NCBI GenBank assembly: GCA_017469425.1
Contig: JAFUGJ010000008.1
Coordinates: forward strand, 1-56,416
Origin: Bacteroidales bacterium
GTDB taxonomy: Bacteria > Bacteroidota > Bacteroidia > Bacteroidales > UBA932
DNA: 56,416 nt
Reading direction: 5' to 3'
The notes beneath the pieces are model-generated. The model ran no database searches. It saw only the letters and a program-made list of their open reading frames with translations, and was not told the DNA's origin. Shown piece after piece: positions 1-56,416 of the stretch. The translations under genes were made by a program, and so were the position numbers. The first letter of the stretch is position 1, and the number at the start of each line of letters is the position of its first letter.

Positions 1-84
1 CAGACCCTTCACTTCGTTCAGCAGACCCTTCGCTTCGCTCAGCAGACCCTTCGCTTCGCTCAGCAGACCCTTCACTTCGTTCAG
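1..84. repeat. Four tandem 21-base repeats, REP-related, in frame inside a permease gene
   Basis: Units at 1-21, 22-42, 43-63 and 64-84 differ at only two positions (cacttcgtt versus cgcttcgct). The core TTCGCTTCGCTCAG is the same as in the REP-like elements further along. The 21-base period keeps the reading frame of the host gene and codes for a seven-residue repeat on the minus strand. The array touches the left window edge and may be longer. Confidence 0.9.
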
Positions 85-612
85 GGTGACAGAATCGTCA
101 TACCGGGACGCGCTTTTGTCATTCTGAGGGAGAATGTCATCTTGAGCGTAGCGAAAGACCTCGACCGAAGAATCTACAAGCTTTTCAGCAAACGACCTTG
201 AAACCATCACCGAGCCCCATTTGCCCAGCGCCTTCACCGGGTCACCGGCAAGGATGGGCCTGTCGAATACCCGGAAGAAGCAGGTATCGGCACAGACAAG
301 CGTTCCTTTCAGCTTGTTGCCCTCCTCGTCCAGATAGGTGTCGCCATTGAAAACAAAGGTGGTGCGCGTACCGGCTTCTACACCGGGAACCTCCTCCATG
401 AAACCCAGGGCAACGGCACCGCTCACCTGGCCATAATCCTTTTCTTCTCCCTGATGGGAATACCATGTATTGATGGTATAGACCCGGTCGATGTCCTTGT
501 AAAAGCTGTCGTAACTCAGCTCAAAGAACACCTTGGCAATGAGCACAATCCCCACTGCCAGCCCCACTCCGAGCGACAGCACCTTAATCCATATATCTCT
601 TTTTGTTTTCAT
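1..612 (-). CDS. ABC transporter permease (MacB/FtsX type), N-terminal part, cut by window edge
   Basis: The frame is open from an ATG at 612 to base 1 and runs off the window, so only about 204 residues are seen. It begins MKTKRDIWIKVLSLG, followed by one hydrophobic segment (about residues 10-30) and a periplasmic stretch with the 'YDSFYKDIDRVY' pattern common at the start of MacB_PCD domains. It is the last visible gene of the efflux operon, 25 bases after the stop of the upstream permease. Oddity: from about residue 146 the reading frame passes through REP-like repeats and then four tandem 21-base units coding for LLSEAKG-like heptads, without a stop. Whether this tail is part of a working protein or a disrupted gene cannot be decided here. 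Membrane location and an efflux role are inferred from the family and the operon. Confidence 0.75.
   Translation of the reverse strand, partial: MKTKRDIWIKVLSLGVGLAVGIVLIAKVFFELSYDSFYKDIDRVYTINTWYSHQGEEKDYGQVSGAVALGFMEEVPGVEAGTRTTFVFNGDTYLDEEGNKLKGTLVCADTCFFRVFDRPILAGDPVKALGKWGSVMVSRSFAEKLVDSSVEVFRYAQDDILPQNDKSASRYDDSVTLNEVKGLLSEAKGLLSEAKGLLNEVKGL
116..175. repeat. REP-like hairpin element, degenerate, inside the permease gene
   Basis: It starts TGTCATTCTGAGGG and ends GAAGAATCT, the boundaries of the REP-like family of this window. The middle is a composite of two copies (a second 'TGTCATCTTGAGCG' start). It is translated in frame by the surrounding gene. Confidence 0.8.
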
Positions 613-637
613 CTTAAATATGTATCTCTGAAGTAGT

Positions 638-3025
638 TTATTCTTTCTTCAGCTCTGCCGCCGGATTGGTCCGGGCCGCTTTGAGGGTCTGCCAGAGGAC
701 GGTCCCGAACGCTATGGCCAGCGAAATCATGGCAGCCAGCACAAACACCCATCCGTAGCCTTCAATCCGGTAGGTAAAGCGCTCCAGATAAAGCCCTGCG
801 CTCCAGATGGCCAGTGGAATTCCGACGAGGCATGCCGCGCCCACGAGCACCATATAACTTTGAACATTCCGCCATGTTTCGTGCCTCACATCGGAACCGA
901 ATACCTTCCGCACCGCAATCTGCCTGGTATTTTCATCGGCAAAATAGGTGCTCATGGCGAGCAGTCCGAGCAGGGAAATGAGTACGGCGAGAACCGCGAA
1001 GAGTTCCACTAGGTGCAATGTCCTCCGGACCGGTGCCAGCTGCTTGCGGTTCAACTCCCGGACAAAGCCGTAATTCCATGCAGGTTCTTCCACTCCGGCG
1101 GTTTCCAGGCGATAGTCACGGTAGGCATCAAGGATTTGCCGTTCATAGGATTTGTCTTCATCCGTCGTGCCAATAAGAAGGCAGTTGGCGTAGTTCAGTT
1201 CTTCAGGTCTGGTGACGATGACGGCCCCGTTGGGATTCTGCTCCACATCGGATGCCGGACGGGCGGGGAAATCGGCAAAGGTGCCGCCGATGAACTCGGG
1301 CTTCGAGCCGTTTACATTGATTCTTCGCGGGAAAACTGTGCTGGTGTCCGAGACGCCTGCCGCGTTGAAGGCCGATTCGCTCATCCAGATGGAATGCACG
1401 AGCGGGTGGCCGAAGTCCTGCTGAAGCTCCAGGCCCAGAAGCCGGAAATATGTTGAATCGCAGAGAATCATGGGCATGCTCACATCGTGTTCCTCGTCCA
1501 CCCGCACACCCATGGTCATGTTTATAAGGCCCGGAAGGCCGCGTCCTACGCCCACTTTCTTTACGAAGGAGAGTTGCTCCACCTTGTCTTTGAAGAGCTT
1601 CATCATGTCGTAATCGCGGGCGCTGTATTCAATATAGTACAAGTTGTCCACGGATGCATGGGAGGGCCTTGTGAGCATGTGCCGCATCTGCACTTCCATT
1701 ACAAGGGCTACGGCAATGAGAAACACCGAAAGGATGTTCTGCACCACGATGAATACCTTGCTCAGTACCATTTTATTCCGTCGCCGCAGTGCGCCTTTGA
1801 TGACATCTATGGGCTCGTAGCGGGAAGCGGTGAGTGCAGGCAGCAGTCCGCTCAGTGCCCCGAGGGCCAGGATGGCCAGGGCATAAGCGCCGATGTAGCC
1901 AGGGCTCATGCGAAGGGAAATGCTCACGCCGGTATCTTCGAGGCCCAGAATGGCGTCGGTGGGATTGCTCGTTGTCACCAGGGCGTTCATCATGGGAACG
2001 AGCCACCATGCTAACAGTAGTGCTGCGGCAAAGCATACGGCGGTGAAGGCCACGGATTCGCCGATGTATTTCCAGAGGATGGCGGTTTTGTCGGCCCCGA
2101 GAAGGCGCCGGGTGGCCATTTCCTTGGCCCGCTTGCCGGTGAGGGCGAGGGTCAGGTTCACATAGTTGAAGACAGCCGAGAGCAGCAGAAGCAGCACCAC
2201 CACCGCGAGGAGCCGGAGCATCCGGCGGTTGCCCTGACGGAAGATGCCATTGCTGTTTCCGGCGTCGAAGAAGGCTTCGTCCAAGCGGAAGGCACGCCAG
2301 GCGTCTACCCGCTCCGGACCCCAGGGGCTGTCGTAGTTTTTGTGCAGGAGGGTCTGCACTTTGGCCTTCACATCGGAAAGGTCTGCATCGCCGCGCACGC
2401 GAAAACAGGTGGTATAAGAGCCGATGCTGCCAAAGTTCTTGTCCTCTGTGGCGGCCCAGCTGTCGGCAATGTTCGTAATCACATCGAAGGGCAGTACAAG
2501 CGTGCCGTCAAAATCGGCATATACGCCCTTGATGATGTGCTCCGATTCGTTTACTGTGAGACTGCGCCCTATGAGGTCCTGCCCGGCACTGTCGGAGATG
2601 CGTTTTGCGAGGGATTCGCTGATGAGGATATCGGTTTTCCCGACGAAGTCCTCCAGGTTTCCCGCAACAAGGTGATATTCGGGGAAAACGCGGAAGAAAT
2701 CGGCATCGGCCTCCATGCCGTTCACTTGGAACAGGGTTTCTCCCACAAGGGTGGTGGGCTTCCAAAGATAGCTTAGGTGCGTGGCGGCTTCCACCTCGGG
2801 GATGTCCATCTCAAGTTCTTCCTTGTCCCAGTATGTGAGCCCCAGAAAATCGGGAGTGCCCAGCACGAAGGTCCGTTTCCATTCGGGGGACTCATGCGCC
2901 ACCTCGTACTGCTGCACCACATACGAGCCGATGAGTATGACAAACGCCAGGCTCACCGCCAGCCCCGCCGCCTCGATGGCGGTGTAGAGCTTGTTCCGGG
3001 AGAGGAATTTCAGGTAAGATTTCAT
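638..3025 (-). CDS. ABC transporter permease, MacB_PCD/FtsX family
   Basis: 795 residues. The order is an N-terminal transmembrane segment (about 17-37), a long periplasmic MacB_PCD-like region, three membrane segments around 275-405 (FtsX domain), a second periplasmic region, and a C-terminal FtsX domain with three membrane segments (about 680-785) ending in 'KAARTNPAAELKKE'. This duplicated FtsX layout is the usual permease of Bacteroidota macrolide/lipid efflux operons. The first 30 residues are almost identical to those of the next gene upstream (3027-5324), so the two are recent paralogues or have undergone gene conversion. Only one base separates them, so they are co-transcribed and probably translationally coupled. 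It should work with the ATPase at 5393-6073. The substrate is unknown. Confidence 0.88.
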   Translation of the reverse strand: MKSYLKFLSRNKLYTAIEAAGLAVSLAFVILIGSYVVQQYEVAHESPEWKRTFVLGTPDFLGLTYWDKEELEMDIPEVEAATHLSYLWKPTTLVGETLFQVNGMEADADFFRVFPEYHLVAGNLEDFVGKTDILISESLAKRISDSAGQDLIGRSLTVNESEHIIKGVYADFDGTLVLPFDVITNIADSWAATEDKNFGSIGSYTTCFRVRGDADLSDVKAKVQTLLHKNYDSPWGPERVDAWRAFRLDEAFFDAGNSNGIFRQGNRRMLRLLAVVVLLLLLSAVFNYVNLTLALTGKRAKEMATRRLLGADKTAILWKYIGESVAFTAVCFAAALLLAWWLVPMMNALVTTSNPTDAILGLEDTGVSISLRMSPGYIGAYALAILALGALSGLLPALTASRYEPIDVIKGALRRRNKMVLSKVFIVVQNILSVFLIAVALVMEVQMRHMLTRPSHASVDNLYYIEYSARDYDMMKLFKDKVEQLSFVKKVGVGRGLPGLINMTMGVRVDEEHDVSMPMILCDSTYFRLLGLELQQDFGHPLVHSIWMSESAFNAAGVSDTSTVFPRRINVNGSKPEFIGGTFADFPARPASDVEQNPNGAVIVTRPEELNYANCLLIGTTDEDKSYERQILDAYRDYRLETAGVEEPAWNYGFVRELNRKQLAPVRRTLHLVELFAVLAVLISLLGLLAMSTYFADENTRQIAVRKVFGSDVRHETWRNVQSYMVLVGAACLVGIPLAIWSAGLYLERFTYRIEGYGWVFVLAAMISLAIAFGTVLWQTLKAARTNPAAELKKE

Positions 3026-3026
3026 A

Positions 3027-5324
3027 CTACTCTTTTTTCAGTTCTGTTGCCGGATTGGTCCGGGCCGCCTTCAGCACCTGCCAGATGACGGAGGCAAAAG
3101 CAATGACGCCGGAAAGGAGCACGGCCACCACGAAAATCCACCAGTAGCCTTCCAGCTTGTAAATGAAGTCTTTAAGGTATTCCTGCGCCGCATAAACGGC
3201 GACGGGTATGCCGATAAGGCAGGCGATGCCGACAAGCACCATATAGTCCAGGATGGTTCTCCAAGCCTCCGTGTCCACCGTTCCGCCGAAGACTTTCCGG
3301 ACGGCAATGTCGCGTGATTTCTCATCGGCATAATAAGTGCTCATGGCCACCAGGCCCAGCAGGGCGATGATAATGGATAGGAGCATAAAGATTTCCACCA
3401 GCCTCATGTTGTTGCGGGCCGGCTTCCACGCCTCCGCTATGTTTTCGTCAACCCAGAAGGCTAAACTCCCGTAAATCGGCTTGCCTTTGATGTAATTCTC
3501 GTAGGTTTCCATGATCTGGGCTTTCGCCTCTTTCCTGTCCGGGGTGGTTTCAATGACCCACCCGGCGAAAGGAATGTCCTCGGAACGCATCAGAGAAACG
3601 ATGGCATAGTCTTCTTCTCCCATATTGGCGTTGTTGGTGGGGAAAGATTTAAAGACTCCGGCAACCTGTTCGCAACCCTTTGTTCGTTGGCTCAGCGTGC
3701 TGCTGATGTCGTGATTGTCGGAATCGAAACCGGTAGCGGCAAAACTCTTGTCCGAGAACCATACGCTATTGAATTGCGGTGCGTGGAAGTCTTCCAGTAT
3801 CTCAAATCCGAACATCGAAAAAGCGGTACTGTCCAAGCGCATCAGTTTGTAGAGGATATCCTGTCCTTCCCGGGTGGTGCTGTACTGGCCCATATTGATA
3901 CTGCCGGGCACTCCCGAACTCCTTCCAATCCGTTTTACACAGGGAAGCGCTTCCAGGGCATCTTTCAAAGGCGCACCGTCCTCACCGGAAAAATCCTTAA
4001 GAAAGAAAATGTTCTCGATGTTGCAGTTCATCGGCCGCTGCTGTGTCTTTCGCATCTGCGCCTCCATCGTGATGGCCAGCGCTATAAGGATAACAGCCAA
4101 TGCGTTCTGTAGTACGATGAAAACCTTGCTGAACACCATTTTGCTCTTGCGCCGATACCCGCCTTTCATCACATCCACCGCTTTGTATCGGCCTGCCATG
4201 AGGGCCGGGAAAATGCCGCAGAGCGCTCCCACAAGCAGGGTGATGACGATATATGTCATTACATACCCCGGAGACCAGATGACGCATATCGGGATATCAG
4301 GATTATTCAAAAGTGCATTCATGGCCGGGCAGAAAGCTTCTGCGAGCAATAGGCCGGCCGCAAAGCAAACTGCGGTAAACGCGATGGACTCGGCCACATA
4401 CTTCCCGATGATGCCGCCCCTGGATGCTCCGGAGATCTGCCTCACGGCCATTTCCTTTGCCCTTTTTCCGGTGAGTGCGACGGACAGGTTGACATAGTTC
4501 AGAATGGCGGACAATAGGAGCAGGAGCCCGACCAGCATCAGAATCCTGAGCGTCGCCTTGTCTCCATGCCGGAAAAATCCCTCAGTATCCTTGAAAAACA
4601 ATTCGTCGTAACGCGAAAGTTCCAGATGTTCAAAGAAATACTGCCCATAGATACCTGAATAGACATCTTTGCAAACGGCTTCCAATTTGTCATACAGGAC
4701 TTTCCTGTCTGTTCCGGGACGGACTCTTATCAGCGTGACCGTACTGCCATAGTTGTCGAATGGCTGCCAGTTGCCTTTGTAAACAGCGGCATTGCGGAAT
4801 ATTTCATAAGGTATGACGACCGTGCCTTTCAGGTCCTCCAATATGGCACCGACGGTATATCTGCTGCCGCTGATGTCAAGAGCATCACCTACCGAAAGAT
4901 TGTGTTTTTTGGCGAAGGAATCCGAAATGATAACATTGGACGGAACGGAAAGTACATCCGCGGAGCCCTCCAAAAATCGGAATTGAGGACAGATTTCAAA
5001 GAACTCCGGTTCCACGCCGACACTCTCCGCATCCGTCTGCTCTCCCCGAATGACAGGATGTACCGCCACATTGCACATTCTGGAAACGGACTCAATTTCC
5101 GGAATATCTCCGATGGCATCCGGGAAACCGTATGTAAGCGCTGGGTAAGCCGGTAATCCTGGCACATAGACTCTTTCCTGGTCCGGGTGTTCCTGTGTCA
5201 CCGAGAACTGCTGCCACACATAGCTGCCGATGAGTATGACAAATGCCAGGCTCACCGCAAGTCCCACCGCCTCGATGGCAGTGTACAGCTTGTTGCGGGA
5301 GAGGAATTTTAGGTAACTTTTCAT
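3027..5324 (-). CDS. ABC transporter permease, MacB_PCD/FtsX family
   Basis: 765 residues with the same plan as its downstream paralogue: an N-terminal membrane anchor (MKSYLKFLSRNKLYTAIEA), a periplasmic MacB_PCD-like region, a first FtsX block near 260-400, a second periplasmic part, and a C-terminal FtsX block with 'RDIAVRKVFGG', a motif typical of the coupling helix region, ending 'RTNPATELKKE'. It follows the ATPase gene; the short gap between them (5325-5392) is filled by two REP-like hairpins. In the family such permeases move substrates from the periplasm or inner membrane to the TolC channel by a mechanotransmission cycle. Here that role is inferred from context. Confidence 0.88.
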   Translation of the reverse strand: MKSYLKFLSRNKLYTAIEAVGLAVSLAFVILIGSYVWQQFSVTQEHPDQERVYVPGLPAYPALTYGFPDAIGDIPEIESVSRMCNVAVHPVIRGEQTDAESVGVEPEFFEICPQFRFLEGSADVLSVPSNVIISDSFAKKHNLSVGDALDISGSRYTVGAILEDLKGTVVIPYEIFRNAAVYKGNWQPFDNYGSTVTLIRVRPGTDRKVLYDKLEAVCKDVYSGIYGQYFFEHLELSRYDELFFKDTEGFFRHGDKATLRILMLVGLLLLLSAILNYVNLSVALTGKRAKEMAVRQISGASRGGIIGKYVAESIAFTAVCFAAGLLLAEAFCPAMNALLNNPDIPICVIWSPGYVMTYIVITLLVGALCGIFPALMAGRYKAVDVMKGGYRRKSKMVFSKVFIVLQNALAVILIALAITMEAQMRKTQQRPMNCNIENIFFLKDFSGEDGAPLKDALEALPCVKRIGRSSGVPGSINMGQYSTTREGQDILYKLMRLDSTAFSMFGFEILEDFHAPQFNSVWFSDKSFAATGFDSDNHDISSTLSQRTKGCEQVAGVFKSFPTNNANMGEEDYAIVSLMRSEDIPFAGWVIETTPDRKEAKAQIMETYENYIKGKPIYGSLAFWVDENIAEAWKPARNNMRLVEIFMLLSIIIALLGLVAMSTYYADEKSRDIAVRKVFGGTVDTEAWRTILDYMVLVGIACLIGIPVAVYAAQEYLKDFIYKLEGYWWIFVVAVLLSGVIAFASVIWQVLKAARTNPATELKKE

Positions 5325-5326
5325 AT

Positions 5327-5394
5327 AGATTCTTCGGTTGCCTTTGGCTCCCTCAGAATGACAACACTGTCATCCTGAGCAAAGCGAAGGATCT
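5327..5394. repeat. Pair of REP-like hairpins in opposite orientation
   Basis: One copy (5327-5363) begins AGATTCTTCGG and ends CAGAATGACA. The second (5366-5394) is inverted, TGTCATCCTGAG to GAAGGATCT. The last CTA is also the stop codon (TAG on the minus strand) of the ATPase gene. The pair fills the gap between the ATPase and the next permease. Confidence 0.9.
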
Positions 5395-6073
5395 ATAATT
5401 CATTCTTCACATCTGAAACAATCTGCCCGTCAAACAGGTCAATTGTGCGCTGCGCCTGTGCGGCATCCTTTTGGCTGTGGGTCACCATCACGATGGTGGT
5501 TCCTTCCTGGTTGAGTTCCTTGAGCAGATCCATCACTTCCTTGCCGTTCTTGGAGTCGAGGTTACCGGTAGGCTCATCCGCCAGAATCAGCTTAGGGCCA
5601 GCAACGACGGCACGGGCGATGGCAACCCTCTGCTGCTGACCGCCGGAAAGTTGCTGCGGGAAGTGCTGCGCGCGGTGGCTGATGTTCATCCGCTTCATGA
5701 TGTCCGTTACTTTCTGCTTGCGCTCTGAGGCGCTGATGTTGAGGTAGCGAAGGGGGAGCTCGATGTTCTCATAGACATTCAGTTCGTCAATCAGGTTGAA
5801 ACTCTGGAACACAAAGCCGATGTTGCCCTTTCGGAACTTTGTGCGCTCCTTCTCCTTGAGGTTCGCCACTTCGGTATCCAAAAGTTTATATGAACCGCCG
5901 GAAGGATTGTCCAGCAGGCCCAGGATGTTCAGTAGCGTGGACTTGCCGCAGCCCGAAGGCCCCATGATGGCAACGAACTCGCCGTCCTTGATTTCAAAAG
6001 AAACGCCATTCAGCGCCGTGGTCTCGATTTCTTCCGTCCGGAAGATTTTGGAAAGATTGTTTACAGTAATCAT
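5393..6073 (-). CDS. ABC transporter ATP-binding protein (MacB/LolD-like)
   Basis: 226 residues, the usual size for a stand-alone LolD/MacB-type ATPase. Visible motifs: Walker A GPSGCGKST (about 38-46), Q-loop 'FVFQSFNLI', signature LSGGQQQR (about 142-149), Walker B 'LILADEPTGNLDS', and switch histidine in 'MVTHSQ'. It supplies energy to the permeases at 6175-8523, 3027-5324, 638-3025 and probably 1-612. It sits in the middle of the operon, with REP-like repeats on both sides. The stop codon TAG overlaps the repeat boundary. The start ATG at 6073 gives MITVNNLSKIF, a normal N terminus. Confidence 0.95.
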   Translation of the reverse strand: MITVNNLSKIFRTEEIETTALNGVSFEIKDGEFVAIMGPSGCGKSTLLNILGLLDNPSGGSYKLLDTEVANLKEKERTKFRKGNIGFVFQSFNLIDELNVYENIELPLRYLNISASERKQKVTDIMKRMNISHRAQHFPQQLSGGQQQRVAIARAVVAGPKLILADEPTGNLDSKNGKEVMDLLKELNQEGTTIVMVTHSQKDAAQAQRTIDLFDGQIVSDVKNEL

Positions 6074-6110
6074 AATTTATTGTATATTAATTTGTTTATT
6101 ACTTCTCTTT

Positions 6111-6176
6111 TAGATTCTTCGCTCTGCTCAGAATGACAGCCGTTTTGTCATTCTGAGGGCGAAGCCCGAAGAATCT
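6111..6176. repeat. Pair of REP-like hairpins in opposite orientation
   Basis: Copy one (6112-6138) runs AGATTCTTCGC to CAGAATGACA. Copy two (6146-6176) is inverted, TGTCATTCTGAGGGC to GAAGAATCT, with an inner GGGC/GCCC stem. The CTA at its edge is the stop codon of the upstream permease (6175-6177). Confidence 0.9.
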
Positions 6177-8523
6177 ATTCATTTTTCAACGATTCAACCG
6201 GGTTGGCATTGGCCGCTCTCCAGCTTTGGAGCGTGACAACAGCCAGTGTAATGGCGGCGACCAGTAGCAGTGCCACCACAAATATCCACACCGGGATGGG
6301 TGCCTGGTAAGCAAAGCCTTTGCGCCACACCGACATAACCCAGTATGCAAATGGAGCGGCCACAGCAAAGCTGACAACGGCCATTACCAGATACTTCTTG
6401 TTAATCATCTGAAGGATGCTTCCTACGGTAGCGCCGTTTACCCGCCGCACGGCAATTTCCTTGCGGAGGAACTGGGTTTCAAAGAATACCAGGCCGATGA
6501 TGCCGATGATGGCAATGAGCAGGGCCACAATGGAGGCGGTAGTGATGAGTTTGCCAAGCGACACCTCGCTCTGATACATATTCTCAATCCATTCGTCCAG
6601 ATGACGAACGGCCACCTGGTCGGGTTCACGGGTGGGGTCGTAGGTGCAGACAACTTCTTTGATGTGAGACGATACCTCTTTGAAATCGGCCCCGGGAGCC
6701 GTCTTGACATACATCACGCTGAAATTGCGCCACTGCGTCTTTCCCCAATTATAAAGCACCAGCGGCCCCATGGGATGCTTCAAAGACTTGAAATTGAAGT
6801 CCTTTACGATGCCCACAATCTCGGCATCGTCCACATGGCCACCCATGAAGCTGCCCACATGATACTGAGGGAAACTCTGGATAAAGGTCTCGTTGGCGAT
6901 GAAGCACCCTGCATGGCTCTGATTGTCATACTCCATGAAATCCCGTCCGTCCACTATTTGAAGGCCGAAGAATCTTACGAAGTTGTCTGCAACCGGAAGC
7001 ACTTCCATGAACACCTGCTTTCCGTCATCTCCCGTTCTTCCCCAACCCATCTTCTGGTCGGATACAATCAGATTGTCGGCAAAGGTTACATCCACGATGG
7101 ACGGGTTCTGAAGCAGTTTGTCTTTCACAGCATCGTGCGCTCCACCGGCGTAGTAGCCGCACCACACTTGAAGGATATTCTCCTGCGGAAATCCCATGTC
7201 CTTGCTGGCCATGAACCTGGTCTGCACATTCACATACAGCGCCATCAGGATGAACACGAAGGAAAGGATGAACTGTAGGGCAACCAGGGCACTGCGCAGG
7301 CTGCGACCTTTCACGCTGGTTCCGTAAGAGCCTTTGAGCACCAATGCGGCAGGCTGGGATGTGGAATAGAGGGCTGGAGCAATACCGGCAGCCACCGCAG
7401 AAAGAAGGGCGATACCCAGCGTAATGGCCAGAATGCCGATATTATCCTTCAGTGCGATGGAATCCGAAACATACGATGCCCAGGAGGTTCCACTCACCAC
7501 ATGGACAATCAGGCAGGCCAGAGCAAAAGCTACCAGAGCGATAAGTCCTGCATTCAGCAGCTGCCTGCCGATAAGCGACCCGCGTCCTTCGCCCAGGACT
7601 TTCCGGGTATTGATGCCCTTGATCCGGAACGGAATCTCCGCAAAGGCGAAGTTTATGAAATTGATGATGGCAATGAGAATCAGCAATAGGGAGATGATTG
7701 ACAGCGTGACGGTTATTGGCCTGCTGGCGGCTACAATATTTGCCTTGACATCCCGCTCAAAATGCGCATCGTGCAGCTTGCTTATTCGGAATCCGCTTCT
7801 CATCCCGACCAGTTCTTCCGAGTCCACTTCGTCGGAGAAGTACGCCATAAATGCTTCGAGCATGGCATTTTCAGTCTCTTTGGCCCTGGAAGGGTCATTC
7901 AGTTTCAGATAAGAAACATATGACCATTCGAAATCATCATCTATAAATTCGTTTCCAATATTCGTGAAGATGCCATAATGCAAGCTGAAATTGCGCGGTG
8001 TGTTCTTATAAACGCCTATGATGCGGGCCGAAATGCCGTCTCCCGTCTGGAGGACCTTGCCGACAGCGCTCTCGTTTCCGAATATCAAGTTTGCGAATGT
8101 TTCATTGAGAACCGCCGTTCCCGGGGCTGTGAATTCCCGGGCCGAACCTTCTACCCATTCGAAAGGGAACACGGAGAACATGGTGCTGTCTATCTTTGCA
8201 GACGAAACGGTAATGGCCGATTCTTTCCCGCCTTCGCGATAATACACCTGTTCGCCCAGGTAACTAAGTGTTCCCACAGCCTCGATATTCGGACTTGCTT
8301 TCCGGACTGTCTCAATCATCGGTCTGCTTAGCCAGGTTGAGAACGGACCGTCATCTATCCAATTGTTCTCCATTCGGAACACCTGCTCGTGTCCGTCGAA
8401 ATTCTTATCATAGGAAGCATCCCACTTCACCTGCACCATCAGAATCATCGCCGCGGCAAACGCCACACTCATTCCCAGCACATTAATCAGCGTCGAAACG
8501 CCAGTCTTTCTAAATACTTTCAT
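6175..8523 (-). CDS. ABC transporter permease, MacB_PCD/FtsX family
   Basis: 782 residues. It begins MKVFRKTGVSTLINVLG with a membrane segment at about 10-30. A MacB_PCD-like periplasmic domain follows, then a first FtsX block (about 275-405), a second periplasmic part, and a C-terminal FtsX block with 'RKEIAVRRVNGATVG', ending 'NANPVESLKNE'. It is more divergent from the two other complete permeases than they are from each other, so the operon holds at least two permease subtypes, which could form a heterodimer with one ATPase dimer. It is preceded by the HlyD-like adaptor and separated from it by the antisense GIY-YIG gene and its repeats. The substrate cannot be read from the sequence. Confidence 0.88.
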   Translation of the reverse strand: MKVFRKTGVSTLINVLGMSVAFAAAMILMVQVKWDASYDKNFDGHEQVFRMENNWIDDGPFSTWLSRPMIETVRKASPNIEAVGTLSYLGEQVYYREGGKESAITVSSAKIDSTMFSVFPFEWVEGSAREFTAPGTAVLNETFANLIFGNESAVGKVLQTGDGISARIIGVYKNTPRNFSLHYGIFTNIGNEFIDDDFEWSYVSYLKLNDPSRAKETENAMLEAFMAYFSDEVDSEELVGMRSGFRISKLHDAHFERDVKANIVAASRPITVTLSIISLLLILIAIINFINFAFAEIPFRIKGINTRKVLGEGRGSLIGRQLLNAGLIALVAFALACLIVHVVSGTSWASYVSDSIALKDNIGILAITLGIALLSAVAAGIAPALYSTSQPAALVLKGSYGTSVKGRSLRSALVALQFILSFVFILMALYVNVQTRFMASKDMGFPQENILQVWCGYYAGGAHDAVKDKLLQNPSIVDVTFADNLIVSDQKMGWGRTGDDGKQVFMEVLPVADNFVRFFGLQIVDGRDFMEYDNQSHAGCFIANETFIQSFPQYHVGSFMGGHVDDAEIVGIVKDFNFKSLKHPMGPLVLYNWGKTQWRNFSVMYVKTAPGADFKEVSSHIKEVVCTYDPTREPDQVAVRHLDEWIENMYQSEVSLGKLITTASIVALLIAIIGIIGLVFFETQFLRKEIAVRRVNGATVGSILQMINKKYLVMAVVSFAVAAPFAYWVMSVWRKGFAYQAPIPVWIFVVALLLVAAITLAVVTLQSWRAANANPVESLKNE

Positions 8524-8539
8524 ATCTTTGTACTTATCC

Positions 8540-8570
8540 TGTCATTCTGAGGGCGCAGCCCGAAGAATCT
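8540..8570. repeat. REP-like hairpin upstream of the GIY-YIG gene
   Basis: A single copy from TGTCATTCTGAGGGC to GAAGAATCT with inner stem GGGC/GCCC and outer stem ATTCT/AGAAT. It lies 13 bases before the GIY-YIG start codon and is inverted relative to the copy that follows that gene. Confidence 0.9.
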
Positions 8571-8583
8571 AATTAATTTAACC

Positions 8584-8865
8584 ATGTATAACACTTATTA
8601 CACTTACATAATGTCCAGTGGAAACAACACGACTCTGTACATTGGCGTCACCAACGATTTGGAAAGAAGAGTTGCAGAGCATAAGTCTGGACAGGGTTCC
8701 ATTTTTACAGCAAAATATCATTGTCATAAACTTGTGTACTATGAATCTTTCTCTGATATTGATCAGGCAATTGCTCGAGAAAAGCAGCTCAAGGGTTGGA
8801 AACGAGAAAGGAAGGATGCATTGATTGATTCTGTTAATAAGGAACGGATTGATTTATTGCCATAG
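8584..8865 (+). CDS. Small GIY-YIG nuclease (YhbQ/UvrC N-terminal-like), bracketed by REP-like repeats
   Basis: 93 residues, a stand-alone GIY-YIG domain. Visible: the first strand 'YYTYIMSS', the second 'LYIGVTNDLERRVAEHK' with the catalytic-type tyrosine and arginine, and 'AIAREKQLKGW' holding the conserved glutamate. No DNA-binding domain is attached. The family cuts DNA; known members act in repair (UvrC), homing introns and some restriction enzymes, while the small stand-alone forms have poorly defined roles. It is the only gene on the plus strand in an otherwise minus-strand operon. It is preceded by an inverted REP-like copy (8540-8570), and its TAG stop runs straight into direct copies (8864-8951). 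This suggests a mobile unit in which the nuclease may mobilise the repeat, analogous to RAYT transposases with REP sequences; that part is inference. Confidence 0.9.
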   Translation: MYNTYYTYIMSSGNNTTLYIGVTNDLERRVAEHKSGQGSIFTAKYHCHKLVYYESFSDIDQAIAREKQLKGWKRERKDALIDSVNKERIDLLP

Positions 8866-8951
8866 ATTCTTCATTTCATTCAGAATGACAGATTCTTCGC
8901 TTCGCTCAGAATGACAGCAACTGTCATCCTGAGGGCGCAGCCCGAAGGATT
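8864..8951. repeat. Cluster of three REP-like hairpins
   Basis: Two direct copies (8864-8890 and 8890-8916), both ending CAGAATGACA, then an inverted copy (8922-8951) TGTCATCCTGAGGGC to GAAGGATT. The left edge overlaps the TAG stop of the GIY-YIG gene and the right edge touches the TAA stop of the HlyD-like gene on the other strand. Confidence 0.9.
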
Positions 8952-10207
8952 TAAAATACCAACACATCTGAATCCCCGTAGGTTTCGTACCCGGAGGTGA
9001 TGACCTTCTCGCCAGGCTCCAGGCCATCCAGCACCTCGTAGTACTGCGGATTCTGGCGTCCGATGCGAATCTCTCTCTTGACGGCCTTGCTGCCCTCTTT
9101 GTTAAGCACATAAATCCATTTCCCGCCGGTTTTCTGGTAGAAGGTGCCGCGCGGGATGATGACGGCTTCTTCGCTCTGGCCCAGCTGAAGGTTCAGGTAG
9201 TAGGTCTGGCCGCTGCGGATGTTGTCGGGCTGCACGCCGTCAAACTTGAAATCGGCCTTGAACTTGCCGTCTCGCACCTCCGGGTACACCTTGCGGATGC
9301 TGGTGGAATATGTTTCTCCCTGACGCTCGAAAGTGGCCTCCAGGCCCGCCACCACGCGGTCGATGTAGTGTTCGTCTATCTGTGCTTCTACTTTGTAGAC
9401 GCCAACGCTGTTGATTTGCCCAATCTTGGTTCCGCTGGCAATGCTCTGGCCAAGGACTACATCCAGAAGGCCCAGTTCGCCGTCAATCGGCGCCTTCACG
9501 ATAAGGTTACTCTTGCGCTTGCGAATCATCTGCATGTTGAGGAGCATATTGTCCAGGCTCTCCTCCATGCGGTCAATCTGCGTGCCGCGATAGAGGCTGT
9601 CCTGCCTGGAACGCTCGCGGATAAGTTCGTATTTCTGCCTCGACAGTTTATAGTCTTCCTCGGCTTTCAGGTAGTCTTCGCGGGCGATGAGTTTGTCTTC
9701 GTAGAGAGCCTTCTGCTGCTCATAGGCGCGGCGCAGACGCTCCACCTGGGTGCCATACTCCAGCTCGTTCTGCCGCACATCCAGTTTCTGCTGCTCCATC
9801 TGAATCTGCGTGTTGCGAAGGATGTTCTCCTTTTCTGCCAGTTCAGCCTCGGAATTCAGAATCTGGAGGTCCAGATTGTCGTTGTTCAAAATCAGGATGG
9901 GGTCTCCGGCCTTCACCATTGAGCCTTCCTCGATGAGGATGGTCTGCACGATGCCTCCTTCCTGTGGCGAAAGCTGGATGGTTGTCATCGGCTGCACCCG
10001 TCCGCTGATGCGGATATAGTCGTTGAATTCGCCCTTTTCGGCATTGGCGACGGTGATGGAGTCTCTATCCACCCGCAGCGTCTTGTTGTTCGGACGCACA
10101 ATCAAATACACGATAAACACTGCCAGCAGCGCACCCAGCCAATAGGGGAGAGCCCGTTTGGTGAATGCCACACGCCAACCTGTTTTCTTCTCGATAATCT
10201 TGTCCAT
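8951..10207 (-). CDS. Periplasmic adaptor (HlyD/MacA-type membrane fusion protein)
   Basis: 418 residues. A short cytoplasmic N terminus is followed by one membrane anchor (about 24-42, LGALLAVFIVYLIVR). Next come a lipoyl-like half domain ('GRVQPMTTIQLSPQEGG'), a long alpha-helical hairpin rich in E, Q, K and R (about 110-225, coiled coil), the returning lipoyl half ('IVKAPIDGELGLL'), and beta-barrel and membrane-proximal domains ('IIPRGTFYQKTGGKWIYVLN'). It bridges the inner-membrane ABC permeases to the TolC-like channel encoded just upstream. The gap to that gene is filled by REP-like repeats. The size and domain order match the MacA/HlyD family. Its substrate is unknown. Confidence 0.93.
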   Translation of the reverse strand: MDKIIEKKTGWRVAFTKRALPYWLGALLAVFIVYLIVRPNNKTLRVDRDSITVANAEKGEFNDYIRISGRVQPMTTIQLSPQEGGIVQTILIEEGSMVKAGDPILILNNDNLDLQILNSEAELAEKENILRNTQIQMEQQKLDVRQNELEYGTQVERLRRAYEQQKALYEDKLIAREDYLKAEEDYKLSRQKYELIRERSRQDSLYRGTQIDRMEESLDNMLLNMQMIRKRKSNLIVKAPIDGELGLLDVVLGQSIASGTKIGQINSVGVYKVEAQIDEHYIDRVVAGLEATFERQGETYSTSIRKVYPEVRDGKFKADFKFDGVQPDNIRSGQTYYLNLQLGQSEEAVIIPRGTFYQKTGGKWIYVLNKEGSKAVKREIRIGRQNPQYYEVLDGLEPGEKVITSGYETYGDSDVLVF

Positions 10208-10220
10208 ATCGTTTATTATT

Positions 10221-10343
10221 TAGATTCTTCGCTTAACAGATTCTTCGCTTCGCTCAGAATGACATTAGAGTTGCTCATAATGACAATGTGCTCGGACTGA
10301 CAAGGGGCTGTCATTCTGAAGGAGCGTAGCGACTGAAGAATCT
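10221..10343. repeat. REP-like repeat cluster between the TolC-like and HlyD-like genes
   Basis: A truncated copy (10221-10236), a full copy (10238-10264, ending CAGAATGACA), degenerate tails ('TGCTCATAATGACA'), then an inverted copy (10310-10343) TGTCATTCTGAAGGAGCG to GAAGAATCT. The terminal CTA is the stop codon of the TolC-like gene. Confidence 0.85.
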
Positions 10344-11760
10344 ATTGGTTAATATATTCTACTCCGCTATAATATCTTACTACCGCCTGCTTGATGAGAT
10401 ACTTGAACAGGCTGTTCATCTCGTCCGCCTGAGCCTTCAGGTAATTGTTGCTTGCCGTCTGGAACTCCAGCGGGGAGATGAGCCCCTGCTCCAGTTTCTT
10501 GAGGTTCAGCGTATAGGCTTCGGCCTGCACTTCGGCCTTGCGCTGGGCCTGCTGGTATGCAGTGGCGCTTCCGTCGCGGTCCTGGATGGCCCTTCTTACT
10601 TCTGATTCCACATCCCTGCGTTTCTGGTCGAGTTCTGCCGTAGCTTTTTCGAATGCATTGCGCTTCCGGGATACTCTCGAATGCCCTTGCAAGCGGTTGA
10701 AGATGGGAAGCGTCAAAGCCAGTTCGACATATTCACCGCCGTTGTTCTTGAACTGGTCGCGGAAGATGGCCGTTTCGGAGCCTTGGTAGGTGTAGTAACT
10801 GGTGCTCCAGCCCGCATACAGGCCCACAGTAGGGAGCAACTGCCATTTGGCCGTATTCAGCTCCCGTCGTGCGTTCAGCTGCTTCCAGGAGGCAATCTGT
10901 ATGCCCGGATTGTGCTCCAGAGCGAAGTCTACGATAGATTCTTCGCTACCGCTCAGAATGACAGATGGGCCGCTCAGAATGACAGAGGGGTTGTTCAGAA
11001 TGACAGAGGGGTTGATCTGAGTGGCAGAATTGTCATCCTGAGCGTCAGCGAAGGATCTATAATCTGTCACTATCGTAAGTTCCTCATCCATCGGCCAGAA
11101 CATCAGGTCGGCCAGCGTCATCTTCTGGTCCTGATACATATTGTATGTATTCGTGAGGTCATACTGACGGTCGGCCAAATCGGCCTCCATCTGGATGACA
11201 TCAGCATGGCCTTTCTGGCCCAATTCCTCCTGCCTGCGCGCCTTGGTCAGTGCCTGCTCAGCCGTGGCCACTTGTTCCTCATATACATCGTATAGCCGTT
11301 TGTAGTAAACCACATTGTAGTAGGCTTCCATCACCGCCAGACAGATATCGGCTTCCACCTGTTTCTCCTGCGAGTCTGCAATCAGCATCCCTGTCTTGGA
11401 TATACGGTAGTTGTTCACCGCTTGGAAGCCGTTGAAAAGGTCATATCCTGCCGACACGCCATAGTTGTTGTGGAACGATGTCGTGTTGAAGTATGTGTTG
11501 GTCTGAGGGTCAATGCTTCGGCCAAAGTTATAGTATGCGTAGGTCTGAGCATTGATTTGGGGCGTGAACAGCGCCAGCGCCGCATCCCTCCGGTCAATCT
11601 GTGCATCGCCGATGGCCGCCTGCTGAATGCGGATTTTGGTGGAATTGGAGACTGCGTAGCGCATGCAATCCTTAAGTGACATTGCAGTCTGGCCGCTGGC
11701 ACACACTGTCACAGCGGATGCCAGCACCGGAACTGCCAATTTAATGAAAAGTAGTTTCAT
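10342..11760 (-). CDS. TolC-family outer membrane efflux protein, carrying an in-frame REP insertion
   Basis: 472 residues. A signal peptide of about 23 residues (ends 'TVCASG') is followed by two OEP repeats of the TolC family: residues about 27-225 ('LKDCMRYAVSNSTKIR', 'AYYNFGRSIDPQTNTY') and about 280-470 ('ALEHNPGIQIASWKQLNARREL'). TolC-type proteins trimerise into an outer-membrane barrel with a periplasmic helical tunnel. It is the first gene of the efflux operon, behind a likely sigma-54 promoter. Between the two OEP halves, residues about 234-276 are coded by REP-like repeats (PSVIL appears three times), a low-complexity segment the family does not have. The insert keeps the frame, so the protein may still work with a loose linker near the inter-repeat junction. 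Confidence 0.92.
   Translation of the reverse strand: MKLLFIKLAVPVLASAVTVCASGQTAMSLKDCMRYAVSNSTKIRIQQAAIGDAQIDRRDAALALFTPQINAQTYAYYNFGRSIDPQTNTYFNTTSFHNNYGVSAGYDLFNGFQAVNNYRISKTGMLIADSQEKQVEADICLAVMEAYYNVVYYKRLYDVYEEQVATAEQALTKARRQEELGQKGHADVIQMEADLADRQYDLTNTYNMYQDQKMTLADLMFWPMDEELTIVTDYRSFADAQDDNSATQINPSVILNNPSVILSGPSVILSGSEESIVDFALEHNPGIQIASWKQLNARRELNTAKWQLLPTVGLYAGWSTSYYTYQGSETAIFRDQFKNNGGEYVELALTLPIFNRLQGHSRVSRKRNAFEKATAELDQKRRDVESEVRRAIQDRDGSATAYQQAQRKAEVQAEAYTLNLKKLEQGLISPLEFQTASNNYLKAQADEMNSLFKYLIKQAVVRYYSGVEYINQ
10933..11059. repeat. REP-like repeat cluster inserted in frame in the tolC-like gene
   Basis: Starts ATAGATTCTTCGCTAC, continues with three tail units of the form CAGAATGACAGA(T/G)GGG, and closes with an inverted copy TGTCATCCTGAGCG to GAAGGATCT. 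Length modulo three and absence of stops preserve the coding frame of the host gene. Confidence 0.88.
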
Positions 11761-11790
11761 ATAGTTTATTGTTTAACTGCGGCGAAAACC

Positions 11791-11806
11791 TTCACTCTTC
11801 GTGCCA
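11791..11806 (-). promoter_or_regulatory. Likely sigma-54 promoter of the efflux operon
   Basis: On the minus strand TGGCACG (11806-11800) is a perfect -24 element. With correct spacing the -12 position reads GTGAA (11795-11791), against the ideal TTGCA. It lies about 30 bases upstream of the tolC-like start codon. A sigma-54 activator is encoded nearby (17430-18812), which supports the call. Confidence 0.6.
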
Positions 11807-11854
11807 AAACACTCAACTAATTGATTGACAATGTAAACCGTCGGAACTTAGAAG

Positions 11855-11899
11855 TGTAAAGACTGTAAAGAACTGTAAAGAAAGTGTAAAGATTTTACA
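11855..11899. promoter_or_regulatory. TGTAAAG repeat array, candidate upstream activator sites
   Basis: TGTAAAG occurs at 11855, 11864, 11874 and 11885, that is, every 9-11 bases, and the last one forms a perfect palindrome TGTAAA-GAT-TTTACA (11885-11899). A further TGTAAAC lies at 11832. The array is 50-90 bases upstream of the sigma-54 -24 element, on one helical face, as expected for enhancer sites of an NtrC-type activator. Binding is inferred. Confidence 0.55.
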
Positions 11900-12044
11900 A
11901 TCCCACAAAAACGCTTATGCATACTTTCTGTTTTTTATCGGTTTTTGTTCTTCTGGCACCGATTGAACCACATTTGGAATTTTAGCTGGTAGCGTAAAGT
12001 AATCCAAATAAAATCCGTATCTTAGCTAACAATAGTGACGCACT

Positions 12045-13565
12045 ATGAAGATATTAGGAAACAAACTCATATCCGAATGCACGGAATACGACTTCAAGCA
12101 AGAATTGGAGCGGAAGAAAATCAGCCATTGGCTGAAGAGTGTAAGCGCCTATGCCAACACTGAAGGCGGCGCACTCTACTACGGCGTTGACAACGATGGC
12201 ACAGTAACCGGCCTTTCCAATCCGCAGAGCGATGCCGACTTCATCAGTCAGAAGATTAACGCCCATCTGGATCCTGTTCCGGACTGGACGCTGACTCCCG
12301 GAGAAGATGAGCAAGGCCACAAAGTCCTTGAGGTACTCATAAATCCGGGGCAGTTCACTCCGTATTACCTTGTTCTTGACGGCTCCCGCCAAGCGTATGT
12401 CCGTTCCGGTAATGAGAGTGTTGTGGCTTCTTCCCGGGAATTGCTGAACCTTGTGCTCAAAGGCAGCAACCGCAGTTGGGATGCCCTTCCTAGTCGGGAG
12501 ACCATTAAAAAGCATTCCTTCAAGATGCTTGCCCATGAGTACCACGAGAGGACTCTGCAGCCTTGGGATGAAAAGTATCCCGAATCCTGGGGCCTCGTCC
12601 TGGAGGATGGCACACTCACAAACGGCGGTCTCCTGTTTTCCGACAATTGCGAGGTTTATCAGTCCCGTGTGTTCTGTACCCGTTGGAACGGGCTCACCAA
12701 GACCGATGCCATCAATGATGCCGAATACAGCGGCAATCTGCTGTACCTGCTCCAGATGATGAGAGGATTCATCAAGTCCAACACCGCAAAACGCTGGTTT
12801 AAACTTCCCGACTATCGCCTCAACTTCCCGGAGTATGCCGACCGTGCCATTCTCGAGTGTTGTGTGAACCACCTTATCCATCGTGATATGACCGAGGTCG
12901 GAAGTGAAGTGCATGTGGACATTTACGATGACCGCATCGAGTTTTATTCACCTGGAGGAATGTTCGACGGTACCCGCATTCAGGACCGTGACATCCTGAA
13001 AGTTCCGTCCAAGCGCCGCAATCCCATCATTGCCGATGTCTTTACGCAGCTGGATTATATGGAGAAACGCGGCTCCGGATTCCGGAAGATAACCGAACTG
13101 ACTTCCGAACTCCGTCTCTTTACGGAAGACCGTATGCCGATATTTGAATCTGATGCTTCTTCCTTCTTCACGACGGTCTATAGTGTCCTATACGGCAGAA
13201 ATGAAGAAGATTTCCAGCACATTATTGATAAGGAATCTAATGAGAATGATGGCCCGGAGAGTACTATCCCAAAGACTCCTAAAAATACTAACCCTAAGGG
13301 TGAAAAGACTAACCCTAAAACTAGCCAAAAGACTACCCCTAAGGCTATCTCTAAGTCTCCCGGGAGGCCATTAGGGAAAACCGCTCAGACTATACTGGAT
13401 ATGCTCTCGGAAGATCCGTATCTGAAGCGGGAAGATCTCATGGCAAAGCTTGACCTTACCCTGGCAGGTGTCAAGTATCACCTGGCGAATTTACAAAAAG
13501 AAAAGTACCTTCTCCGCATCGAGGGCCGCAAGTCCGGACGCTGGAAGGTTCTTATCAAGAAATAG
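12045..13565 (+). CDS. AlbA_2 (Schlafen-like) domain protein with GHKL-like and winged-helix C terminus
   Basis: 506 residues. The N-terminal AlbA_2 domain (about 1-125) has 'EYDFKQELE' and 'AYANTEGGALYYGVDNDG'. A middle region follows with 'ALVNHLIHRD'-like sequence ('CCVNHLIHRDMTEVGSEVHVDIYDDRIEFYS'), resembling the HATPase_c_4 domain usual in these proteins. Then comes a lysine/threonine/proline-rich linker (about 400-440, with NPK and TTPK repeats) and a C-terminal winged-helix-like region ('REDLMAKLDLTLAGVKYHLANLQ'). The family is annotated as RecG-like helicase or transcription factor, but its function is mostly unknown; some members belong to defence or toxin loci. It is plus-oriented and divergent from the efflux operon, with 284 bases of shared regulatory DNA. 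A decayed copy of its C terminus lies at 15177-15558. Confidence 0.85.
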   Translation: MKILGNKLISECTEYDFKQELERKKISHWLKSVSAYANTEGGALYYGVDNDGTVTGLSNPQSDADFISQKINAHLDPVPDWTLTPGEDEQGHKVLEVLINPGQFTPYYLVLDGSRQAYVRSGNESVVASSRELLNLVLKGSNRSWDALPSRETIKKHSFKMLAHEYHERTLQPWDEKYPESWGLVLEDGTLTNGGLLFSDNCEVYQSRVFCTRWNGLTKTDAINDAEYSGNLLYLLQMMRGFIKSNTAKRWFKLPDYRLNFPEYADRAILECCVNHLIHRDMTEVGSEVHVDIYDDRIEFYSPGGMFDGTRIQDRDILKVPSKRRNPIIADVFTQLDYMEKRGSGFRKITELTSELRLFTEDRMPIFESDASSFFTTVYSVLYGRNEEDFQHIIDKESNENDGPESTIPKTPKNTNPKGEKTNPKTSQKTTPKAISKSPGRPLGKTAQTILDMLSEDPYLKREDLMAKLDLTLAGVKYHLANLQKEKYLLRIEGRKSGRWKVLIKK

Positions 13566-13581
13566 TTTTCATCATTCCATC

Positions 13582-13607
13582 ACTTCCATCAACTGATGGA
13601 AGTTTTT
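13582..13607 (+). terminator. Rho-independent terminator after the AlbA_2 gene
   Basis: Stem ACTTCCATC / GATGGAAGT (9 bp, loop AACT) followed by TTTTT, 16 bases after the stop codon. The same stem recurs at 14866-14892. Confidence 0.8.
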
Positions 13608-13670
13608 GTTCTATCCGTATAACGGTATCAATAATTATTATGACTTCCGGAACTTCGACATGTAACCCCA

Positions 13671-13999
13671 TTGCTCGGCGAGATCCAAATTCCTGAAACT
13701 GAACATCAATTCCACGAAGGACATGAAGTATATATCCCGTCGATCGCCTTCGAGGAGATGAGCGGCAGCGCCAAGGGCTTTTTCAAGCAACTTACCTCCC
13801 AATGGAAGAGCCTGACTCCTGCCCAGCTGCTGGCGTGGAACAAACTGGCCCTCTCCCAGGAAGGCCGTTCCGTGCTCGGTACCAAGGCCAAAATCTCCGG
13901 TTCCAACCTGTTCACCAGGCCCTCATCGACCTCCACGTCAAAGGAATCATCAACTACATCAACGAGTTCTACAAGAAAGACTGGAGGTACATTGATTAA
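13671..13999 (+). pseudogene. Frameshifted remnant of an unrecognised Bacteroidota gene
   Basis: Frame one reads protein-like from about 13755 ('SGSAKGFFKQLTSQWKSL', 'TPAQLLAWNKLA', 'SGSNLF') up to about 13910. Then a single-base shift continues protein-like in another frame ('QALIDLHVKGIINYINEF', 'YKKDWRYID', stop at 13997-13999). The joined product resembles small conserved proteins with a 'W..L...Q...WN' and 'G.NLF' pattern, but I do not recognise the family. No convincing start codon is visible. Neither half alone looks complete, so this is a broken gene. Confidence 0.5.
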
Positions 14000-14028
14000 G
14001 TCCAGGTTATCAACCAATTTGCACAAAA

Positions 14029-14062
14029 TTTGCAATGCTATGAAGAAATAATGTTACATTTG
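14029..14062 (+). promoter_or_regulatory. Promoter of the first GNAT/small-protein pair
   Basis: TTTG (14029-14032), 22 bases, then TACATTTG (14055-14062), the TAnnTTTG box of Bacteroidota. The same elements with the same 22-base spacing precede the second pair (37202-37235, minus strand). The spacing is slightly long for the phylum, and TTTGCA occurs in both boxes, which might also serve as operator half-sites. Confidence 0.6.
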
Positions 14063-14117
14063 CATTGTTCCCCGCATCTATACTGCAGGAACACTAAAGA
14101 AAAAGGAGAAACGAATT

Positions 14118-14276
14118 ATGGCAAAACCAATTAAAGAAACGCCCATCCTATACGATGAGGATGCTTACCGCTTCGAGATGGCGGCACACAACGTGACTCC
14201 TCTTCCTGAAGAAAGACAAGAGGAAATGTGGAAAACCTATGAGAGACTCAAAAAGTGCTGCACGTTTGCCCTATGA
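14118..14276 (+). CDS. 52-residue small protein, candidate antitoxin partner of the GNAT protein
   Basis: Begins MAKPIKETP, preceded by a good Shine-Dalgarno-like AAGGAGAA eight bases upstream. The product is acidic in the middle ('YDEDAYRFEMAAHNV') and ends in an amphipathic helix ('PEERQEEMWKTYERLKKC'). Its TGA overlaps the ATG of the GNAT gene (ATGA), so the two are translationally coupled. A close homologue (36988-37149) precedes the second GNAT copy in the same manner. No ribbon-helix-helix motif of the usual GNAT antitoxins (DUF1778) is visible. The antitoxin role is inferred only from the pairing. It is too short for most gene callers. Confidence 0.75.
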   Translation: MAKPIKETPILYDEDAYRFEMAAHNVTPLPEERQEEMWKTYERLKKCCTFAL

Positions 14277-14827
14277 GTATCTCTATCAGGCCTTTTGAGC
14301 CGTCCGTAGATACACAAAAGCCGTTCGACTGTGGCAAAGCAGACTTGAACGGTTTTTTGTGTGAGACCGGAACCGCTACTCCCAATGCTTCCCTCTACGA
14401 GGAGGAGCATCTTGCGAAGACATACATAGTGGAAGACAGCCAGACTTATGACAATCTGGCGTATTTCAGCCTGCTTTTTGACAAGATTGAGCGTTCCATC
14501 GCCGACCCTGCTATTTGGAACAAGTTGTCGAGGAAAATCCCCAATGCCAAAAGGCGTTCTTCATATCCGGCTCTCAAAATCGGCCGTCTGGCTGTCAGTA
14601 AAAAAGCACAGCATTCCGGGCTTGGAAGAGAGATCCTGGATCTTATCAAGATATGGTTCTTTAACGATACCAAGGCTGGATGTCGTTATCTGACTGTTGA
14701 TGCTTACCTTGATGCAGAGAACTTTTATTCGAAATGTGAATTTCGGCCCTTGGTCATTCCCGAGCCAGAGGACGAAACGGTCCTTATGTTCTTCGACCTC
14801 AAGGGAATCACCAGCAAGCATCTCTAA
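14273..14827 (+). CDS. GNAT acetyltransferase, toxin-like (TacT/AtaT group)
   Basis: 184 residues from the ATG at 14273, chosen because it overlaps the upstream stop as ATGA; a longer frame from 14255 would overlap more of the small gene. Visible: 'FDCGKADLNGFL', the 'D...L..FL' start of this subgroup; 'IGRLAVSKKAQHSGLGREI', the acetyl-CoA loop with the Q/R-x-x-G-x-G/A type pattern; and 'VDAYLDAENFYSKCEFRPL', the terminal GNAT part with the tyrosine typical of toxin GNATs. Known relatives acetylate the amino acid of charged tRNA and stop translation. The second copy at 36446-36991 shares the whole layout. A toxin role is likely from family and context but not shown. Confidence 0.85.
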   Translation: MSISIRPFEPSVDTQKPFDCGKADLNGFLCETGTATPNASLYEEEHLAKTYIVEDSQTYDNLAYFSLLFDKIERSIADPAIWNKLSRKIPNAKRRSSYPALKIGRLAVSKKAQHSGLGREILDLIKIWFFNDTKAGCRYLTVDAYLDAENFYSKCEFRPLVIPEPEDETVLMFFDLKGITSKHL

Positions 14828-14865
14828 GCTATACCGGCATTCCCTCATTCCATCACTTCCATCAG

Positions 14866-14892
14866 TTCCATCAACTGATGGAAGTTTTTTTT
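14866..14892 (+). terminator. Rho-independent terminator after the GNAT gene
   Basis: Stem TTCCATC / GATGGAA (loop AACT) followed by eight T. The preceding 20 bases repeat the sequence found before the terminator at 13582-13607. Confidence 0.8.
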
Positions 14893-14915
14893 ACCACCTT
14901 TGCACCTTCTCAGTC

Positions 14916-15176
14916 TTATGATAAAACCTTCTTATCTCCAGGCGCATTCATCCCCAGTTGTGGAAACACGGACAACCTTGCCTTCTGCTTTCCCTCCATC
15001 TCATTATATAGGTGCCCCATCCTCGGAAAACGCTCGACATTAATGGCATAATGCTCACCTTGGACATTGAAAGTAATCCAGAGCCCGTTAGAATTCGGCA
15101 CATACCCATTATAACGAATCGCCTCCACTGCCAACTCTTTATCCAATGGATGCGCATTAACATCATCAACGACCAC
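14916..15176 (-). pseudogene. Truncated fragment of an unrecognised gene
   Basis: The minus-strand frame reads protein-like ('LDKELAVEAIRYNGYVPN', 'LWITFNVQGEHYAINVERF'), resembling small YbjN-like or chaperone-like Bacteroidota proteins, but I cannot name the family. The frame continues upstream past the first ATG only until the junction with the AlbA_2 remnant at about 15177. No clear ribosome binding site is seen, so the 5' end seems to have been cut off by that rearrangement. Confidence 0.4.
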
Positions 15177-15558
15177 GGGCTCCGGATTCCGGAAGATAAC
15201 CGAACTGACTTCCGAGCTCCGTCTCTTTACGGAAGACCGTAGCCGATATTTGAATCTGATGCTTCTTCCTTCTTCACTACCGTCTATAGTGTCCTATACG
15301 GCAGAAGTGACGAAGATTTCCAGCGTATCATCGAGCAAGAATCCACACCAAAGGTGGAAGATACTACCCAAAAGACTATATCAAAGAAGGAAAACTCCAC
15401 ACCAAAGACTAACCCCTAAGAAAGGAGAATCCACACCAAAGAAGCTGGGTACCATTGCTCAATCCATTCTTGACGTGCTGTCTGATGATCCTTACTTGAA
15501 GCGAGAAGAGATTGCAGAGCGTGTGGGATTAAAGCTGGAAGGTCCTTATCAAGAAATA
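15177..15558 (+). pseudogene. Decayed copy of the C terminus of the AlbA_2 gene
   Basis: From 15177 the sequence matches 13073 onwards of the intact gene nearly base for base ('CCGGATTCCGGAAGATAACC', then the 'CTATAGTGTCCTATACGGCAG' region). It has an early base loss near 15241 that breaks the frame, a diverged linker with its own stop near 15417, then the winged-helix part, and a deletion joining to the terminal 'CTTATCAAGAAATAG'. The 5' two thirds of the gene are missing. This is a second, now dead, family member. Confidence 0.85.
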
Positions 15559-15559
15559 G

Positions 15560-15880
15560 TTTCCGTCAGTTCACTGTTGACGCTGATGGTCACCCGCTGG
15601 CGGGCTGCTTCGATAACCTGGCAAACATCGTTGAACAATCCCGCAGGAAAACTTATGCTCATATCTTTCTGGCTCATAGGCTCTCATAATTCAAGCATAC
15701 AGAGATAATCAATCTTTTCCAGAAGACATTTATTGATTGCACGATGATTCTCCCTGCCGTGGATGAGTTGCTTGAGATAAAGGTCGTGCGAGAGAATCAT
15801 ATCTGAGTTGAGGAAGCTTCATAGAAAAAAGGAACAAAAAAGAAAATTCATCAATATCTCACCGAAGCAGACATCTGACA
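15560..15880. other. No gene recognised
   Basis: Short frames only, none with a start, ribosome binding site or protein-like composition that I can support. It lies between the dead AlbA_2 copy and the promoter at 15882. Confidence 0.5.
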
Positions 15881-15881
15881 T

Positions 15882-15912
15882 TTTGCAAGTTCGGTAAATT
15901 GAAGTATATTTG
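15882..15912 (+). promoter_or_regulatory. Canonical Bacteroidota promoter
   Basis: TTTG (15882-15885), exactly 19 bases, TATATTTG (15905-15912). Transcription should start near 15919-15921, about ten bases before the inverted-repeat RNA at 15931-16034. Confidence 0.75.
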
Positions 15913-15930
15913 CATATTCTTTAAAATCCA

Positions 15931-16034
15931 ATATCACACAAACACCGGGCAAAGGCCCACCTGCAGGGGAGTATTGTACCCTCACGGCAGGCCGGGGAAC
16001 CGGAAAAGTTCATTGATAAACTGTTGTGTGATAT
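15931..16034 (+). ncRNA. Candidate structured RNA or leader, unclassified
   Basis: A perfect 11-bp closing stem (15931-15941 ATATCACACAA with 16024-16034 TTGTGTGATAT) encloses four consecutive hairpins: GGGC/GCCC (15947-15958), CCTGC/GCAGG (15960-15991, with inner AGGG/CCCT), CCGG-GGAA-CCGG (15992-16003) and AGTT/AACT (16007-16022). It sits just downstream of a strong promoter. It fits no riboswitch or ribozyme that I recognise. The alternative is that the stretch is coding: one frame gives 'AGEPEKFIDKLLCDMETN', which also looks protein-like and would join the next gene after a frameshift. Confidence 0.45.
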
Positions 16035-16091
16035 GGAAACAAATCCAAATCTTATTCCCTTGTAGCCTGGACCGAAAACGGGAAGGTCCGC

Positions 16092-16544
16092 ATGATTCCT
16101 TCATTGGTGAATGAGATGAAGTTGTCCTATGAGGAGAAAATTGCCGGGATTGAGGCTCGGGAGTATGAAGATGAAGTAGCCTGGCTGTTGGCAAGAAGCA
16201 GGTCCTGGGAAGAGTATGCCCGCTTTTTCATGAAACTGGGATACTATAAGCAGGCATACAGGTGTTACGACAATGCTGCCATGGTTTGCACATATTGTTC
16301 TGACAGGCTGTGGCTTCAATGCGAAACCTGCGAATTCCCTACTTTGCCTCTTCTGTCTCGCTTCCTTTCGATGCACAATTGCTGCAAGCGGCTTGTCAAA
16401 GACCATCCCTTCCTTCGCTATGAGTACGAAGACAGCGCTTTGCAGCGGTGCTGCCTCTTTTTCACCCAGGATGACTGGAGGACGGAAATTGAATTCCGGG
16501 AAAGTTATGAAAGCATGAGGGCCTGGAGGTTCGGGCGCAGATGA
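16092..16544 (+). CDS. Hypothetical protein, possibly truncated at the N terminus by a frameshift
   Basis: 150 residues from the first ATG; I do not recognise the family. It is rich in Y, C, R and aromatic residues ('YYKQAYRCYDNAAMVCTY', 'CCLFFTQDDWRTEIEFRE') with helical repeats resembling TPR-like pairs, probably soluble. Upstream of the ATG the same frame stays protein-like for another 15 codons ('SYSLVAWTENGKVR') back to a stop at about 16027, while the neighbouring frame holds METNPNLIPL. A one-base loss near 16060 may therefore have split a longer gene. It converges with the histidine kinase gene, whose stop lies eight bases away. Confidence 0.5.
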   Translation: MIPSLVNEMKLSYEEKIAGIEAREYEDEVAWLLARSRSWEEYARFFMKLGYYKQAYRCYDNAAMVCTYCSDRLWLQCETCEFPTLPLLSRFLSMHNCCKRLVKDHPFLRYEYEDSALQRCCLFFTQDDWRTEIEFRESYESMRAWRFGRR

Positions 16545-16551
16545 CAAGCGG

Positions 16552-17433
16552 CTATCGGAAAATCATTTGGAACACGGTCTCGCTCGCATCGCTTTTTACC
16601 AGGTCGATGCTGCCGTTATGCTGCCGCATGATCTGGCGGGCGAGGGAAAGGCCGATGCCGGAACCGTTTTTCTTGGTGGTATAGAACGGAACGAAGATTT
16701 GCTCCCGGGCAGTAACGGGGATGGGGTCGCCGTCGTTTGCGATGATGAGTATGACTTCATCCTCCCTGCCCATCTTCCCGGAGATGCTGATGCGCTTTGC
16801 ACCGGCTTGCAGGGCGTTCTTGAGCAGGTTGATGAGTATCTGCGAAACCTGCCCCTCATCGGCGTAAATCATGAGGTCGGGTTCTTCGGAGGAGTATGTG
16901 CACTCAGCGCCGTTCGATGCCAGTAACTCTTTGTCCAGGCTGATAATCTTGTCAATCATTTCCTCCAGGGCGACGGCCTTTTTCACCGGGCGGGCCACAC
17001 CGGAAAGTTCCCTGTAGGTCTCCACAAACTTTATGAGATTTTTGGAGGAATCGCTGATGGTGTCGAGCCCGGCCTTTACATCCAGTTCGCTGTGGCCCTT
17101 TTCGTCCATCGACTTGGATAAGGCGTCACTTAAAGAAGCGATAGGGGAGACCGTGTTCATTATCTCGTGCGTGAGCACGCGGATGAGTTTGGCCCAGGAA
17201 TCCTGCTCGTTGGCCTGGCGCTGCTTTTCGAAGATGGTGCGGATACGGTTCAGCGTCCGGTTGAACTTGTTTTTGTCCTGGAAACGGAAGTTCAGCTCCC
17301 CGTCCTCCAGCGCATCCATCATGTAGGCTACCTTTTTTATGTCCTTCCGGCGTGTCCTTATTGTTGCAACTACCGCTGCCACGATGGCGACGATAACTGC
17401 AAGAGCGATGATATGCCGGATGGTGAAGGTCAT
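16552..17433 (-). CDS. Sensor histidine kinase without periplasmic sensor domain
   Basis: 293 residues. One N-terminal membrane segment (about 6-25), a short linker, DHp helix with H89 in 'RVLTHEIMN', then the HATPase domain with N box 'QILINLLKNALQ', G1 'IIANDGD' and G2 'GSGIGLSLA'. There is no second membrane helix and no recognisable input domain, so the signal is likely sensed in the membrane or through a partner. It overlaps the upstream regulator gene by four bases (ATGA), showing a translationally coupled two-component pair. Kinases of this NtrB-like class in Bacteroidota usually accompany sigma-54 activators and RND or ABC efflux operons, which fits the operon at 1-11760. Confidence 0.92.
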   Translation of the reverse strand: MTFTIRHIIALAVIVAIVAAVVATIRTRRKDIKKVAYMMDALEDGELNFRFQDKNKFNRTLNRIRTIFEKQRQANEQDSWAKLIRVLTHEIMNTVSPIASLSDALSKSMDEKGHSELDVKAGLDTISDSSKNLIKFVETYRELSGVARPVKKAVALEEMIDKIISLDKELLASNGAECTYSSEEPDLMIYADEGQVSQILINLLKNALQAGAKRISISGKMGREDEVILIIANDGDPIPVTAREQIFVPFYTTKKNGSGIGLSLARQIMRQHNGSIDLVKSDASETVFQMIFR

Positions 17434-18812
17434 AGCCCGTACTTCTTCATCTTGGCATACAAAGTGGGCCTGCTGATGCCAAGGGCCTTTGCTGCCGCTG
17501 AAATGTTTCCGTTACAGCGCATTACGGCTTCCCTGACCATCCTTTCCTCTTCAGCATCGCCGAGAGCCTTCAGGGGCACGGTGGGTGGAATGCCTGCCCT
17601 TGCCTGCTCCATCTGAATGTCATTTGTGCCCAGCATTCTTCCTTCGGAGAGAATCACCGCCTTTTCAATGCAGTTCTGCAGCTCACGGATATTGCCGCTC
17701 CACCGGTGGGATGCCAGGGCCTCTGCCGCACTGTCATCCAAGCCCGTGACGGAGCGATGGTACTTCTCAGCATATTGGGTTATGAAGCGCTCCGCCAGCG
17801 GTACGATGTCTTCCCGGCGCTCCCGCAGGGGAGGCAGGGCGATATGGACGGTGTTGATGCGGTAATAAAGGTCCTCGCGGAACTTGCCGTCGCGCACCAG
17901 CTGCTCCAGGTCCATGTTGGTTGCACAAATAAGGCGGATATTCACTGGAACAGCCTGCGTACCTCCCACCCTTACGATGCTTCTGTTCTGGAGCACCCGC
18001 AGCAGCTTAGCCTGCAGATGCAGGGGTATATTGCCGATTTCATCCAGAAAGAGCGTTCCGCCATCGGCCTGCTCAAACTTTCCGACATGGTCGGCGTGCG
18101 CATCGGTAAATGCACCTTTGACATGTCCGAACAGCTCACTCTCGAACAGCGTCTCGGTAATGGCTCCGGCATCCACGGCCACCATCGGCTTCTCGCTTCT
18201 GAGGCTCAGAGAATGGATTTCCCGCGCCAGCACATCCTTCCCGGTACCATTCTCGCCGGTTATGAGTACCGTGGCATCAGTCGGGGCAATCTTGCCTACA
18301 GTCTTCCGGATGAGGGCCATGGCTTGCGAAGACCCCCAATACATACAGGAGTCACCGGGCATTCCGCTGCCGTCACCTGTCATTATGAGATCCTTGGCCA
18401 AAGAATCTCGCCCCATCGCTCTACGGGCTTTGTCGCGTGCGGCAGTGAGCGTGGCCGCCAGCTTCTCATTGTCCCAAGGCTTTACGATAAAGTCGAAAGC
18501 GCCGCGCTTCATCCCTTCCACCGCCAGCTGAATATCGGCATAAGCGGTAAAGAGCACCACTTCCACCTCCGGCATCATCTTCTTTGTTTCCCCGGCCCAG
18601 TAGAGGCCCTCGTTACCGGTATTGATGTCGGTATGGAAATTCATGTCCAGCAGCACGACATCCGGACGGAAGCGCTCCAAGCTCGTTACCAGACCGGCCG
18701 GAGAGGGAATTGCTTCCACTTCTTCGAAATACATCGGAAGCAGAATTTTCAACGCCTGGCGTATGCCTGCGTTGTCGTCGACAATCAGTATCTTTCCTTT
18801 CTTCGCGGCCAT
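17430..18812 (-). CDS. Sigma-54-dependent response regulator (NtrC/AtoC type)
   Basis: 460 residues. Receiver domain (1-125) with acidic pair D12-D13, phosphoacceptor D56 ('VVLLDMNFH') and the lysine of 'FIVKPWD'. The AAA+ domain has Walker A 'GENGTGKD', the sigma-54 contact loop as GAFTDA instead of the usual GAFTGA (a variant common in this phylum), and Walker B 'GGTLFLDEIGN'. The C-terminal Fis-type helix-turn-helix is 'NGNISAAAKALGISRPTLY'. It activates sigma-54 promoters when phosphorylated by the kinase encoded next. A likely target is the -24/-12 promoter at 11791-11806 with its TGTAAAG array; this is inferred from proximity and family habit. Confidence 0.95.
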   Translation of the reverse strand: MAAKKGKILIVDDNAGIRQALKILLPMYFEEVEAIPSPAGLVTSLERFRPDVVLLDMNFHTDINTGNEGLYWAGETKKMMPEVEVVLFTAYADIQLAVEGMKRGAFDFIVKPWDNEKLAATLTAARDKARRAMGRDSLAKDLIMTGDGSGMPGDSCMYWGSSQAMALIRKTVGKIAPTDATVLITGENGTGKDVLAREIHSLSLRSEKPMVAVDAGAITETLFESELFGHVKGAFTDAHADHVGKFEQADGGTLFLDEIGNIPLHLQAKLLRVLQNRSIVRVGGTQAVPVNIRLICATNMDLEQLVRDGKFREDLYYRINTVHIALPPLRERREDIVPLAERFITQYAEKYHRSVTGLDDSAAEALASHRWSGNIRELQNCIEKAVILSEGRMLGTNDIQMEQARAGIPPTVPLKALGDAEEERMVREAVMRCNGNISAAAKALGISRPTLYAKMKKYGL

Positions 18813-18833
18813 TGGCGGACAATGGTTTAAATG

Positions 18834-18874
18834 AAAAGAGCTAAAACTCTTTAACTCAGAATTTTAGCTCTTTT
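18834..18874 (-). terminator. Terminator following tRNA-Arg
   Basis: A perfect 13-base inverted repeat AAAAGAGCTAAAA (18834-18846) / TTTTAGCTCTTTT (18862-18874), A/T-flanked so it can work in either direction. It lies just past the 3' end of the tRNA and upstream of the response regulator. Confidence 0.75.
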
Positions 18875-18879
18875 GAAAG

Positions 18880-18953
18880 TGACTCCCACAGGACTCAAAC
18901 CTGTAACCTTTTGATCCGTAGTCAAATGCTCTATTCAATTGAGCTAGGGAGCC
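18880..18953 (-). tRNA. tRNA-Arg(ACG)
   Basis: 74 bases. Acceptor stem GGCTCCC / GGGAGTC with A73, D-arm 'AGCTCAATTGAATAGAGC', anticodon loop CTACGGA giving anticodon ACG, and T-loop 'GGTTTGAGTCC'-type sequence. CCA is not encoded. The tRNA is followed by a strong terminator hairpin and lies close to rplS on the same strand. Confidence 0.93.
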
Positions 18954-18983
18954 AGGGGTATGTCTTAACTTCTACCTTTTGGC

Positions 18984-19355
18984 TTACTCGGCCTTCTTGG
19001 TGTAAGCGCGCTCTTTGATGCGGGCCTTCTTGCCGGCGAGGTTGCGGAGGTAGAAGATGCGTGCGCGACGGACTTTACCGTACTTGTTGACAGTGATGCT
19101 GTCGATGAAGGGTGACTGGTAGGGGAAAATCCTCTCAACTCCGATACCTCCGGAAACCTTGCGGACTGTGAAGGTCCGGGTGTAAGGAGTGGCACCGCTG
19201 ATCTGGATAACTACTCCGCGGAAATCCTGCAGACGGAATTTGTCACCTTCTTTGATTTTGTAGGTAACGGTGATGGTATCACCGGCCCTGAAATCGGGGA
19301 AGTTCGATACATTCTCGTTGGCGAACGCTTTGTTAACTACATTAAGTAAATCCAT
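18984..19355 (-). CDS. rplS: 50S ribosomal protein L19
   Basis: 123 residues, near the usual length for L19 of this phylum. The family signature '[15 protein letters not shown]' and '[23 protein letters not shown]' is present, as is '[17 protein letters not shown]'. L19 binds at the interface of the two ribosomal subunits. The gene stands alone here, with its own promoter at 19423-19454 and the tRNA-Arg immediately downstream, rather than in the rpsP-rimM-trmD-rplS operon known from other bacteria. Confidence 0.97.
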
Positions 19356-19422
19356 AATACTTCTATTCTTTCGTGCGCAGCATCACTGAACCGTTCAACG
19401 AGAGGCTGCTATTTTCGGACCG

Positions 19423-19454
19423 CAAAGATATGAATCTTTTTTGACAGCACCAAA
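19423..19454 (-). promoter_or_regulatory. Promoter of rplS
   Basis: On the minus strand TTTG (19454-19451), 20 bases, TATCTTTG (19430-19423), a good Bacteroidota promoter, giving a leader of about 60 bases before the start codon at 19355. Confidence 0.65.
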
Positions 19455-19474
19455 TAATTTTCAAATTATTTTTG

Positions 19475-20731
19475 CTATTCGGGCAGGCAGGATTCGAGAT
19501 AGCTGCGCAGTTCGCTCCACCTGTAGTAGGGGCCTTTCACCGCTTCAAGGGCGGGGAAGGATGATTCGGCTTCATTGTAAAGCACCTTTACCAGAACATC
19601 GCCTTTTTTATTCTTGTAGAATATCATCTGGAAGTTGGTGCACATGGGAATCTGATACCAGGCAAGCCAGTTTTCGTGTGCTTCCGTCATGTGGTGGCGT
19701 GTGTCGTTGCCCTCGATGCGCACGAGGCTGAACAGAGGCATGATTCCGCTGTCGTGCCCGAAGCGGAGGTTGGCGGCGACTTTGCTCCCGGGTTTCAGGG
19801 CTTCGTCGGCCTTTGAAATGAAATCGTTCAGCAGATTTGCCCCATTGGGGGTTACCAGGTCCCCCGTTTCAATGGAATTGCCGTATTTTCCGTACCAGAG
19901 GTCATTTGCAACCATGGCGAGGCCGGACAGTTCGTCGTCGGTAAGATATGAGAACAGGTCGATTCCCATGTAGTCGGTGCATGCGCAGATGGCTCCCGAT
20001 TCGAATACGGATTTCAGCAGGGCCTGGGGCTTGCCTATGAGCCTTTCAGCCTTGGAAGGGTCCGTAAAGATGCGGGCGAAGAAACTGTCGTAATGGCAGT
20101 TCGCATTGCGAAGAGAATCCTCCACGGAGGATGGATAAGGCCCGAAGTCGTATTCCTGCAGTAGGGAATCGTGATGGCGGGCTCCGGTAAGATATTCGAC
20201 TTCGAGTTTGGAGTTGTTCGCCTTTAACTGGGTGGCGAAATTAGCCATGCTCACGATGCATCGTGGGAACATCGTCGATTCGCAGTGGACTATGTTCCTT
20301 TCGCGGGCACGGAAAACCCTGCGGAAGCGTTTGAACATGCGGTTTGCAACACCTTGATGCTCGCGCGCGCCCCTTGGTGAAAGCTGTCCGAGCATGCTTT
20401 CGTGCTCTTTGCATAGAGCCTTCATGTCGTCGAGCAGCTTCTGCCCGTCTGCGGTAAGCAGCCCTTCGCGTCCGGCGTTTTCAAGTGCCTCTATGCCCGG
20501 CGTGAAATATGAGACGGAAGCATGATAGCGCGAGCCATGCCGTCCGTAATGGCTGATATAGAATGGCTTGTATCCTCGCGGCGCCTTAGTCAGCTTCCCT
20601 TCCCGGGGTTCGTAGGTGCGAAAAATCCCTGCGGCGTTTTCGCGGGATATGCTTTCGGCGAAAGCGGGGCTGTTAAACGCGAGATGGCCGAGCAGCCCGG
20701 CCATGACGCAAACTATGATATATTTTTTCAT
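19475..20731 (-). CDS. Secreted histidine acid phosphatase (MINPP/phytase-like)
   Basis: 418 residues with a signal peptide (about 1-25, ends 'SPAFA'). The histidine phosphatase clade-2 motif RHGSR is at residues 64-68 and the C-terminal 'RFGHDSGIMPL' supplies the acid-base HD pair. Mixed hydrophobic and charged spacing matches multiple inositol polyphosphate phosphatases of gut Bacteroidota, which release phosphate from phytate in the periplasm or on outer-membrane vesicles. The substrate is not provable here. A paralogue is encoded on the opposite strand at 22549-23838, on the other side of dnaJ-grpE. It lies three bases after the dnaJ stop, so it probably shares the grpE-dnaJ transcript. 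Confidence 0.88.
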   Translation of the reverse strand: MKKYIIVCVMAGLLGHLAFNSPAFAESISRENAAGIFRTYEPREGKLTKAPRGYKPFYISHYGRHGSRYHASVSYFTPGIEALENAGREGLLTADGQKLLDDMKALCKEHESMLGQLSPRGAREHQGVANRMFKRFRRVFRARERNIVHCESTMFPRCIVSMANFATQLKANNSKLEVEYLTGARHHDSLLQEYDFGPYPSSVEDSLRNANCHYDSFFARIFTDPSKAERLIGKPQALLKSVFESGAICACTDYMGIDLFSYLTDDELSGLAMVANDLWYGKYGNSIETGDLVTPNGANLLNDFISKADEALKPGSKVAANLRFGHDSGIMPLFSLVRIEGNDTRHHMTEAHENWLAWYQIPMCTNFQMIFYKNKKGDVLVKVLYNEAESSFPALEAVKGPYYRWSELRSYLESCLPE

Positions 20732-20734
20732 CCG

Positions 20735-21919
20735 TTAAAAATACTGGCTTTCTTTTTCGAAGAGGCTCCTGTCGTCGCGGGTAGGGTCCGGTTTCACTGC
20801 AGAAGATGCGGCAAGTTTCTCGACAGCCTCTTTGTCGGCACCTTTGAGTTTGCGGGGTATCCAGACCAGGATTTTGACATAAAGGTCGCCGCTGCCGTAA
20901 CCGTTTACGGAAGGAAGCCCTTTTCCGCGCAGCCTGTGCACGGTGCCGGACTGCGTGCCTGCTTCGAGCTTGAGCTTGTACGGCCCGTCGAGGCAGGGGA
21001 TAGTGATTTCGCTTCCGAGAATGGCGTCGGTAACTGAAATGACCCTTGTATAGAAGAGGTTTTCGCCGTCGCGCTTGAACTGCGAATGTGCAATTTCCTC
21101 CACCACGAGAAGGAGGTCGCCGTTGACGCCTCCGCGGGGTGCGGCATGGCCTTCGCCCCGGATGGTAATCTGCATGCCGTTTTCCACGCCTGCGGGAATG
21201 TGAACCTTGATGGTCTCTTTCTTGCGCTCGAGTCCGGTGCCGCCGCAACGTCGGCAGGGATTGGAGACAATCTTGCCTTCGCCGTGGCACTGGGGGCAGG
21301 TGGTATAACTCACCGTGCGCCCGAAGAGGGAATTCACCGTCTGTCCGACCTGGCCGCTGCCTTTGCAGGTAGGGCAGGTCTTGATGTCGGAATCATTCCT
21401 GGTTCCGCGACCGGCACATTCGCTGCAGGGCCGGTTCCTTTCGAGACTGACTTCCTTGTCGCATCCGGAGCGTATTTCCTCGAGCGTGAGCTTTACACGG
21501 GTGCGGATGTCGCGTCCGCGCATGGTCCGGGGGGAGCTGCTCTGCCTGCCTCCGCCGAATCCGAAGCCTCCGAAGTCGAATCCGCCTCCGCCGAAACTGA
21601 AGCCGCCTCCGAAAAGATTGTTGAGGATGTCGTTGAGGTTGCCGAAACCCTGGCTGAAGTCGGGGCCCGCCGCGCCGTCCACTCCGGCAAAGCCGAACTG
21701 GTCATATTTTGCCTTCTTCTGCGGGTCGGAAAGCACTGAATAGGCTTCCGAAGCCTCCTTGAACTTTTCCTCAGCGGTCTTCTTCTCTGCGTCGGTGCCG
21801 CTTACCCAGCGGTCCGGATGCCATTTGAGGGCAGCCTTGCGGTAAGCCTGCTTGATTTCGTCTTCCGAAGCACCCTTCTGGATGCCGAGGACCTCGTAGT
21901 AATCTCTTTTTTCTGCCAT
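20735..21919 (-). CDS. dnaJ: Chaperone DnaJ (Hsp40)
   Basis: 394 residues. J domain with HPD at 34-36, a G/F-rich region (about 90-120, 'GGGFSFGGGGFDFGGFGFGGG'-like runs), four zinc-binding repeats (CSECAGRG, CPTCKGSG, CPQCHGEG, CRRCGGTG) and the C-terminal substrate domain. It delivers clients to DnaK and stimulates its ATPase in the cytoplasm. The gene begins four bases after the grpE stop, so the two form one operon. dnaK is not in the window. Full family length; no defect seen. Confidence 0.98.
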   Translation of the reverse strand: MAEKRDYYEVLGIQKGASEDEIKQAYRKAALKWHPDRWVSGTDAEKKTAEEKFKEASEAYSVLSDPQKKAKYDQFGFAGVDGAAGPDFSQGFGNLNDILNNLFGGGFSFGGGGFDFGGFGFGGGRQSSSPRTMRGRDIRTRVKLTLEEIRSGCDKEVSLERNRPCSECAGRGTRNDSDIKTCPTCKGSGQVGQTVNSLFGRTVSYTTCPQCHGEGKIVSNPCRRCGGTGLERKKETIKVHIPAGVENGMQITIRGEGHAAPRGGVNGDLLLVVEEIAHSQFKRDGENLFYTRVISVTDAILGSEITIPCLDGPYKLKLEAGTQSGTVHRLRGKGLPSVNGYGSGDLYVKILVWIPRKLKGADKEAVEKLAASSAVKPDPTRDDRSLFEKESQYF

Positions 21920-21923
21920 ATCG

Positions 21924-22454
21924 TCAAGCTCCTACCACAACTTTGGCATAACGGATAACCTTTCCTCCAAGGGTGTAGCCGGTCTGTACCACATCGATGA
22001 CCATCCCTTTCTGCTCGGGAGTGGGGGCGGGGAACTGGGTCACGGCTTCGTGGAAATCCACATCGAACTTCGCTCCTTTGGCTTCGATTACTTCCAGGCC
22101 CTTGGTCTTGAGGTAATCCATCAGCTTGTTGTAAATGAGTGCGGTGCCTTCCTTTGCCGCCTCGTCGGACGACTTGGAGAGCAGTTCCATGGCCCTTTCA
22201 CAGTCGTCCAGCACGGGCAGAAGCCCCTTGATGGTTTCTGCGGATGCGGAGCTTACAAGGGCAAGGCGCTCCTCGGCGCTGCGGCGGCGGAAGGTTTCGA
22301 ACTCGGCCATTAGGCGCAGGTAGTCGTCGTGCTCCTTGGACAATTTGTCACCAAGCTGGGCAATCTGCTGCTCCAGTTCTGCACTCTTGTTCTTTATTTC
22401 CTTTTTTTCAGGCTTTGCAGCCTTCTCGTTTGTCTTGTTTTGTTTTTCTGCCAT
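21924..22454 (-). CDS. grpE: Nucleotide exchange factor GrpE
   Basis: 176 residues. A charged, lysine-rich N terminus, a long coiled coil (about 25-75, 'ELEQQIAQLGDKLSKEHDDY'), then the conserved 'YLRLMAEFETFRRRSAEER' and the C-terminal beta domain with 'FHEAVTQFP' and 'VQTGYTLGGKVIRYAKVVV'. It exchanges ADP for ATP on DnaK as a dimer. First gene of the grpE-dnaJ operon, with a TATCTTTG box 22-29 bases upstream of the start. No HrcA/CIRCE-like operator is obvious. Confidence 0.97.
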   Translation of the reverse strand: MAEKQNKTNEKAAKPEKKEIKNKSAELEQQIAQLGDKLSKEHDDYLRLMAEFETFRRRSAEERLALVSSASAETIKGLLPVLDDCERAMELLSKSSDEAAKEGTALIYNKLMDYLKTKGLEVIEAKGAKFDVDFHEAVTQFPAPTPEQKGMVIDVVQTGYTLGGKVIRYAKVVVGA

Positions 22455-22475
22455 AGCTTTTCACTAATCTCACTG

Positions 22476-22543
22476 CAAAGATAATCAAAAGTTCTGCCAC
22501 GAGAGTTTCATTGACAGATTGTCAGAATAATTGATTATTTTTG
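22476..22543. promoter_or_regulatory. Divergent promoter region between grpE and the phosphatase gene
   Basis: Minus-strand TATCTTTG (22483-22476) serves grpE. Plus-strand TATTTTTG (22536-22543) ends only five bases before the ATG of the phosphatase gene, so that transcript would be leaderless or nearly so. A palindrome TGACA-GAT-TGTCA (22511-22523) lies between them and could be an operator. The -33 boxes are weak on both sides. Confidence 0.5.
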
Positions 22544-22548
22544 TGAAT

Positions 22549-23838
22549 ATGAAAAAAGTAATCCCTATCCTTTTGCTGCTTGCCGCCACTCTGTCCGGCA
22601 AGGCCCAGAACAACCCCCTGTTTTTCTCATATATAAAGGATAATCCTGCAGCCGCCTGCCTTAACACCTGCCCTTACGAACTCTCCCCGGTTTATGGAAA
22701 TTTTCGCGAGAGCCCGGCGCCCAAAGGCTATAAACCCGTGTATATCAGTCATTACGGCAGGCACGGCTCCCGTTCCTCCTGGGATCAGGCTTACTACGAC
22801 GACATAGTAAAAATCCTCACTGCGGCAAAGGCGTCCGGCATTCTCACCGCGAGCGGGGATTCCTTGCTGTACGAGACCGGCAAGGTGATTGAAGGTACCG
22901 CAAAAATGGACGGACGCCTCACTCCGAGGGGATGCCGCGAGCACCGCGGGATAGCTGAAAGGATGTACCGCCGCTATCCCCGCGTTTTCCGCAAGGGAAG
23001 CCGCAATGTGCGGGTGCTCAGCAGCGAAGTGCCCCGGTGCCTGGTCAGCATGGCTTCTTTTACGGGGCGCCTCAGCGAACTGGACAACAGGCTCAGGATT
23101 TCCATGGATTGCGGCTCCGAAATCCAGAAAGTCGTGGACAATGGCTCCACGGAGGAGGGGAGGGCCTTGCGCAAGGCTGTACGGGATTCCCTGCGGGCTG
23201 CGATGAGCGTGGATCTCGAGCCTATGATGACGCGTCTGTTCACCGACCGCAAGGCTGCTGCTGCCATTGTTCCCGACCCTGTGCAGCTGTGCAGGGAAAT
23301 CTATTACACAGGCCGTATCAGCCGCTCGTTCGATTACGATTTCAATGTGTTTCGTTTCATTCCTCCGGAAGCCGTGTATGCATGGGCGGAGATTCATAAT
23401 GTCGAGATGTATGTGAGCCAGTGCAACTCCGCTGTCTGCGGGGAGGGCCGCATGAAGAATACCGAACCGCTTGCCGCAAACATTGTCCGCTGTGCCGACG
23501 AAGTTCTCGCTTCGGGAGAAATAGCCGCCGACCTGCGTTTCGGGCACGATTATCCCTTGCTCGCGCTCTGCAGTTATTTCGGCCTTTCGGGAGTGGGGGA
23601 AAGATACACGGTGAAGGAGGCGCTTGAAAACTGGATAGCCACTCTGTACACGCCTTTTGCAGGCAATCTGCAGCTCATTTTTTACAAGAGCGGCAAAAAG
23701 GATGCTCCCGTTCTGGTGAAGTTCCTCCTGAATGAGTCGGAAATCACCATCGCAAGTTTGACGGCCACCCAGGGCGTTTATTATGATTGGGAGGATGTGA
23801 AAGGGTATCTTCGCAAAGAAAGAAATTGTCAAATCTAA
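22549..23838 (+). CDS. Secreted histidine acid phosphatase (MINPP/phytase-like), paralogue
   Basis: 429 residues from the ATG at 22549; the longer frame from a TTG at 22531 lacks a signal peptide start and overlaps the promoter box. Signal peptide about 1-19 (ends 'SGKAQ'). RHGSR at residues 71-75 is the catalytic motif and 'RFGHDYPLLAL' carries the second histidine. Overall similarity to the gene at 19475-20731 is clear around the motifs ('PKGYKPVYISHYGRHGSR') but low elsewhere. It is followed after six bases by rbsK, so the pair may handle phosphorylated sugars or inositols outside and ribose inside. That link is speculative. Confidence 0.87.
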   Translation: MKKVIPILLLLAATLSGKAQNNPLFFSYIKDNPAAACLNTCPYELSPVYGNFRESPAPKGYKPVYISHYGRHGSRSSWDQAYYDDIVKILTAAKASGILTASGDSLLYETGKVIEGTAKMDGRLTPRGCREHRGIAERMYRRYPRVFRKGSRNVRVLSSEVPRCLVSMASFTGRLSELDNRLRISMDCGSEIQKVVDNGSTEEGRALRKAVRDSLRAAMSVDLEPMMTRLFTDRKAAAAIVPDPVQLCREIYYTGRISRSFDYDFNVFRFIPPEAVYAWAEIHNVEMYVSQCNSAVCGEGRMKNTEPLAANIVRCADEVLASGEIAADLRFGHDYPLLALCSYFGLSGVGERYTVKEALENWIATLYTPFAGNLQLIFYKSGKKDAPVLVKFLLNESEITIASLTATQGVYYDWEDVKGYLRKERNCQI

Positions 23839-23844
23839 GGAATA

Positions 23845-24753
23845 ATGGAAAAGAAGAAGATTCTGGTCATCGGCAGCAGCAATACCGATATGACTGTAAA
23901 GACCAAGGCCCTGCCGCTCCCCGGCGAAACGGTCCTTGGAGGTGAATTCGTAATGGGCCCGGGCGGCAAAGGAGCGAATCAGGCGGTAGCCGCACGCAGG
24001 CTCGGGGGCGATGTGTCGTTCATCTGCAAAGTAGGACGCGATGTCTTTGGCGATAATGCCCGCAGGCAGTATGAAGGGGAAGGACTCGACATCAGCGGCG
24101 TGCTTTTTTCCGACAAACCTTCCGGAGTAGCCCTCATAACCGTTGACGACGCTGCGGAAAACTGCATAGTCGTGGCTTCCGGCGCAAATGGCGACATCAC
24201 CGTCGAAGACATAGAGAAATCCCGCCCCGCAATCGAGGCCGCCGACATCCTGCTCCTGCAACTTGAAATCCCCATTCCGGCAGTGCTGAAGGCAGCGCAG
24301 ATTGCGCATGCGGCAGGTGCTTATGTCGTGCTGAATCCCGCACCCATGGCCGCACTTCCCGAACAGGTATGGGAGAACATTTCCCTCGTCACTCCCAACG
24401 AAACCGAACTCTCCATCTTCAGCGGCAGGCAGGTAGGCGACGAGGCCGGTGCTTCCGAGGCCGTGAAGGCGCTTCAGGCAAAGGGGGTGAAGGATGTGAT
24501 AGTCACCATGGGTTCCAAGGGTTCCCTTATCTGCGAGGGCGAAGGCCGTGATTTCGTGCAGGCCCGCCGCGTGAAAGCCATCGACACCACCGGTGCAGGC
24601 GACACCTACAGCGGAGCCCTTTGCGTGGCCCTTTCTGAAGGAAAAAGCCTCAAGGAAGCGGCGGAATTCGCAACTGCGGCATCGGCCCTCTCCGTCCAGA
24701 AGATGGGCGCCCAGAATTCCATGCCCTACCGCAGTGAACTTCAGCCGGATTAG
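23845..24753 (+). CDS. rbsK: Ribokinase (PfkB family)
   Basis: 302 residues, the normal length. N-terminal 'VIGSSNTDMTVKTKALPLPG' and 'MGPGGKGANQAVAARRLGG' are the PfkB signature 1, and 'DTTGAGDTYSGAL' is signature 2 with the catalytic aspartate in GAGD. It phosphorylates ribose to ribose-5-phosphate, feeding nucleotide synthesis. Six bases follow the phosphatase stop codon, so it is probably co-transcribed with it. Its stop overlaps that of the convergent DUF4954 gene by four bases (TTAG). Confidence 0.93.
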   Translation: MEKKKILVIGSSNTDMTVKTKALPLPGETVLGGEFVMGPGGKGANQAVAARRLGGDVSFICKVGRDVFGDNARRQYEGEGLDISGVLFSDKPSGVALITVDDAAENCIVVASGANGDITVEDIEKSRPAIEAADILLLQLEIPIPAVLKAAQIAHAAGAYVVLNPAPMAALPEQVWENISLVTPNETELSIFSGRQVGDEAGASEAVKALQAKGVKDVIVTMGSKGSLICEGEGRDFVQARRVKAIDTTGAGDTYSGALCVALSEGKSLKEAAEFATAASALSVQKMGAQNSMPYRSELQPD

Positions 24754-26741
24754 TCCTCCAGCGAAGCCATTGCCATGTTTCCAAGCTCGGTCTTCTTGCG
24801 TATATGCTCGAGGACCGAGTTTACGAATGTGTTGGACTCGAAGTCGCCGCGCACCTGCTCGAAGTCAGTTTCTTTCTGTTCCTTGTCGCCGTCGGCTCCG
24901 AAACCCGTCTTGGATGCGAGGCTGAACTCTTTGCGTGCATCGTCGTAAATCATGCGGTCAAGCCCGATGACAGCCTCTTTCCACCGTTCGATAAGCCCCT
25001 TGAGCTCTTTGGCCGTAATCTTTGAAGGATTGATTCCGTATATCTGCTGGATGTGCTGGAAGGCCCAGGTCCACTCATAGGAATAGTATTCTTTCTGCAT
25101 GGTAGCGAAAGCTTCTCGAATCTGCTCCAGGGTGGTGATTTCTCCGCGTTCGATACCGTTCATGAGAGCTGCAATTTCGCTCTTGGGAGCAATCAGGCCG
25201 CTGATGTCTACCCATTCTCCGGAGCCGATGGGGGAGTCGGGGCGGAGTTTTGCCTGCACCTGTGCTTCGCTCAGCCTGGCAAAACTTCCGTCTTCCTGCT
25301 GCAGGCGGGAGATGATGCTGTTGCCCATGAATTTGTCGATGGCTACTTTATATAGCTGCAGCCCCCTCAGCAGGGCGGAATTGGTAATCTTGACGCTGTG
25401 GAAAGAATAAACATCGCTGAGCTCGCCGCTGGCGTAGCGCAGGTTTTCCAGCGTCTTTACGCCTTTCAGCATTTTCTGCACGGTGAAAGGGCTCAGGAGA
25501 TTGTAGTTTACGAAGTCGAATTTCTCGCTGTCGGTGCGGGCGTCGCGGGTGGGCCATTTGCGGGCGTCGCGTATCGTTCCCACGCTGCGGATGTTTACGC
25601 CCGGGGCGAGATATGAGGTTTCACCTTTTTCAATCAGATAAGAGAAGGGTAGATTCGTGGTGTCGGAGTGGGTGACATGGCGGCCCATCACGAGGGAGAA
25701 TGCCCCCACGCGGGCAGGCCAGAGGATGTATGAATCCGACGAAGTTTTTGCGCCGCGTTCCAGGGTTCCCTGATGGATGGGGCCGAGCTTGTACATGTGG
25801 TTGCTCTGGTTGGAGCCTGACCCGGCGTTCATGAAGGAGAACATTCCGGCTATGAGCAGGGTGCTCTTGTGGTGGGTTACTGTGTAGGGCCCGGCGAATA
25901 TTGCGCATGCTTCGCCGTTCTCTCCCTGGCAGTTGCAGAAAAAGAGCGAGTCGGAAGCGGAGTATCCGTGCCCGAAGCGACACGCCTGCCCTACGAAACA
26001 GCGCGTAAGCGATGCTCCGTCCTCTACGCGGCTGTTGCTGGAGATGATGAAATCTTCGCAAATTACACCCTGCCCTATTATGACGGGCGCTTCGGCATTG
26101 CCGTTGATGCTGCCTTCGCGAAGCAGGCTCGCGCCGGAAATCCTGGTGCAGTCGCCAATCTTGACATTGATGATTTGCGCAGCGCCGCTGATGCTGACAT
26201 CTTTTCCTATGCTGCCACGCTCCGAGCGCACGGAATCGGCATATGCCGAGATGATGCCATTCATCTTCTCCACGAATTCGGGGCGATGCCGGTACATGGC
26301 AACCATGTATGCTTCATGGGAGGACAGTTTGTCGTGGATGATTACTTCGCGCCCGCCGGTTTCGTTGAGCACCGACACTTTCACGCCGTTGCCGAAACTG
26401 CTTTCACCTTCGGTTGCGAGAATGTCTATCCCGTCGATAAGGGTGCCTTCGGCGATGTCATAATTAGCAATATGGTTGCGCACTGCCCTGATGCAGCAGT
26501 CGTCGCCCACGCTGACATTATGCAGGCTGGCATCGTATATGCCGCTGTGGCGCTGCATCCCTCCTATGAGGGTGAAAGTCTTGTTGAAAGAGCCGAGGCG
26601 CACTTCGCCGCTGAAGCAACTCCGCTGTACAAAGGCGGGGTTGAAGCCTTCCGCGACCATGACCCGGTTCCAATCGGCTGAACTGCAGCCATTCTGCTCC
26701 AAGGTATGGATTTGTTCGGATGTGAGATTCTTGTATGGCAT
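24750..26741 (-). CDS. DUF4954 family protein (left-handed beta-helix fold expected)
   Basis: 663 residues. The N-terminal part (about 1-60, 'MPYKNLTSEQIHTLEQNGC', 'FSGEVRLGSF') and the centre show short repeated strands with I/V and G every five to six residues ('INVKIGDCTRISGASLL', 'RVEDGASLTRCFVGQACRF'), the hexapeptide pattern of left-handed beta helices. The C terminus is helical ('YYSYEWTWAFQHIQQIYGI'). The family is conserved in Bacteroidota next to sugar nucleotide genes but has no proven function. It follows glmS after nine bases, so it is likely co-transcribed and may act in amino-sugar nucleotide metabolism. That is inference from the neighbour and the fold only. Confidence 0.85.
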   Translation of the reverse strand: MPYKNLTSEQIHTLEQNGCSSADWNRVMVAEGFNPAFVQRSCFSGEVRLGSFNKTFTLIGGMQRHSGIYDASLHNVSVGDDCCIRAVRNHIANYDIAEGTLIDGIDILATEGESSFGNGVKVSVLNETGGREVIIHDKLSSHEAYMVAMYRHRPEFVEKMNGIISAYADSVRSERGSIGKDVSISGAAQIINVKIGDCTRISGASLLREGSINGNAEAPVIIGQGVICEDFIISSNSRVEDGASLTRCFVGQACRFGHGYSASDSLFFCNCQGENGEACAIFAGPYTVTHHKSTLLIAGMFSFMNAGSGSNQSNHMYKLGPIHQGTLERGAKTSSDSYILWPARVGAFSLVMGRHVTHSDTTNLPFSYLIEKGETSYLAPGVNIRSVGTIRDARKWPTRDARTDSEKFDFVNYNLLSPFTVQKMLKGVKTLENLRYASGELSDVYSFHSVKITNSALLRGLQLYKVAIDKFMGNSIISRLQQEDGSFARLSEAQVQAKLRPDSPIGSGEWVDISGLIAPKSEIAALMNGIERGEITTLEQIREAFATMQKEYYSYEWTWAFQHIQQIYGINPSKITAKELKGLIERWKEAVIGLDRMIYDDARKEFSLASKTGFGADGDKEQKETDFEQVRGDFESNTFVNSVLEHIRKKTELGNMAMASLED

Positions 26742-26750
26742 GTGAAAATG

Positions 26751-28601
26751 TTATTCTACCGTTACACTTTTTGCAAGATTGCGGGGCTGGTCCACATCGA
26801 GGCCCTTGGCCACTGCAATATGGTATGCGAGAAGCTGCAGGGGCACTACCGACAGAAGCGGGCAGAGGCATCCAAGGGTCTTGGGCACTTCGATTACCCT
26901 GTCGACGAGCCCCCTCACGGGCACATCGCCTTCCGTTACGATGGCGAGCACCTTTCCCTTGCGGGCCACCACTTCCTGCATGTTGGAGAGAATTTTCTCG
27001 TATAGATTGTGATGGGTTGCAAGGAAGACGACCGGCATGTCCTCGTCCACGAGCGCTATCGGCCCGTGCTTCATTTCGGCAGCAGGGTATCCTTCAGCAT
27101 GTATATAGCTGATTTCCTTGAGTTTGAGTGCTCCTTCGAGGGCAACCGGATAGTTCAGGCCACGACCGAGATATAGGAAGTTGCGGCTGCCCACATATTT
27201 TTGGGCGAGTTCCCTGATTGCATCCGACTGTGCGAGTATGCTTTCAATCTTTCCGGGTATGAGCTCCAGTTCATCGAAGATTTCGTTGAATTCATCTTCC
27301 GCGATGCTGCCTTTTTCGCGCGCAATGGCGAGAGCGAGCAGGGTGAACACCATGGTCTGGCCGGTGAAAGCCTTGGTGCTGGCGACTCCGATTTCGGGGC
27401 CCACATGAATGTAGGTACCTGTGTCGGATTCACGGGCAATGCTGCTTCCCACCGCGTTCACGATTCCGAATATGAGCGCGCCTTTTTCCTTGGCGAGCTG
27501 GATTGCGGAAAGGGTGTCGGCGGTTTCTCCGCTTTGGGAGATTGCGAACACCACATCGCCGGGGCCGACTACGGGATTGCTGTAGCGGAATTCGCTTGCA
27601 TAAGCCACTTCCACGGGAATGCGGCAGAACTGTTCGATGAGCTGCTTCCCGATAAGGGCTGCATGCCAGGAAGTGCCGCAGCTTACCATGATGAAGCGTC
27701 TGGCTCCGAGAAGTTCTTCCCTGTGTTCGGTCACCGCACTGAGGATAATCCGTCTGTGGGCGGACAGAAGCCTTCCGCGCATGCAGTTGCGCAGGACTTC
27801 CGGCTGTTCGAAGATTTCTTTGAGCATGTAGTGGGGGAATCCTCCTTTGTCGAGCATGCTCACATCGAGGTCGAGCTCCTTTGCCCGGACGCTGACGCTT
27901 TCGTCGTCGAGGGTAGTGACGCAAAGGTCTTCCCCGGCCTTGCATATTGCGAGTTCTTCGTCGTTGATGTAAACTATCTTGTTGGTATATCCGGCAATGG
28001 GGGAGGCGTCGCTCGCAATGAAGAATTCGCTGTTGCCTTCTCCTATTCCTACCGCCAGGGGGCTGCTTTTGCGTGCGGCGAAAAGGGTGTCGGGAGAATC
28101 GGAGTCGAGCACTGCAATGGCGTATGCTCCCACAACCTTCTTCAGCGAACTTCGGATGGCCGTGGCAAGGTCGGCTTCGTATTTGTTGCGGGTATATTCA
28201 ATGAGCTGGAGAAGCACTTCCGAGTCGGTGTCGCTCTTGAAAGTAAATCCTTTTTTAAGAAGCTGTTTGCGGATGTCGCCGGCGTTTTCTATGATGCCAT
28301 TGTGCACCATGGTGAGTTTTCCGCTCTGCGAAAGATGGGGATGGGCGTTGCGTTCGCAGGGGGCACCGTGAGTCGCCCACCGGGTGTGCGCAATGCCGAT
28401 GTTTCCCGAGCGGTCGCCGCCTTGCGCCGCATCTTCCAGATTGGAAACCTTGCCTACGGCCTTGTAAATATTGAGAATGCCATTTTCGCCGACAAGGGCG
28501 ACTCCGGCTGAATCATATCCGCGGTATTCGAGCCTGTGAAGGCCCTTGATTAGAATTGGGTACGCATCCCTGCAACCCACATATCCTACTATTCCACACA
28601 T
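26751..28601 (-). CDS. glmS: Glutamine--fructose-6-phosphate aminotransferase (isomerising)
   Basis: 616 residues. The N-terminal glutaminase domain starts MCGIVGYVG with the nucleophile C2 exposed after methionine removal, and has 'HTRWATHGAPCERNAHPH'. Two SIS domains follow: 'VSCGTSWHAALIGKQLIEQF' and 'GRGLNYPVALEGALKLKEIS' carry the sugar-phosphate-binding residues, and the protein ends 'DQPRNLAKSVTVE', the canonical C-terminal tail. It makes glucosamine-6-phosphate for peptidoglycan and lipid A. It is first in an operon with DUF4954, behind the promoter at 28624-28655. No glmS ribozyme is visible in the short leader. Confidence 0.97.
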   Translation of the reverse strand: MCGIVGYVGCRDAYPILIKGLHRLEYRGYDSAGVALVGENGILNIYKAVGKVSNLEDAAQGGDRSGNIGIAHTRWATHGAPCERNAHPHLSQSGKLTMVHNGIIENAGDIRKQLLKKGFTFKSDTDSEVLLQLIEYTRNKYEADLATAIRSSLKKVVGAYAIAVLDSDSPDTLFAARKSSPLAVGIGEGNSEFFIASDASPIAGYTNKIVYINDEELAICKAGEDLCVTTLDDESVSVRAKELDLDVSMLDKGGFPHYMLKEIFEQPEVLRNCMRGRLLSAHRRIILSAVTEHREELLGARRFIMVSCGTSWHAALIGKQLIEQFCRIPVEVAYASEFRYSNPVVGPGDVVFAISQSGETADTLSAIQLAKEKGALIFGIVNAVGSSIARESDTGTYIHVGPEIGVASTKAFTGQTMVFTLLALAIAREKGSIAEDEFNEIFDELELIPGKIESILAQSDAIRELAQKYVGSRNFLYLGRGLNYPVALEGALKLKEISYIHAEGYPAAEMKHGPIALVDEDMPVVFLATHHNLYEKILSNMQEVVARKGKVLAIVTEGDVPVRGLVDRVIEVPKTLGCLCPLLSVVPLQLLAYHIAVAKGLDVDQPRNLAKSVTVE

Positions 28602-28623
28602 AATTATGCAATTGTAAATCTTA

Positions 28624-28655
28624 CAAAGATACTATAATCGGCAGTATCCGCCAAA
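28624..28655 (-). promoter_or_regulatory. Promoter of glmS
   Basis: On the minus strand TTTG (28655-28652), 20 bases, TATCTTTG (28631-28624). The -33 box abuts the stop codon of the upstream WYL gene, so glmS has its own promoter in spite of the tight spacing. Confidence 0.65.
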
Positions 28656-29555
28656 CTATAGTGTACTGTGGTGCAGCATGAAATTCCGCACATACTCGCG
28701 CAGCTCTTCCCCTTCCAGAATCTCTATTTCGTCGGCAAGCCCGCATACAAACCGTCCTGCACCCTGCAAGCGGCGGATGTCGCCTTCAAAAATCCAGTTG
28801 TCCCCGTCTTTTCGCAGGTTTTTGACAGATAGGGGATATTCTTCCTGCAACAGGTTTCCTGCCATCTGGCTGAGGCGCAGCTTGATATGAATGGCATCCG
28901 GGCCGTGCATGCGGAATACATCCATAGGCTGTGCCTTGTGGCGTTCTTCCTCTTTCCAGGGCTCCGGGAGCATTTCTGCTTCGTCTATGCGTGCAATCTT
29001 GAAGCTCTTGCAGAATCCGTCGTCAACATCGTAGCACCACACATCAATGTAGTTGGTGGTGAAGGAGAACGGTTCGACCAGGCGGTCGCGCACCTGCCCG
29101 GAATGGGAGGACTTGTAGCCGTGAAGCAGTACCCGGTGCTTTTGCCGGATTGCTTCGGATAGTGTCTGGATTGTGGAGGCGTTCGATTTGGGTCCTATAT
29201 AATCCGCAATCGAAGTGCTGTCGTAAACGGCGGCGAGTTTTCGCTTGAGCCCGATTTTCAGGGCGTTGGTGTTGTCGAGCCCGTCTATCATGCCATTCAC
29301 GATTGCAGCCTCTTCATCGGAGAACCACACCAGCTTGGACAGGTCCAGGTGCGCGTCGTTCAGGGTTGTAAGGCGGTAGATGTTGCCATAGACCTTCCCG
29401 ACCGAAAAACCTGCCGCCTTGAAGGTGTCGAGGTAGCGGTAAATTGTTCTCGGCGACATTTCCAGCCTGTCGGCAAGTTCATCTATGGAATAGGTGACAT
29501 TTCCGCTTAGCATGCGCATCAGGCGCAGCATCCTTTCAAATTTCGGCTGGTCCAT
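28656..29555 (-). CDS. WYL-domain transcriptional regulator
   Basis: 299 residues. The N-terminal helix-turn-helix of the HTH_11/DeoR type (about 5-60, 'MLSGNVTYSIDELADRLEMS', 'RTIYRYLDTF') is followed by a WYL domain (about 135-215). The 'HGYKSSHSG' and 'RLVEPFSFTTNYIDVWCYDV' segments are in the position of the WYL motif, which here reads 'DVWCYD'. Such proteins bind DNA and sense nucleic acid or small ligands; several control defence or DNA-damage genes. It follows thrA by 26 bases on the same strand, so it may be expressed with metX-thrA and regulate amino-acid genes or itself. The start MDQPKFERM fits the family. Confidence 0.85.
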   Translation of the reverse strand: MDQPKFERMLRLMRMLSGNVTYSIDELADRLEMSPRTIYRYLDTFKAAGFSVGKVYGNIYRLTTLNDAHLDLSKLVWFSDEEAAIVNGMIDGLDNTNALKIGLKRKLAAVYDSTSIADYIGPKSNASTIQTLSEAIRQKHRVLLHGYKSSHSGQVRDRLVEPFSFTTNYIDVWCYDVDDGFCKSFKIARIDEAEMLPEPWKEEERHKAQPMDVFRMHGPDAIHIKLRLSQMAGNLLQEEYPLSVKNLRKDGDNWIFEGDIRRLQGAGRFVCGLADEIEILEGEELREYVRNFMLHHSTL

Positions 29556-29581
29556 GAATCCCGCAAACTACGATGCGCTTC

Positions 29582-31942
29582 TTACAGGGAGAGCATGATG
29601 TCGTTCAGCAGTCCTCCCGCGGTCTGTCTCGTTCCGGCTCCCGCACCCTGGATGAGCATGGGGGAAGGGTAATCGCCGGTAGTTATCAGAATCGCATTGT
29701 CGGTGCCTCTGAGCGCATACAGGGGGCTTTCCGGGCCCACTTCCTGCAATCCCACGACGGCGTGCCCTCCGGAATCGACGGACGCCACATAGCGGAGTTT
29801 CTTGCCTGCCGCGGCAGCGTGTGCGTATCGCTTGTCGATGTCGTCGGGAACGGGTTCGAGCTGAACCTGGGTCTCTTCCAGCTGGATTCCCATCTGGCGG
29901 CTGAGTATGAGTATCTTGCGTAGCACATCTTTCCCGCTGAGGTCGATTGAGGGGTCGGGTTCAGTGTAGCCCTTCTGCCTTGCATCTTCCACGAGCGCTT
30001 TGAAATCGAGCCCTTTGTAATTGTCTAAAAGATAGTTCAGGGTTCCCGAGAGAACGGCTTCCATACGCACGAGGGTGTCGCCGCTCTGCACTACGCGGTC
30101 CAGGGTGACGAGCACGGGAAGGGCCGCACCTGCGGTGGTCTCGTACCTCAGCGACACTCCGCACCTGTGGGCCTCCCTCTGCAGGCTGCGGAACTGGGCG
30201 TAGGTGCCGGAAAAAGGTATCTTGTTGCAGGCCACGACGCTGAATCCGCTGTGGAAGAGGTCGGGATAGCGGAAGCCTATTTCTTCGCTGGCGGTGCAGT
30301 CGATGAACATTGGATTCTCCAGCGACAGCTTGCAAAGCGCGTCTATCATCGGGCCGGGGGTTCCGTTCTCGAGCAGTTCCGCGGCGCGGTTGAGGTCGAG
30401 CCCTTCGGTGTCGATGACATACTTGCGGCTGTTGGCTATGCCGAAGACTTTCAGTTTTTTCCCGGAACGGCGTGCAATCGCGTCGGCATTGTCGCGGAGC
30501 ATCTCCACCAGTGCTTTTCCCACGCGGCCATATCCTGCGATGAACAGGGGCACCACCTGGTCGCCCGAACTGTCGAAGAATTCATGGTGGATGGCCCGCA
30601 TGGCTTCGTCCGCCCTCGTGGAAGGAACTATCACTGAAATGTTTCTTTCGGATGAACCCTGTGCGGTTGCGCGTACCGGGATGCTGTGGCGCCCGAGCGC
30701 TGCGAGCATCCTTCCTGTTGCTCCGCTGTGCCCGAGTATGTCATCTCCCACCACGCAGAGTATGGAAAATCCCTTGGCGACGCGCAGGGGGTTCAGCTTG
30801 CCGAGCGAGATTTCGTATGCAAAGCAGTCGTCGGCGGCCTTCCGCGCCTTTTCGGCGTCGTCTTCGGCAACGGCGATGCAGAGTGAATGGACGGAGGATG
30901 CCTGTGTTATCAGGATGATGTTGATGCCTTCCCTCGAAAGTACATCGAACAGGCGCGAAGAAAAGCCCGGCACGCCAACCATGCCGCTGCCTTCCAGCGA
31001 AATGAGCGCGATGCCGCCGGAGTGGGCGAGGCCGATTACCCCGTTTCCTACCTCCGGAGGGGTTTTCTCGACGAGCGTTCCGGGTTCGTCGGGATGGAAG
31101 GAATCTTTCACATAGATTGGAATCCCTTTGTCAACCACGGGCTGGATGGTAGGCGGATATATGACCTTCGCCCCGAAGTGCGACAGTTCCTGTGCGGCCC
31201 GGTAGGAGATGTTGGGGATGGTCTTTGCCGAGGGTACAATCTTGGGATTTGCGGTCATGATTCCGGGAACATCGGTCCATATTTCGACCCTGCGGGCGTT
31301 GAGGGCCACTGCCGCAAGCGAGGCGGTGTAGTCGCTGCCGCCCCTGCCGAGCGTCGCGGTCCTTCCGTTTTCGTCCGTTGCGATGAAGCCCGGCACTATG
31401 AAGAGCTCGGCCTGCGGGTGGGCGTCCACCGCTTCGCGGAAACGCCGGAAAGTCTCTTCTTCTTCAACTGTCTGGCCCTTGGTGCGCACGATGCAGCGGC
31501 TGTCCAGCAGGTGGCAGGCAATGCCGAGCGACTGGAACTTGTCGGCAAGGATGCGGGTGGAGAAAAGTTCACCGAAGGCTTCCGTCGTGCTTAGGCTGGT
31601 GGGTGAGAGTTCGCCCACGAGATAAATCCCGTGAAGGAGTTCGCGCAGCGACTCGAACAGCCTGTCGATTTCCCGCGCGGTCCTGTCCCTGTAGCCGGAA
31701 GGAAGGAGCTCCCTCACAATCGTGCGGTGCCTTTCCTGCAGGGCGTCCAGGGCTTCGAGGTATGTCGCATCGCGTTCCGCAGCCCTTTTGCCGAGGGCGA
31801 TGAGCGCATCGGTACAGCCTGCTATTGCAGAGGATACGATGAGGCTCCGGTCCTTGTCCAAAGCCTTCAGCACGATGTCTATTACATGAAGCATTGCCTC
31901 CGCAGATGCGTTCGAGGTGCCTCCGAATTTAAGAACTTGCAT
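29582..31942 (-). CDS. thrA: Bifunctional aspartokinase / homoserine dehydrogenase
   Basis: 786 residues. The N-terminal aspartokinase domain ('VLKFGGTSNASAEAML', 'LGRGGSDYTASLAAVAL'), two ACT domains in the linker (about 300-440, 'LISLEGSGMVGVPGFSSRLF') that normally bind threonine, and the C-terminal homoserine dehydrogenase with Rossmann 'VPLFIAGYGRVGKALVEML' and catalytic region 'GYTEPDPSIDLSGKDVLRK'. It performs the first and third steps from aspartate to threonine and methionine. The start codon overlaps the metX stop by one base, so the two form a translationally coupled operon for homoserine use. Regulation by feedback is implied by the ACT domains. Confidence 0.96.
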   Translation of the reverse strand: MQVLKFGGTSNASAEAMLHVIDIVLKALDKDRSLIVSSAIAGCTDALIALGKRAAERDATYLEALDALQERHRTIVRELLPSGYRDRTAREIDRLFESLRELLHGIYLVGELSPTSLSTTEAFGELFSTRILADKFQSLGIACHLLDSRCIVRTKGQTVEEEETFRRFREAVDAHPQAELFIVPGFIATDENGRTATLGRGGSDYTASLAAVALNARRVEIWTDVPGIMTANPKIVPSAKTIPNISYRAAQELSHFGAKVIYPPTIQPVVDKGIPIYVKDSFHPDEPGTLVEKTPPEVGNGVIGLAHSGGIALISLEGSGMVGVPGFSSRLFDVLSREGINIILITQASSVHSLCIAVAEDDAEKARKAADDCFAYEISLGKLNPLRVAKGFSILCVVGDDILGHSGATGRMLAALGRHSIPVRATAQGSSERNISVIVPSTRADEAMRAIHHEFFDSSGDQVVPLFIAGYGRVGKALVEMLRDNADAIARRSGKKLKVFGIANSRKYVIDTEGLDLNRAAELLENGTPGPMIDALCKLSLENPMFIDCTASEEIGFRYPDLFHSGFSVVACNKIPFSGTYAQFRSLQREAHRCGVSLRYETTAGAALPVLVTLDRVVQSGDTLVRMEAVLSGTLNYLLDNYKGLDFKALVEDARQKGYTEPDPSIDLSGKDVLRKILILSRQMGIQLEETQVQLEPVPDDIDKRYAHAAAAGKKLRYVASVDSGGHAVVGLQEVGPESPLYALRGTDNAILITTGDYPSPMLIQGAGAGTRQTAGGLLNDIMLSL

Positions 31943-32946
31943 TATATCGTCATGAATTTTGCCAGCTTGGCGGTTTCTATCAGGAAGCCGTCATGCCCGT
32001 AGTTGGATGAAATTTCGTGATATACCGCTCCGGGGATGCATGCTGCCATGTGCCTGCCTTCCAAGGGGGGGAATATGGAGTCCGTGTCGATGGACACTAT
32101 GGTCGTCTGTGCGCTGATGCGGCCAAGGGCGGCATCGACTCCGCCCCTGCCCCTGCCTGTGTTGTGGCTGTCAAGAGCGTTGCAGATGGTATAGTAGCAG
32201 TATGCGTCGAAGCCACGCCTAAGCAGTTTCTCGCCCTGGTATCGCTCGTACGAAGCCACCCTTCCTGCGAACATGGTGTCCGGGTCTTCTTCCGCCTGAG
32301 TGAGGCGGTATGCGTCGAAGCAGCGGTAACTTAGCACGGCCTGGGCGCGGGCGCAGCGAAGGCCCGCACTGCCCCCGTGGATGTCGGCGGCTTCGCGGAA
32401 GGTAGGGTCGGCTTCCAGGGCCATGCGCTGTATTTCCACCGTGGCTCCAAGGTATGGGGATACCCTCGGTGCCGATGCGATTATGAGCAGTTTCCGGAAC
32501 AGTCCGGGCTCGCTCACCGCCCATTCCAGGGCGTGGAATCCTCCTATGGAACTGCCTATGAGAAGGTCGATCCTGTCGATTCCGAGATGCTTCTGCACGA
32601 TGGGAAAGACGGATGCCATGTCGCGTATGGTAAGTGCTGGAAAATCCAGCAGCCAGGGCTTCCCGCTTTCGGGATTGATGCTCGCCGCGCTGATGGAACC
32701 GTAGGAAGAACCCGGAAAATTGACACACACGACAAAGTGGCGGTCAGTATCTATGGGCTTGCCGGGACCCACCATTTCGGGCCACCAGTCCTGCGGGTCG
32801 CTGTTTGCGGTAAGTGCATGGCAAATCCAAATCACCTTGCGTATCCCGTCCCAACTCGGAGCGGAGGTATGAAAAACCAGCGGGGCATCCTTTAGGACGG
32901 TTCCGCATTCCAATGGAAACTGTATTTTTATTTCGTTCCTAATCAT
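31942..32946 (-). CDS. metX: Homoserine O-acetyltransferase
   Basis: 334 residues, alpha/beta hydrolase fold. 'CHALTANSDPQDWWPEMVG' is the conserved first loop, nucleophile S133 lies in 'LIGSSIGGFHALEW', and the catalytic histidine is in 'NYGHDGFLIE' near the C terminus. It acylates homoserine, the entry to methionine synthesis, using the product of ThrA encoded by the next gene. The first 30 residues are shorter and more divergent than in most MetX proteins. Acetyl versus succinyl specificity cannot be settled by eye. The operon metX-thrA is preceded by a promoter at 32985-33016. I see no SAM riboswitch in the 260-base upstream region. Confidence 0.92.
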   Translation of the reverse strand: MIRNEIKIQFPLECGTVLKDAPLVFHTSAPSWDGIRKVIWICHALTANSDPQDWWPEMVGPGKPIDTDRHFVVCVNFPGSSYGSISAASINPESGKPWLLDFPALTIRDMASVFPIVQKHLGIDRIDLLIGSSIGGFHALEWAVSEPGLFRKLLIIASAPRVSPYLGATVEIQRMALEADPTFREAADIHGGSAGLRCARAQAVLSYRCFDAYRLTQAEEDPDTMFAGRVASYERYQGEKLLRRGFDAYCYYTICNALDSHNTGRGRGGVDAALGRISAQTTIVSIDTDSIFPPLEGRHMAACIPGAVYHEISSNYGHDGFLIETAKLAKFMTI

Positions 32947-32984
32947 CTCTTAGTATAAGACTGCAGGTGTTTTGATATACTATG

Positions 32985-33016
32985 CAAATTTATAACTAAT
33001 AGAATTGATTTACAAG
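32985..33016 (-). promoter_or_regulatory. Promoter of the metX-thrA operon
   Basis: On the minus strand CTTG (33016-33013, one mismatch to TTTG), 20 bases, TAAATTTG (32992-32985). It lies 38 bases before the metX start. The rest of 33017-33209 is AT-rich with no gene or RNA motif recognised. Confidence 0.5.
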
Positions 33017-33209
33017 ATTTAAAAAACAAACATTGGAATTAAAATATGCGCAACACTTTAATAATCTTTGACCTATGTTCTTATCCTTGAATATCCGTAT
33101 AGCCAAAAGGCATGCCTGTAGTTTGGGATGGTTTGGCGAGATTATTCACATAGAGCCTTATAAGGACCTGATTCATTTCGTGTTTTCACTCTCATTATAC
33201 TGTTAATAA

Positions 33210-34061
33210 TCACCAGTCTTTCACCAACTCACATTTTTTATTGGAAGAATAATAGTCTTCCCCTGTTTTGCCCATTTTCCATACATAGTCAGTTGTACCG
33301 AATTCCTCGCATATGCAGTAATTCAAACTCCTCTCTCCACCGTCTGCGCCATATAGGAAAATTGGAATGTCGCCCATAATTAAATTAAGAATTCTGTAAG
33401 CTTCAGATTGAGCGGGGTTTTGCCCTTCCAAGGAAGAATTTCCAAATGAGTTTTGAGCTATGATTACACCCTTTACGGCATCATATAAACTTAAGAATCC
33501 TTTTTTGCTGTCAGAGTCAAATCTTTTGACAATACGAAATTCCTGCTCATAACTCCACTCTGTTGATTTACGAAAGAACACTTTATTAAGCATTCTCTTT
33601 GTCTGCAGTTCTTTATCAGGATCATCCGTGTCAAAACAAATGGCATTGTCATATTTTCTGTTGTATGAGACAACTCCAAAAGACCCGCCTTGCTCTTCGC
33701 ATGCCTTCTTTATCAGATTTGCATCCAGCATTAAGCATACTCCGGTGCCCTTATCAGCGTAATGCGCCCACATGGGAAGAATGTCGAACCCTTTTCGAGG
33801 TTCTTTACATCCGGCGCGACGATAATCGGAAGTTAAACTGATTTGCCTGTATTTTCTTACGGCTTCCCTACAACCATCATTTCCAAACACCAACCTCGTA
33901 GATTCCTGCAAATCATTCATATGGTACAATTCACCAAACAATAAGGTATTATATATTAATATTTTTATTGTAGAGCACAAGTCCGTGTAGTGATATAAGT
34001 ATGCCCCTCTCTTTATGCCATCGGCATAATACTTTAGCTGATTCTCTATAGTGTTATTCAT
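33210..34061 (-). CDS. DUF2971 family protein
   Basis: 283 residues. N-terminal 'LYHYTDLCSTIKIL' and central 'LPMWAHYADKGTGVCLMLD' are the hallmarks of DUF2971, followed by 'VSYNRKYDNAICF' and 'FFRKSTEWSYEQEFRIVKRF'. The function is unknown; many members lie in accessory or defence islands, and the fold is thought to resemble ADP-ribosyltransferase-like or nucleotide-binding proteins, but no activity can be read here. Codon use and AT content differ from the housekeeping genes on both sides, a sign of horizontal transfer. It follows the lipoprotein gene by about 14 bases, so both may be one transcript. Confidence 0.85.
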   Translation of the reverse strand: MNNTIENQLKYYADGIKRGAYLYHYTDLCSTIKILIYNTLLFGELYHMNDLQESTRLVFGNDGCREAVRKYRQISLTSDYRRAGCKEPRKGFDILPMWAHYADKGTGVCLMLDANLIKKACEEQGGSFGVVSYNRKYDNAICFDTDDPDKELQTKRMLNKVFFRKSTEWSYEQEFRIVKRFDSDSKKGFLSLYDAVKGVIIAQNSFGNSSLEGQNPAQSEAYRILNLIMGDIPIFLYGADGGERSLNYCICEEFGTTDYVWKMGKTGEDYYSSNKKCELVKDW

Positions 34062-34075
34062 AAAGCCAAATCAGT

Positions 34076-35971
34076 TTATTTCTCCTCGACAGGACGGATA
34101 GGCATTCCGCAATATCTATCTATAGTAGTCATTTTTCTCGCATGATACGCCCAAGCAATGTCATCGTATTCTTTTCCGATTGGCTTTGAGGACGACCATA
34201 AGGCAGGACTGTATGGATCATAATAATAGCTACTAACTATTTGCGCGTAAGGAATAAAGATTGTATTACCGTTTACGATGTATGTTACTGATACTCCGTC
34301 TTGCCCATTAAGAACACTATGATAATTCATCCAATGGTTTGGGCCGTATGGCCCATCACATAATAGTTCTGCAATTTCATTATATGTAGGCATGCGCCAT
34401 TTCCCTCCCAGCCTAACATTGGCAGCATCGTCAGTCAATTCAAGAGTTGTTTTATTATCAAATTGATTATACTTTGATTTAGTACCCAAACCGTTCCACT
34501 TATAATTGCCATTATTGAAATCATTTTTGGGGGTCAATTCGCCCCATGCGTAGAAATCACCAGGCTCTTCCGGAACAGTTGAGCCGAGATTGGCATTGCC
34601 CCATTTAACAGAAAGCCCCATATCAATGGCATCAAAACAAAAGTCTTTTGTTGTAAAACTCTCAACATCTCTTTCGTATAACACTGCTCCTTTACGCATG
34701 AAAAATACACTATAGTAATAGGTTGTATTATAATTCAGCGGAGAAATTATAAATGAACAATCTCCCAACGGATACACTCCCTCACTACTTAAACGATCAG
34801 GTTTTGTGCCGTAACGGAGATAAACTCCTGTCGATAGAAGTTCAAGATCAGGATCATTCTCTTCGTATATAAAGCGAAAATCAATTCTTGCTCCAAGGTC
34901 TCCGATTGTTACGGAACTTATTGTTTTGAAATCGTTAGTAATAATGCTAAGCACTTCTCCATAATATTGTTGACCGTCAACTTCTACACATGCAACATAG
35001 TAGTAAATAGTGTTATGTTTTAAGGTATGATATGTATTTAAAGAAAACTTACCATTTATATTACCAGAAGTGCTCTCACTTTCTTCCCTACTTTTAGATT
35101 CCAAAAAAGCCTCGATGCTATTTGCTTCGGTATCATACAGGAAGTACATTCGTACTCTCTTAGGATGCTCAACACCATCTATGCTGTAAGAACCATTAAA
35201 TCTGGCTCTAAAGGTATAGGCGGTGGCTTCTTTTTCAGTTTTGACTAAAACTTCAAAGTCACGAGTGGTAAAAGAACGCACTTCCCCGAATCGATAAATG
35301 CCACCATAGCAAACGAATGACTTATAATAGTATGTAGTATTATGATCCAAATTTTGGGCAAGAACCGTGTACATATTATTGCCATCTAATTCTTTGGAGG
35401 TAAGCTCTAAGCTATTATCCAAGGTCGGGTTTTCATCTTTTGAACACAAAATCCCCATTGTAACATCTCCAAGGTCGGGAGTCAAGTTTGCATACCCAGA
35501 AAGGATGGCTTTGTATTCTGTAATCTCCAATGCTGCGCCGGTAATGGTCAAACCTTTTGGTTTTTCTATCGTAGAAAAAGATAAAACACGGCTATAATAG
35601 TCCTCACCGTCGATTGATATGGCTGCCATGTAGTAGTACTTGGTATCTGGATTAAGGCTGGCAATAGTAGAACTGAAGTTCCCACCATTACTGTCAATGG
35701 AACTGGTGGGTGAAAGTAATCCGCTCTTCTTCAGTTCTTTGGCTGATTTCACCGTGCTTGAATAGTAAAAGAATGCTGTTCCTTTGGCATCTTCAGCATT
35801 CTTTATGGAGCAGGTACCATTCAATTTCGCAGATGATGATTCAATTTCAGTAACTTCTCCCGTGTTTACCGAAACAGCAATACTCGTTTTACCATCATCG
35901 GGTTGCGCGGGATTGCACGATACAATATAGAACAAAAGCGGCCAGAGATAAACTAATCTATGATTCTTCAT
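34076..35971 (-). CDS. Surface lipoprotein with repeated fibronectin-like domains and a FISUMP-type C terminus
   Basis: 631 residues from the ATG at 35971, chosen because it begins directly with the signal peptide MKNHRLVYLWPLLFYIVSC; the frame is open to an earlier ATG at 36019. The lipobox ends 'IVSC', so the protein is likely a lipoprotein. It then has four to five repeats of about 95 residues with 'NTTYYYKSFV', 'NTIYYYVACVEVDGQ' and 'NTTYYYSVFF' motifs, typical of beta-sandwich adhesin-like modules. The C-terminal region 'AIDMGLSVKWGNANLGS', 'FYAWGELTPK', 'GGKWRMPTYNEIAELL' matches the paralogous domain found in many Bacteroidota surface lipoproteins. AT-rich, so probably acquired. Ligand unknown. 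Confidence 0.85.
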   Translation of the reverse strand: MKNHRLVYLWPLLFYIVSCNPAQPDDGKTSIAVSVNTGEVTEIESSSAKLNGTCSIKNAEDAKGTAFFYYSSTVKSAKELKKSGLLSPTSSIDSNGGNFSSTIASLNPDTKYYYMAAISIDGEDYYSRVLSFSTIEKPKGLTITGAALEITEYKAILSGYANLTPDLGDVTMGILCSKDENPTLDNSLELTSKELDGNNMYTVLAQNLDHNTTYYYKSFVCYGGIYRFGEVRSFTTRDFEVLVKTEKEATAYTFRARFNGSYSIDGVEHPKRVRMYFLYDTEANSIEAFLESKSREESESTSGNINGKFSLNTYHTLKHNTIYYYVACVEVDGQQYYGEVLSIITNDFKTISSVTIGDLGARIDFRFIYEENDPDLELLSTGVYLRYGTKPDRLSSEGVYPLGDCSFIISPLNYNTTYYYSVFFMRKGAVLYERDVESFTTKDFCFDAIDMGLSVKWGNANLGSTVPEEPGDFYAWGELTPKNDFNNGNYKWNGLGTKSKYNQFDNKTTLELTDDAANVRLGGKWRMPTYNEIAELLCDGPYGPNHWMNYHSVLNGQDGVSVTYIVNGNTIFIPYAQIVSSYYYDPYSPALWSSSKPIGKEYDDIAWAYHARKMTTIDRYCGMPIRPVEEK

Positions 35972-36068
35972 CGCAATTCTGTTTGTTTGAGGTTTTGTGG
36001 GTGACTCTGCATCATTCATAAACTAAAATGTCATAAGGGACTGCCCCAAATCCCAATTAAACAAAAAA

Positions 36069-36241
36069 GTGTGGAGCAATTTCGTTCATCTGGATAGAGG
36101 CTCTCGCAAAGCCTTGGACAAATAAACGATACTCCACACCCGTTATGGCGTCGTGCAGAGCGCACGATTTGCCAAAACAAGGTGATGAATGCATCGCTTT
36201 CCCTTGTCCAAATGAAATTTGCGAGATTCCTATCCAAGGTG
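36069..36241. repeat. Large imperfect inverted repeat with a central hairpin
   Basis: Arm 36087-36130 and the reverse of arm 36193-36241 share CTCGCAAA, TTGGACAA, GGATAG and a terminal CGAT with small loops between. Inside lies GTGTGGAG (36069-36076) with CTCCACAC (36132-36139), and TCGTGC/GCACGA (36151-36168) forms the tip. The whole can fold as one long cruciform or RNA. It sits between the lipoprotein gene and the GNAT pair and could be a MITE-like element or a structured RNA; neither is proven. Confidence 0.5.
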
Positions 36242-36445
36242 AAAAGCGAAAAACACTTTCATCAATTATATAATTCAGCCTTCCAGCTGATAGTGCAAAG
36301 ATAAGAAATTTTCAAAAAAGAATACAGTACATGAAGTATTCACTGCCAGTACGGCATTAACAGTGAAGTAGTGAAGCGCTATTGGGCGCTATTTCAGCAA
36401 AGTACAGAAAAATGGGAGAAGGAGAATGAATGGGTGAGCCAATTG

Positions 36446-36991
36446 CTATTCCGCCATGCTCATCAAGTCGAAGAACATCAGCACGGTTTCATCACCGGAT
36501 TCCGGGATGACCAGCGGGGTGAAATTGCACTTTGAATAGAAATGCTCTGCATCCAGATAAGCGTCCACTGTAAGGTAGCGGCAACCCACCCTTGACGAGC
36601 CGAAGAATGTTCCTTTGATGAATGACAGAATCATCTGGCCCAGACCGGTTCCCTGTGAATCTTTGGAAACAGCCAAGCGGCCGATTTTGATGGCGGGATA
36701 GGAAGAACGCCTCTTGGCATTAGGAATCTTACGGGAAAGCCTGTTCCAGATGACGGGGTCAGAAACTGCGCGCTCTATCTTGTCGCAGGCAAGGCTGAAA
36801 TAGGCAAGCGTCTGGTTCGTTTCCTGATCCTCGACAATATAGGTTTTCGAGAGATGTTCACGCTCGTATTTTGTGGCATTGGGCGTGTCATCTCCAGTTT
36901 CAAGCAGGAAATTGTTCAAGTCGGACTTGCCGCAGTCGAAAGCTTTAAGGGAATCTTTCCCGGGAATGAAATTTCTTATCTGAGGTTTCAT
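36446..36991 (-). CDS. GNAT acetyltransferase, toxin-like, second copy
   Basis: 181 residues from the ATG at 36991, which overlaps the stop of the small upstream gene as ATGA; a longer frame from 37039 would run through that gene. It shares with the copy at 14273-14827 'FDCGKSDLNNFLLETGDDTP', 'IGRLAVSKDSQGTGLGQMIL' and 'VDAYLDAEHFYSKCNFTPLV'. Position and composition of the tyrosine near the C terminus match tRNA-acetylating GNAT toxins. Two separate copies in 56 kb, each with its own partner gene and promoter, suggest addiction modules rather than housekeeping enzymes. The acetylation target is unknown. Confidence 0.85.
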   Translation of the reverse strand: MKPQIRNFIPGKDSLKAFDCGKSDLNNFLLETGDDTPNATKYEREHLSKTYIVEDQETNQTLAYFSLACDKIERAVSDPVIWNRLSRKIPNAKRRSSYPAIKIGRLAVSKDSQGTGLGQMILSFIKGTFFGSSRVGCRYLTVDAYLDAEHFYSKCNFTPLVIPESGDETVLMFFDLMSMAE

Positions 36992-37149
36992 AAAACACCC
37001 GGCGCACACCAAGACTTCACTTCCTCGTAGGCTTTCCAAATCGCCTCGCGTTCCTCTTTGGGAAGGGGAACGACATTCTGGGCCGCCATTTCGAAGCGGT
37101 AGGCATCCTCGTCATAAAGGACGGGGGTTTCTTTGATAGGCTTTGCCAT
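36988..37149 (-). CDS. 53-residue small protein, candidate antitoxin, second copy
   Basis: Starts MAKPIKETPVLYDEDAYRF at 37149 with GGAGAACAG upstream; an open frame extends further 5' to 37281 but lacks similarity there. It is highly similar to the protein at 14118-14276 in the first 27 residues, while the C-terminal helix differs ('EEREAIWKAYEEVKSW'). The TGA overlaps the GNAT start. The conserved N terminus probably carries the shared function and the variable end the partner specificity, if this is an antitoxin; that is inference. Confidence 0.72.
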   Translation of the reverse strand: MAKPIKETPVLYDEDAYRFEMAAQNVVPLPKEEREAIWKAYEEVKSWCAPGVL

Positions 37150-37201
37150 AATTCTGTTCTCCTTTTTAACTATTTCTGCATAAGGGATGCAGGCCCATCT
37201 G

Positions 37202-37235
37202 CAAATGTAGCAATTTATTTCCAACGAGTTGCAAA
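37202..37235 (-). promoter_or_regulatory. Promoter of the second GNAT/small-protein pair
   Basis: Minus strand: TTTG (37235-37232), 22 bases, TACATTTG (37209-37202), the same boxes and spacing as at 14029-14062. Confidence 0.6.
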
Positions 37236-37367
37236 TAATGTGCAAGACTATGAATAATCCCTTTTTGTCAGTGCTTTTCAAGCATCAAGTGAAGCATTGA
37301 CGGACTTAGGTACGCTTCACCATCCGGTAAATAACAACGATTGAATCAAACTGAGGTCAAAAGGAAA

Positions 37368-37390
37368 GAGCCCGGTGCAATACCGAGCTC
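37368..37390 (-). terminator. Terminator of the purine operon
   Basis: Hairpin GAGCTCGGT / ACCGGGCTC on the minus strand (one mismatch), then a T-rich stretch CTTTCCTTTTG. It lies about 32 bases past the stop of the NCS2 permease gene and would end the guaB-to-permease transcript. Confidence 0.65.
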
Positions 37391-37421
37391 TGTTCCAATT
37401 TTAAATTGAATCCTGCCAGAG

Positions 37422-38744
37422 CTATATGAAAATATACCTCGCGATGAACAGGGCGGCGAGCACCCACATGGCGGGAGAAATCTTCTTGAATTTTCCTGCG
37501 CAGGCGTTGAGCACCACATAGGAAATGACGCCGATGAGGATACCGTCGGAGATGGAGTAGGCTACCGGCATCAGGATTACGGTAAGGAATGCGGGGATGC
37601 TTTCGGAGAAGTCTTCCCAGTTGATCTTGACGATTGGAGTCATCATCATTACGCCAACGATTACGAGGGCGGGGGCGGTGGCGGCTCCGGGAATCGCAAG
37701 GAAGAGGGGAGAGAAGAAAAGGGCAAGGGCGAAGCAGACTGCAGTCGTGAGTGCGGTGAGGCCGGTGCGGCCGCCTGCACCTACGCCGGATGCGCTTTCC
37801 ACATAGGTCGTAGTGGTGGAAGTTCCGAAGCAGGCACCTGCCACGGTTGCGATGGAGTCGGCAAGGAACATCTTGTTTATGCCGTCCACATTGCCTTTTT
37901 CGTCAACCATACCGGCTTTCTGGGAAACGCCAATCACGGTTCCCATGGTGTCGAACATGTCGATGAAGAGGAAGGTGAACACCACGGCCAGCATGTCCCA
38001 GCTGAGAATCTGTCCCCATTCGAATTTGCAGAATATGGGAGAGAGCCCGTCGGGAGCCGAAACCAGTCCGTTGAAGCTGGTGATTGCAGCGCCGCTTGCA
38101 GGGTCCTTTACCACAAGCCCGATGATGGCGGTGGCGAGGATGCCGATGAGGATGCCGCCCTTGACATTGAGGATGACAAGCGCGCCGGTTATCACAAGAC
38201 CGATGATTGCGAGCAGGGCCTTGCCGTGGGTGACATCGCCGAGCACCACGAGCGTGGCGTCGGAATTTACGATGATTCCGGCATTCTGCAGGCCGATGAA
38301 CGCGATGAACAGACCTATGCCTGCGCCGATTGCGTGCTTGAGGGTGAGGGGAATGGCGTTCAGTATCCAGGACCTAACCTTGGTGAGGGTGAGGATGATG
38401 AACAGGATGCCTTCGAGGAATACCGCAGTGAGGGCGAACTGCCAGCTGTGCCCCATAGTGAGGCATACCGTGAATACGAAGAATGCGTTAAGGCCCATGC
38501 CGGGAGCAAGGGCGAAAGGCTTCTTGGCGTAGACTGCCATTACGAGCGTACCGACGATTGCGGCAAGGGCGGTGGCGGTGAATACCGAACCTCCGGGCAT
38601 TCCGGGAAGTGCGCTGAAGATTCCGGGATTGACGGCCAGGATGTAGGCCATCGTAAGGAAAGTGGTAATGCCCGCAACGATTTCGGTGCGGACATTATGC
38701 TCACCTGCCTTGAATCCCAAAGTTTTTTCAAGGAAGTTTGCCAT
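37422..38744 (-). CDS. NCS2 purine permease (PbuG/GhxP-like, adenine/guanine/hypoxanthine)
   Basis: 440 residues with about 12-14 hydrophobic segments. 'VRTEIVAGITTFLTMAYILAVNP' and 'MPGGSVFTATALAAIVGTLV' are typical of the AzgA-like branch of the NCS2 family, as are 'ALAPGMGLNAFFVFTV' and 'GTSTTTTYVESASGVGAGGRT', the motif that lines the substrate site. It imports purine bases with protons through the inner membrane. Last gene of the purine operon, after DUF5020. Which base it prefers cannot be read; guanine or hypoxanthine is likely given the GMP genes upstream. Confidence 0.9.
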   Translation of the reverse strand: MANFLEKTLGFKAGEHNVRTEIVAGITTFLTMAYILAVNPGIFSALPGMPGGSVFTATALAAIVGTLVMAVYAKKPFALAPGMGLNAFFVFTVCLTMGHSWQFALTAVFLEGILFIILTLTKVRSWILNAIPLTLKHAIGAGIGLFIAFIGLQNAGIIVNSDATLVVLGDVTHGKALLAIIGLVITGALVILNVKGGILIGILATAIIGLVVKDPASGAAITSFNGLVSAPDGLSPIFCKFEWGQILSWDMLAVVFTFLFIDMFDTMGTVIGVSQKAGMVDEKGNVDGINKMFLADSIATVAGACFGTSTTTTYVESASGVGAGGRTGLTALTTAVCFALALFFSPLFLAIPGAATAPALVIVGVMMMTPIVKINWEDFSESIPAFLTVILMPVAYSISDGILIGVISYVVLNACAGKFKKISPAMWVLAALFIARYIFI

Positions 38745-38755
38745 GGTATTTCAGA

Positions 38756-39481
38756 TTAGAAGTTCCAGCGTAAACCAACACAAGGGTTGCACATGAATCC
38801 TTCGTGTCTTGCGAAGTTGTAGGAGAGTTCAATTTCACCGCCAAGGTCGAGGTGATTATCGAACACTTCGCCGAGGTTGTACCATATCTGAGGTTCAGTG
38901 AGGAAGCTGAATTTTGCGGTGTTGCCGTTTGCAAAGGTGGTGTTGAGCCCCCACAGGTCGGCAAATCCCTTGAAGGTGAGACCCTTCACTCCGAAGATGT
39001 CGTTGAGGCCCCAGACTGCGGTGAACTTGACGGGAATGTCTGCTTCGCCGACACCGCGGTGCAGGTCATACATAAGATAGAGGGAAAGGGTCTTGCTGAA
39101 GTCTGCGGAGTGGAAGAAATACTTGGCACCGAAGCACCAGATGCCTGCACCCCAGGTGCTGCCGTCGTACTCGATGTGTGCGCTCAGGTCCTTGAGATCG
39201 GTATCCTGCCAGAAATTGATGCCGCGCTCGATTTCGAAGTAGCTGTCGTTGATTGCGGAACTTGCTCCGTTCACCTTGAGGTTGTCCTTGGTGCTGTTGT
39301 AGTAATGGTCGATGAAGAAGAAAGTGTCACCGAACTTGTCGCCTTTGAACATTTCAAAGGTGGTGGTCACATAACTCCGGTCTTTGCCGAAATCATAGAA
39401 GGTCTGGAGGTTCTGGGCCTTTGCTCCTTGAGCAAGGACAAGCGCTGCAAATGCAACGGCGAAAATGATTTTTTTGGACAT
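38756..39481 (-). CDS. DUF5020 outer-membrane protein, Tsx-like nucleoside channel
   Basis: 241 residues. Signal peptide about 1-22 (ends 'AQGAKA'), then alternating beta-strand sequence with aromatic girdles: 'NLQTFYDFGKDRSYVTTTFE', 'FFFIDHYYNS', 'WGAGIWCFGAKYFFHS', ending in a terminal strand 'NPCVGLRWNF' with the C-terminal phenylalanine recognised by BAM. DUF5020 is related to the Tsx channel family. Its place between apt and an NCS2 permease supports a role in letting nucleosides or bases across the outer membrane; that role is inferred. Confidence 0.8.
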   Translation of the reverse strand: MSKKIIFAVAFAALVLAQGAKAQNLQTFYDFGKDRSYVTTTFEMFKGDKFGDTFFFIDHYYNSTKDNLKVNGASSAINDSYFEIERGINFWQDTDLKDLSAHIEYDGSTWGAGIWCFGAKYFFHSADFSKTLSLYLMYDLHRGVGEADIPVKFTAVWGLNDIFGVKGLTFKGFADLWGLNTTFANGNTAKFSFLTEPQIWYNLGEVFDNHLDLGGEIELSYNFARHEGFMCNPCVGLRWNF

Positions 39482-39518
39482 AAAATGTAATTTATGAACA
39501 GAATATAATGAATGTGTT

Positions 39519-40052
39519 TCAGTTTTCGGCCAGTTCGAGGATGGCCTTTACCTCCACATCGGAGGGTATCGGGCTGGTTCTCGGACAGTCGGTAATGTTG
39601 ATTATGAAGTTGGCATAGACGGCCTTGGGACTGAACTTTCTTACCAGCCGGACGGCGGCTGATGCCGTTCCGCCGGTGGCGAGGATGTCATCGTGGATGA
39701 GCACCACATCGTCGGGCGTGATTGCATCGGAGTGGATTTCTATGGTGTCGGTGCCATACTCCTTGCTGTAGCTCTCGCTTACCGTGTCGGCAGGGAGCTT
39801 TCCGGGTTTTCGTATGGGCACGAAACCTGCTCCGAGACGGGCGGCTACCGCAGCCCCCGCAATGAATCCCCTGGATTCTATGCCGGCAACTTTGGTGATT
39901 CCCTTGTTCCTGTATGCCTCGCAAATCCTGTTTACGACCTCGTCAAATGCTTCGGGGTTCTTGAAGAGGGTGGTGACATCGAAGAACATTATCCCTTTGA
40001 TGGGGTAGTCGGGCACGACGCGGATGCTCCCGGTAAGTTGTTTGTCGGTCAT
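39519..40052 (-). CDS. apt: Adenine phosphoribosyltransferase
   Basis: 177 residues. PRPP-binding motif 'VVLIHDDILATGGTASAAVR', 'ESRGFIAGAAVAARLGAGFV' and 'RKPGKLPADTVSESYSKEYG' match APRT throughout. It converts adenine plus PRPP to AMP in the cytoplasm, a salvage step. One base overlaps the end of the NCS2 permease gene upstream, so it is translated with it. The normal length for the family; no defects seen. Confidence 0.96.
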   Translation of the reverse strand: MTDKQLTGSIRVVPDYPIKGIMFFDVTTLFKNPEAFDEVVNRICEAYRNKGITKVAGIESRGFIAGAAVAARLGAGFVPIRKPGKLPADTVSESYSKEYGTDTIEIHSDAITPDDVVLIHDDILATGGTASAAVRLVRKFSPKAVYANFIINITDCPRTSPIPSDVEVKAILELAEN

Positions 40053-41407
40053 TATTTATTCTCGAGACGGTTAATTTCAAAATCTACGGACTTGTCGCCG
40101 AGTTCATTCTTCCCGAACACATAGTCCTTTCCGGGGAGCAATGCATTGAGGATGATGCCCACCAGGGCGCCTACTGCAAGACCGGAAAGTTTGGTGAAGC
40201 CGAGGTCGAGGCTGCCGGTGGCGCTATAGGAAATACCGATGGAAAGCACCAGGATGAGGGCCATGATGAGAACATTGCGGGAGGATTTGAAGTCGACCTG
40301 ATTCTCCACGACATTGCGTACGCCGACTGCCGAAATCATACCGTAGAGTACCAGAGAAACGCCACCGATTGTTGCGGCGGGCATGGCTCCGATGAGGGCG
40401 GAGAACTTGGGGCAGAAGGAAAGGATTATGGCGAAGCAGGCTGCGATGCGGATAACCCTGGGGTCGTACACCTTGGTGAGGTTGAGTACGCCGGTGTTCT
40501 CTCCGTAAGTGGTGTTTGCGGGAGCACCGAACAGCGATGCGAGTGCGGTTGCGAGACCGTCGCCGAGAAGGGTCCTGTGCAGGCCGGGATTCTCAAGATA
40601 GTTGACGCCTGTGGTAGAGGAGATTGCACACATGTCGCCGATGTGCTCCATCATGGTTGCGAGGGAGATGGGGATGATGGCGATGATTGCGGCAACTATC
40701 AGGCTCCAGTTGGGGTTGGAGAAGACGGATATTGCGGTGTTCTCCCATTTGACGGGGAGCCCTATCCACGACGCTTCCTTGACGGCACTGAAGTCGCACA
40801 GGCCGAAGCAGGCTGCAACTATGTAGGAACCGAGTACACCGAGAAGGATGGGGATGATTTTTATCATTCCCTTGCCCCAGATGTTGCATACGATGATGAT
40901 GGCGATGGCAAGCAGGGCTATCCACCAGTTCTGGTTGCAGTTGTTGATTGCCGAACCGGAAAGGATGAGGCCGATGGCGATGATGATGGGGCCGGTGACC
41001 ACAGGAGGGAAGAACCTCATGACTTTCTTGGCTCCGAAGGCTGCGAAAAGCCCGGCCAGGATGAAGTAGATGAGACCTGCGCAGAATACGCCGATGCAGG
41101 CGTAGGGGAGAGCCTGGGCCTGGGTGAGACCTCCGGCCATTCCCATCTGTACCACGGTTGCATAGCCGCCGAGGAAGGCGAACGATGAGCCGAGGAACGC
41201 AGGAACACGCAGTTTGGTGCAGAGATGGAAAATGAGGGTGCCCAGACCTGCAAACAGGAGGGTCGCCGACATTGAGAGCCCTGTGATGACAGGAACAAGA
41301 ACCGTGGCTCCAAACATTGCGAACATGTGCTGGAGTCCGAGCGTGAGCATTTTTCCGCTGCCCAGGGTGCGTGCATCGTAGATGCCTTCGGTTTGTGCTT
41401 TCGTCAT
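40052..41407 (-). CDS. NCS2 uracil/xanthine-type permease (UraA-like)
   Basis: 451 residues with 12-14 membrane segments. 'LTLGLQHMFAMFGATVLVPV' and 'LRVPAFLGSSFAFLGGYATV' are near-identical to the UraA signature, 'GAMPAATIGGVSLVLYGMIS' is the second substrate motif, and 'TTYGENTGVLNLTKVYDPRV' the third. It imports a nucleobase with protons. UraA itself takes uracil, but here the gene lies between guaA and apt, so a purine such as xanthine (converted to XMP and then to GMP by GuaA) is as likely. It is one base from apt and 22 bases from guaA. Confidence 0.9.
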   Translation of the reverse strand: MTKAQTEGIYDARTLGSGKMLTLGLQHMFAMFGATVLVPVITGLSMSATLLFAGLGTLIFHLCTKLRVPAFLGSSFAFLGGYATVVQMGMAGGLTQAQALPYACIGVFCAGLIYFILAGLFAAFGAKKVMRFFPPVVTGPIIIAIGLILSGSAINNCNQNWWIALLAIAIIIVCNIWGKGMIKIIPILLGVLGSYIVAACFGLCDFSAVKEASWIGLPVKWENTAISVFSNPNWSLIVAAIIAIIPISLATMMEHIGDMCAISSTTGVNYLENPGLHRTLLGDGLATALASLFGAPANTTYGENTGVLNLTKVYDPRVIRIAACFAIILSFCPKFSALIGAMPAATIGGVSLVLYGMISAVGVRNVVENQVDFKSSRNVLIMALILVLSIGISYSATGSLDLGFTKLSGLAVGALVGIILNALLPGKDYVFGKNELGDKSVDFEINRLENK

Positions 41408-41429
41408 AATCTATTGTTTTTGATGGTTT

Positions 41430-42956
41430 CTATTCCCATTCAATGGTTGCCGGCGGCTTGGAGCAGATGTCGTAAACAACCCTGTTTACACCTTTTACCC
41501 TGCGGATGATGCTGTCCGAAATTTCGGCCAGGAAATCGTAGGGGAGGCGTACCCAGTCGGCTGTCATGCCGTCCACCGAGCTCACGGCCCGCAACGCTAT
41601 AGTGTATTCGTAAGTGCGTTCGTCGCCCATGACTCCCACGCTCTTGATGGGAAGAAGTATGGATCCCGCCTGCCATATCCGGTCGTAAAGCGACTCCCGT
41701 TTAAGCGAATCGATATATATCTTGTCGGCCTCCTGAAGGATGGCCACTTTTTCGGGGGTGACTTCGCCCAACACCCTGATGCCGAGCCCGGGGCCCGGGA
41801 AGGGATGCCGTCCGAGAATTTCAGGAACAAGGCCGAGAGCCTTTCCGACGCGCCGCACCTCGTCCTTGAAGAGCAGGCGCAGTGGCTCCACAATCTTGAG
41901 TTTCATGTCTTTGGGAAGCCCGCCCACATTGTGATGGCTCTTGATGGTGGCCGATGCCCCGGGCACTGCGGAGGATTCTATCACATCGGGATAAATAGTT
42001 CCCTGGGCAAGCCAGCGTACATCCTGTATCTTTTCCGCTTCGGCATTGAACACTTCCACGAAGTCGCGCCCTATTATCTTCCGTTTCTGCTCAGGGTCGG
42101 TAACTCCGCGAAGGTCGGCAAGAAATCTCTCCCCGGCATCCACGCCCTTCACATTCAGCCCCATTCCCTGGTAAGATGCGAGCACCGAGGTGAATTCGTC
42201 CTTGCGGAGCAGTCCGCTGTCTACGAAGATGCAGTGAAGCTGCGGCCCTATCGCCCTGTGAAGCAGAAGGGCGGCAACCGACGAATCCACGCCGCCCGAA
42301 AGCCCGAGCACGACTTTTTCGCAGCCTACCTGTTCCCTTATGCTTTTTACCGTGGATTCAATGAAACTGTCGGGAGTCCAGTCGCCCGCGCATCCGCAGA
42401 TGTCCAGCACGAAATTGGCGAGAATCTGCTTTCCGAATTCGCTGTGGTGAACTTCCGCGTGGAACTGTATGCCCCAGACATCGCTTCCTTCAATCCTGAA
42501 AGCAGCATTCTCTACGCTCTCTGTGGAAGCGATTACTTTGTATCCTTCCGGAAGGGAATTGATGGTGTCGCCGTGGCTCATCCATACCCGGCTTTCGGCG
42601 GGAATCCCTTTCAGAAGGGGGTCTGCGGCATCCTTTACGGTAAGGACCGCGCGTCCGTATTCGCGGGTGTCGGAAGAATAGACCTTTCCACCGCGACTCC
42701 AGGCCAGCCACTGCGCGCCGTAGCAGATGCCGAGGACGGGAAGCTCCTTAGGAACTCCTGCGAGATTGGGCATGGGAGCGTCCGGAGCAGTTACCGAGGC
42801 AGGGCTTCCTGAAAGGATGATGCCCTTTACATCGCCGTCGATTGCGGGAACCTTGTTGAACGGAACTATGTCGCAGTACACACTGAGTTCGCGGATACGC
42901 CTCGCTATGAGCATAGTATATTGCGATCCGAAGTCAAGTATAAGTATCCGTTCCAT
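41430..42956 (-). CDS. guaA: GMP synthase (glutamine-hydrolysing)
   Basis: 508 residues. Class I glutaminase (1-190) with nucleophile C78 in '[12 protein letters not shown]' and the histidine-glutamate pair in '[15 protein letters not shown]'. ATP pyrophosphatase motif '[16 protein letters not shown]' (about 215-230). C-terminal dimerisation domain with '[20 protein letters not shown]'-type sequence ending 'KPPATIEWE', the invariant tail that binds XMP. It converts XMP, made by GuaB, to GMP. Two bases separate it from guaB upstream. The active-site tail and motifs are complete. Confidence 0.97.
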
Positions 42957-42958
42957 CG

Positions 42959-44047
42959 TTACTTGTTGTAGTTAGGTGCCGGTTTGGCGATTGTGAGGTC
43001 GTGAGGGTGATTTTCAATTACTCCGGCGGAAGTGATGCGTACGAACTTCGCTCCGTGCAGCGCATCCAGGTTCCCGGCTCCGCAGTAACCCATTCCGGAA
43101 CGGAGCCCTCCGAGCAGTTGATAAATGATGTCGGCAACGGGCCCCTTGGCGGGAACCTTGCCCACTATTCCTTCGGGAACCAGTTTCAACGCTCCTGTCT
43201 GGAAGTAGCGGTCGGACGAACCGGCCTGCATGGCATCCACGGAACCCATTCCGCGGTATATCTTGAAATTCTTTCCGTTCTTGAAATCCTCTATGATTTC
43301 GCCGGGAGTTTCGTCGGCTCCGGCGAGTATCGAACCGCACATCACGCAGGAGGCACCTGCGGCGAGGGCTTTCACGATGTCGCCGCTGTAGCGAAGGCCC
43401 CCGTCTGCAATGATGGGAACTCCGCTTCCTTCAGCTGCTTCGGCGCAGTCGAATATCGCGGTGAGCTGGGGTACTCCCACTCCCGCAACCACGCGGGTTG
43501 TGCAGATGGAGCCGGGCCCTATGCCTACCTTGACCGCGTCGGCACCCGCCTCAATGAGGCAGCGGGTAGCTTCTGCCGTGGCAACATTTCCAACCACGAC
43601 ATCCAATGCAGGATACTGCGCCTTCACTGCCTTGAGGGCATTTATCACTCCTTTGCTGTGGCCGTGGGCGGAGTCCAGCACTATGGCGTCAACCCCTGCC
43701 TGCACGAGCAGCGCCACCCTGTCGAGGGCGTCGGCGGTGATGCCTACCCCCGCAGCCACCTTGAGCCCTTCGGCCTTGACCTTGGCGGCTTCACCGGCCT
43801 GCTGCGCGGCTGTCATGTTCTTATGAAGAACCCCTATGCCTCCTTCCCTCGCAAGGGCAATGGCCATAGGGGCTTCCGTAACGGTATCCATAGCTGCCGA
43901 AGCAATCGGGATGTCGAGGGTTATGTTTCTGGAAAACCTGGTTTTGAGGGAAACTTCTCTCGGGAGTACCTCGGACCAGGCGGGAACCAGAAGTACATCG
44001 TCGAAGGTAAGACCTTCCTGGAGAATGCGTTTTTCGGTAAAAGACAT
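42959..44047 (-). CDS. guaB: IMP dehydrogenase lacking the CBS (Bateman) domains
   Basis: 362 residues from the ATG at 44047 ([20 protein letters not shown]), the family's normal start; an open frame to 44173 is a leader-region extension over the promoter. The catalytic barrel is complete: '[20 protein letters not shown]', '[18 protein letters not shown]', catalytic C182 in '[11 protein letters not shown]', and the flap '[11 protein letters not shown]'. The usual insertion of about 120 residues with two CBS domains after '[20 protein letters not shown]' is absent, and the chain goes directly to '[11 protein letters not shown]'. CBS domains sense purine nucleotides, so allosteric control of this enzyme is probably lost. 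It catalyses IMP to XMP with NAD. First gene of the purine operon. Confidence 0.95.
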
Positions 44048-44066
44048 TGTTCTAACTTCCAATGGG

Positions 44067-44074
44067 CAAAGGTA
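44067..44074 (-). promoter_or_regulatory. -7 box of the guaB operon promoter
   Basis: Minus-strand TACCTTTG fits TAnnTTTG; a weaker CTTG-type -33 box follows about 20 bases upstream. The transcript would begin about 10-15 bases before the guaB start. The position may be off by one base. Confidence 0.55.
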
Positions 44075-44222
44075 CATAAAAAAGCGCCCCCCTGCAAGGG
44101 GAGCAAGCAGATTTTTGAACAAAGTTTTCAACAGCTGCATTTTGTGCCGCCCCTGCTGGCAAAATGGCAGCATTCCGGATTTGGACCGTTATTTGCTGTG
44201 GGAAGTGTAAAATACTATTGCC

Positions 44223-44648
44223 ATGCTTACAATATGCCTTCTTCTTTTGCTGTATTCAATGTTGAAGAAACCCGTGGATTCCCTTGTTGACAAAGTAAAG
44301 GATGCCGACTGGAAACGCGCTGCCGGGAGCGCTTTCAAAAAGATTGTCGCCTATTCCGGGAAAGCCGGACGCGAGGCGACCAGGATTGTCCTCCGCTTCT
44401 ATTATGCCCTTACCGACGGCGACCTTTCTTCCACCGACAAGGCTCTCGTGTACGCCGGTATTATATATATAGTGGTGCCTCACGACCTCCTTCCAAAGAA
44501 AACCCTCGGCCTTATCGGACTTGTCGATGATGCCGGAGTGGCCGCCTGGGTTTACAAAAAGATACGGAAGAGTATCAGCCCAGCCATCGAGCAGAAAGTC
44601 AACGACACCCTCAACGACTGGTTCGGATATGAGGTGAGCGTCAGTTGA
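44223..44648 (+). CDS. DUF1232 / YkvA-like membrane-associated protein
   Basis: 141 residues. The core 'LSSTDKALVYAGIIYIVVPHDLLPKK' followed by 'LGLIGLVDDAGVAAWVYKKI' is the DUF1232 (YkvA) motif, with the 'PHDLLP' turn and one strong hydrophobic helix. The first 12 residues are a short hydrophobic stretch; an internal ATG at 44259 (MLKKPVDSLV) is another possible start. Function unknown. It stands before the ECF sigma gene with overlapping reading frames (about 20 bases to the chosen sigma start), so it may be the first gene of the signalling operon, though its role there is unclear. Confidence 0.85.
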   Translation: MLTICLLLLLYSMLKKPVDSLVDKVKDADWKRAAGSAFKKIVAYSGKAGREATRIVLRFYYALTDGDLSSTDKALVYAGIIYIVVPHDLLPKKTLGLIGLVDDAGVAAWVYKKIRKSISPAIEQKVNDTLNDWFGYEVSVS

Positions 44649-44665
44649 CTCCCTATTCAGTACCT

Positions 44666-45163
44666 ATGAGCAGCTATTCAGAATTCGAAATACTTTTCCG
44701 TCAGCTTTACAGGCCTCTGTGCCTGTATGCAATGCATTATCTCGGCGACCTCGACATGGCCGAAGACGCCGTCTGCGGCTCCTTCGGAACGCTTTGGGAA
44801 AAATCCGGCAAAATCGGCAATCCCCGTGCCTGGCTGTATGCATCCGTGCGCAATGCAGCAATGGACGCGCTGCGCCGCGCCGGAAAAGAAAGCCCCCTTC
44901 CCCGGGACCTGGACGGTATCATCTCCGACGAAGATGCCCGCGACCGCAGCATCGAGGAAGCCCGGCTGTGGACTGCAATAGACAATTTGCCCCGGCGGCG
45001 CCGTCAGATTTTCCTGATGGCAAAGCGCGACGGCATGTCATACGCCGACATCGCCCTTTCCCTTGGCATCTCCGAAAGTACCGTGCGCAACTCCATGGAA
45101 GCTGCACTTAAATCGCTCCGTGCGCAGCGCCGCGAAATCCTCGGCTTCGTCCTCTGCTTATAA
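44666..45163 (+). CDS. ECF-family RNA polymerase sigma factor
   Basis: 165 residues from the ATG at 44666 (MSSYSEFEILFRQL); a TTG at 44645 would add seven residues and overlaps the stop of the gene before. Region 2 'LCLYAMHYLGDLDMAEDAV', 'AWLYASVRNAAMDALRR' and region 4 'SYADIALSLGISESTVRNSM' are clear. The sigma-70 region 4 helix-turn-helix is complete. It presumably reads promoters of the downstream FecR-TonB receptor operon once released by the FecR-type anti-sigma factor (45342-46106). Normal length for the FecI-like group of Bacteroidota. Confidence 0.92.
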   Translation: MSSYSEFEILFRQLYRPLCLYAMHYLGDLDMAEDAVCGSFGTLWEKSGKIGNPRAWLYASVRNAAMDALRRAGKESPLPRDLDGIISDEDARDRSIEEARLWTAIDNLPRRRRQIFLMAKRDGMSYADIALSLGISESTVRNSMEAALKSLRAQRREILGFVLCL

Positions 45164-45196
45164 GTTGCAGCACTTATCTGCGTGATAATCAATATG

Positions 45197-45243
45197 TTCC
45201 CGGAAAACAAATCGGTAAATTTCGCCGATTTGTTTTCCGGGAA
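45197..45243. repeat. Perfect 19-bp hairpin between the sigma and anti-sigma genes
   Basis: TTCCCGGAAAACAAATCGG (45197-45215) is the exact reverse complement of 45225-45243, with a nine-base loop. There is no T-tract directly after it, so it is not an ordinary terminator. Short direct repeats flank it (GATAATCAAT at 45184 and GTAATCAAT at 45251). It could be an attenuator setting the sigma/anti-sigma ratio, or an operator. Confidence 0.75.
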
Positions 45244-45341
45244 GTGCCTGGTAATCAATGATTTGGCTGCTGCACAATTTTTTTCTGTGAACGGATAGTA
45301 CTTTTCCGGATTCTCCCGTCTTATAAACAAAAAGCTCAAAT

Positions 45342-46106
45342 ATGGAAGAAAACAATAAGGAACTCCGTTATGTGGCGGCGCATTACTCTGAGGACCGTCT
45401 TAATGCACGCAAGGCCCTGCGGCGGCTGAACATCGTGCCTGCAGGCAGAAGCACATTTTTGTGGGCGCTTCCTTTGGCAGCCGCACTGGTGGCAGGGGTG
45501 CTGCTTTTCAACGGGTGGCGGAATTCATGGACGCAGTATGGCCCCGTCGAAACCAAATCCATGGTTGCATTGGCAGATGGGAGCAAGATTACCCTTTCGC
45601 CGGGTGCTTCCATACGGGTCCGGCGTCATTCGGCTCCACGCCGGATTGTGCTGGACGGGCTTGCCTTTTTTGAGGTTGCGAGGGATGAATCCCGCCCTTT
45701 TGAAGTGTCAATGGACGGAGGATATGTGAAAGTTCTCGGAACAAAGTTCAGTGTTGATGCGGGAACCGGAACCGTGAGCGTAAAGGAAGGGAAGGTCTTT
45801 TTCGCGGATGGGCCGGATGGCGAAGGCGTGGTGCTCACAAAGAATATGAAAGCGGTAATGCGTGCCGGAGTTCCCCGCCTGGAGGAAGGCTTGCGCCTGA
45901 ATGCCGATGCGTGGGTGACGGGGATGTTCGTGTATGAAGATGCGCAGCTTTGCGATGTGCTCGCCGAACTGGGAGAGTATTTCGGGGTATCCCTGCATGT
46001 GTCAGCTGAAGATGGGCAGCGCCGTCTTTCCGGAAGGTTCTCCGCCGACAGCCTTGAAGACATCATTTCTGCCATAGAAGCAGCATTGGAAATAAGCATA
46101 GAATGA
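45342..46106 (+). CDS. FecR-family anti-sigma factor
   Basis: 254 residues. A cytoplasmic N terminus without the long DUF4880 region of FecR proper, one membrane helix (about 42-58, 'FLWALPLAAALVAGVLLF'), then the periplasmic FecR domain 'VETKSMVALADGSKITLSPG', 'RRIVLDGLAFFEVARDESRPF' and a DUF4974-like end ('SGRFSADSLEDIISAIEAAL'). It holds the ECF sigma factor at the membrane and releases it on a signal from the TonB receptor encoded next, with which it overlaps by four bases (ATGA). A 19-bp hairpin (45197-45243) separates it from the sigma gene. Confidence 0.92.
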   Translation: MEENNKELRYVAAHYSEDRLNARKALRRLNIVPAGRSTFLWALPLAAALVAGVLLFNGWRNSWTQYGPVETKSMVALADGSKITLSPGASIRVRRHSAPRRIVLDGLAFFEVARDESRPFEVSMDGGYVKVLGTKFSVDAGTGTVSVKEGKVFFADGPDGEGVVLTKNMKAVMRAGVPRLEEGLRLNADAWVTGMFVYEDAQLCDVLAELGEYFGVSLHVSAEDGQRRLSGRFSADSLEDIISAIEAALEISIE

Positions 46107-48724
46107 AAAAAGCAATATCATTGGTCTTGCTGATTATGCTGACGGCTTCGGGGCTTCTTGCCCAGCCGTCGCTGAAAAGCAGGATGGTAGAACTCGAGAA
46201 GCATTTCGGGATACATTTCGTATATGAATCAGGGCTGGAACTGGACGCCCCCTACAATGGCAGGACGGACATTCTTCCCGGCCTGGAAGAAAACCTTGAC
46301 GAACTGGTGCGCGAAACGGCCCTCACTTACTCCGTACGCAGGAATTATGTGTCCCTGAAGCGCGCCGCAATCGCGCGTTATACGCTGAAGGGGCATGTGT
46401 GCGATGCGCTCACATCGGAAACGCTCATTTCGGCGGGGGTCATCGTAAAGAAAAGCACCGGAGGAATTCCTGCCGGAACCGTCTGCAACGAATTCGGCTT
46501 TTACTCGATTACGCTGCCGGAAGGGGAGTACGATGTTGAATATTCCTATATAGGTTATGAAAAACAGACGGTGCATCTGAAGCTTGACCGTAACATCGTG
46601 ATGAGCGTTGCACTCGGGCCGGAACCTGAACTGCAGGCGGCGCTCATTACCGCCCGGCCGGAAAGCGGCATACATGCCACGAGGGCTGGTTCCATGCAGA
46701 TACCGGACAACATCATCCGCAACACCCCGGTGCTTCTCGGAGAGGCCGATGTGCTGAAGACCCTGCAGCTCCTTCCCGGAGTGCAGGGCGGTCTCGACGG
46801 CTTTTCGGGCATTTTCGTGCGTGGAGGCTCCGACGACGAGAACCTCCTTCTGCTGGACGGGGTGCCGGTGTACAATGCCGAACACATGCTCGGGATTTTC
46901 TCGGTTTTCACCCCGGAGTCCGTCAAGAAAGTTACGCTCTACAAAAGCGATTTCCCCGCCAGATATGGCGGCAGGGTATCTTCGGTCGTGGATGTGCGCA
47001 CTAACGACGGTGACATGCACAATGCCCACGGCACCTTCTCGGCAGGGCTTCTTTCGGATAAACTTCATCTCGAGGGGCCTATAAGGGAGGGCCGGGATTC
47101 CTACAGCCTGAGCGCGAGGGTGGTGCACACTTTCCTGTTCACGCCGGTGCTCAAGGCCTTCAAGGTGCCTGCAAATTACTATTTTTACGACTTCAACGGC
47201 AAAATCAACCATCGTTTTTCCGACCGTGACCGAGTCTATGCCGCGCTTTACCATGGCAGGGATTATTTTCAGAATGATGATTGCGACGAGTGGTCGGAAA
47301 GGCCCGGTGCTGAGTATGACGATAAATGGGAGTCGTACATGCGAGCCTATTGGGGCAACACCCTCGGAACACTGAGGTGGAACCATGTTTACGATTCCCG
47401 GCTTTTCAGCAATGCGACGCTGTTCGTCAATTCTTACAGGGCCACGCTGGACGAATGGGATAAAAGCAGTCTCAGATACAAATCGGACGGACATATATCC
47501 TCCGACACCGATGAGTTTGTCTTCCGCTCCGGCGTAATGGATTATGGAGCGAAGATGGATTATGACTGGAATCCCTCGCCGGAGCACGCCGTGCGTTTCG
47601 GTGCCGCCGCCACCCTTCACACCTACTCTCCAAGTTCCGGCGGTACTGTCATTAGAGTGAAGGACGAGGCTTATCCGCAGCGCGATACCGTGCTCCGTAC
47701 CGACGACGCATCGCACATGTCCGGATGGGAATTCTCCCTGTACGGGGAAGATGACTTCGTGCTCGGCCCGCGGCTTCGTGTGAATGCCGGAATGCATCTT
47801 GCGCTATTTTCGGCCCAGGGCAGAGTTTACTTTTCTCCCCAGCCACGGCTTTCGGCAAGGTTCGACCTCGGCGGGTCGTGGGCTCTCAAGGCAGGGTATT
47901 CGCGGATGGCGCAGTATATCCACAAGCTTGCTTCCGGCAGCATGGGAATGCCAACCGACCACTGGGTTCCCATCACAAGGAACATCCGCCCCGTTACATC
48001 GGACCAGTTCAATGTGGGATGCGTCTACTCCGGACAGGCTGGCTGGGAGTTCTCGGCGGATGCCTACCTGAAGGAGATGGATGCCGTGCTTGAATACAAA
48101 GACGCGGCGATGGCATCCGCAGGCGGCGCCGACTGGGACAGGTCCGTTGCCATGGGGCACGGCAGGGCCTACGGTATAGAACTACTGGCCCGGAAGACGG
48201 AGGGGAACACCACGGGGTGGATAGCCTACACGCTCGGCAAGTCGGACAGGATTTTCCGCGACGGCAGCGTCAACAACGGAAAGTGGTTCCCGTACCGCTA
48301 CGACCGCCGTCATGTGCTGACCCTGTGTGCAAACCACAAGTTCAGCGGGAGGGTTGACCTGAGCGCCGTATGGAACTTCGCAAGCGGCGCGGCAATGACC
48401 ATGCCCACCCGGACGACGGCGGTGGTCGGATATGACGGCAGGGTAGATTATACCTCGTATGTTCCGGCGCGGGGCAATTTCAGGCTTCCGCCCAGCCACA
48501 GGCTGGATTTGAGCGTGAATCTGCGCAAGCATAAACTGCACGGTGAGCGCATCTGGAATTTCGGCATTTACAATGTGTATGCCCGCCGCAACCCCAACAT
48601 GGTTAACTATGATGTGTACGGCAACAACTATCATGATAATGAAAGCTTTTTTGCCAAGGTGAGGGTGAAAAAATATTCTTTCCTGATATTCGTGCCGTCT
48701 TTCAACTATACATACAGATTTTAG
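46103..48724 (+). CDS. TonB-dependent outer-membrane receptor with N-terminal signalling (STN) domain
   Basis: 873 residues. Signal peptide (about 1-20), STN-like domain (about 25-95, 'FGIHFVYESGLEL'), a carboxypeptidase-regulatory-like beta-sandwich (about 95-180, 'LKGHVCDALTSETLISAGV'), the plug domain ('DVLKTLQLLPGVQGG', 'GIFVRGGSDDENLLLLDG') and a beta-barrel ending 'FVPSFNYTYRF'. The STN domain of such receptors speaks to the FecR anti-sigma factor when ligand binds, so this is a sensor-transducer of the FecA type. The ligand is unknown; the DUF4249 lipoprotein downstream is its probable partner, as often seen in this phylum. No SusD-like gene is present. Confidence 0.92.
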   Translation: MKKAISLVLLIMLTASGLLAQPSLKSRMVELEKHFGIHFVYESGLELDAPYNGRTDILPGLEENLDELVRETALTYSVRRNYVSLKRAAIARYTLKGHVCDALTSETLISAGVIVKKSTGGIPAGTVCNEFGFYSITLPEGEYDVEYSYIGYEKQTVHLKLDRNIVMSVALGPEPELQAALITARPESGIHATRAGSMQIPDNIIRNTPVLLGEADVLKTLQLLPGVQGGLDGFSGIFVRGGSDDENLLLLDGVPVYNAEHMLGIFSVFTPESVKKVTLYKSDFPARYGGRVSSVVDVRTNDGDMHNAHGTFSAGLLSDKLHLEGPIREGRDSYSLSARVVHTFLFTPVLKAFKVPANYYFYDFNGKINHRFSDRDRVYAALYHGRDYFQNDDCDEWSERPGAEYDDKWESYMRAYWGNTLGTLRWNHVYDSRLFSNATLFVNSYRATLDEWDKSSLRYKSDGHISSDTDEFVFRSGVMDYGAKMDYDWNPSPEHAVRFGAAATLHTYSPSSGGTVIRVKDEAYPQRDTVLRTDDASHMSGWEFSLYGEDDFVLGPRLRVNAGMHLALFSAQGRVYFSPQPRLSARFDLGGSWALKAGYSRMAQYIHKLASGSMGMPTDHWVPITRNIRPVTSDQFNVGCVYSGQAGWEFSADAYLKEMDAVLEYKDAAMASAGGADWDRSVAMGHGRAYGIELLARKTEGNTTGWIAYTLGKSDRIFRDGSVNNGKWFPYRYDRRHVLTLCANHKFSGRVDLSAVWNFASGAAMTMPTRTTAVVGYDGRVDYTSYVPARGNFRLPPSHRLDLSVNLRKHKLHGERIWNFGIYNVYARRNPNMVNYDVYGNNYHDNESFFAKVRVKKYSFLIFVPSFNYTYRF

Positions 48725-48727
48725 ACT

Positions 48728-49789
48728 ATGAAGAAAATATACTGTTTATTTCCCTTGTTGATTCTGTTCTGCATTTCCTGCGAAGAACAGATTCAGCTCC
48801 CCTCCGACGGCACCGACATGGTGATGATAGTGAACGGAAGCCTTTGCTCCGCCGATACGGTGCATGTGCTGTCGCTTTCGGCCTCTTCCGTAAAAGAGGG
48901 AATGGTGGTTCCGCCCGATGCAGTCGTGAGGATGTTCGTGAACGGGATGCAGTGCTGCGAATCTTCCGAATTCAGGGAAAAGATGTATTACGAAGGCTTA
49001 ATTCACGAATATACCCTGGAGGGAAGCTTTGCTCCCGGCGACAAAGTCCGCATAGTCGTGGAAAGCAGCATAGGAACCTGCGAGATTGTTCAGACCGCAC
49101 CCCCGGCTCCTTCCGTCGTCGGAGTGTCGGAAGGAGATGAAGAACTCCTGTCTTATTACGAGTACGGAAACATGGAGCGGCGCACTTTCGAGAAAATGTA
49201 TCTCACGGTAAAAGACCCGGAGGGAAAGGGCGATGCCTACAGGGTGAAGGCGAGGGTCCGCTCCGATCTCGTTCTCGAAAGGAGTGTCTCCCGTGGCGGG
49301 AGCGTGTATCCCCCTTCGAGTACGGAGCAGATTGAAATATTCAACCTGCTGGAACCTGTGCTTCGCCTTCCGTTCAGTCCGCTGGAAGCTGTAAACGACT
49401 TCAACATTTTCTGCGACGATACTTTTGACGGTTCGCAGTATACCCTGACCCTGTGCCTGAACTGGAAAAACCATTTTGCCAGACCGACAATAAGCGGTTA
49501 CACCAATGATGAAGGCGTGAATGTGAGCGAAATCTGGGTCCGGCACAACGAACTTACACTTACTGTCGAATCCCTTCCGCAGGCAAGTTATAGGTATTAT
49601 ATTGCTGTCGAATACGATACGAACAACAATACAATACCTATGGCTTACGAACCTTCGGTTTTCCCTTCGAATGTCAGGGGCGGCCTTGGTTATGTGAATG
49701 TCAGTTCAGGCATTGAACTGTCCCTCCCGCTTCGCGACATCTGGTACGACTGGGACCATATAGGAGGAACCGGACAGCCTTTACTTTAA
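48728..49789 (+). CDS. DUF4249 lipoprotein
   Basis: 353 residues. Signal peptide with lipobox 'LILFCISCEE', then 'DMVMIVNGSLCSADTVHVLS', 'APSVVGVSEGDEELLSYYEY' and a C-terminal beta-rich part ('GGLGYVNVSSGIELSLPL'), typical of DUF4249. These lipoproteins accompany TonB receptors of the kind encoded just upstream (three bases away) and are thought to help ligand capture on the cell surface. The exact ligand is unknown. The end overlaps the 3' end of htpG, transcribed convergently, by nine bases. Confidence 0.85.
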   Translation: MKKIYCLFPLLILFCISCEEQIQLPSDGTDMVMIVNGSLCSADTVHVLSLSASSVKEGMVVPPDAVVRMFVNGMQCCESSEFREKMYYEGLIHEYTLEGSFAPGDKVRIVVESSIGTCEIVQTAPPAPSVVGVSEGDEELLSYYEYGNMERRTFEKMYLTVKDPEGKGDAYRVKARVRSDLVLERSVSRGGSVYPPSSTEQIEIFNLLEPVLRLPFSPLEAVNDFNIFCDDTFDGSQYTLTLCLNWKNHFARPTISGYTNDEGVNVSEIWVRHNELTLTVESLPQASYRYYIAVEYDTNNNTIPMAYEPSVFPSNVRGGLGYVNVSSGIELSLPLRDIWYDWDHIGGTGQPLL

Positions 49790-51709
49790 CAGGGCTTCGC
49801 TGCGGGCGATGAAGTCGCTCAGCGCCTTTCCCTTGAGAAGTCCTGCCCCGAGCAGGGCGAGGTCGACCACCTGCTTCAGCAGGTCCTGTTCGCCCGTTAT
49901 GCTGTGGCTCTGTTCCTTGGTTTCCTTTCCTTCGGCATCGGTGCCTGCGGGAGCATCCACTACCTTTTCGCGTGCATTCCAGATGCGGGCCACGAGGGGA
50001 TTTTCCATGTTGACCTTGATGTTGAAGGATTCTGGCATCTGTCCGTAGAAGTTCATGCCTCCGCCCATTGCGCTCATTTCGCGGTAGCGGCGCATGAATT
50101 CGTTGCGGGTGATGAGCACAGGAGCTGAATTTTCGCCAAGATTCTCTGCTTCAATGTAATAGTCGTTCCCTTCCGGGAAAGCGCCCTTGAATATGTCGTC
50201 GAGAGCCTTTTTCTCTTCTTCTCCCATCTCGGGCTTCACGCGGTCTTCTTTCCGGATGAGATTCGCAACCGAATCGGAATCCACGCGGGCGAAACGGGCG
50301 TCTTTCAGTTTCTGCTCCAGAAGGTTCACGAAGTGGGCGTCCAGTTCGCAGTCCATCAGGAGTACATCGTAGCCAAGATTCTTCGCGGCCTCAATCTGCA
50401 CATACTGTTCTTCCAGGTTCGTGGCATAGAGGTAAACCACTTTCTTGTCCTTGTCGGTCTGTTCGGTTTCGATGGCCTTGCGATAGTCGTCGAATGCGAA
50501 GAATTTACCGTCGGTGTTCTTGAACAGGGCAAAGTTCAGTGCGCGCTCGCAGAACTTCTCGTCGGAGAGCATGCCGTATTCGATGAAGAGTTTGAGGTTG
50601 TCCCATTTCTTCTCGAACTGCTCCCTCTGCTCCTTGAAAATCTCTTCCAGGCGGTCGGCGACCTTCTTGGTGATGTAGGTGCTGATTTTCTTTACATTGG
50701 CATCGCTCTGAAGGTAGCTTCTCGACACATTGAGGGGGATGTCGGGGGAGTCGATTACTCCGTGCAGGAGGGTAAGGAAGTCCGGCACGATGTTATCCAC
50801 ATGGTCGGTCACGAACATCTGGTTGCAGTAGAGCTGAATCTTGTTCTTGTCGATTGCCATGCGCTCCTTTATCTTGGGGAAATAGAGTACGCCGGTAAGG
50901 TTGAAGGGGTAATCGACATTGAGGTGAATCCAGAACATAGGTTCTTCTTCGAAAGGATAGAGGGCCTTATAGAATTCCTTGTAGTCCTCGTCCTTAAGTT
51001 CAGAAGGGGCCTTGGTCCAGATAGGTTCAATGCTGTTCACTACATTGTCCTCTTCCGTCTCGACCTCCTTTCCGTCCTTCCATTCGGTCTTTTTGCCGAA
51101 TACGACGGGAACCGGCATAAACTTGCAGTATTTGCCGAGCAGCCCGGAAATGCGCCCCTTGGCGGCGAATTCTTCGCTGTCCTTGTCAAGATGAAGGGTG
51201 ATTACGGTGCCCCGGTCTTCCTTCTTGCCGTCCTCCATGGAATATTCGGGAGAGCCGTCGCAGCTCCACTTCACGGCCTTGGCGCCTTCCTGCCAGGAAA
51301 GGGTTTCGATGGTAACCTTTTCGCTCACCATGAAAGCGGAATAGAATCCGAGACCGAAGTGTCCGATTATGCTCTGGTCCTTGTATTTCTCGAGGAATTC
51401 TCCGGCGGAGGAGAAGGCTATCTGGTTGATATACTTGTCCACCTCCTCTGCGGTCATGCCAATGCCACGGTCGATGACCTTCAGGGTTTTCTTTTTCTCA
51501 TCGAGCTCTATGCGCACGGAAGTGTCGCCCAGTTCGCCCTTGAATTCTCCGTTGGAAGCAAGGGTCTTTAGTTTCTGGGTTGCGTCAACCGCGTTTGCCA
51601 CCAGCTCGCGGAGGAAAATTTCGTGATCGGAATATAAGAATTGCTTGATTACCGGAAAGATGTTCTCGGTGGTTACACCAATCTTGCCTTGTAGTTTCTC
51701 TTTGGCCAT
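49781..51709 (-). CDS. htpG: Molecular chaperone HtpG (Hsp90)
   Basis: 642 residues. ATP-binding N domain (about 1-230) with 'LRELVANAVDATQKLKTLAS', 'GIGMTAEEVDKYINQIAFS' and 'GHFGLGFYSAFMVSEKV'. Middle domain with the catalytic arginine region 'SPDIPLNVSRSYLQSDANVK' and a C-terminal dimerisation domain. Full length for this phylum, no deletions seen. It folds clients and works with DnaK/DnaJ. The start ATG at 51707-51709 lies only a few bases after a hairpin with a six-T tract (51713-51745), which would bury the ribosome binding site; see the separate regulatory entry. Convergent overlap with the DUF4249 gene. Confidence 0.97.
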   Translation of the reverse strand: MAKEKLQGKIGVTTENIFPVIKQFLYSDHEIFLRELVANAVDATQKLKTLASNGEFKGELGDTSVRIELDEKKKTLKVIDRGIGMTAEEVDKYINQIAFSSAGEFLEKYKDQSIIGHFGLGFYSAFMVSEKVTIETLSWQEGAKAVKWSCDGSPEYSMEDGKKEDRGTVITLHLDKDSEEFAAKGRISGLLGKYCKFMPVPVVFGKKTEWKDGKEVETEEDNVVNSIEPIWTKAPSELKDEDYKEFYKALYPFEEEPMFWIHLNVDYPFNLTGVLYFPKIKERMAIDKNKIQLYCNQMFVTDHVDNIVPDFLTLLHGVIDSPDIPLNVSRSYLQSDANVKKISTYITKKVADRLEEIFKEQREQFEKKWDNLKLFIEYGMLSDEKFCERALNFALFKNTDGKFFAFDDYRKAIETEQTDKDKKVVYLYATNLEEQYVQIEAAKNLGYDVLLMDCELDAHFVNLLEQKLKDARFARVDSDSVANLIRKEDRVKPEMGEEEKKALDDIFKGAFPEGNDYYIEAENLGENSAPVLITRNEFMRRYREMSAMGGGMNFYGQMPESFNIKVNMENPLVARIWNAREKVVDAPAGTDAEGKETKEQSHSITGEQDLLKQVVDLALLGAGLLKGKALSDFIARSEALLK

Positions 51710-51712
51710 AAT

Positions 51713-51776
51713 AAAAAATCGTTTCAGTTTTCTGCCGAAACGATTCTCAAATTATGCGCCAGTGACAAAATGTCAC
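51713..51776 (-). promoter_or_regulatory. Hairpin with T-tract directly before the htpG start, plus an upstream palindrome
   Basis: Minus strand: AATCGTTTC (51745-51737) / GAAACGATT (51725-51717), then T6, then ATT and the ATG. Upstream, GTGACA-TTT-TGTCAC is a perfect palindrome (51762-51776) that overlaps the stop of the preceding lipoprotein gene. The hairpin may end the upstream transcript or act as a heat-opened lid over the htpG start. No Shine-Dalgarno is visible. Confidence 0.6.
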
Positions 51777-52369
51777 CAGGAGTAGCTGTCGTCCTTGAAG
51801 GTGAGCGTTATCTCGTCGAGCTTGGTGTTCTCGTAGTAAGTGGTCATCTGCATCTTCCCTTCGCGGAAAATGGAGTAGGAGATGCTGCTGTAGCCATAAT
51901 AGGGGGTGCCGCTCTGGGCTTCCCATCTGAATTTGATGTCGCCAAGCGAAGAGAATGTGGCGGTGTACCCGTCGCCTTCATCGTAAGTTCCCCCAAAATC
52001 GCTGACGAAGACGGGCAGCTTTCGGCTGTCGCGCCCCGTCATCTTGAGGTTGCCCACATAGTCCAGTCTGGTTCCGTCTTCCAGGCAGGTATAGGTCCAG
52101 GTGCTGTCGGAAGGGCCTTGGAGAACAGTGATTTCATATCCGTACAGGGCGTGTACGGCGGTGGTGTCGAAGCCGTCGGCAAATATGGCTTCGTTGTCCT
52201 TGAGGTCGATGTTGCTCAGAAGGGTGACGGCGAAATCTGCCGTTGCTGCCATGATGTCGGCCTGCATGGAGGCGAGATTGGCATTGCTGCGCTGGCTCAC
52301 CTCGTTGCTCTCGAACGAACATGATGCAGCGAGTATTGCTCCGATGGTGATGATGATAAATCTTTTCAT
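51773..52369 (-). CDS. Hypothetical lipoprotein
   Basis: 198 residues. Signal peptide with lipobox 'IGAILAASCS' (cysteine at residue 16), then a helix ('NANLASMQADIMAATADFAV') and beta-rich region ('GYTATFSSLGDIKFRWEAQ'). I do not recognise a named family. It forms an operon with the beta-barrel gene 17 bases upstream and is followed by htpG after 63 bases, which contain the terminator-like hairpin. Its stop codon lies inside the palindrome at 51762-51776. Outer-membrane or periplasmic location is likely; the function is unknown. Confidence 0.75.
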   Translation of the reverse strand: MKRFIIITIGAILAASCSFESNEVSQRSNANLASMQADIMAATADFAVTLLSNIDLKDNEAIFADGFDTTAVHALYGYEITVLQGPSDSTWTYTCLEDGTRLDYVGNLKMTGRDSRKLPVFVSDFGGTYDEGDGYTATFSSLGDIKFRWEAQSGTPYYGYSSISYSIFREGKMQMTTYYENTKLDEITLTFKDDSYSW

Positions 52370-52385
52370 ATTGTATCCTCCTCCT

Positions 52386-53030
52386 TTAGAATCTGTATCC
52401 CACTCCGAGCCGTCCGCCGTTGTAAAGGGTGCCGAAACCGAGTTCTCCGAAAACGAAAACCTTTCTGCCGTACTCTATGCCGAGCGGAGTGCATTGCGCT
52501 TCGAATTTCAGTGTGTCATCCGATTCGCTGGTTACCGTGTAGCCGTAGGAATTGACGAACGATGTGCTGCTTTTCAGATTGTCGAAACCGGCGTACTTGC
52601 CAATGCCGAAACCGAAGGACCCGTAAAGCTTCAGTGAAGCCTTGTTGTAGTAATTGAATTTGCCTGCAGGGAGTACATACAGGGCATTCCCTTTGCGGTG
52701 TTTGGTAATCTGGCCGGTGATTCCGTTGTAGCTGTCGTGGGAGAAATGGGTGATGCCGAAGTTGAGTCCGAGGCTGAACCAGCTGGCGAGGGCGAAGTCG
52801 ATTTCGGCGGTAATGAGGCCGGACGATTTGGTCGGCCCGTGATAGTCGCCGTAAATGCCTGAGAGGTTGTAGCCGGTGGCTCCGGTGTTTTCGCAAAAAT
52901 AGTCAAGGGCGGAACTTGGCCTGCCGCCAATGCCCACACGGGCACTGATTCTGGGGCCGTCATAGCTTTCCGCCACAGCGAGGGTGCACAGCATGATTGC
53001 CAGTGCAGATAGGATAAATTTCAGTTTCAT
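52386..53030 (-). CDS. Outer-membrane beta-barrel protein, hypothetical
   Basis: 214 residues. Signal peptide about 1-20 (ends 'LAVAES'), then alternating strands ('ISARVGIGGRPSSALDYF', 'FALASWFSLGLNFGITHFS', 'LKLYGSFGFGIGKYAGFD') and a last strand 'NGGRLGVGYRF' with C-terminal phenylalanine. The size suits a small eight-strand barrel. I cannot assign a family beyond porin-like OMP. Transcribed with the lipoprotein gene downstream, the two may form a small envelope complex; no function can be inferred. The gap to the HAD gene upstream is 39 bases. Confidence 0.75.
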   Translation of the reverse strand: MKLKFILSALAIMLCTLAVAESYDGPRISARVGIGGRPSSALDYFCENTGATGYNLSGIYGDYHGPTKSSGLITAEIDFALASWFSLGLNFGITHFSHDSYNGITGQITKHRKGNALYVLPAGKFNYYNKASLKLYGSFGFGIGKYAGFDNLKSSTSFVNSYGYTVTSESDDTLKFEAQCTPLGIEYGRKVFVFGELGFGTLYNGGRLGVGYRF

Positions 53031-53069
53031 ATAAGTATAAATTCCTGTTCAGGTATAATCTTGCACTGT

Positions 53070-53915
53070 TTAGATGCTTTTTTCGGCGGAAAGGTTGCGT
53101 AGCTGTTCGTCGGCTTTTACTTTGTCGATGATTGCGGTGACAATCTTGAAGGTGCGGGAGTCTTTCGTGTAGGTGGCAGGCGTGATGAAGTTCACCCTGC
53201 CCTGCCTCTTGAGTTTCACGGCAACTGCGCGCTTCTTTGCCGACTGGGGGTCGAATACCGCAATGGGATTGCCTCCGAACATGCCCACGATTTTCATGCA
53301 GGGGATGTCGGTTTCGCCGTCGCCGAAGTAAATCATGTGTGAGAAGGGGATGCGCTTTTTGTCGTCGGCTATGCTGGCGTTCACTTTCTTGGAGTCGTGC
53401 TGGCTGGTGATGCCTTTGCTTATCTTGAACAGGAACTGGGTCTTTGCCGTGTGGTCGACCGCGATGCCGGGCCATGCAGCTTCGCCGTTTTCATCATATA
53501 TGAAGGTTCCTGCATAGATGTGCCTGAATTCTTTGGCGATGGGGGAGCCTTCTATGATTTCTTTGAGTCCGGAAGAATTGATGTAGTGCTCAACCTTCAC
53601 TCCGTGCTCTTTCCCGTATTCGTTCACCAGGGAAAACCATTCTTTCACTCCGGGGAAAAGCTCGATGTGCTTGCCGAACTCCTTGAACTTGCTCCGCCTC
53701 AGGGGAATGCCTGCCTTGTGGGCCTCGTCGAACATCAGCTTCATGTAAGAGAGTACATTGCTGGCATCCTGCCCTACTGCGATTCCGTCGCTCATCTTCC
53801 AGAATTCCTCTTTTGTCTTTCCTACGGCCTGGATGAAACCGAACTCCTGCATGTTGCCCGGCGAGAGGGTTCCGTCGAAGTCGTAAATCAATGCCACGAT
53901 GGGTCTTTTGTTCAT
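53070..53915 (-). CDS. HAD-superfamily phosphatase (phosphoserine phosphatase-like)
   Basis: 281 residues. Motif I 'VALIYDFDGTLSPG' with the catalytic DxD, motif II serine in 'EHYINSSGLKEIIEGS', and motifs III/IV 'HMIYFGDGETDIPCMKIVG' with the metal-binding GDG.TD. A helical cap lies between motifs I and II (about 25-100). It hydrolyses an unknown phosphomonoester. The C-terminal tail is lysine-rich ('KIVTAIIDKVKADEQLRN'). It is the first gene of the short minus-strand group with the barrel and lipoprotein genes, and divergent from the acyl-CoA ligase. The substrate cannot be read from the sequence. Confidence 0.88.
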   Translation of the reverse strand: MNKRPIVALIYDFDGTLSPGNMQEFGFIQAVGKTKEEFWKMSDGIAVGQDASNVLSYMKLMFDEAHKAGIPLRRSKFKEFGKHIELFPGVKEWFSLVNEYGKEHGVKVEHYINSSGLKEIIEGSPIAKEFRHIYAGTFIYDENGEAAWPGIAVDHTAKTQFLFKISKGITSQHDSKKVNASIADDKKRIPFSHMIYFGDGETDIPCMKIVGMFGGNPIAVFDPQSAKKRAVAVKLKRQGRVNFITPATYTKDSRTFKIVTAIIDKVKADEQLRNLSAEKSI

Positions 53916-53984
53916 AATCTTTACCCCTTATTTCAAAATTTCGCCACAAATATCGTTATTTTTCACCACAATACAGCCTTTTCC

Positions 53985-54016
53985 TTTGGATAACGGCACT
54001 TTATATGATACTTTTG
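53985..54016 (+). promoter_or_regulatory. Promoter of the acyl-CoA ligase gene
   Basis: TTTG (53985-53988), 20 bases, TACTTTTG (54009-54016), about 28 bases before the start codon at 54045. Confidence 0.6.
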
Positions 54017-54044
54017 TCCATCATCAATTAAGTTTAGGTTAAAT

Positions 54045-55715
54045 ATGTACAAACGACCTGCGGCTCCACGAGCCGAACACTTCCTTGGCAAACTCCGGAA
54101 ATCCATGGCAACATGGTGGGACGGCCTTGCCGTCTGCGACTACCATGGCGTGGAGTACACTTTTGGCGACCTTGCCCGCAAGATTGAACGCATTCACATC
54201 GCTTTTGAGGCTGTAGGCATCGCCAAAGGCGACAAGATTACCCTGTGCGGAAAGAATTCTGCCAACTGGGCCGTATCTTTCCTTTCCATTTCATCCTACG
54301 AGGCAGTGGTCGTTCCGCTGCTTGCCGATTTCCTTCCGGAAGCGGTTGAGCGTCTGACCGACCATTCCGACAGCGTGGTCCTGTTTACCGACCCCGAACT
54401 TTTCGAGAAACTTGACATGGGCAGGATGCCCAAGCTCCGTTATGTGGTGAGTCTTGCCGACTTCCGGCCGCTTTGGGGCGCAGACGAGAAACTGACCGCC
54501 GCGTATGCATCCCTGGACGAGCGCTTCGCGGCCAAGTTCCCCGGCGGATTCGACGCTTCCTGCGTAAATTATCCTACGGACAACGACGGCGATCTTGCAG
54601 TCATCAACTATACCTCCGGCTCCACCGGAAATCCCAAGGGGGTGATGCTCCGCTACGAGTGCTTCAGCGCCACCATCGACTTCGGCCAGCGCTACATTCC
54701 CTGCAGCAACGACGACAATATCGTTTCCATGCTCCCCATGGGCCATATATACGGCCTCACTTATGAGTTCCTTTATCCGTTGATGAGCGGCGTCACCGTA
54801 TACTATCTTGGCAAGACTCCTTCTCCGTCGCTGCTTCTCAAGGCGATGGCGGAAGTGCGGCCCTATATCGTTATTACCGTTCCTCTCGTGCTTGAGAAGG
54901 TGTACAAATCTTCCATCAAGCCCGTTCTGGGCAAGTGGTATATGAAAGTGCTCACTGCCATCCCCGGAGTCAATTCCGTTATCTATAAGAAAGTAGGTGA
55001 AAAACTTCAGACTGCCTTCGGCGGCAGGGTGCGCGAATTCGTGATGGGAGGCGCTGCCCTCAACCCCGAGGTTGAAAAATGCTTCAGGAAGATAAAACTT
55101 CCCTATACCGTGGGTTACGGTATGACGGAAGCAGCTCCGCTACTTGCCTATGAACATCCTGACCTCTATGCTGCCGGTTCCTGCGGCAAGGCCGTCGACT
55201 GCGCCGATGTGCGCATCGATTCCGACGACCCCGAGCATGTTGCCGGAGAAATCCAGGCCAAGGGAACGAATGTCTGCAGCGGATACTACAAGTATCCCGA
55301 GGCGGATTCCGCCGTTTTCACCGAGGACGGATACCTGCACACCGGCGACCTCGGCACTATCGATGCGGATGGAAACATCTTTATCCGCGGGCGTTCAAAG
55401 AGCATGATTCTCGGTCCCAACGGGCAGAACATTTATCCTGAAGAGGTTGAGGCTGCCGTGAACCAGCGCCAGTTCGTTTCAGAAAGCGTGGTGGTGGACC
55501 GTGCGGGCAAGCTGGTCGCCCTCGTGTACCTCGATGCCGATGCAATCAAGAAGGCCGGGCTCGACGAGGAGGCTGTTTCCGACATCCCCGAGCAGGTGCG
55601 CCGGGGGGCCAACAGGCATCTTCCCGCATACAGCCAGATTGCCAAGGTGGAGGTGGTGCTCCAGCCTTTCGAGAAGACTCCCAAGATGAGCATCAAGCGC
55701 TTCCTCTATAAGTAA
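54045..55715 (+). CDS. AMP-forming long-chain acyl-CoA ligase
   Basis: 556 residues. Adenylation motifs: P-loop 'INYTSGSTGNPKGVML', 'VGYGMTEAAPLLAYEHP', 'YLHTGDLGTIDADGNIFIRG' and 'GPNGQNIYPEEVEAAVNQRQ', with the terminal lysine in 'KTPKMSIKRFLYK'. The length is close to bacterial FadD-like proteins. It activates a fatty acid to acyl-AMP and then to acyl-CoA in the cytoplasm or at the membrane. The gene stands alone on the plus strand with its own promoter and terminator; no beta-oxidation genes are close. Substrate chain length is unknown. Confidence 0.93.
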   Translation: MYKRPAAPRAEHFLGKLRKSMATWWDGLAVCDYHGVEYTFGDLARKIERIHIAFEAVGIAKGDKITLCGKNSANWAVSFLSISSYEAVVVPLLADFLPEAVERLTDHSDSVVLFTDPELFEKLDMGRMPKLRYVVSLADFRPLWGADEKLTAAYASLDERFAAKFPGGFDASCVNYPTDNDGDLAVINYTSGSTGNPKGVMLRYECFSATIDFGQRYIPCSNDDNIVSMLPMGHIYGLTYEFLYPLMSGVTVYYLGKTPSPSLLLKAMAEVRPYIVITVPLVLEKVYKSSIKPVLGKWYMKVLTAIPGVNSVIYKKVGEKLQTAFGGRVREFVMGGAALNPEVEKCFRKIKLPYTVGYGMTEAAPLLAYEHPDLYAAGSCGKAVDCADVRIDSDDPEHVAGEIQAKGTNVCSGYYKYPEADSAVFTEDGYLHTGDLGTIDADGNIFIRGRSKSMILGPNGQNIYPEEVEAAVNQRQFVSESVVVDRAGKLVALVYLDADAIKKAGLDEEAVSDIPEQVRRGANRHLPAYSQIAKVEVVLQPFEKTPKMSIKRFLYK

Positions 55716-55731
55716 TTGAAAATTAATAGTG

Positions 55732-55769
55732 AAAAAGGAGCGGCATCCGGTGGATTGCTGCTCCTTTTT
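55732..55769 (+). terminator. Terminator after the acyl-CoA ligase gene
   Basis: AAAAAGGAGC (55732-55741) pairs perfectly with GCTCCTTTTT (55760-55769), 17 bases after the stop codon; it can act in both directions. TATATTTG just after it (55772-55779) may be the -7 box of the next gene. Confidence 0.8.
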
Positions 55770-55799
55770 GCTATATTTGCAAGCAGTAGCGTATCAAGT

Positions 55800-56416
55800 A
55801 TGAAGAAGGTTCTCAGGTTAATTCTTTTGCTGGTGCTGCCTGTGCTGTTTTCGGTGCAGCCTGCCCATGCCCAGATGCGGGGCCGGGGTGCGGGGAACAA
55901 CCGCATGCGGTCCAATGATGTCTTCAATGTTTCCCTCTCGGTGGCGGATTCCCTGTCGGGTGAGGGCATTCCCTTTTGTTCTGTATATCTCAAGCCCGCC
56001 AAGGATACGATTATCACCAATTTCACCATTACCGACGCCGACGGCGCCGCCGTCATAAGTTCGGTGACAAGGGGGGATTATCTGCTGTTCGTGGAGATGC
56101 TGGGATACAAATCCCATGTCAGGCAGATTTATTTCAGCGCCAGGACCAATCTCGGCACCGTCCTGCTGCAGGAGGATGTGGCGATGTTGCAGGCCGCTTC
56201 GGTTACCGCGGCGGTTTCGCCCATGGAGATAAAGGGGGATACGCTGGTATACAATGCGGCGGCCTTCACCATAGGCGAGAACGACATGCTGAAGGACCTC
56301 GTGAAAAAGATGCCGGGCATGGAACTTGACGATGACGGGAACCTGGAAGTGAACGGAATGGCGGTTACGCAAATTACCGTGAACGGCCGAACCTTCTTCA
56401 TGGGCGACAAGAGCGC
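55800..56416 (+). CDS. Outer-membrane beta-barrel/TonB-receptor-like protein, N-terminal part, cut by window edge
   Basis: About 205 residues are visible and the frame continues past the edge. Start ATG at 55800, signal peptide about 1-25 (ends 'AHA'). A carboxypeptidase-regulatory-like sandwich follows ('FNVSLSVADSLSGEGIPFC', 'GDYLLFVEMLGYKSHVRQI'), then the start of a plug-like region: 'GDTLVYNAAAFTIGEND', 'LKDLVKKMPGMELDDDG' and 'ITVNGRTFFMG'. This matches the large Bacteroidota outer-membrane beta-barrel family related to TonB receptors. Its ligand and partners lie outside the window. Confidence 0.82.
   Translation, partial: MKKVLRLILLLVLPVLFSVQPAHAQMRGRGAGNNRMRSNDVFNVSLSVADSLSGEGIPFCSVYLKPAKDTIITNFTITDADGAAVISSVTRGDYLLFVEMLGYKSHVRQIYFSARTNLGTVLLQEDVAMLQAASVTAAVSPMEIKGDTLVYNAAAFTIGENDMLKDLVKKMPGMELDDDGNLEVNGMAVTQITVNGRTFFMGDKS

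Follow-up and report, generated by a model that had tools for sequence, protein, structure and literature searches.

A small nuclease gene between repeats

The DNA analysed here (the window, 56,416 nucleotides) is the whole of contig C98 in a draft genome of 2.53 Mb from a Bacteroidales bacterium. Between two genes of an operon lies a gene for a small nuclease, bracketed by copies of a short palindromic repeat, and further copies of the repeat stand elsewhere in the operon. The features are the following:

5327..5394, unstranded: bare head-to-head repeat dimer in an ATPase/permease gene gap
6112..6176, unstranded: bare head-to-head repeat dimer in a permease/ATPase gene gap, absent in the relatives G084 and G034
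6175..8523, minus strand: FtsX/MacB-like permease gene, one operon neighbour, named by ORF reading
8524..8950, unstranded: whole cassette, in whose place the sister species G084 has three bases (GCG) at a clean junction
8540..8570, plus strand: upstream repeat TGTCATTCTGAGGGCGCAGCCCGAAGAATCT, TGTC tag pointing outward from the gene, 13 bases from the ATG
8584..8865, plus strand: stand-alone GIY-YIG nuclease gene, 93 aa, antisense to the operon (ORF list and profile match)
8864..8890, minus strand: first downstream repeat, TGTC tag pointing outward from the gene
8890..8916, minus strand: second downstream repeat, head-to-head partner of the copy at 8922-8952
8922..8952, plus strand: third downstream repeat, in the orientation of the upstream copy, whose end coincides with the HlyD-like stop codon
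8951..10207, minus strand: HlyD-like membrane fusion gene, the other operon neighbour, named by ORF reading
10222..10343, unstranded: bare repeat array in the TolC-like/HlyD-like gap (dimer at 10238-10343), absent in G084
10936..11058, unstranded: repeat array within the TolC-like ORF, in frame

The 93-residue GIY-YIG gene proposed by a first, sequence-only reading of this DNA is borne out by the open reading frame at 8584-8865 (plus strand), whose product matches the PF01541 profile in a profile search (E 1.6e-17). PF01541 is present in 60/60 members of alignment A2, into which 59 of the best 80 homologue loci were taken, and among these 60 aligned proteins Y19, G21, R29, H33, E66, and N85 are invariant and Y8 nearly so; a further alignment, A1, holds 14 of the 23 homologue matches from the window's taxonomic family. 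The predicted structure (mean pLDDT 96.0) has UPF0213 protein BH0048, Slx1, and a UvrC domain as its nearest solved folds, and the window protein has its fold in common with UPF0213 proteins, the UvrC N-domain, and Slx1. The host genome contains two PF01541 matches, the window gene and a 611-aa frame of a length fitting UvrC, and only one repeat-gene-repeat unit. Other identities were considered and rejected: a homing endonuclease in an intron or intein, as the gene sits between two operon genes; a plasmid gene, as homologues occur in 33 of 72,556 plasmid records, several of them of chromosome size; a phage gene (3 of 50,697 phage records); and a known structured RNA, as no Rfam family rose above threshold over positions 5000-11800.

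The same reading had described an inverted copy 13 bases upstream of the gene, downstream copies edged on its TAG stop, and stems with arms ATTCT/AGAAT and GGGC/GCCC or GC/GC. All of this agrees with what we found: the upstream copy occupies 8540-8570 before the ATG at 8584, the AG of the stop is the AG of the first downstream repeat (8864-8890), and predicted folds of single-stranded DNA pair ATTCT with AGAAT outside and GGGC with GCCC, or GC with GC, inside. The bare copies announced for the other operon gaps are likewise present as dimers (5325-5392, 6074-6174, and 10208-10341); two permease genes that meet at 3025/3027 leave no gap for repeats. In the bare arrays the repeat tails point outward, and the tail supplies or overlaps the TAG stops at 5393, 6175, and 10342.

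The full repeat pattern occurs 23 times (22 distinct copies) in the 2.53 Mb and its reversed control not at all. Eleven of the 22 distinct copies fall within 5.7 kb (C98:5327-11058), where an even spread would give about 0.05; the copy at 8922-8952 deviates from the full pattern and is excluded from the 22. One varying stem position is compensated throughout these copies, with T..A in 18 and C..G in 4, under a search pattern that tolerated mismatches at that position. Against shuffled sequences, the predicted folding advantage is large for head-to-head dimers (z -6.3, -5.7), modest for the two GGGC copies (z -2.1, -2.2), and nil for a lone short-type copy (z 0.03). More repeats, some of them degenerate, are visible at about 30-185, near the left contig end, and the contig may end there due to repeats. 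Within the TolC-like ORF, the array at 10936-11058 is translated in frame into a peptide with SVILNNPSVILSGPSVILSGSEES; it is missing from G084, and the TolC-like gene of G034 carries a different CGTC-type hairpin (GTCATCCCCGG..) in the same place.

Flanking hairpins are a trait of the protein family

Homologues of the window protein occur in 21 of the 199 genomes of its taxonomic family, flanked there by other palindromes such as TTCCGA..GGAATCT, TTGCGAG..GAAGCAATC, GCCGG.., and CCTGAAC... A strict detector (GTCAT, three bases, a loop of 3-40, the complement of the three, AT) finds a hairpin at 13/17 of these family loci, a count that leaves out L034 and L048-L052, which are near a contig end, broken, or partial. 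A broad scan with one genome per species provided 578 loci, the best 80 of which were used; they come from 21 named phylum-level groups and 4 unranked records, and hairpins are found in 19 of the 21 groups.

That the gene is flanked by repeats more often than chance, a claim offered as checkable in the sequence-only reading, was upheld among these best 80 of 578 loci, to which all counts in this paragraph refer. A GTCAT hairpin lies within 300 bp on either side at 68/80, with an upstream hairpin at 57/80 and a downstream one at 60/80 (79 loci have at least 100 bp upstream), against 1-8 of 80 positive for eight altered tags, 122 of 2844 positive single distal 300-bp tiles, and, for random control placements (n=11031) of a block as long as the gene within these loci, 4.8% upstream, 4.9% downstream, and 0.3% on both sides. 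Hairpin density falls from 8.15/kb at 0-100 bp to 0.17/kb at 7-10 kb. An outward-facing pair brackets 40/80 genes vs 0.09% of control placements, and an inward pair 13/80 vs 0.20%; the nearest tag points outward in 42/57 upstream and 48/60 downstream cases, and on both sides in 30/49. The two sides have an equal 3-nt arm at 37/49 loci (shuffle mean 6.8, maximum 16). A motif-free test gave inverted likeness of the flanks above the 99th percentile of controls at 45/79 loci, and direct-repeat likeness at 37/79. A chance origin of the repeat-gene layout was rejected by the pattern controls, the altered-tag controls, and the control placements.

Homologues without neighbouring repeats, which the sequence-only reading would have counted against itself, do exist as a minority: 12/80 (best 80 of 578), 10/41 in the comparison of paralogues given below, and 4/17 in the taxonomic family lack a strict match. 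At least 7 of the 12 detector-negative loci among the best 80 show variant hairpins by eye, so that 68/80 is a low count. The repeat-gene-repeat layout is a family trait. At L031, L034, L037, and L044 the downstream repeat, as read by eye, encodes the last residues of the GIY-YIG protein.

Paralogues, stems, and co-varying residues

We searched 45 of the genomes from which the best 80 of 578 loci came for further homologues. Hairpins flank 31 of 41 close homologues (taken from 93 matches at E 1e-20 or better, some of them genes already among the best 80 of 578), in contrast with only 3 of 19 small GIY-YIG genes that are more distant and resemble UPF0213, drawn from 30 weaker matches in these genomes; the flanks appear fortuitous at L228 among the 31 and at L266 and L270 among the three. 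This same-genome contrast led us to reject genome-wide hitch-hiking, and the 3/19 an association with small GIY-YIG proteins at large. Paralogues have different stems in 9 of the 12 genomes with at least two flanked genes, as in G214, where three copies have three stems; the exceptions are G237 (stems alike), G217 (mixed), and G215 (second hairpin doubtful).

On the protein tree, the 3-base arm requires 49 changes (shuffle mean 64.5, minimum 57) and the TGC type 7 (mean 20.9, minimum 17); the count for the first stem base taken singly, 25 (mean 28.3, minimum 23), is not beyond shuffles. With the co-varying columns removed, the arm still takes 50 changes (mean 64.6, minimum 59) and the TGC type 12 (mean 20.9, minimum 15). 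The columns that co-vary most strongly with the stem correspond to window residues 72, 71, 76, and 73, which the structural model places in the turn joining the final two helices and immediately beyond it. For residues 71-72, which were chosen from the same data that they describe, a small residue 72 (G/S/C/A) is found at 18/23 TGC-arm loci vs 1/74 other loci, the TGC arm accompanies 18/19 proteins with a small residue 72 vs 5/78 others, and, where residue 72 is W, G71 is accompanied by arms that end in CT (10/14 vs 5/57 others). The window protein, with G71-W72 and arm TCT, agrees with the latter trend. A phylogenetic control for residue 72 yielded 5 supported contrasts, of which about 3 agree and 0 oppose (p 0.25), and shared ancestry is not fully excluded as the source of the co-variation. 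Judging from these sequence comparisons, it is well supported that the nuclease would recognise the stem of its own repeat.

Sites without the unit and a dispersed unit in Mesorhizobium

Empty sites in relatives, which the sequence-only reading had recommended looking for, turned up as three clean unit-free junctions in G084, a sister species of the same genus whose genes mostly show about 83% likeness to those of the window (the permease 71%) and whose whole genome is without the repeat pattern. Alignment of its operon with that of the window gives five differences, each equal to a repeat array. Besides the cassette, the clean cases are the array at 10221-10340, where the flanking alignments join at one base, and 6107-6174. 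Two sites are less clean: G084 carries 58 other bases at the TolC-like array (10936-11058), and it is devoid of the 5327-5394 dimer, but the next gene after the ATPase gene differs. After this ATPase gene G084 has another CGTC-like hairpin type (GATGCCCGG..GGCATGACG; L100, about 7660-7700), and elsewhere in its genome a GIY-YIG copy of its own (L044, C9:104797-105051) with repeats tagged CTCAT, not GTCAT.

The HlyD-like gene is conserved at 90-92% identity in G084, G103, G034, and G014. In G034, which belongs to another genus, a 77-79% identical nuclease gene follows the same HlyD stop and is bracketed alike, in reversed orientation with respect to the window, that is, with the operon, and a different permease comes next. 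G014 has the arrangement of G034 minus the cassette, its stop codon being followed by GCG and the ATG of the next gene. The difference between G034 and the window would be accounted for by two separate insertions at the same site or by an inversion. By eye we noticed no target-site duplication at the window sites, for which the comparison is with a G084 sequence only about 83% alike; with one genome per species, gain and loss of the unit are indistinguishable.

In Mesorhizobium, repeat, gene, and repeat make up a dispersed unit of about 520 bp. Three genomes have 5-6 homologue matches each, some partial. In two of them (G243 and G235), the likeness between copies (77-90%) is confined to 516-544 bp in 19 of 20 pairs and extends over 609 bp in the remaining one; G226, the third genome, has six pairs that span 434-743 bp, with L287 a cut copy. 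The unit ends are the outer ends of two inverted repeats, (CT)TCGTCATTC..CCATGCCGTGAC, beyond which the flanks differ. A discrete gene-bearing unit with terminal inverted repeats and several copies per genome is an IS-like trait encountered in this genus. For one site, L281, the flank is present in 75/81 Mesorhizobium genomes, counting the one that carries L281; the comparison took in 19 loci from the others, twelve of them read base by base, wholly or in part. The full unit is present at L281, L303, L304, and L314; L299 has both repeats with the interior deleted, a gene-less unit; L296, L301, L305, L308, L309, and L312 have both flanks and no unit; and L297 and L298 show no unit in the inspected part of the site. 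Centred on the L281 unit itself (G235:C269), the flanks form an almost perfect inverted repeat of 25 bp, and L144 is similar. A palindromic target in general was not found, with inverted outer flanks (at least 10 of 15) at 4 of 40 loci.

Repeats without the gene

Presence of the gene predicts repeats nearby, but presence of repeats is no predictor of the gene. Of the 199 family genomes, 26 contain the TCTGA-type repeat, a few of them by a single, perhaps chance, match, and only 3 of the 26 (G000, G034, and G024) have the homologue, with another repeat type beside the gene in G024 and, in G034, just two full repeats across 2.7 Mb, each next to the gene. The genomes richest in repeats without a homologue contain 157 (G129), 118 (G189), and 37 copies, the first two being near-complete (98-99%). 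Within the family, the highest repeat numbers belong to genomes that lack the gene, and the situation that the sequence-only reading had named as contrary to its proposal, repeats equally frequent without the gene, appeared in part (23 of the 26 repeat genomes). In 17 of these 26 genomes, PF01541 matched, beyond the G034 and G024 genes, only frames of 498-623 aa, which by their length are taken to be UvrC, and one 170-aa frame. The latter, a weak GIY-YIG match in G129, was rejected as unrelated and has no full repeat within 250 bp on either side. The family profile at E up to 10 detected no further homologue in four of the richest genomes. Gene loss after the spread of the repeats is possible, as are assembly gaps at repeats; PMC3733652 describes loss after spread for REPtrons in E. 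coli.

Relation to known repeats and nucleases

A small GIY-YIG nuclease is said to have been linked to its multicopy repeats in a 2025 Nature Communications paper on Ssn proteins. In Neisseria, the Ssn family reportedly consists of site-specific single-stranded nucleases with NTS/dRS3 repeats and a role in DNA uptake and recombination, and its members are said to prefer single-stranded DNA. We take the window protein to be an Ssn-like nuclease, and the nuclease-repeat pairing as such presumably is already published as the Ssn family. A homologue from N. gonorrhoeae (43.5% identical, tblastn), which we assume to be the published Ssn protein, has hairpins CGTCATTCCCGC..GCGGGAATC beside it that are presumably dRS3, and the sequence of this homologue beside dRS3-type hairpins appears to tie the window and Ssn families together. 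One record, NZ_CP119140.1 (L294), is a 2.17-Mb N. gonorrhoeae sequence filed as a plasmid and evidently a chromosome, in which the homologue is unannotated. Like Ssn, the proteins studied here are small stand-alone GIY-YIG proteins with intact active residues and a cognate multicopy palindromic repeat; unlike the emphasis of the Ssn work, our case centres on a bracketed dispersed unit and unit-free sites.

The window repeat also resembles CGTC-tagged REPs (Di Nocera et al. 2013, PMC3733652), which that paper reports from Bacteroidetes and four other phyla, apparently without a dedicated transposase. The likeness extends to the unpaired CGTC/TGTC tag, the AT-first stem (TGTC-ATTCT..AGAAT), the predominance of head-to-head dimers, and the location after genes. 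The four published CGTC families are described there with a stem of 8-9 bp and a loop of 4-5 nt and most often a CCA tail (PMC3733652), whereas the window repeat has a 5 bp stem followed by an internal loop and a further 2 or 4 bp, and a CT tail; CCA tails do occur at some relatives' repeats. The window repeat is CGTC-like, outside the four published families, because its stem and tail depart from theirs. With REP/RAYT systems it has in common one nuclease gene flanked by palindromic repeats and many bare repeats elsewhere, but the enzyme is a GIY-YIG protein by profile and fold, not an HUH tyrosine transposase, and the tag is TGTC/CGTC, not GTAG. Our literature search for a pairing of GIY-YIG proteins with REP-like repeats found no paper, from which we do not claim absence from print. 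What appears to be added to the work on CGTC REPs and on Ssn is the dispersed bracketed unit, the unit-free sites, the paralogue-specific stems, and the signal at residues 71-73.

A candidate mobile unit and its alternatives

We consider it probable, with some reserve, that the gene and its two inverted TGTC hairpins form one small, IS-like mobile unit, similar to a REPtron and moved by an Ssn-like nuclease. The 93-aa protein would act as an Ssn-type, sequence-specific nuclease whose target is the stem of the repeat beside its own gene; this repeat would extrude as a hairpin on single-stranded DNA, the probable form of the substrate. Cuts beside the outward tags on both sides would release the unit or one of its strands; alternatively, cutting may provoke repair that copies the unit elsewhere. 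GIY-YIG enzymes cut DNA by hydrolysis, with no intermediate covalently bound to it, and, to our knowledge, none is a transposase; because no covalent link is kept, the host would have to rejoin the DNA, its ligase and repair enzymes completing the process. The head-to-head pairs in the other operon gaps would be gene-less derivatives, like REP/RAYT dimers. That the nuclease mobilises the repeats, that the window protein cuts the window repeat, and how the bare dimers arose and the units move are inferences from these comparisons. The analogy with REP/RAYT systems drawn by the sequence-only reading holds well outside the window too, for flanking, orientation, paralogue-specific repeats, co-variation, dispersed copies, and unit-free sites, and that reading as a whole is partly supported. 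A tentative extension, in which we believe a little less than we doubt it, is that small GIY-YIG nucleases and CGTC-like REPs constitute a transposase-less class of elements across many phyla, whose stem would be read via the 71-73 turn and whose movement would rely on hydrolysis and host repair.

The adjacency of the N. gonorrhoeae homologue to dRS3-type hairpins also agrees with an Ssn-type housekeeping nuclease that cuts the repeat in incoming or exposed single-stranded DNA, limiting or shaping uptake and recombination, and cognate pairing fits such a function equally well. The repeats would then be targets kept near the gene, and the gene would spread by ordinary recombination between repeats. 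We hold both propositions to be unlikely, as discrete units ending at repeat ends, the gene-less unit, and the unit-free sites are not explained by housekeeping itself, nor are several differently tuned copies per genome; uptake policing is compatible with cognate pairing and may be true alongside the mobile unit.

A homing-like spread, in which alleles with a repeat are cut by the nuclease and then converted during repair templated by a different repeat locus, the units passing from repeat to repeat, accounts for the clustering of repeats around the genes and in the window operon and for the coexistence of units and bare arrays. However, the unit-free sites in G084, G014, and L309, which are living relatives and not ancestors, hold no landing repeat, and we find this explanation quite improbable. 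Highly improbable, in our opinion, is that the repeats are or were long ago moved by another enzyme, with the gene a mere passenger landing in repeat-rich gaps. The abundance of repeats in genomes without the gene would suit a passenger, as would the apparent lack of a dedicated transposase for CGTC repeats in PMC3733652, but most other small GIY-YIG genes in these genomes are unflanked (3/19 vs 31/41), paralogues usually have different repeats, and residues of the last helix turn co-vary with the stem.

If the wider class of elements is real, its nucleases would be the missing mobilisers for CGTC REPs, dRS3, and probably related palindromic elements. The unit of gene and repeats may explain the spread of a common class of bacterial repeats. 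A cognate nuclease gene central to discrete units makes the transposase question of the CGTC REPs directly testable. The correspondence between the stem and a few protein residues suggests a readable specificity code that could help to design site-specific single-stranded DNA nucleases. Finally, the insertions in tight operon gaps and in the TolC-like gene of the window illustrate how such units may reshape the genes that surround them.
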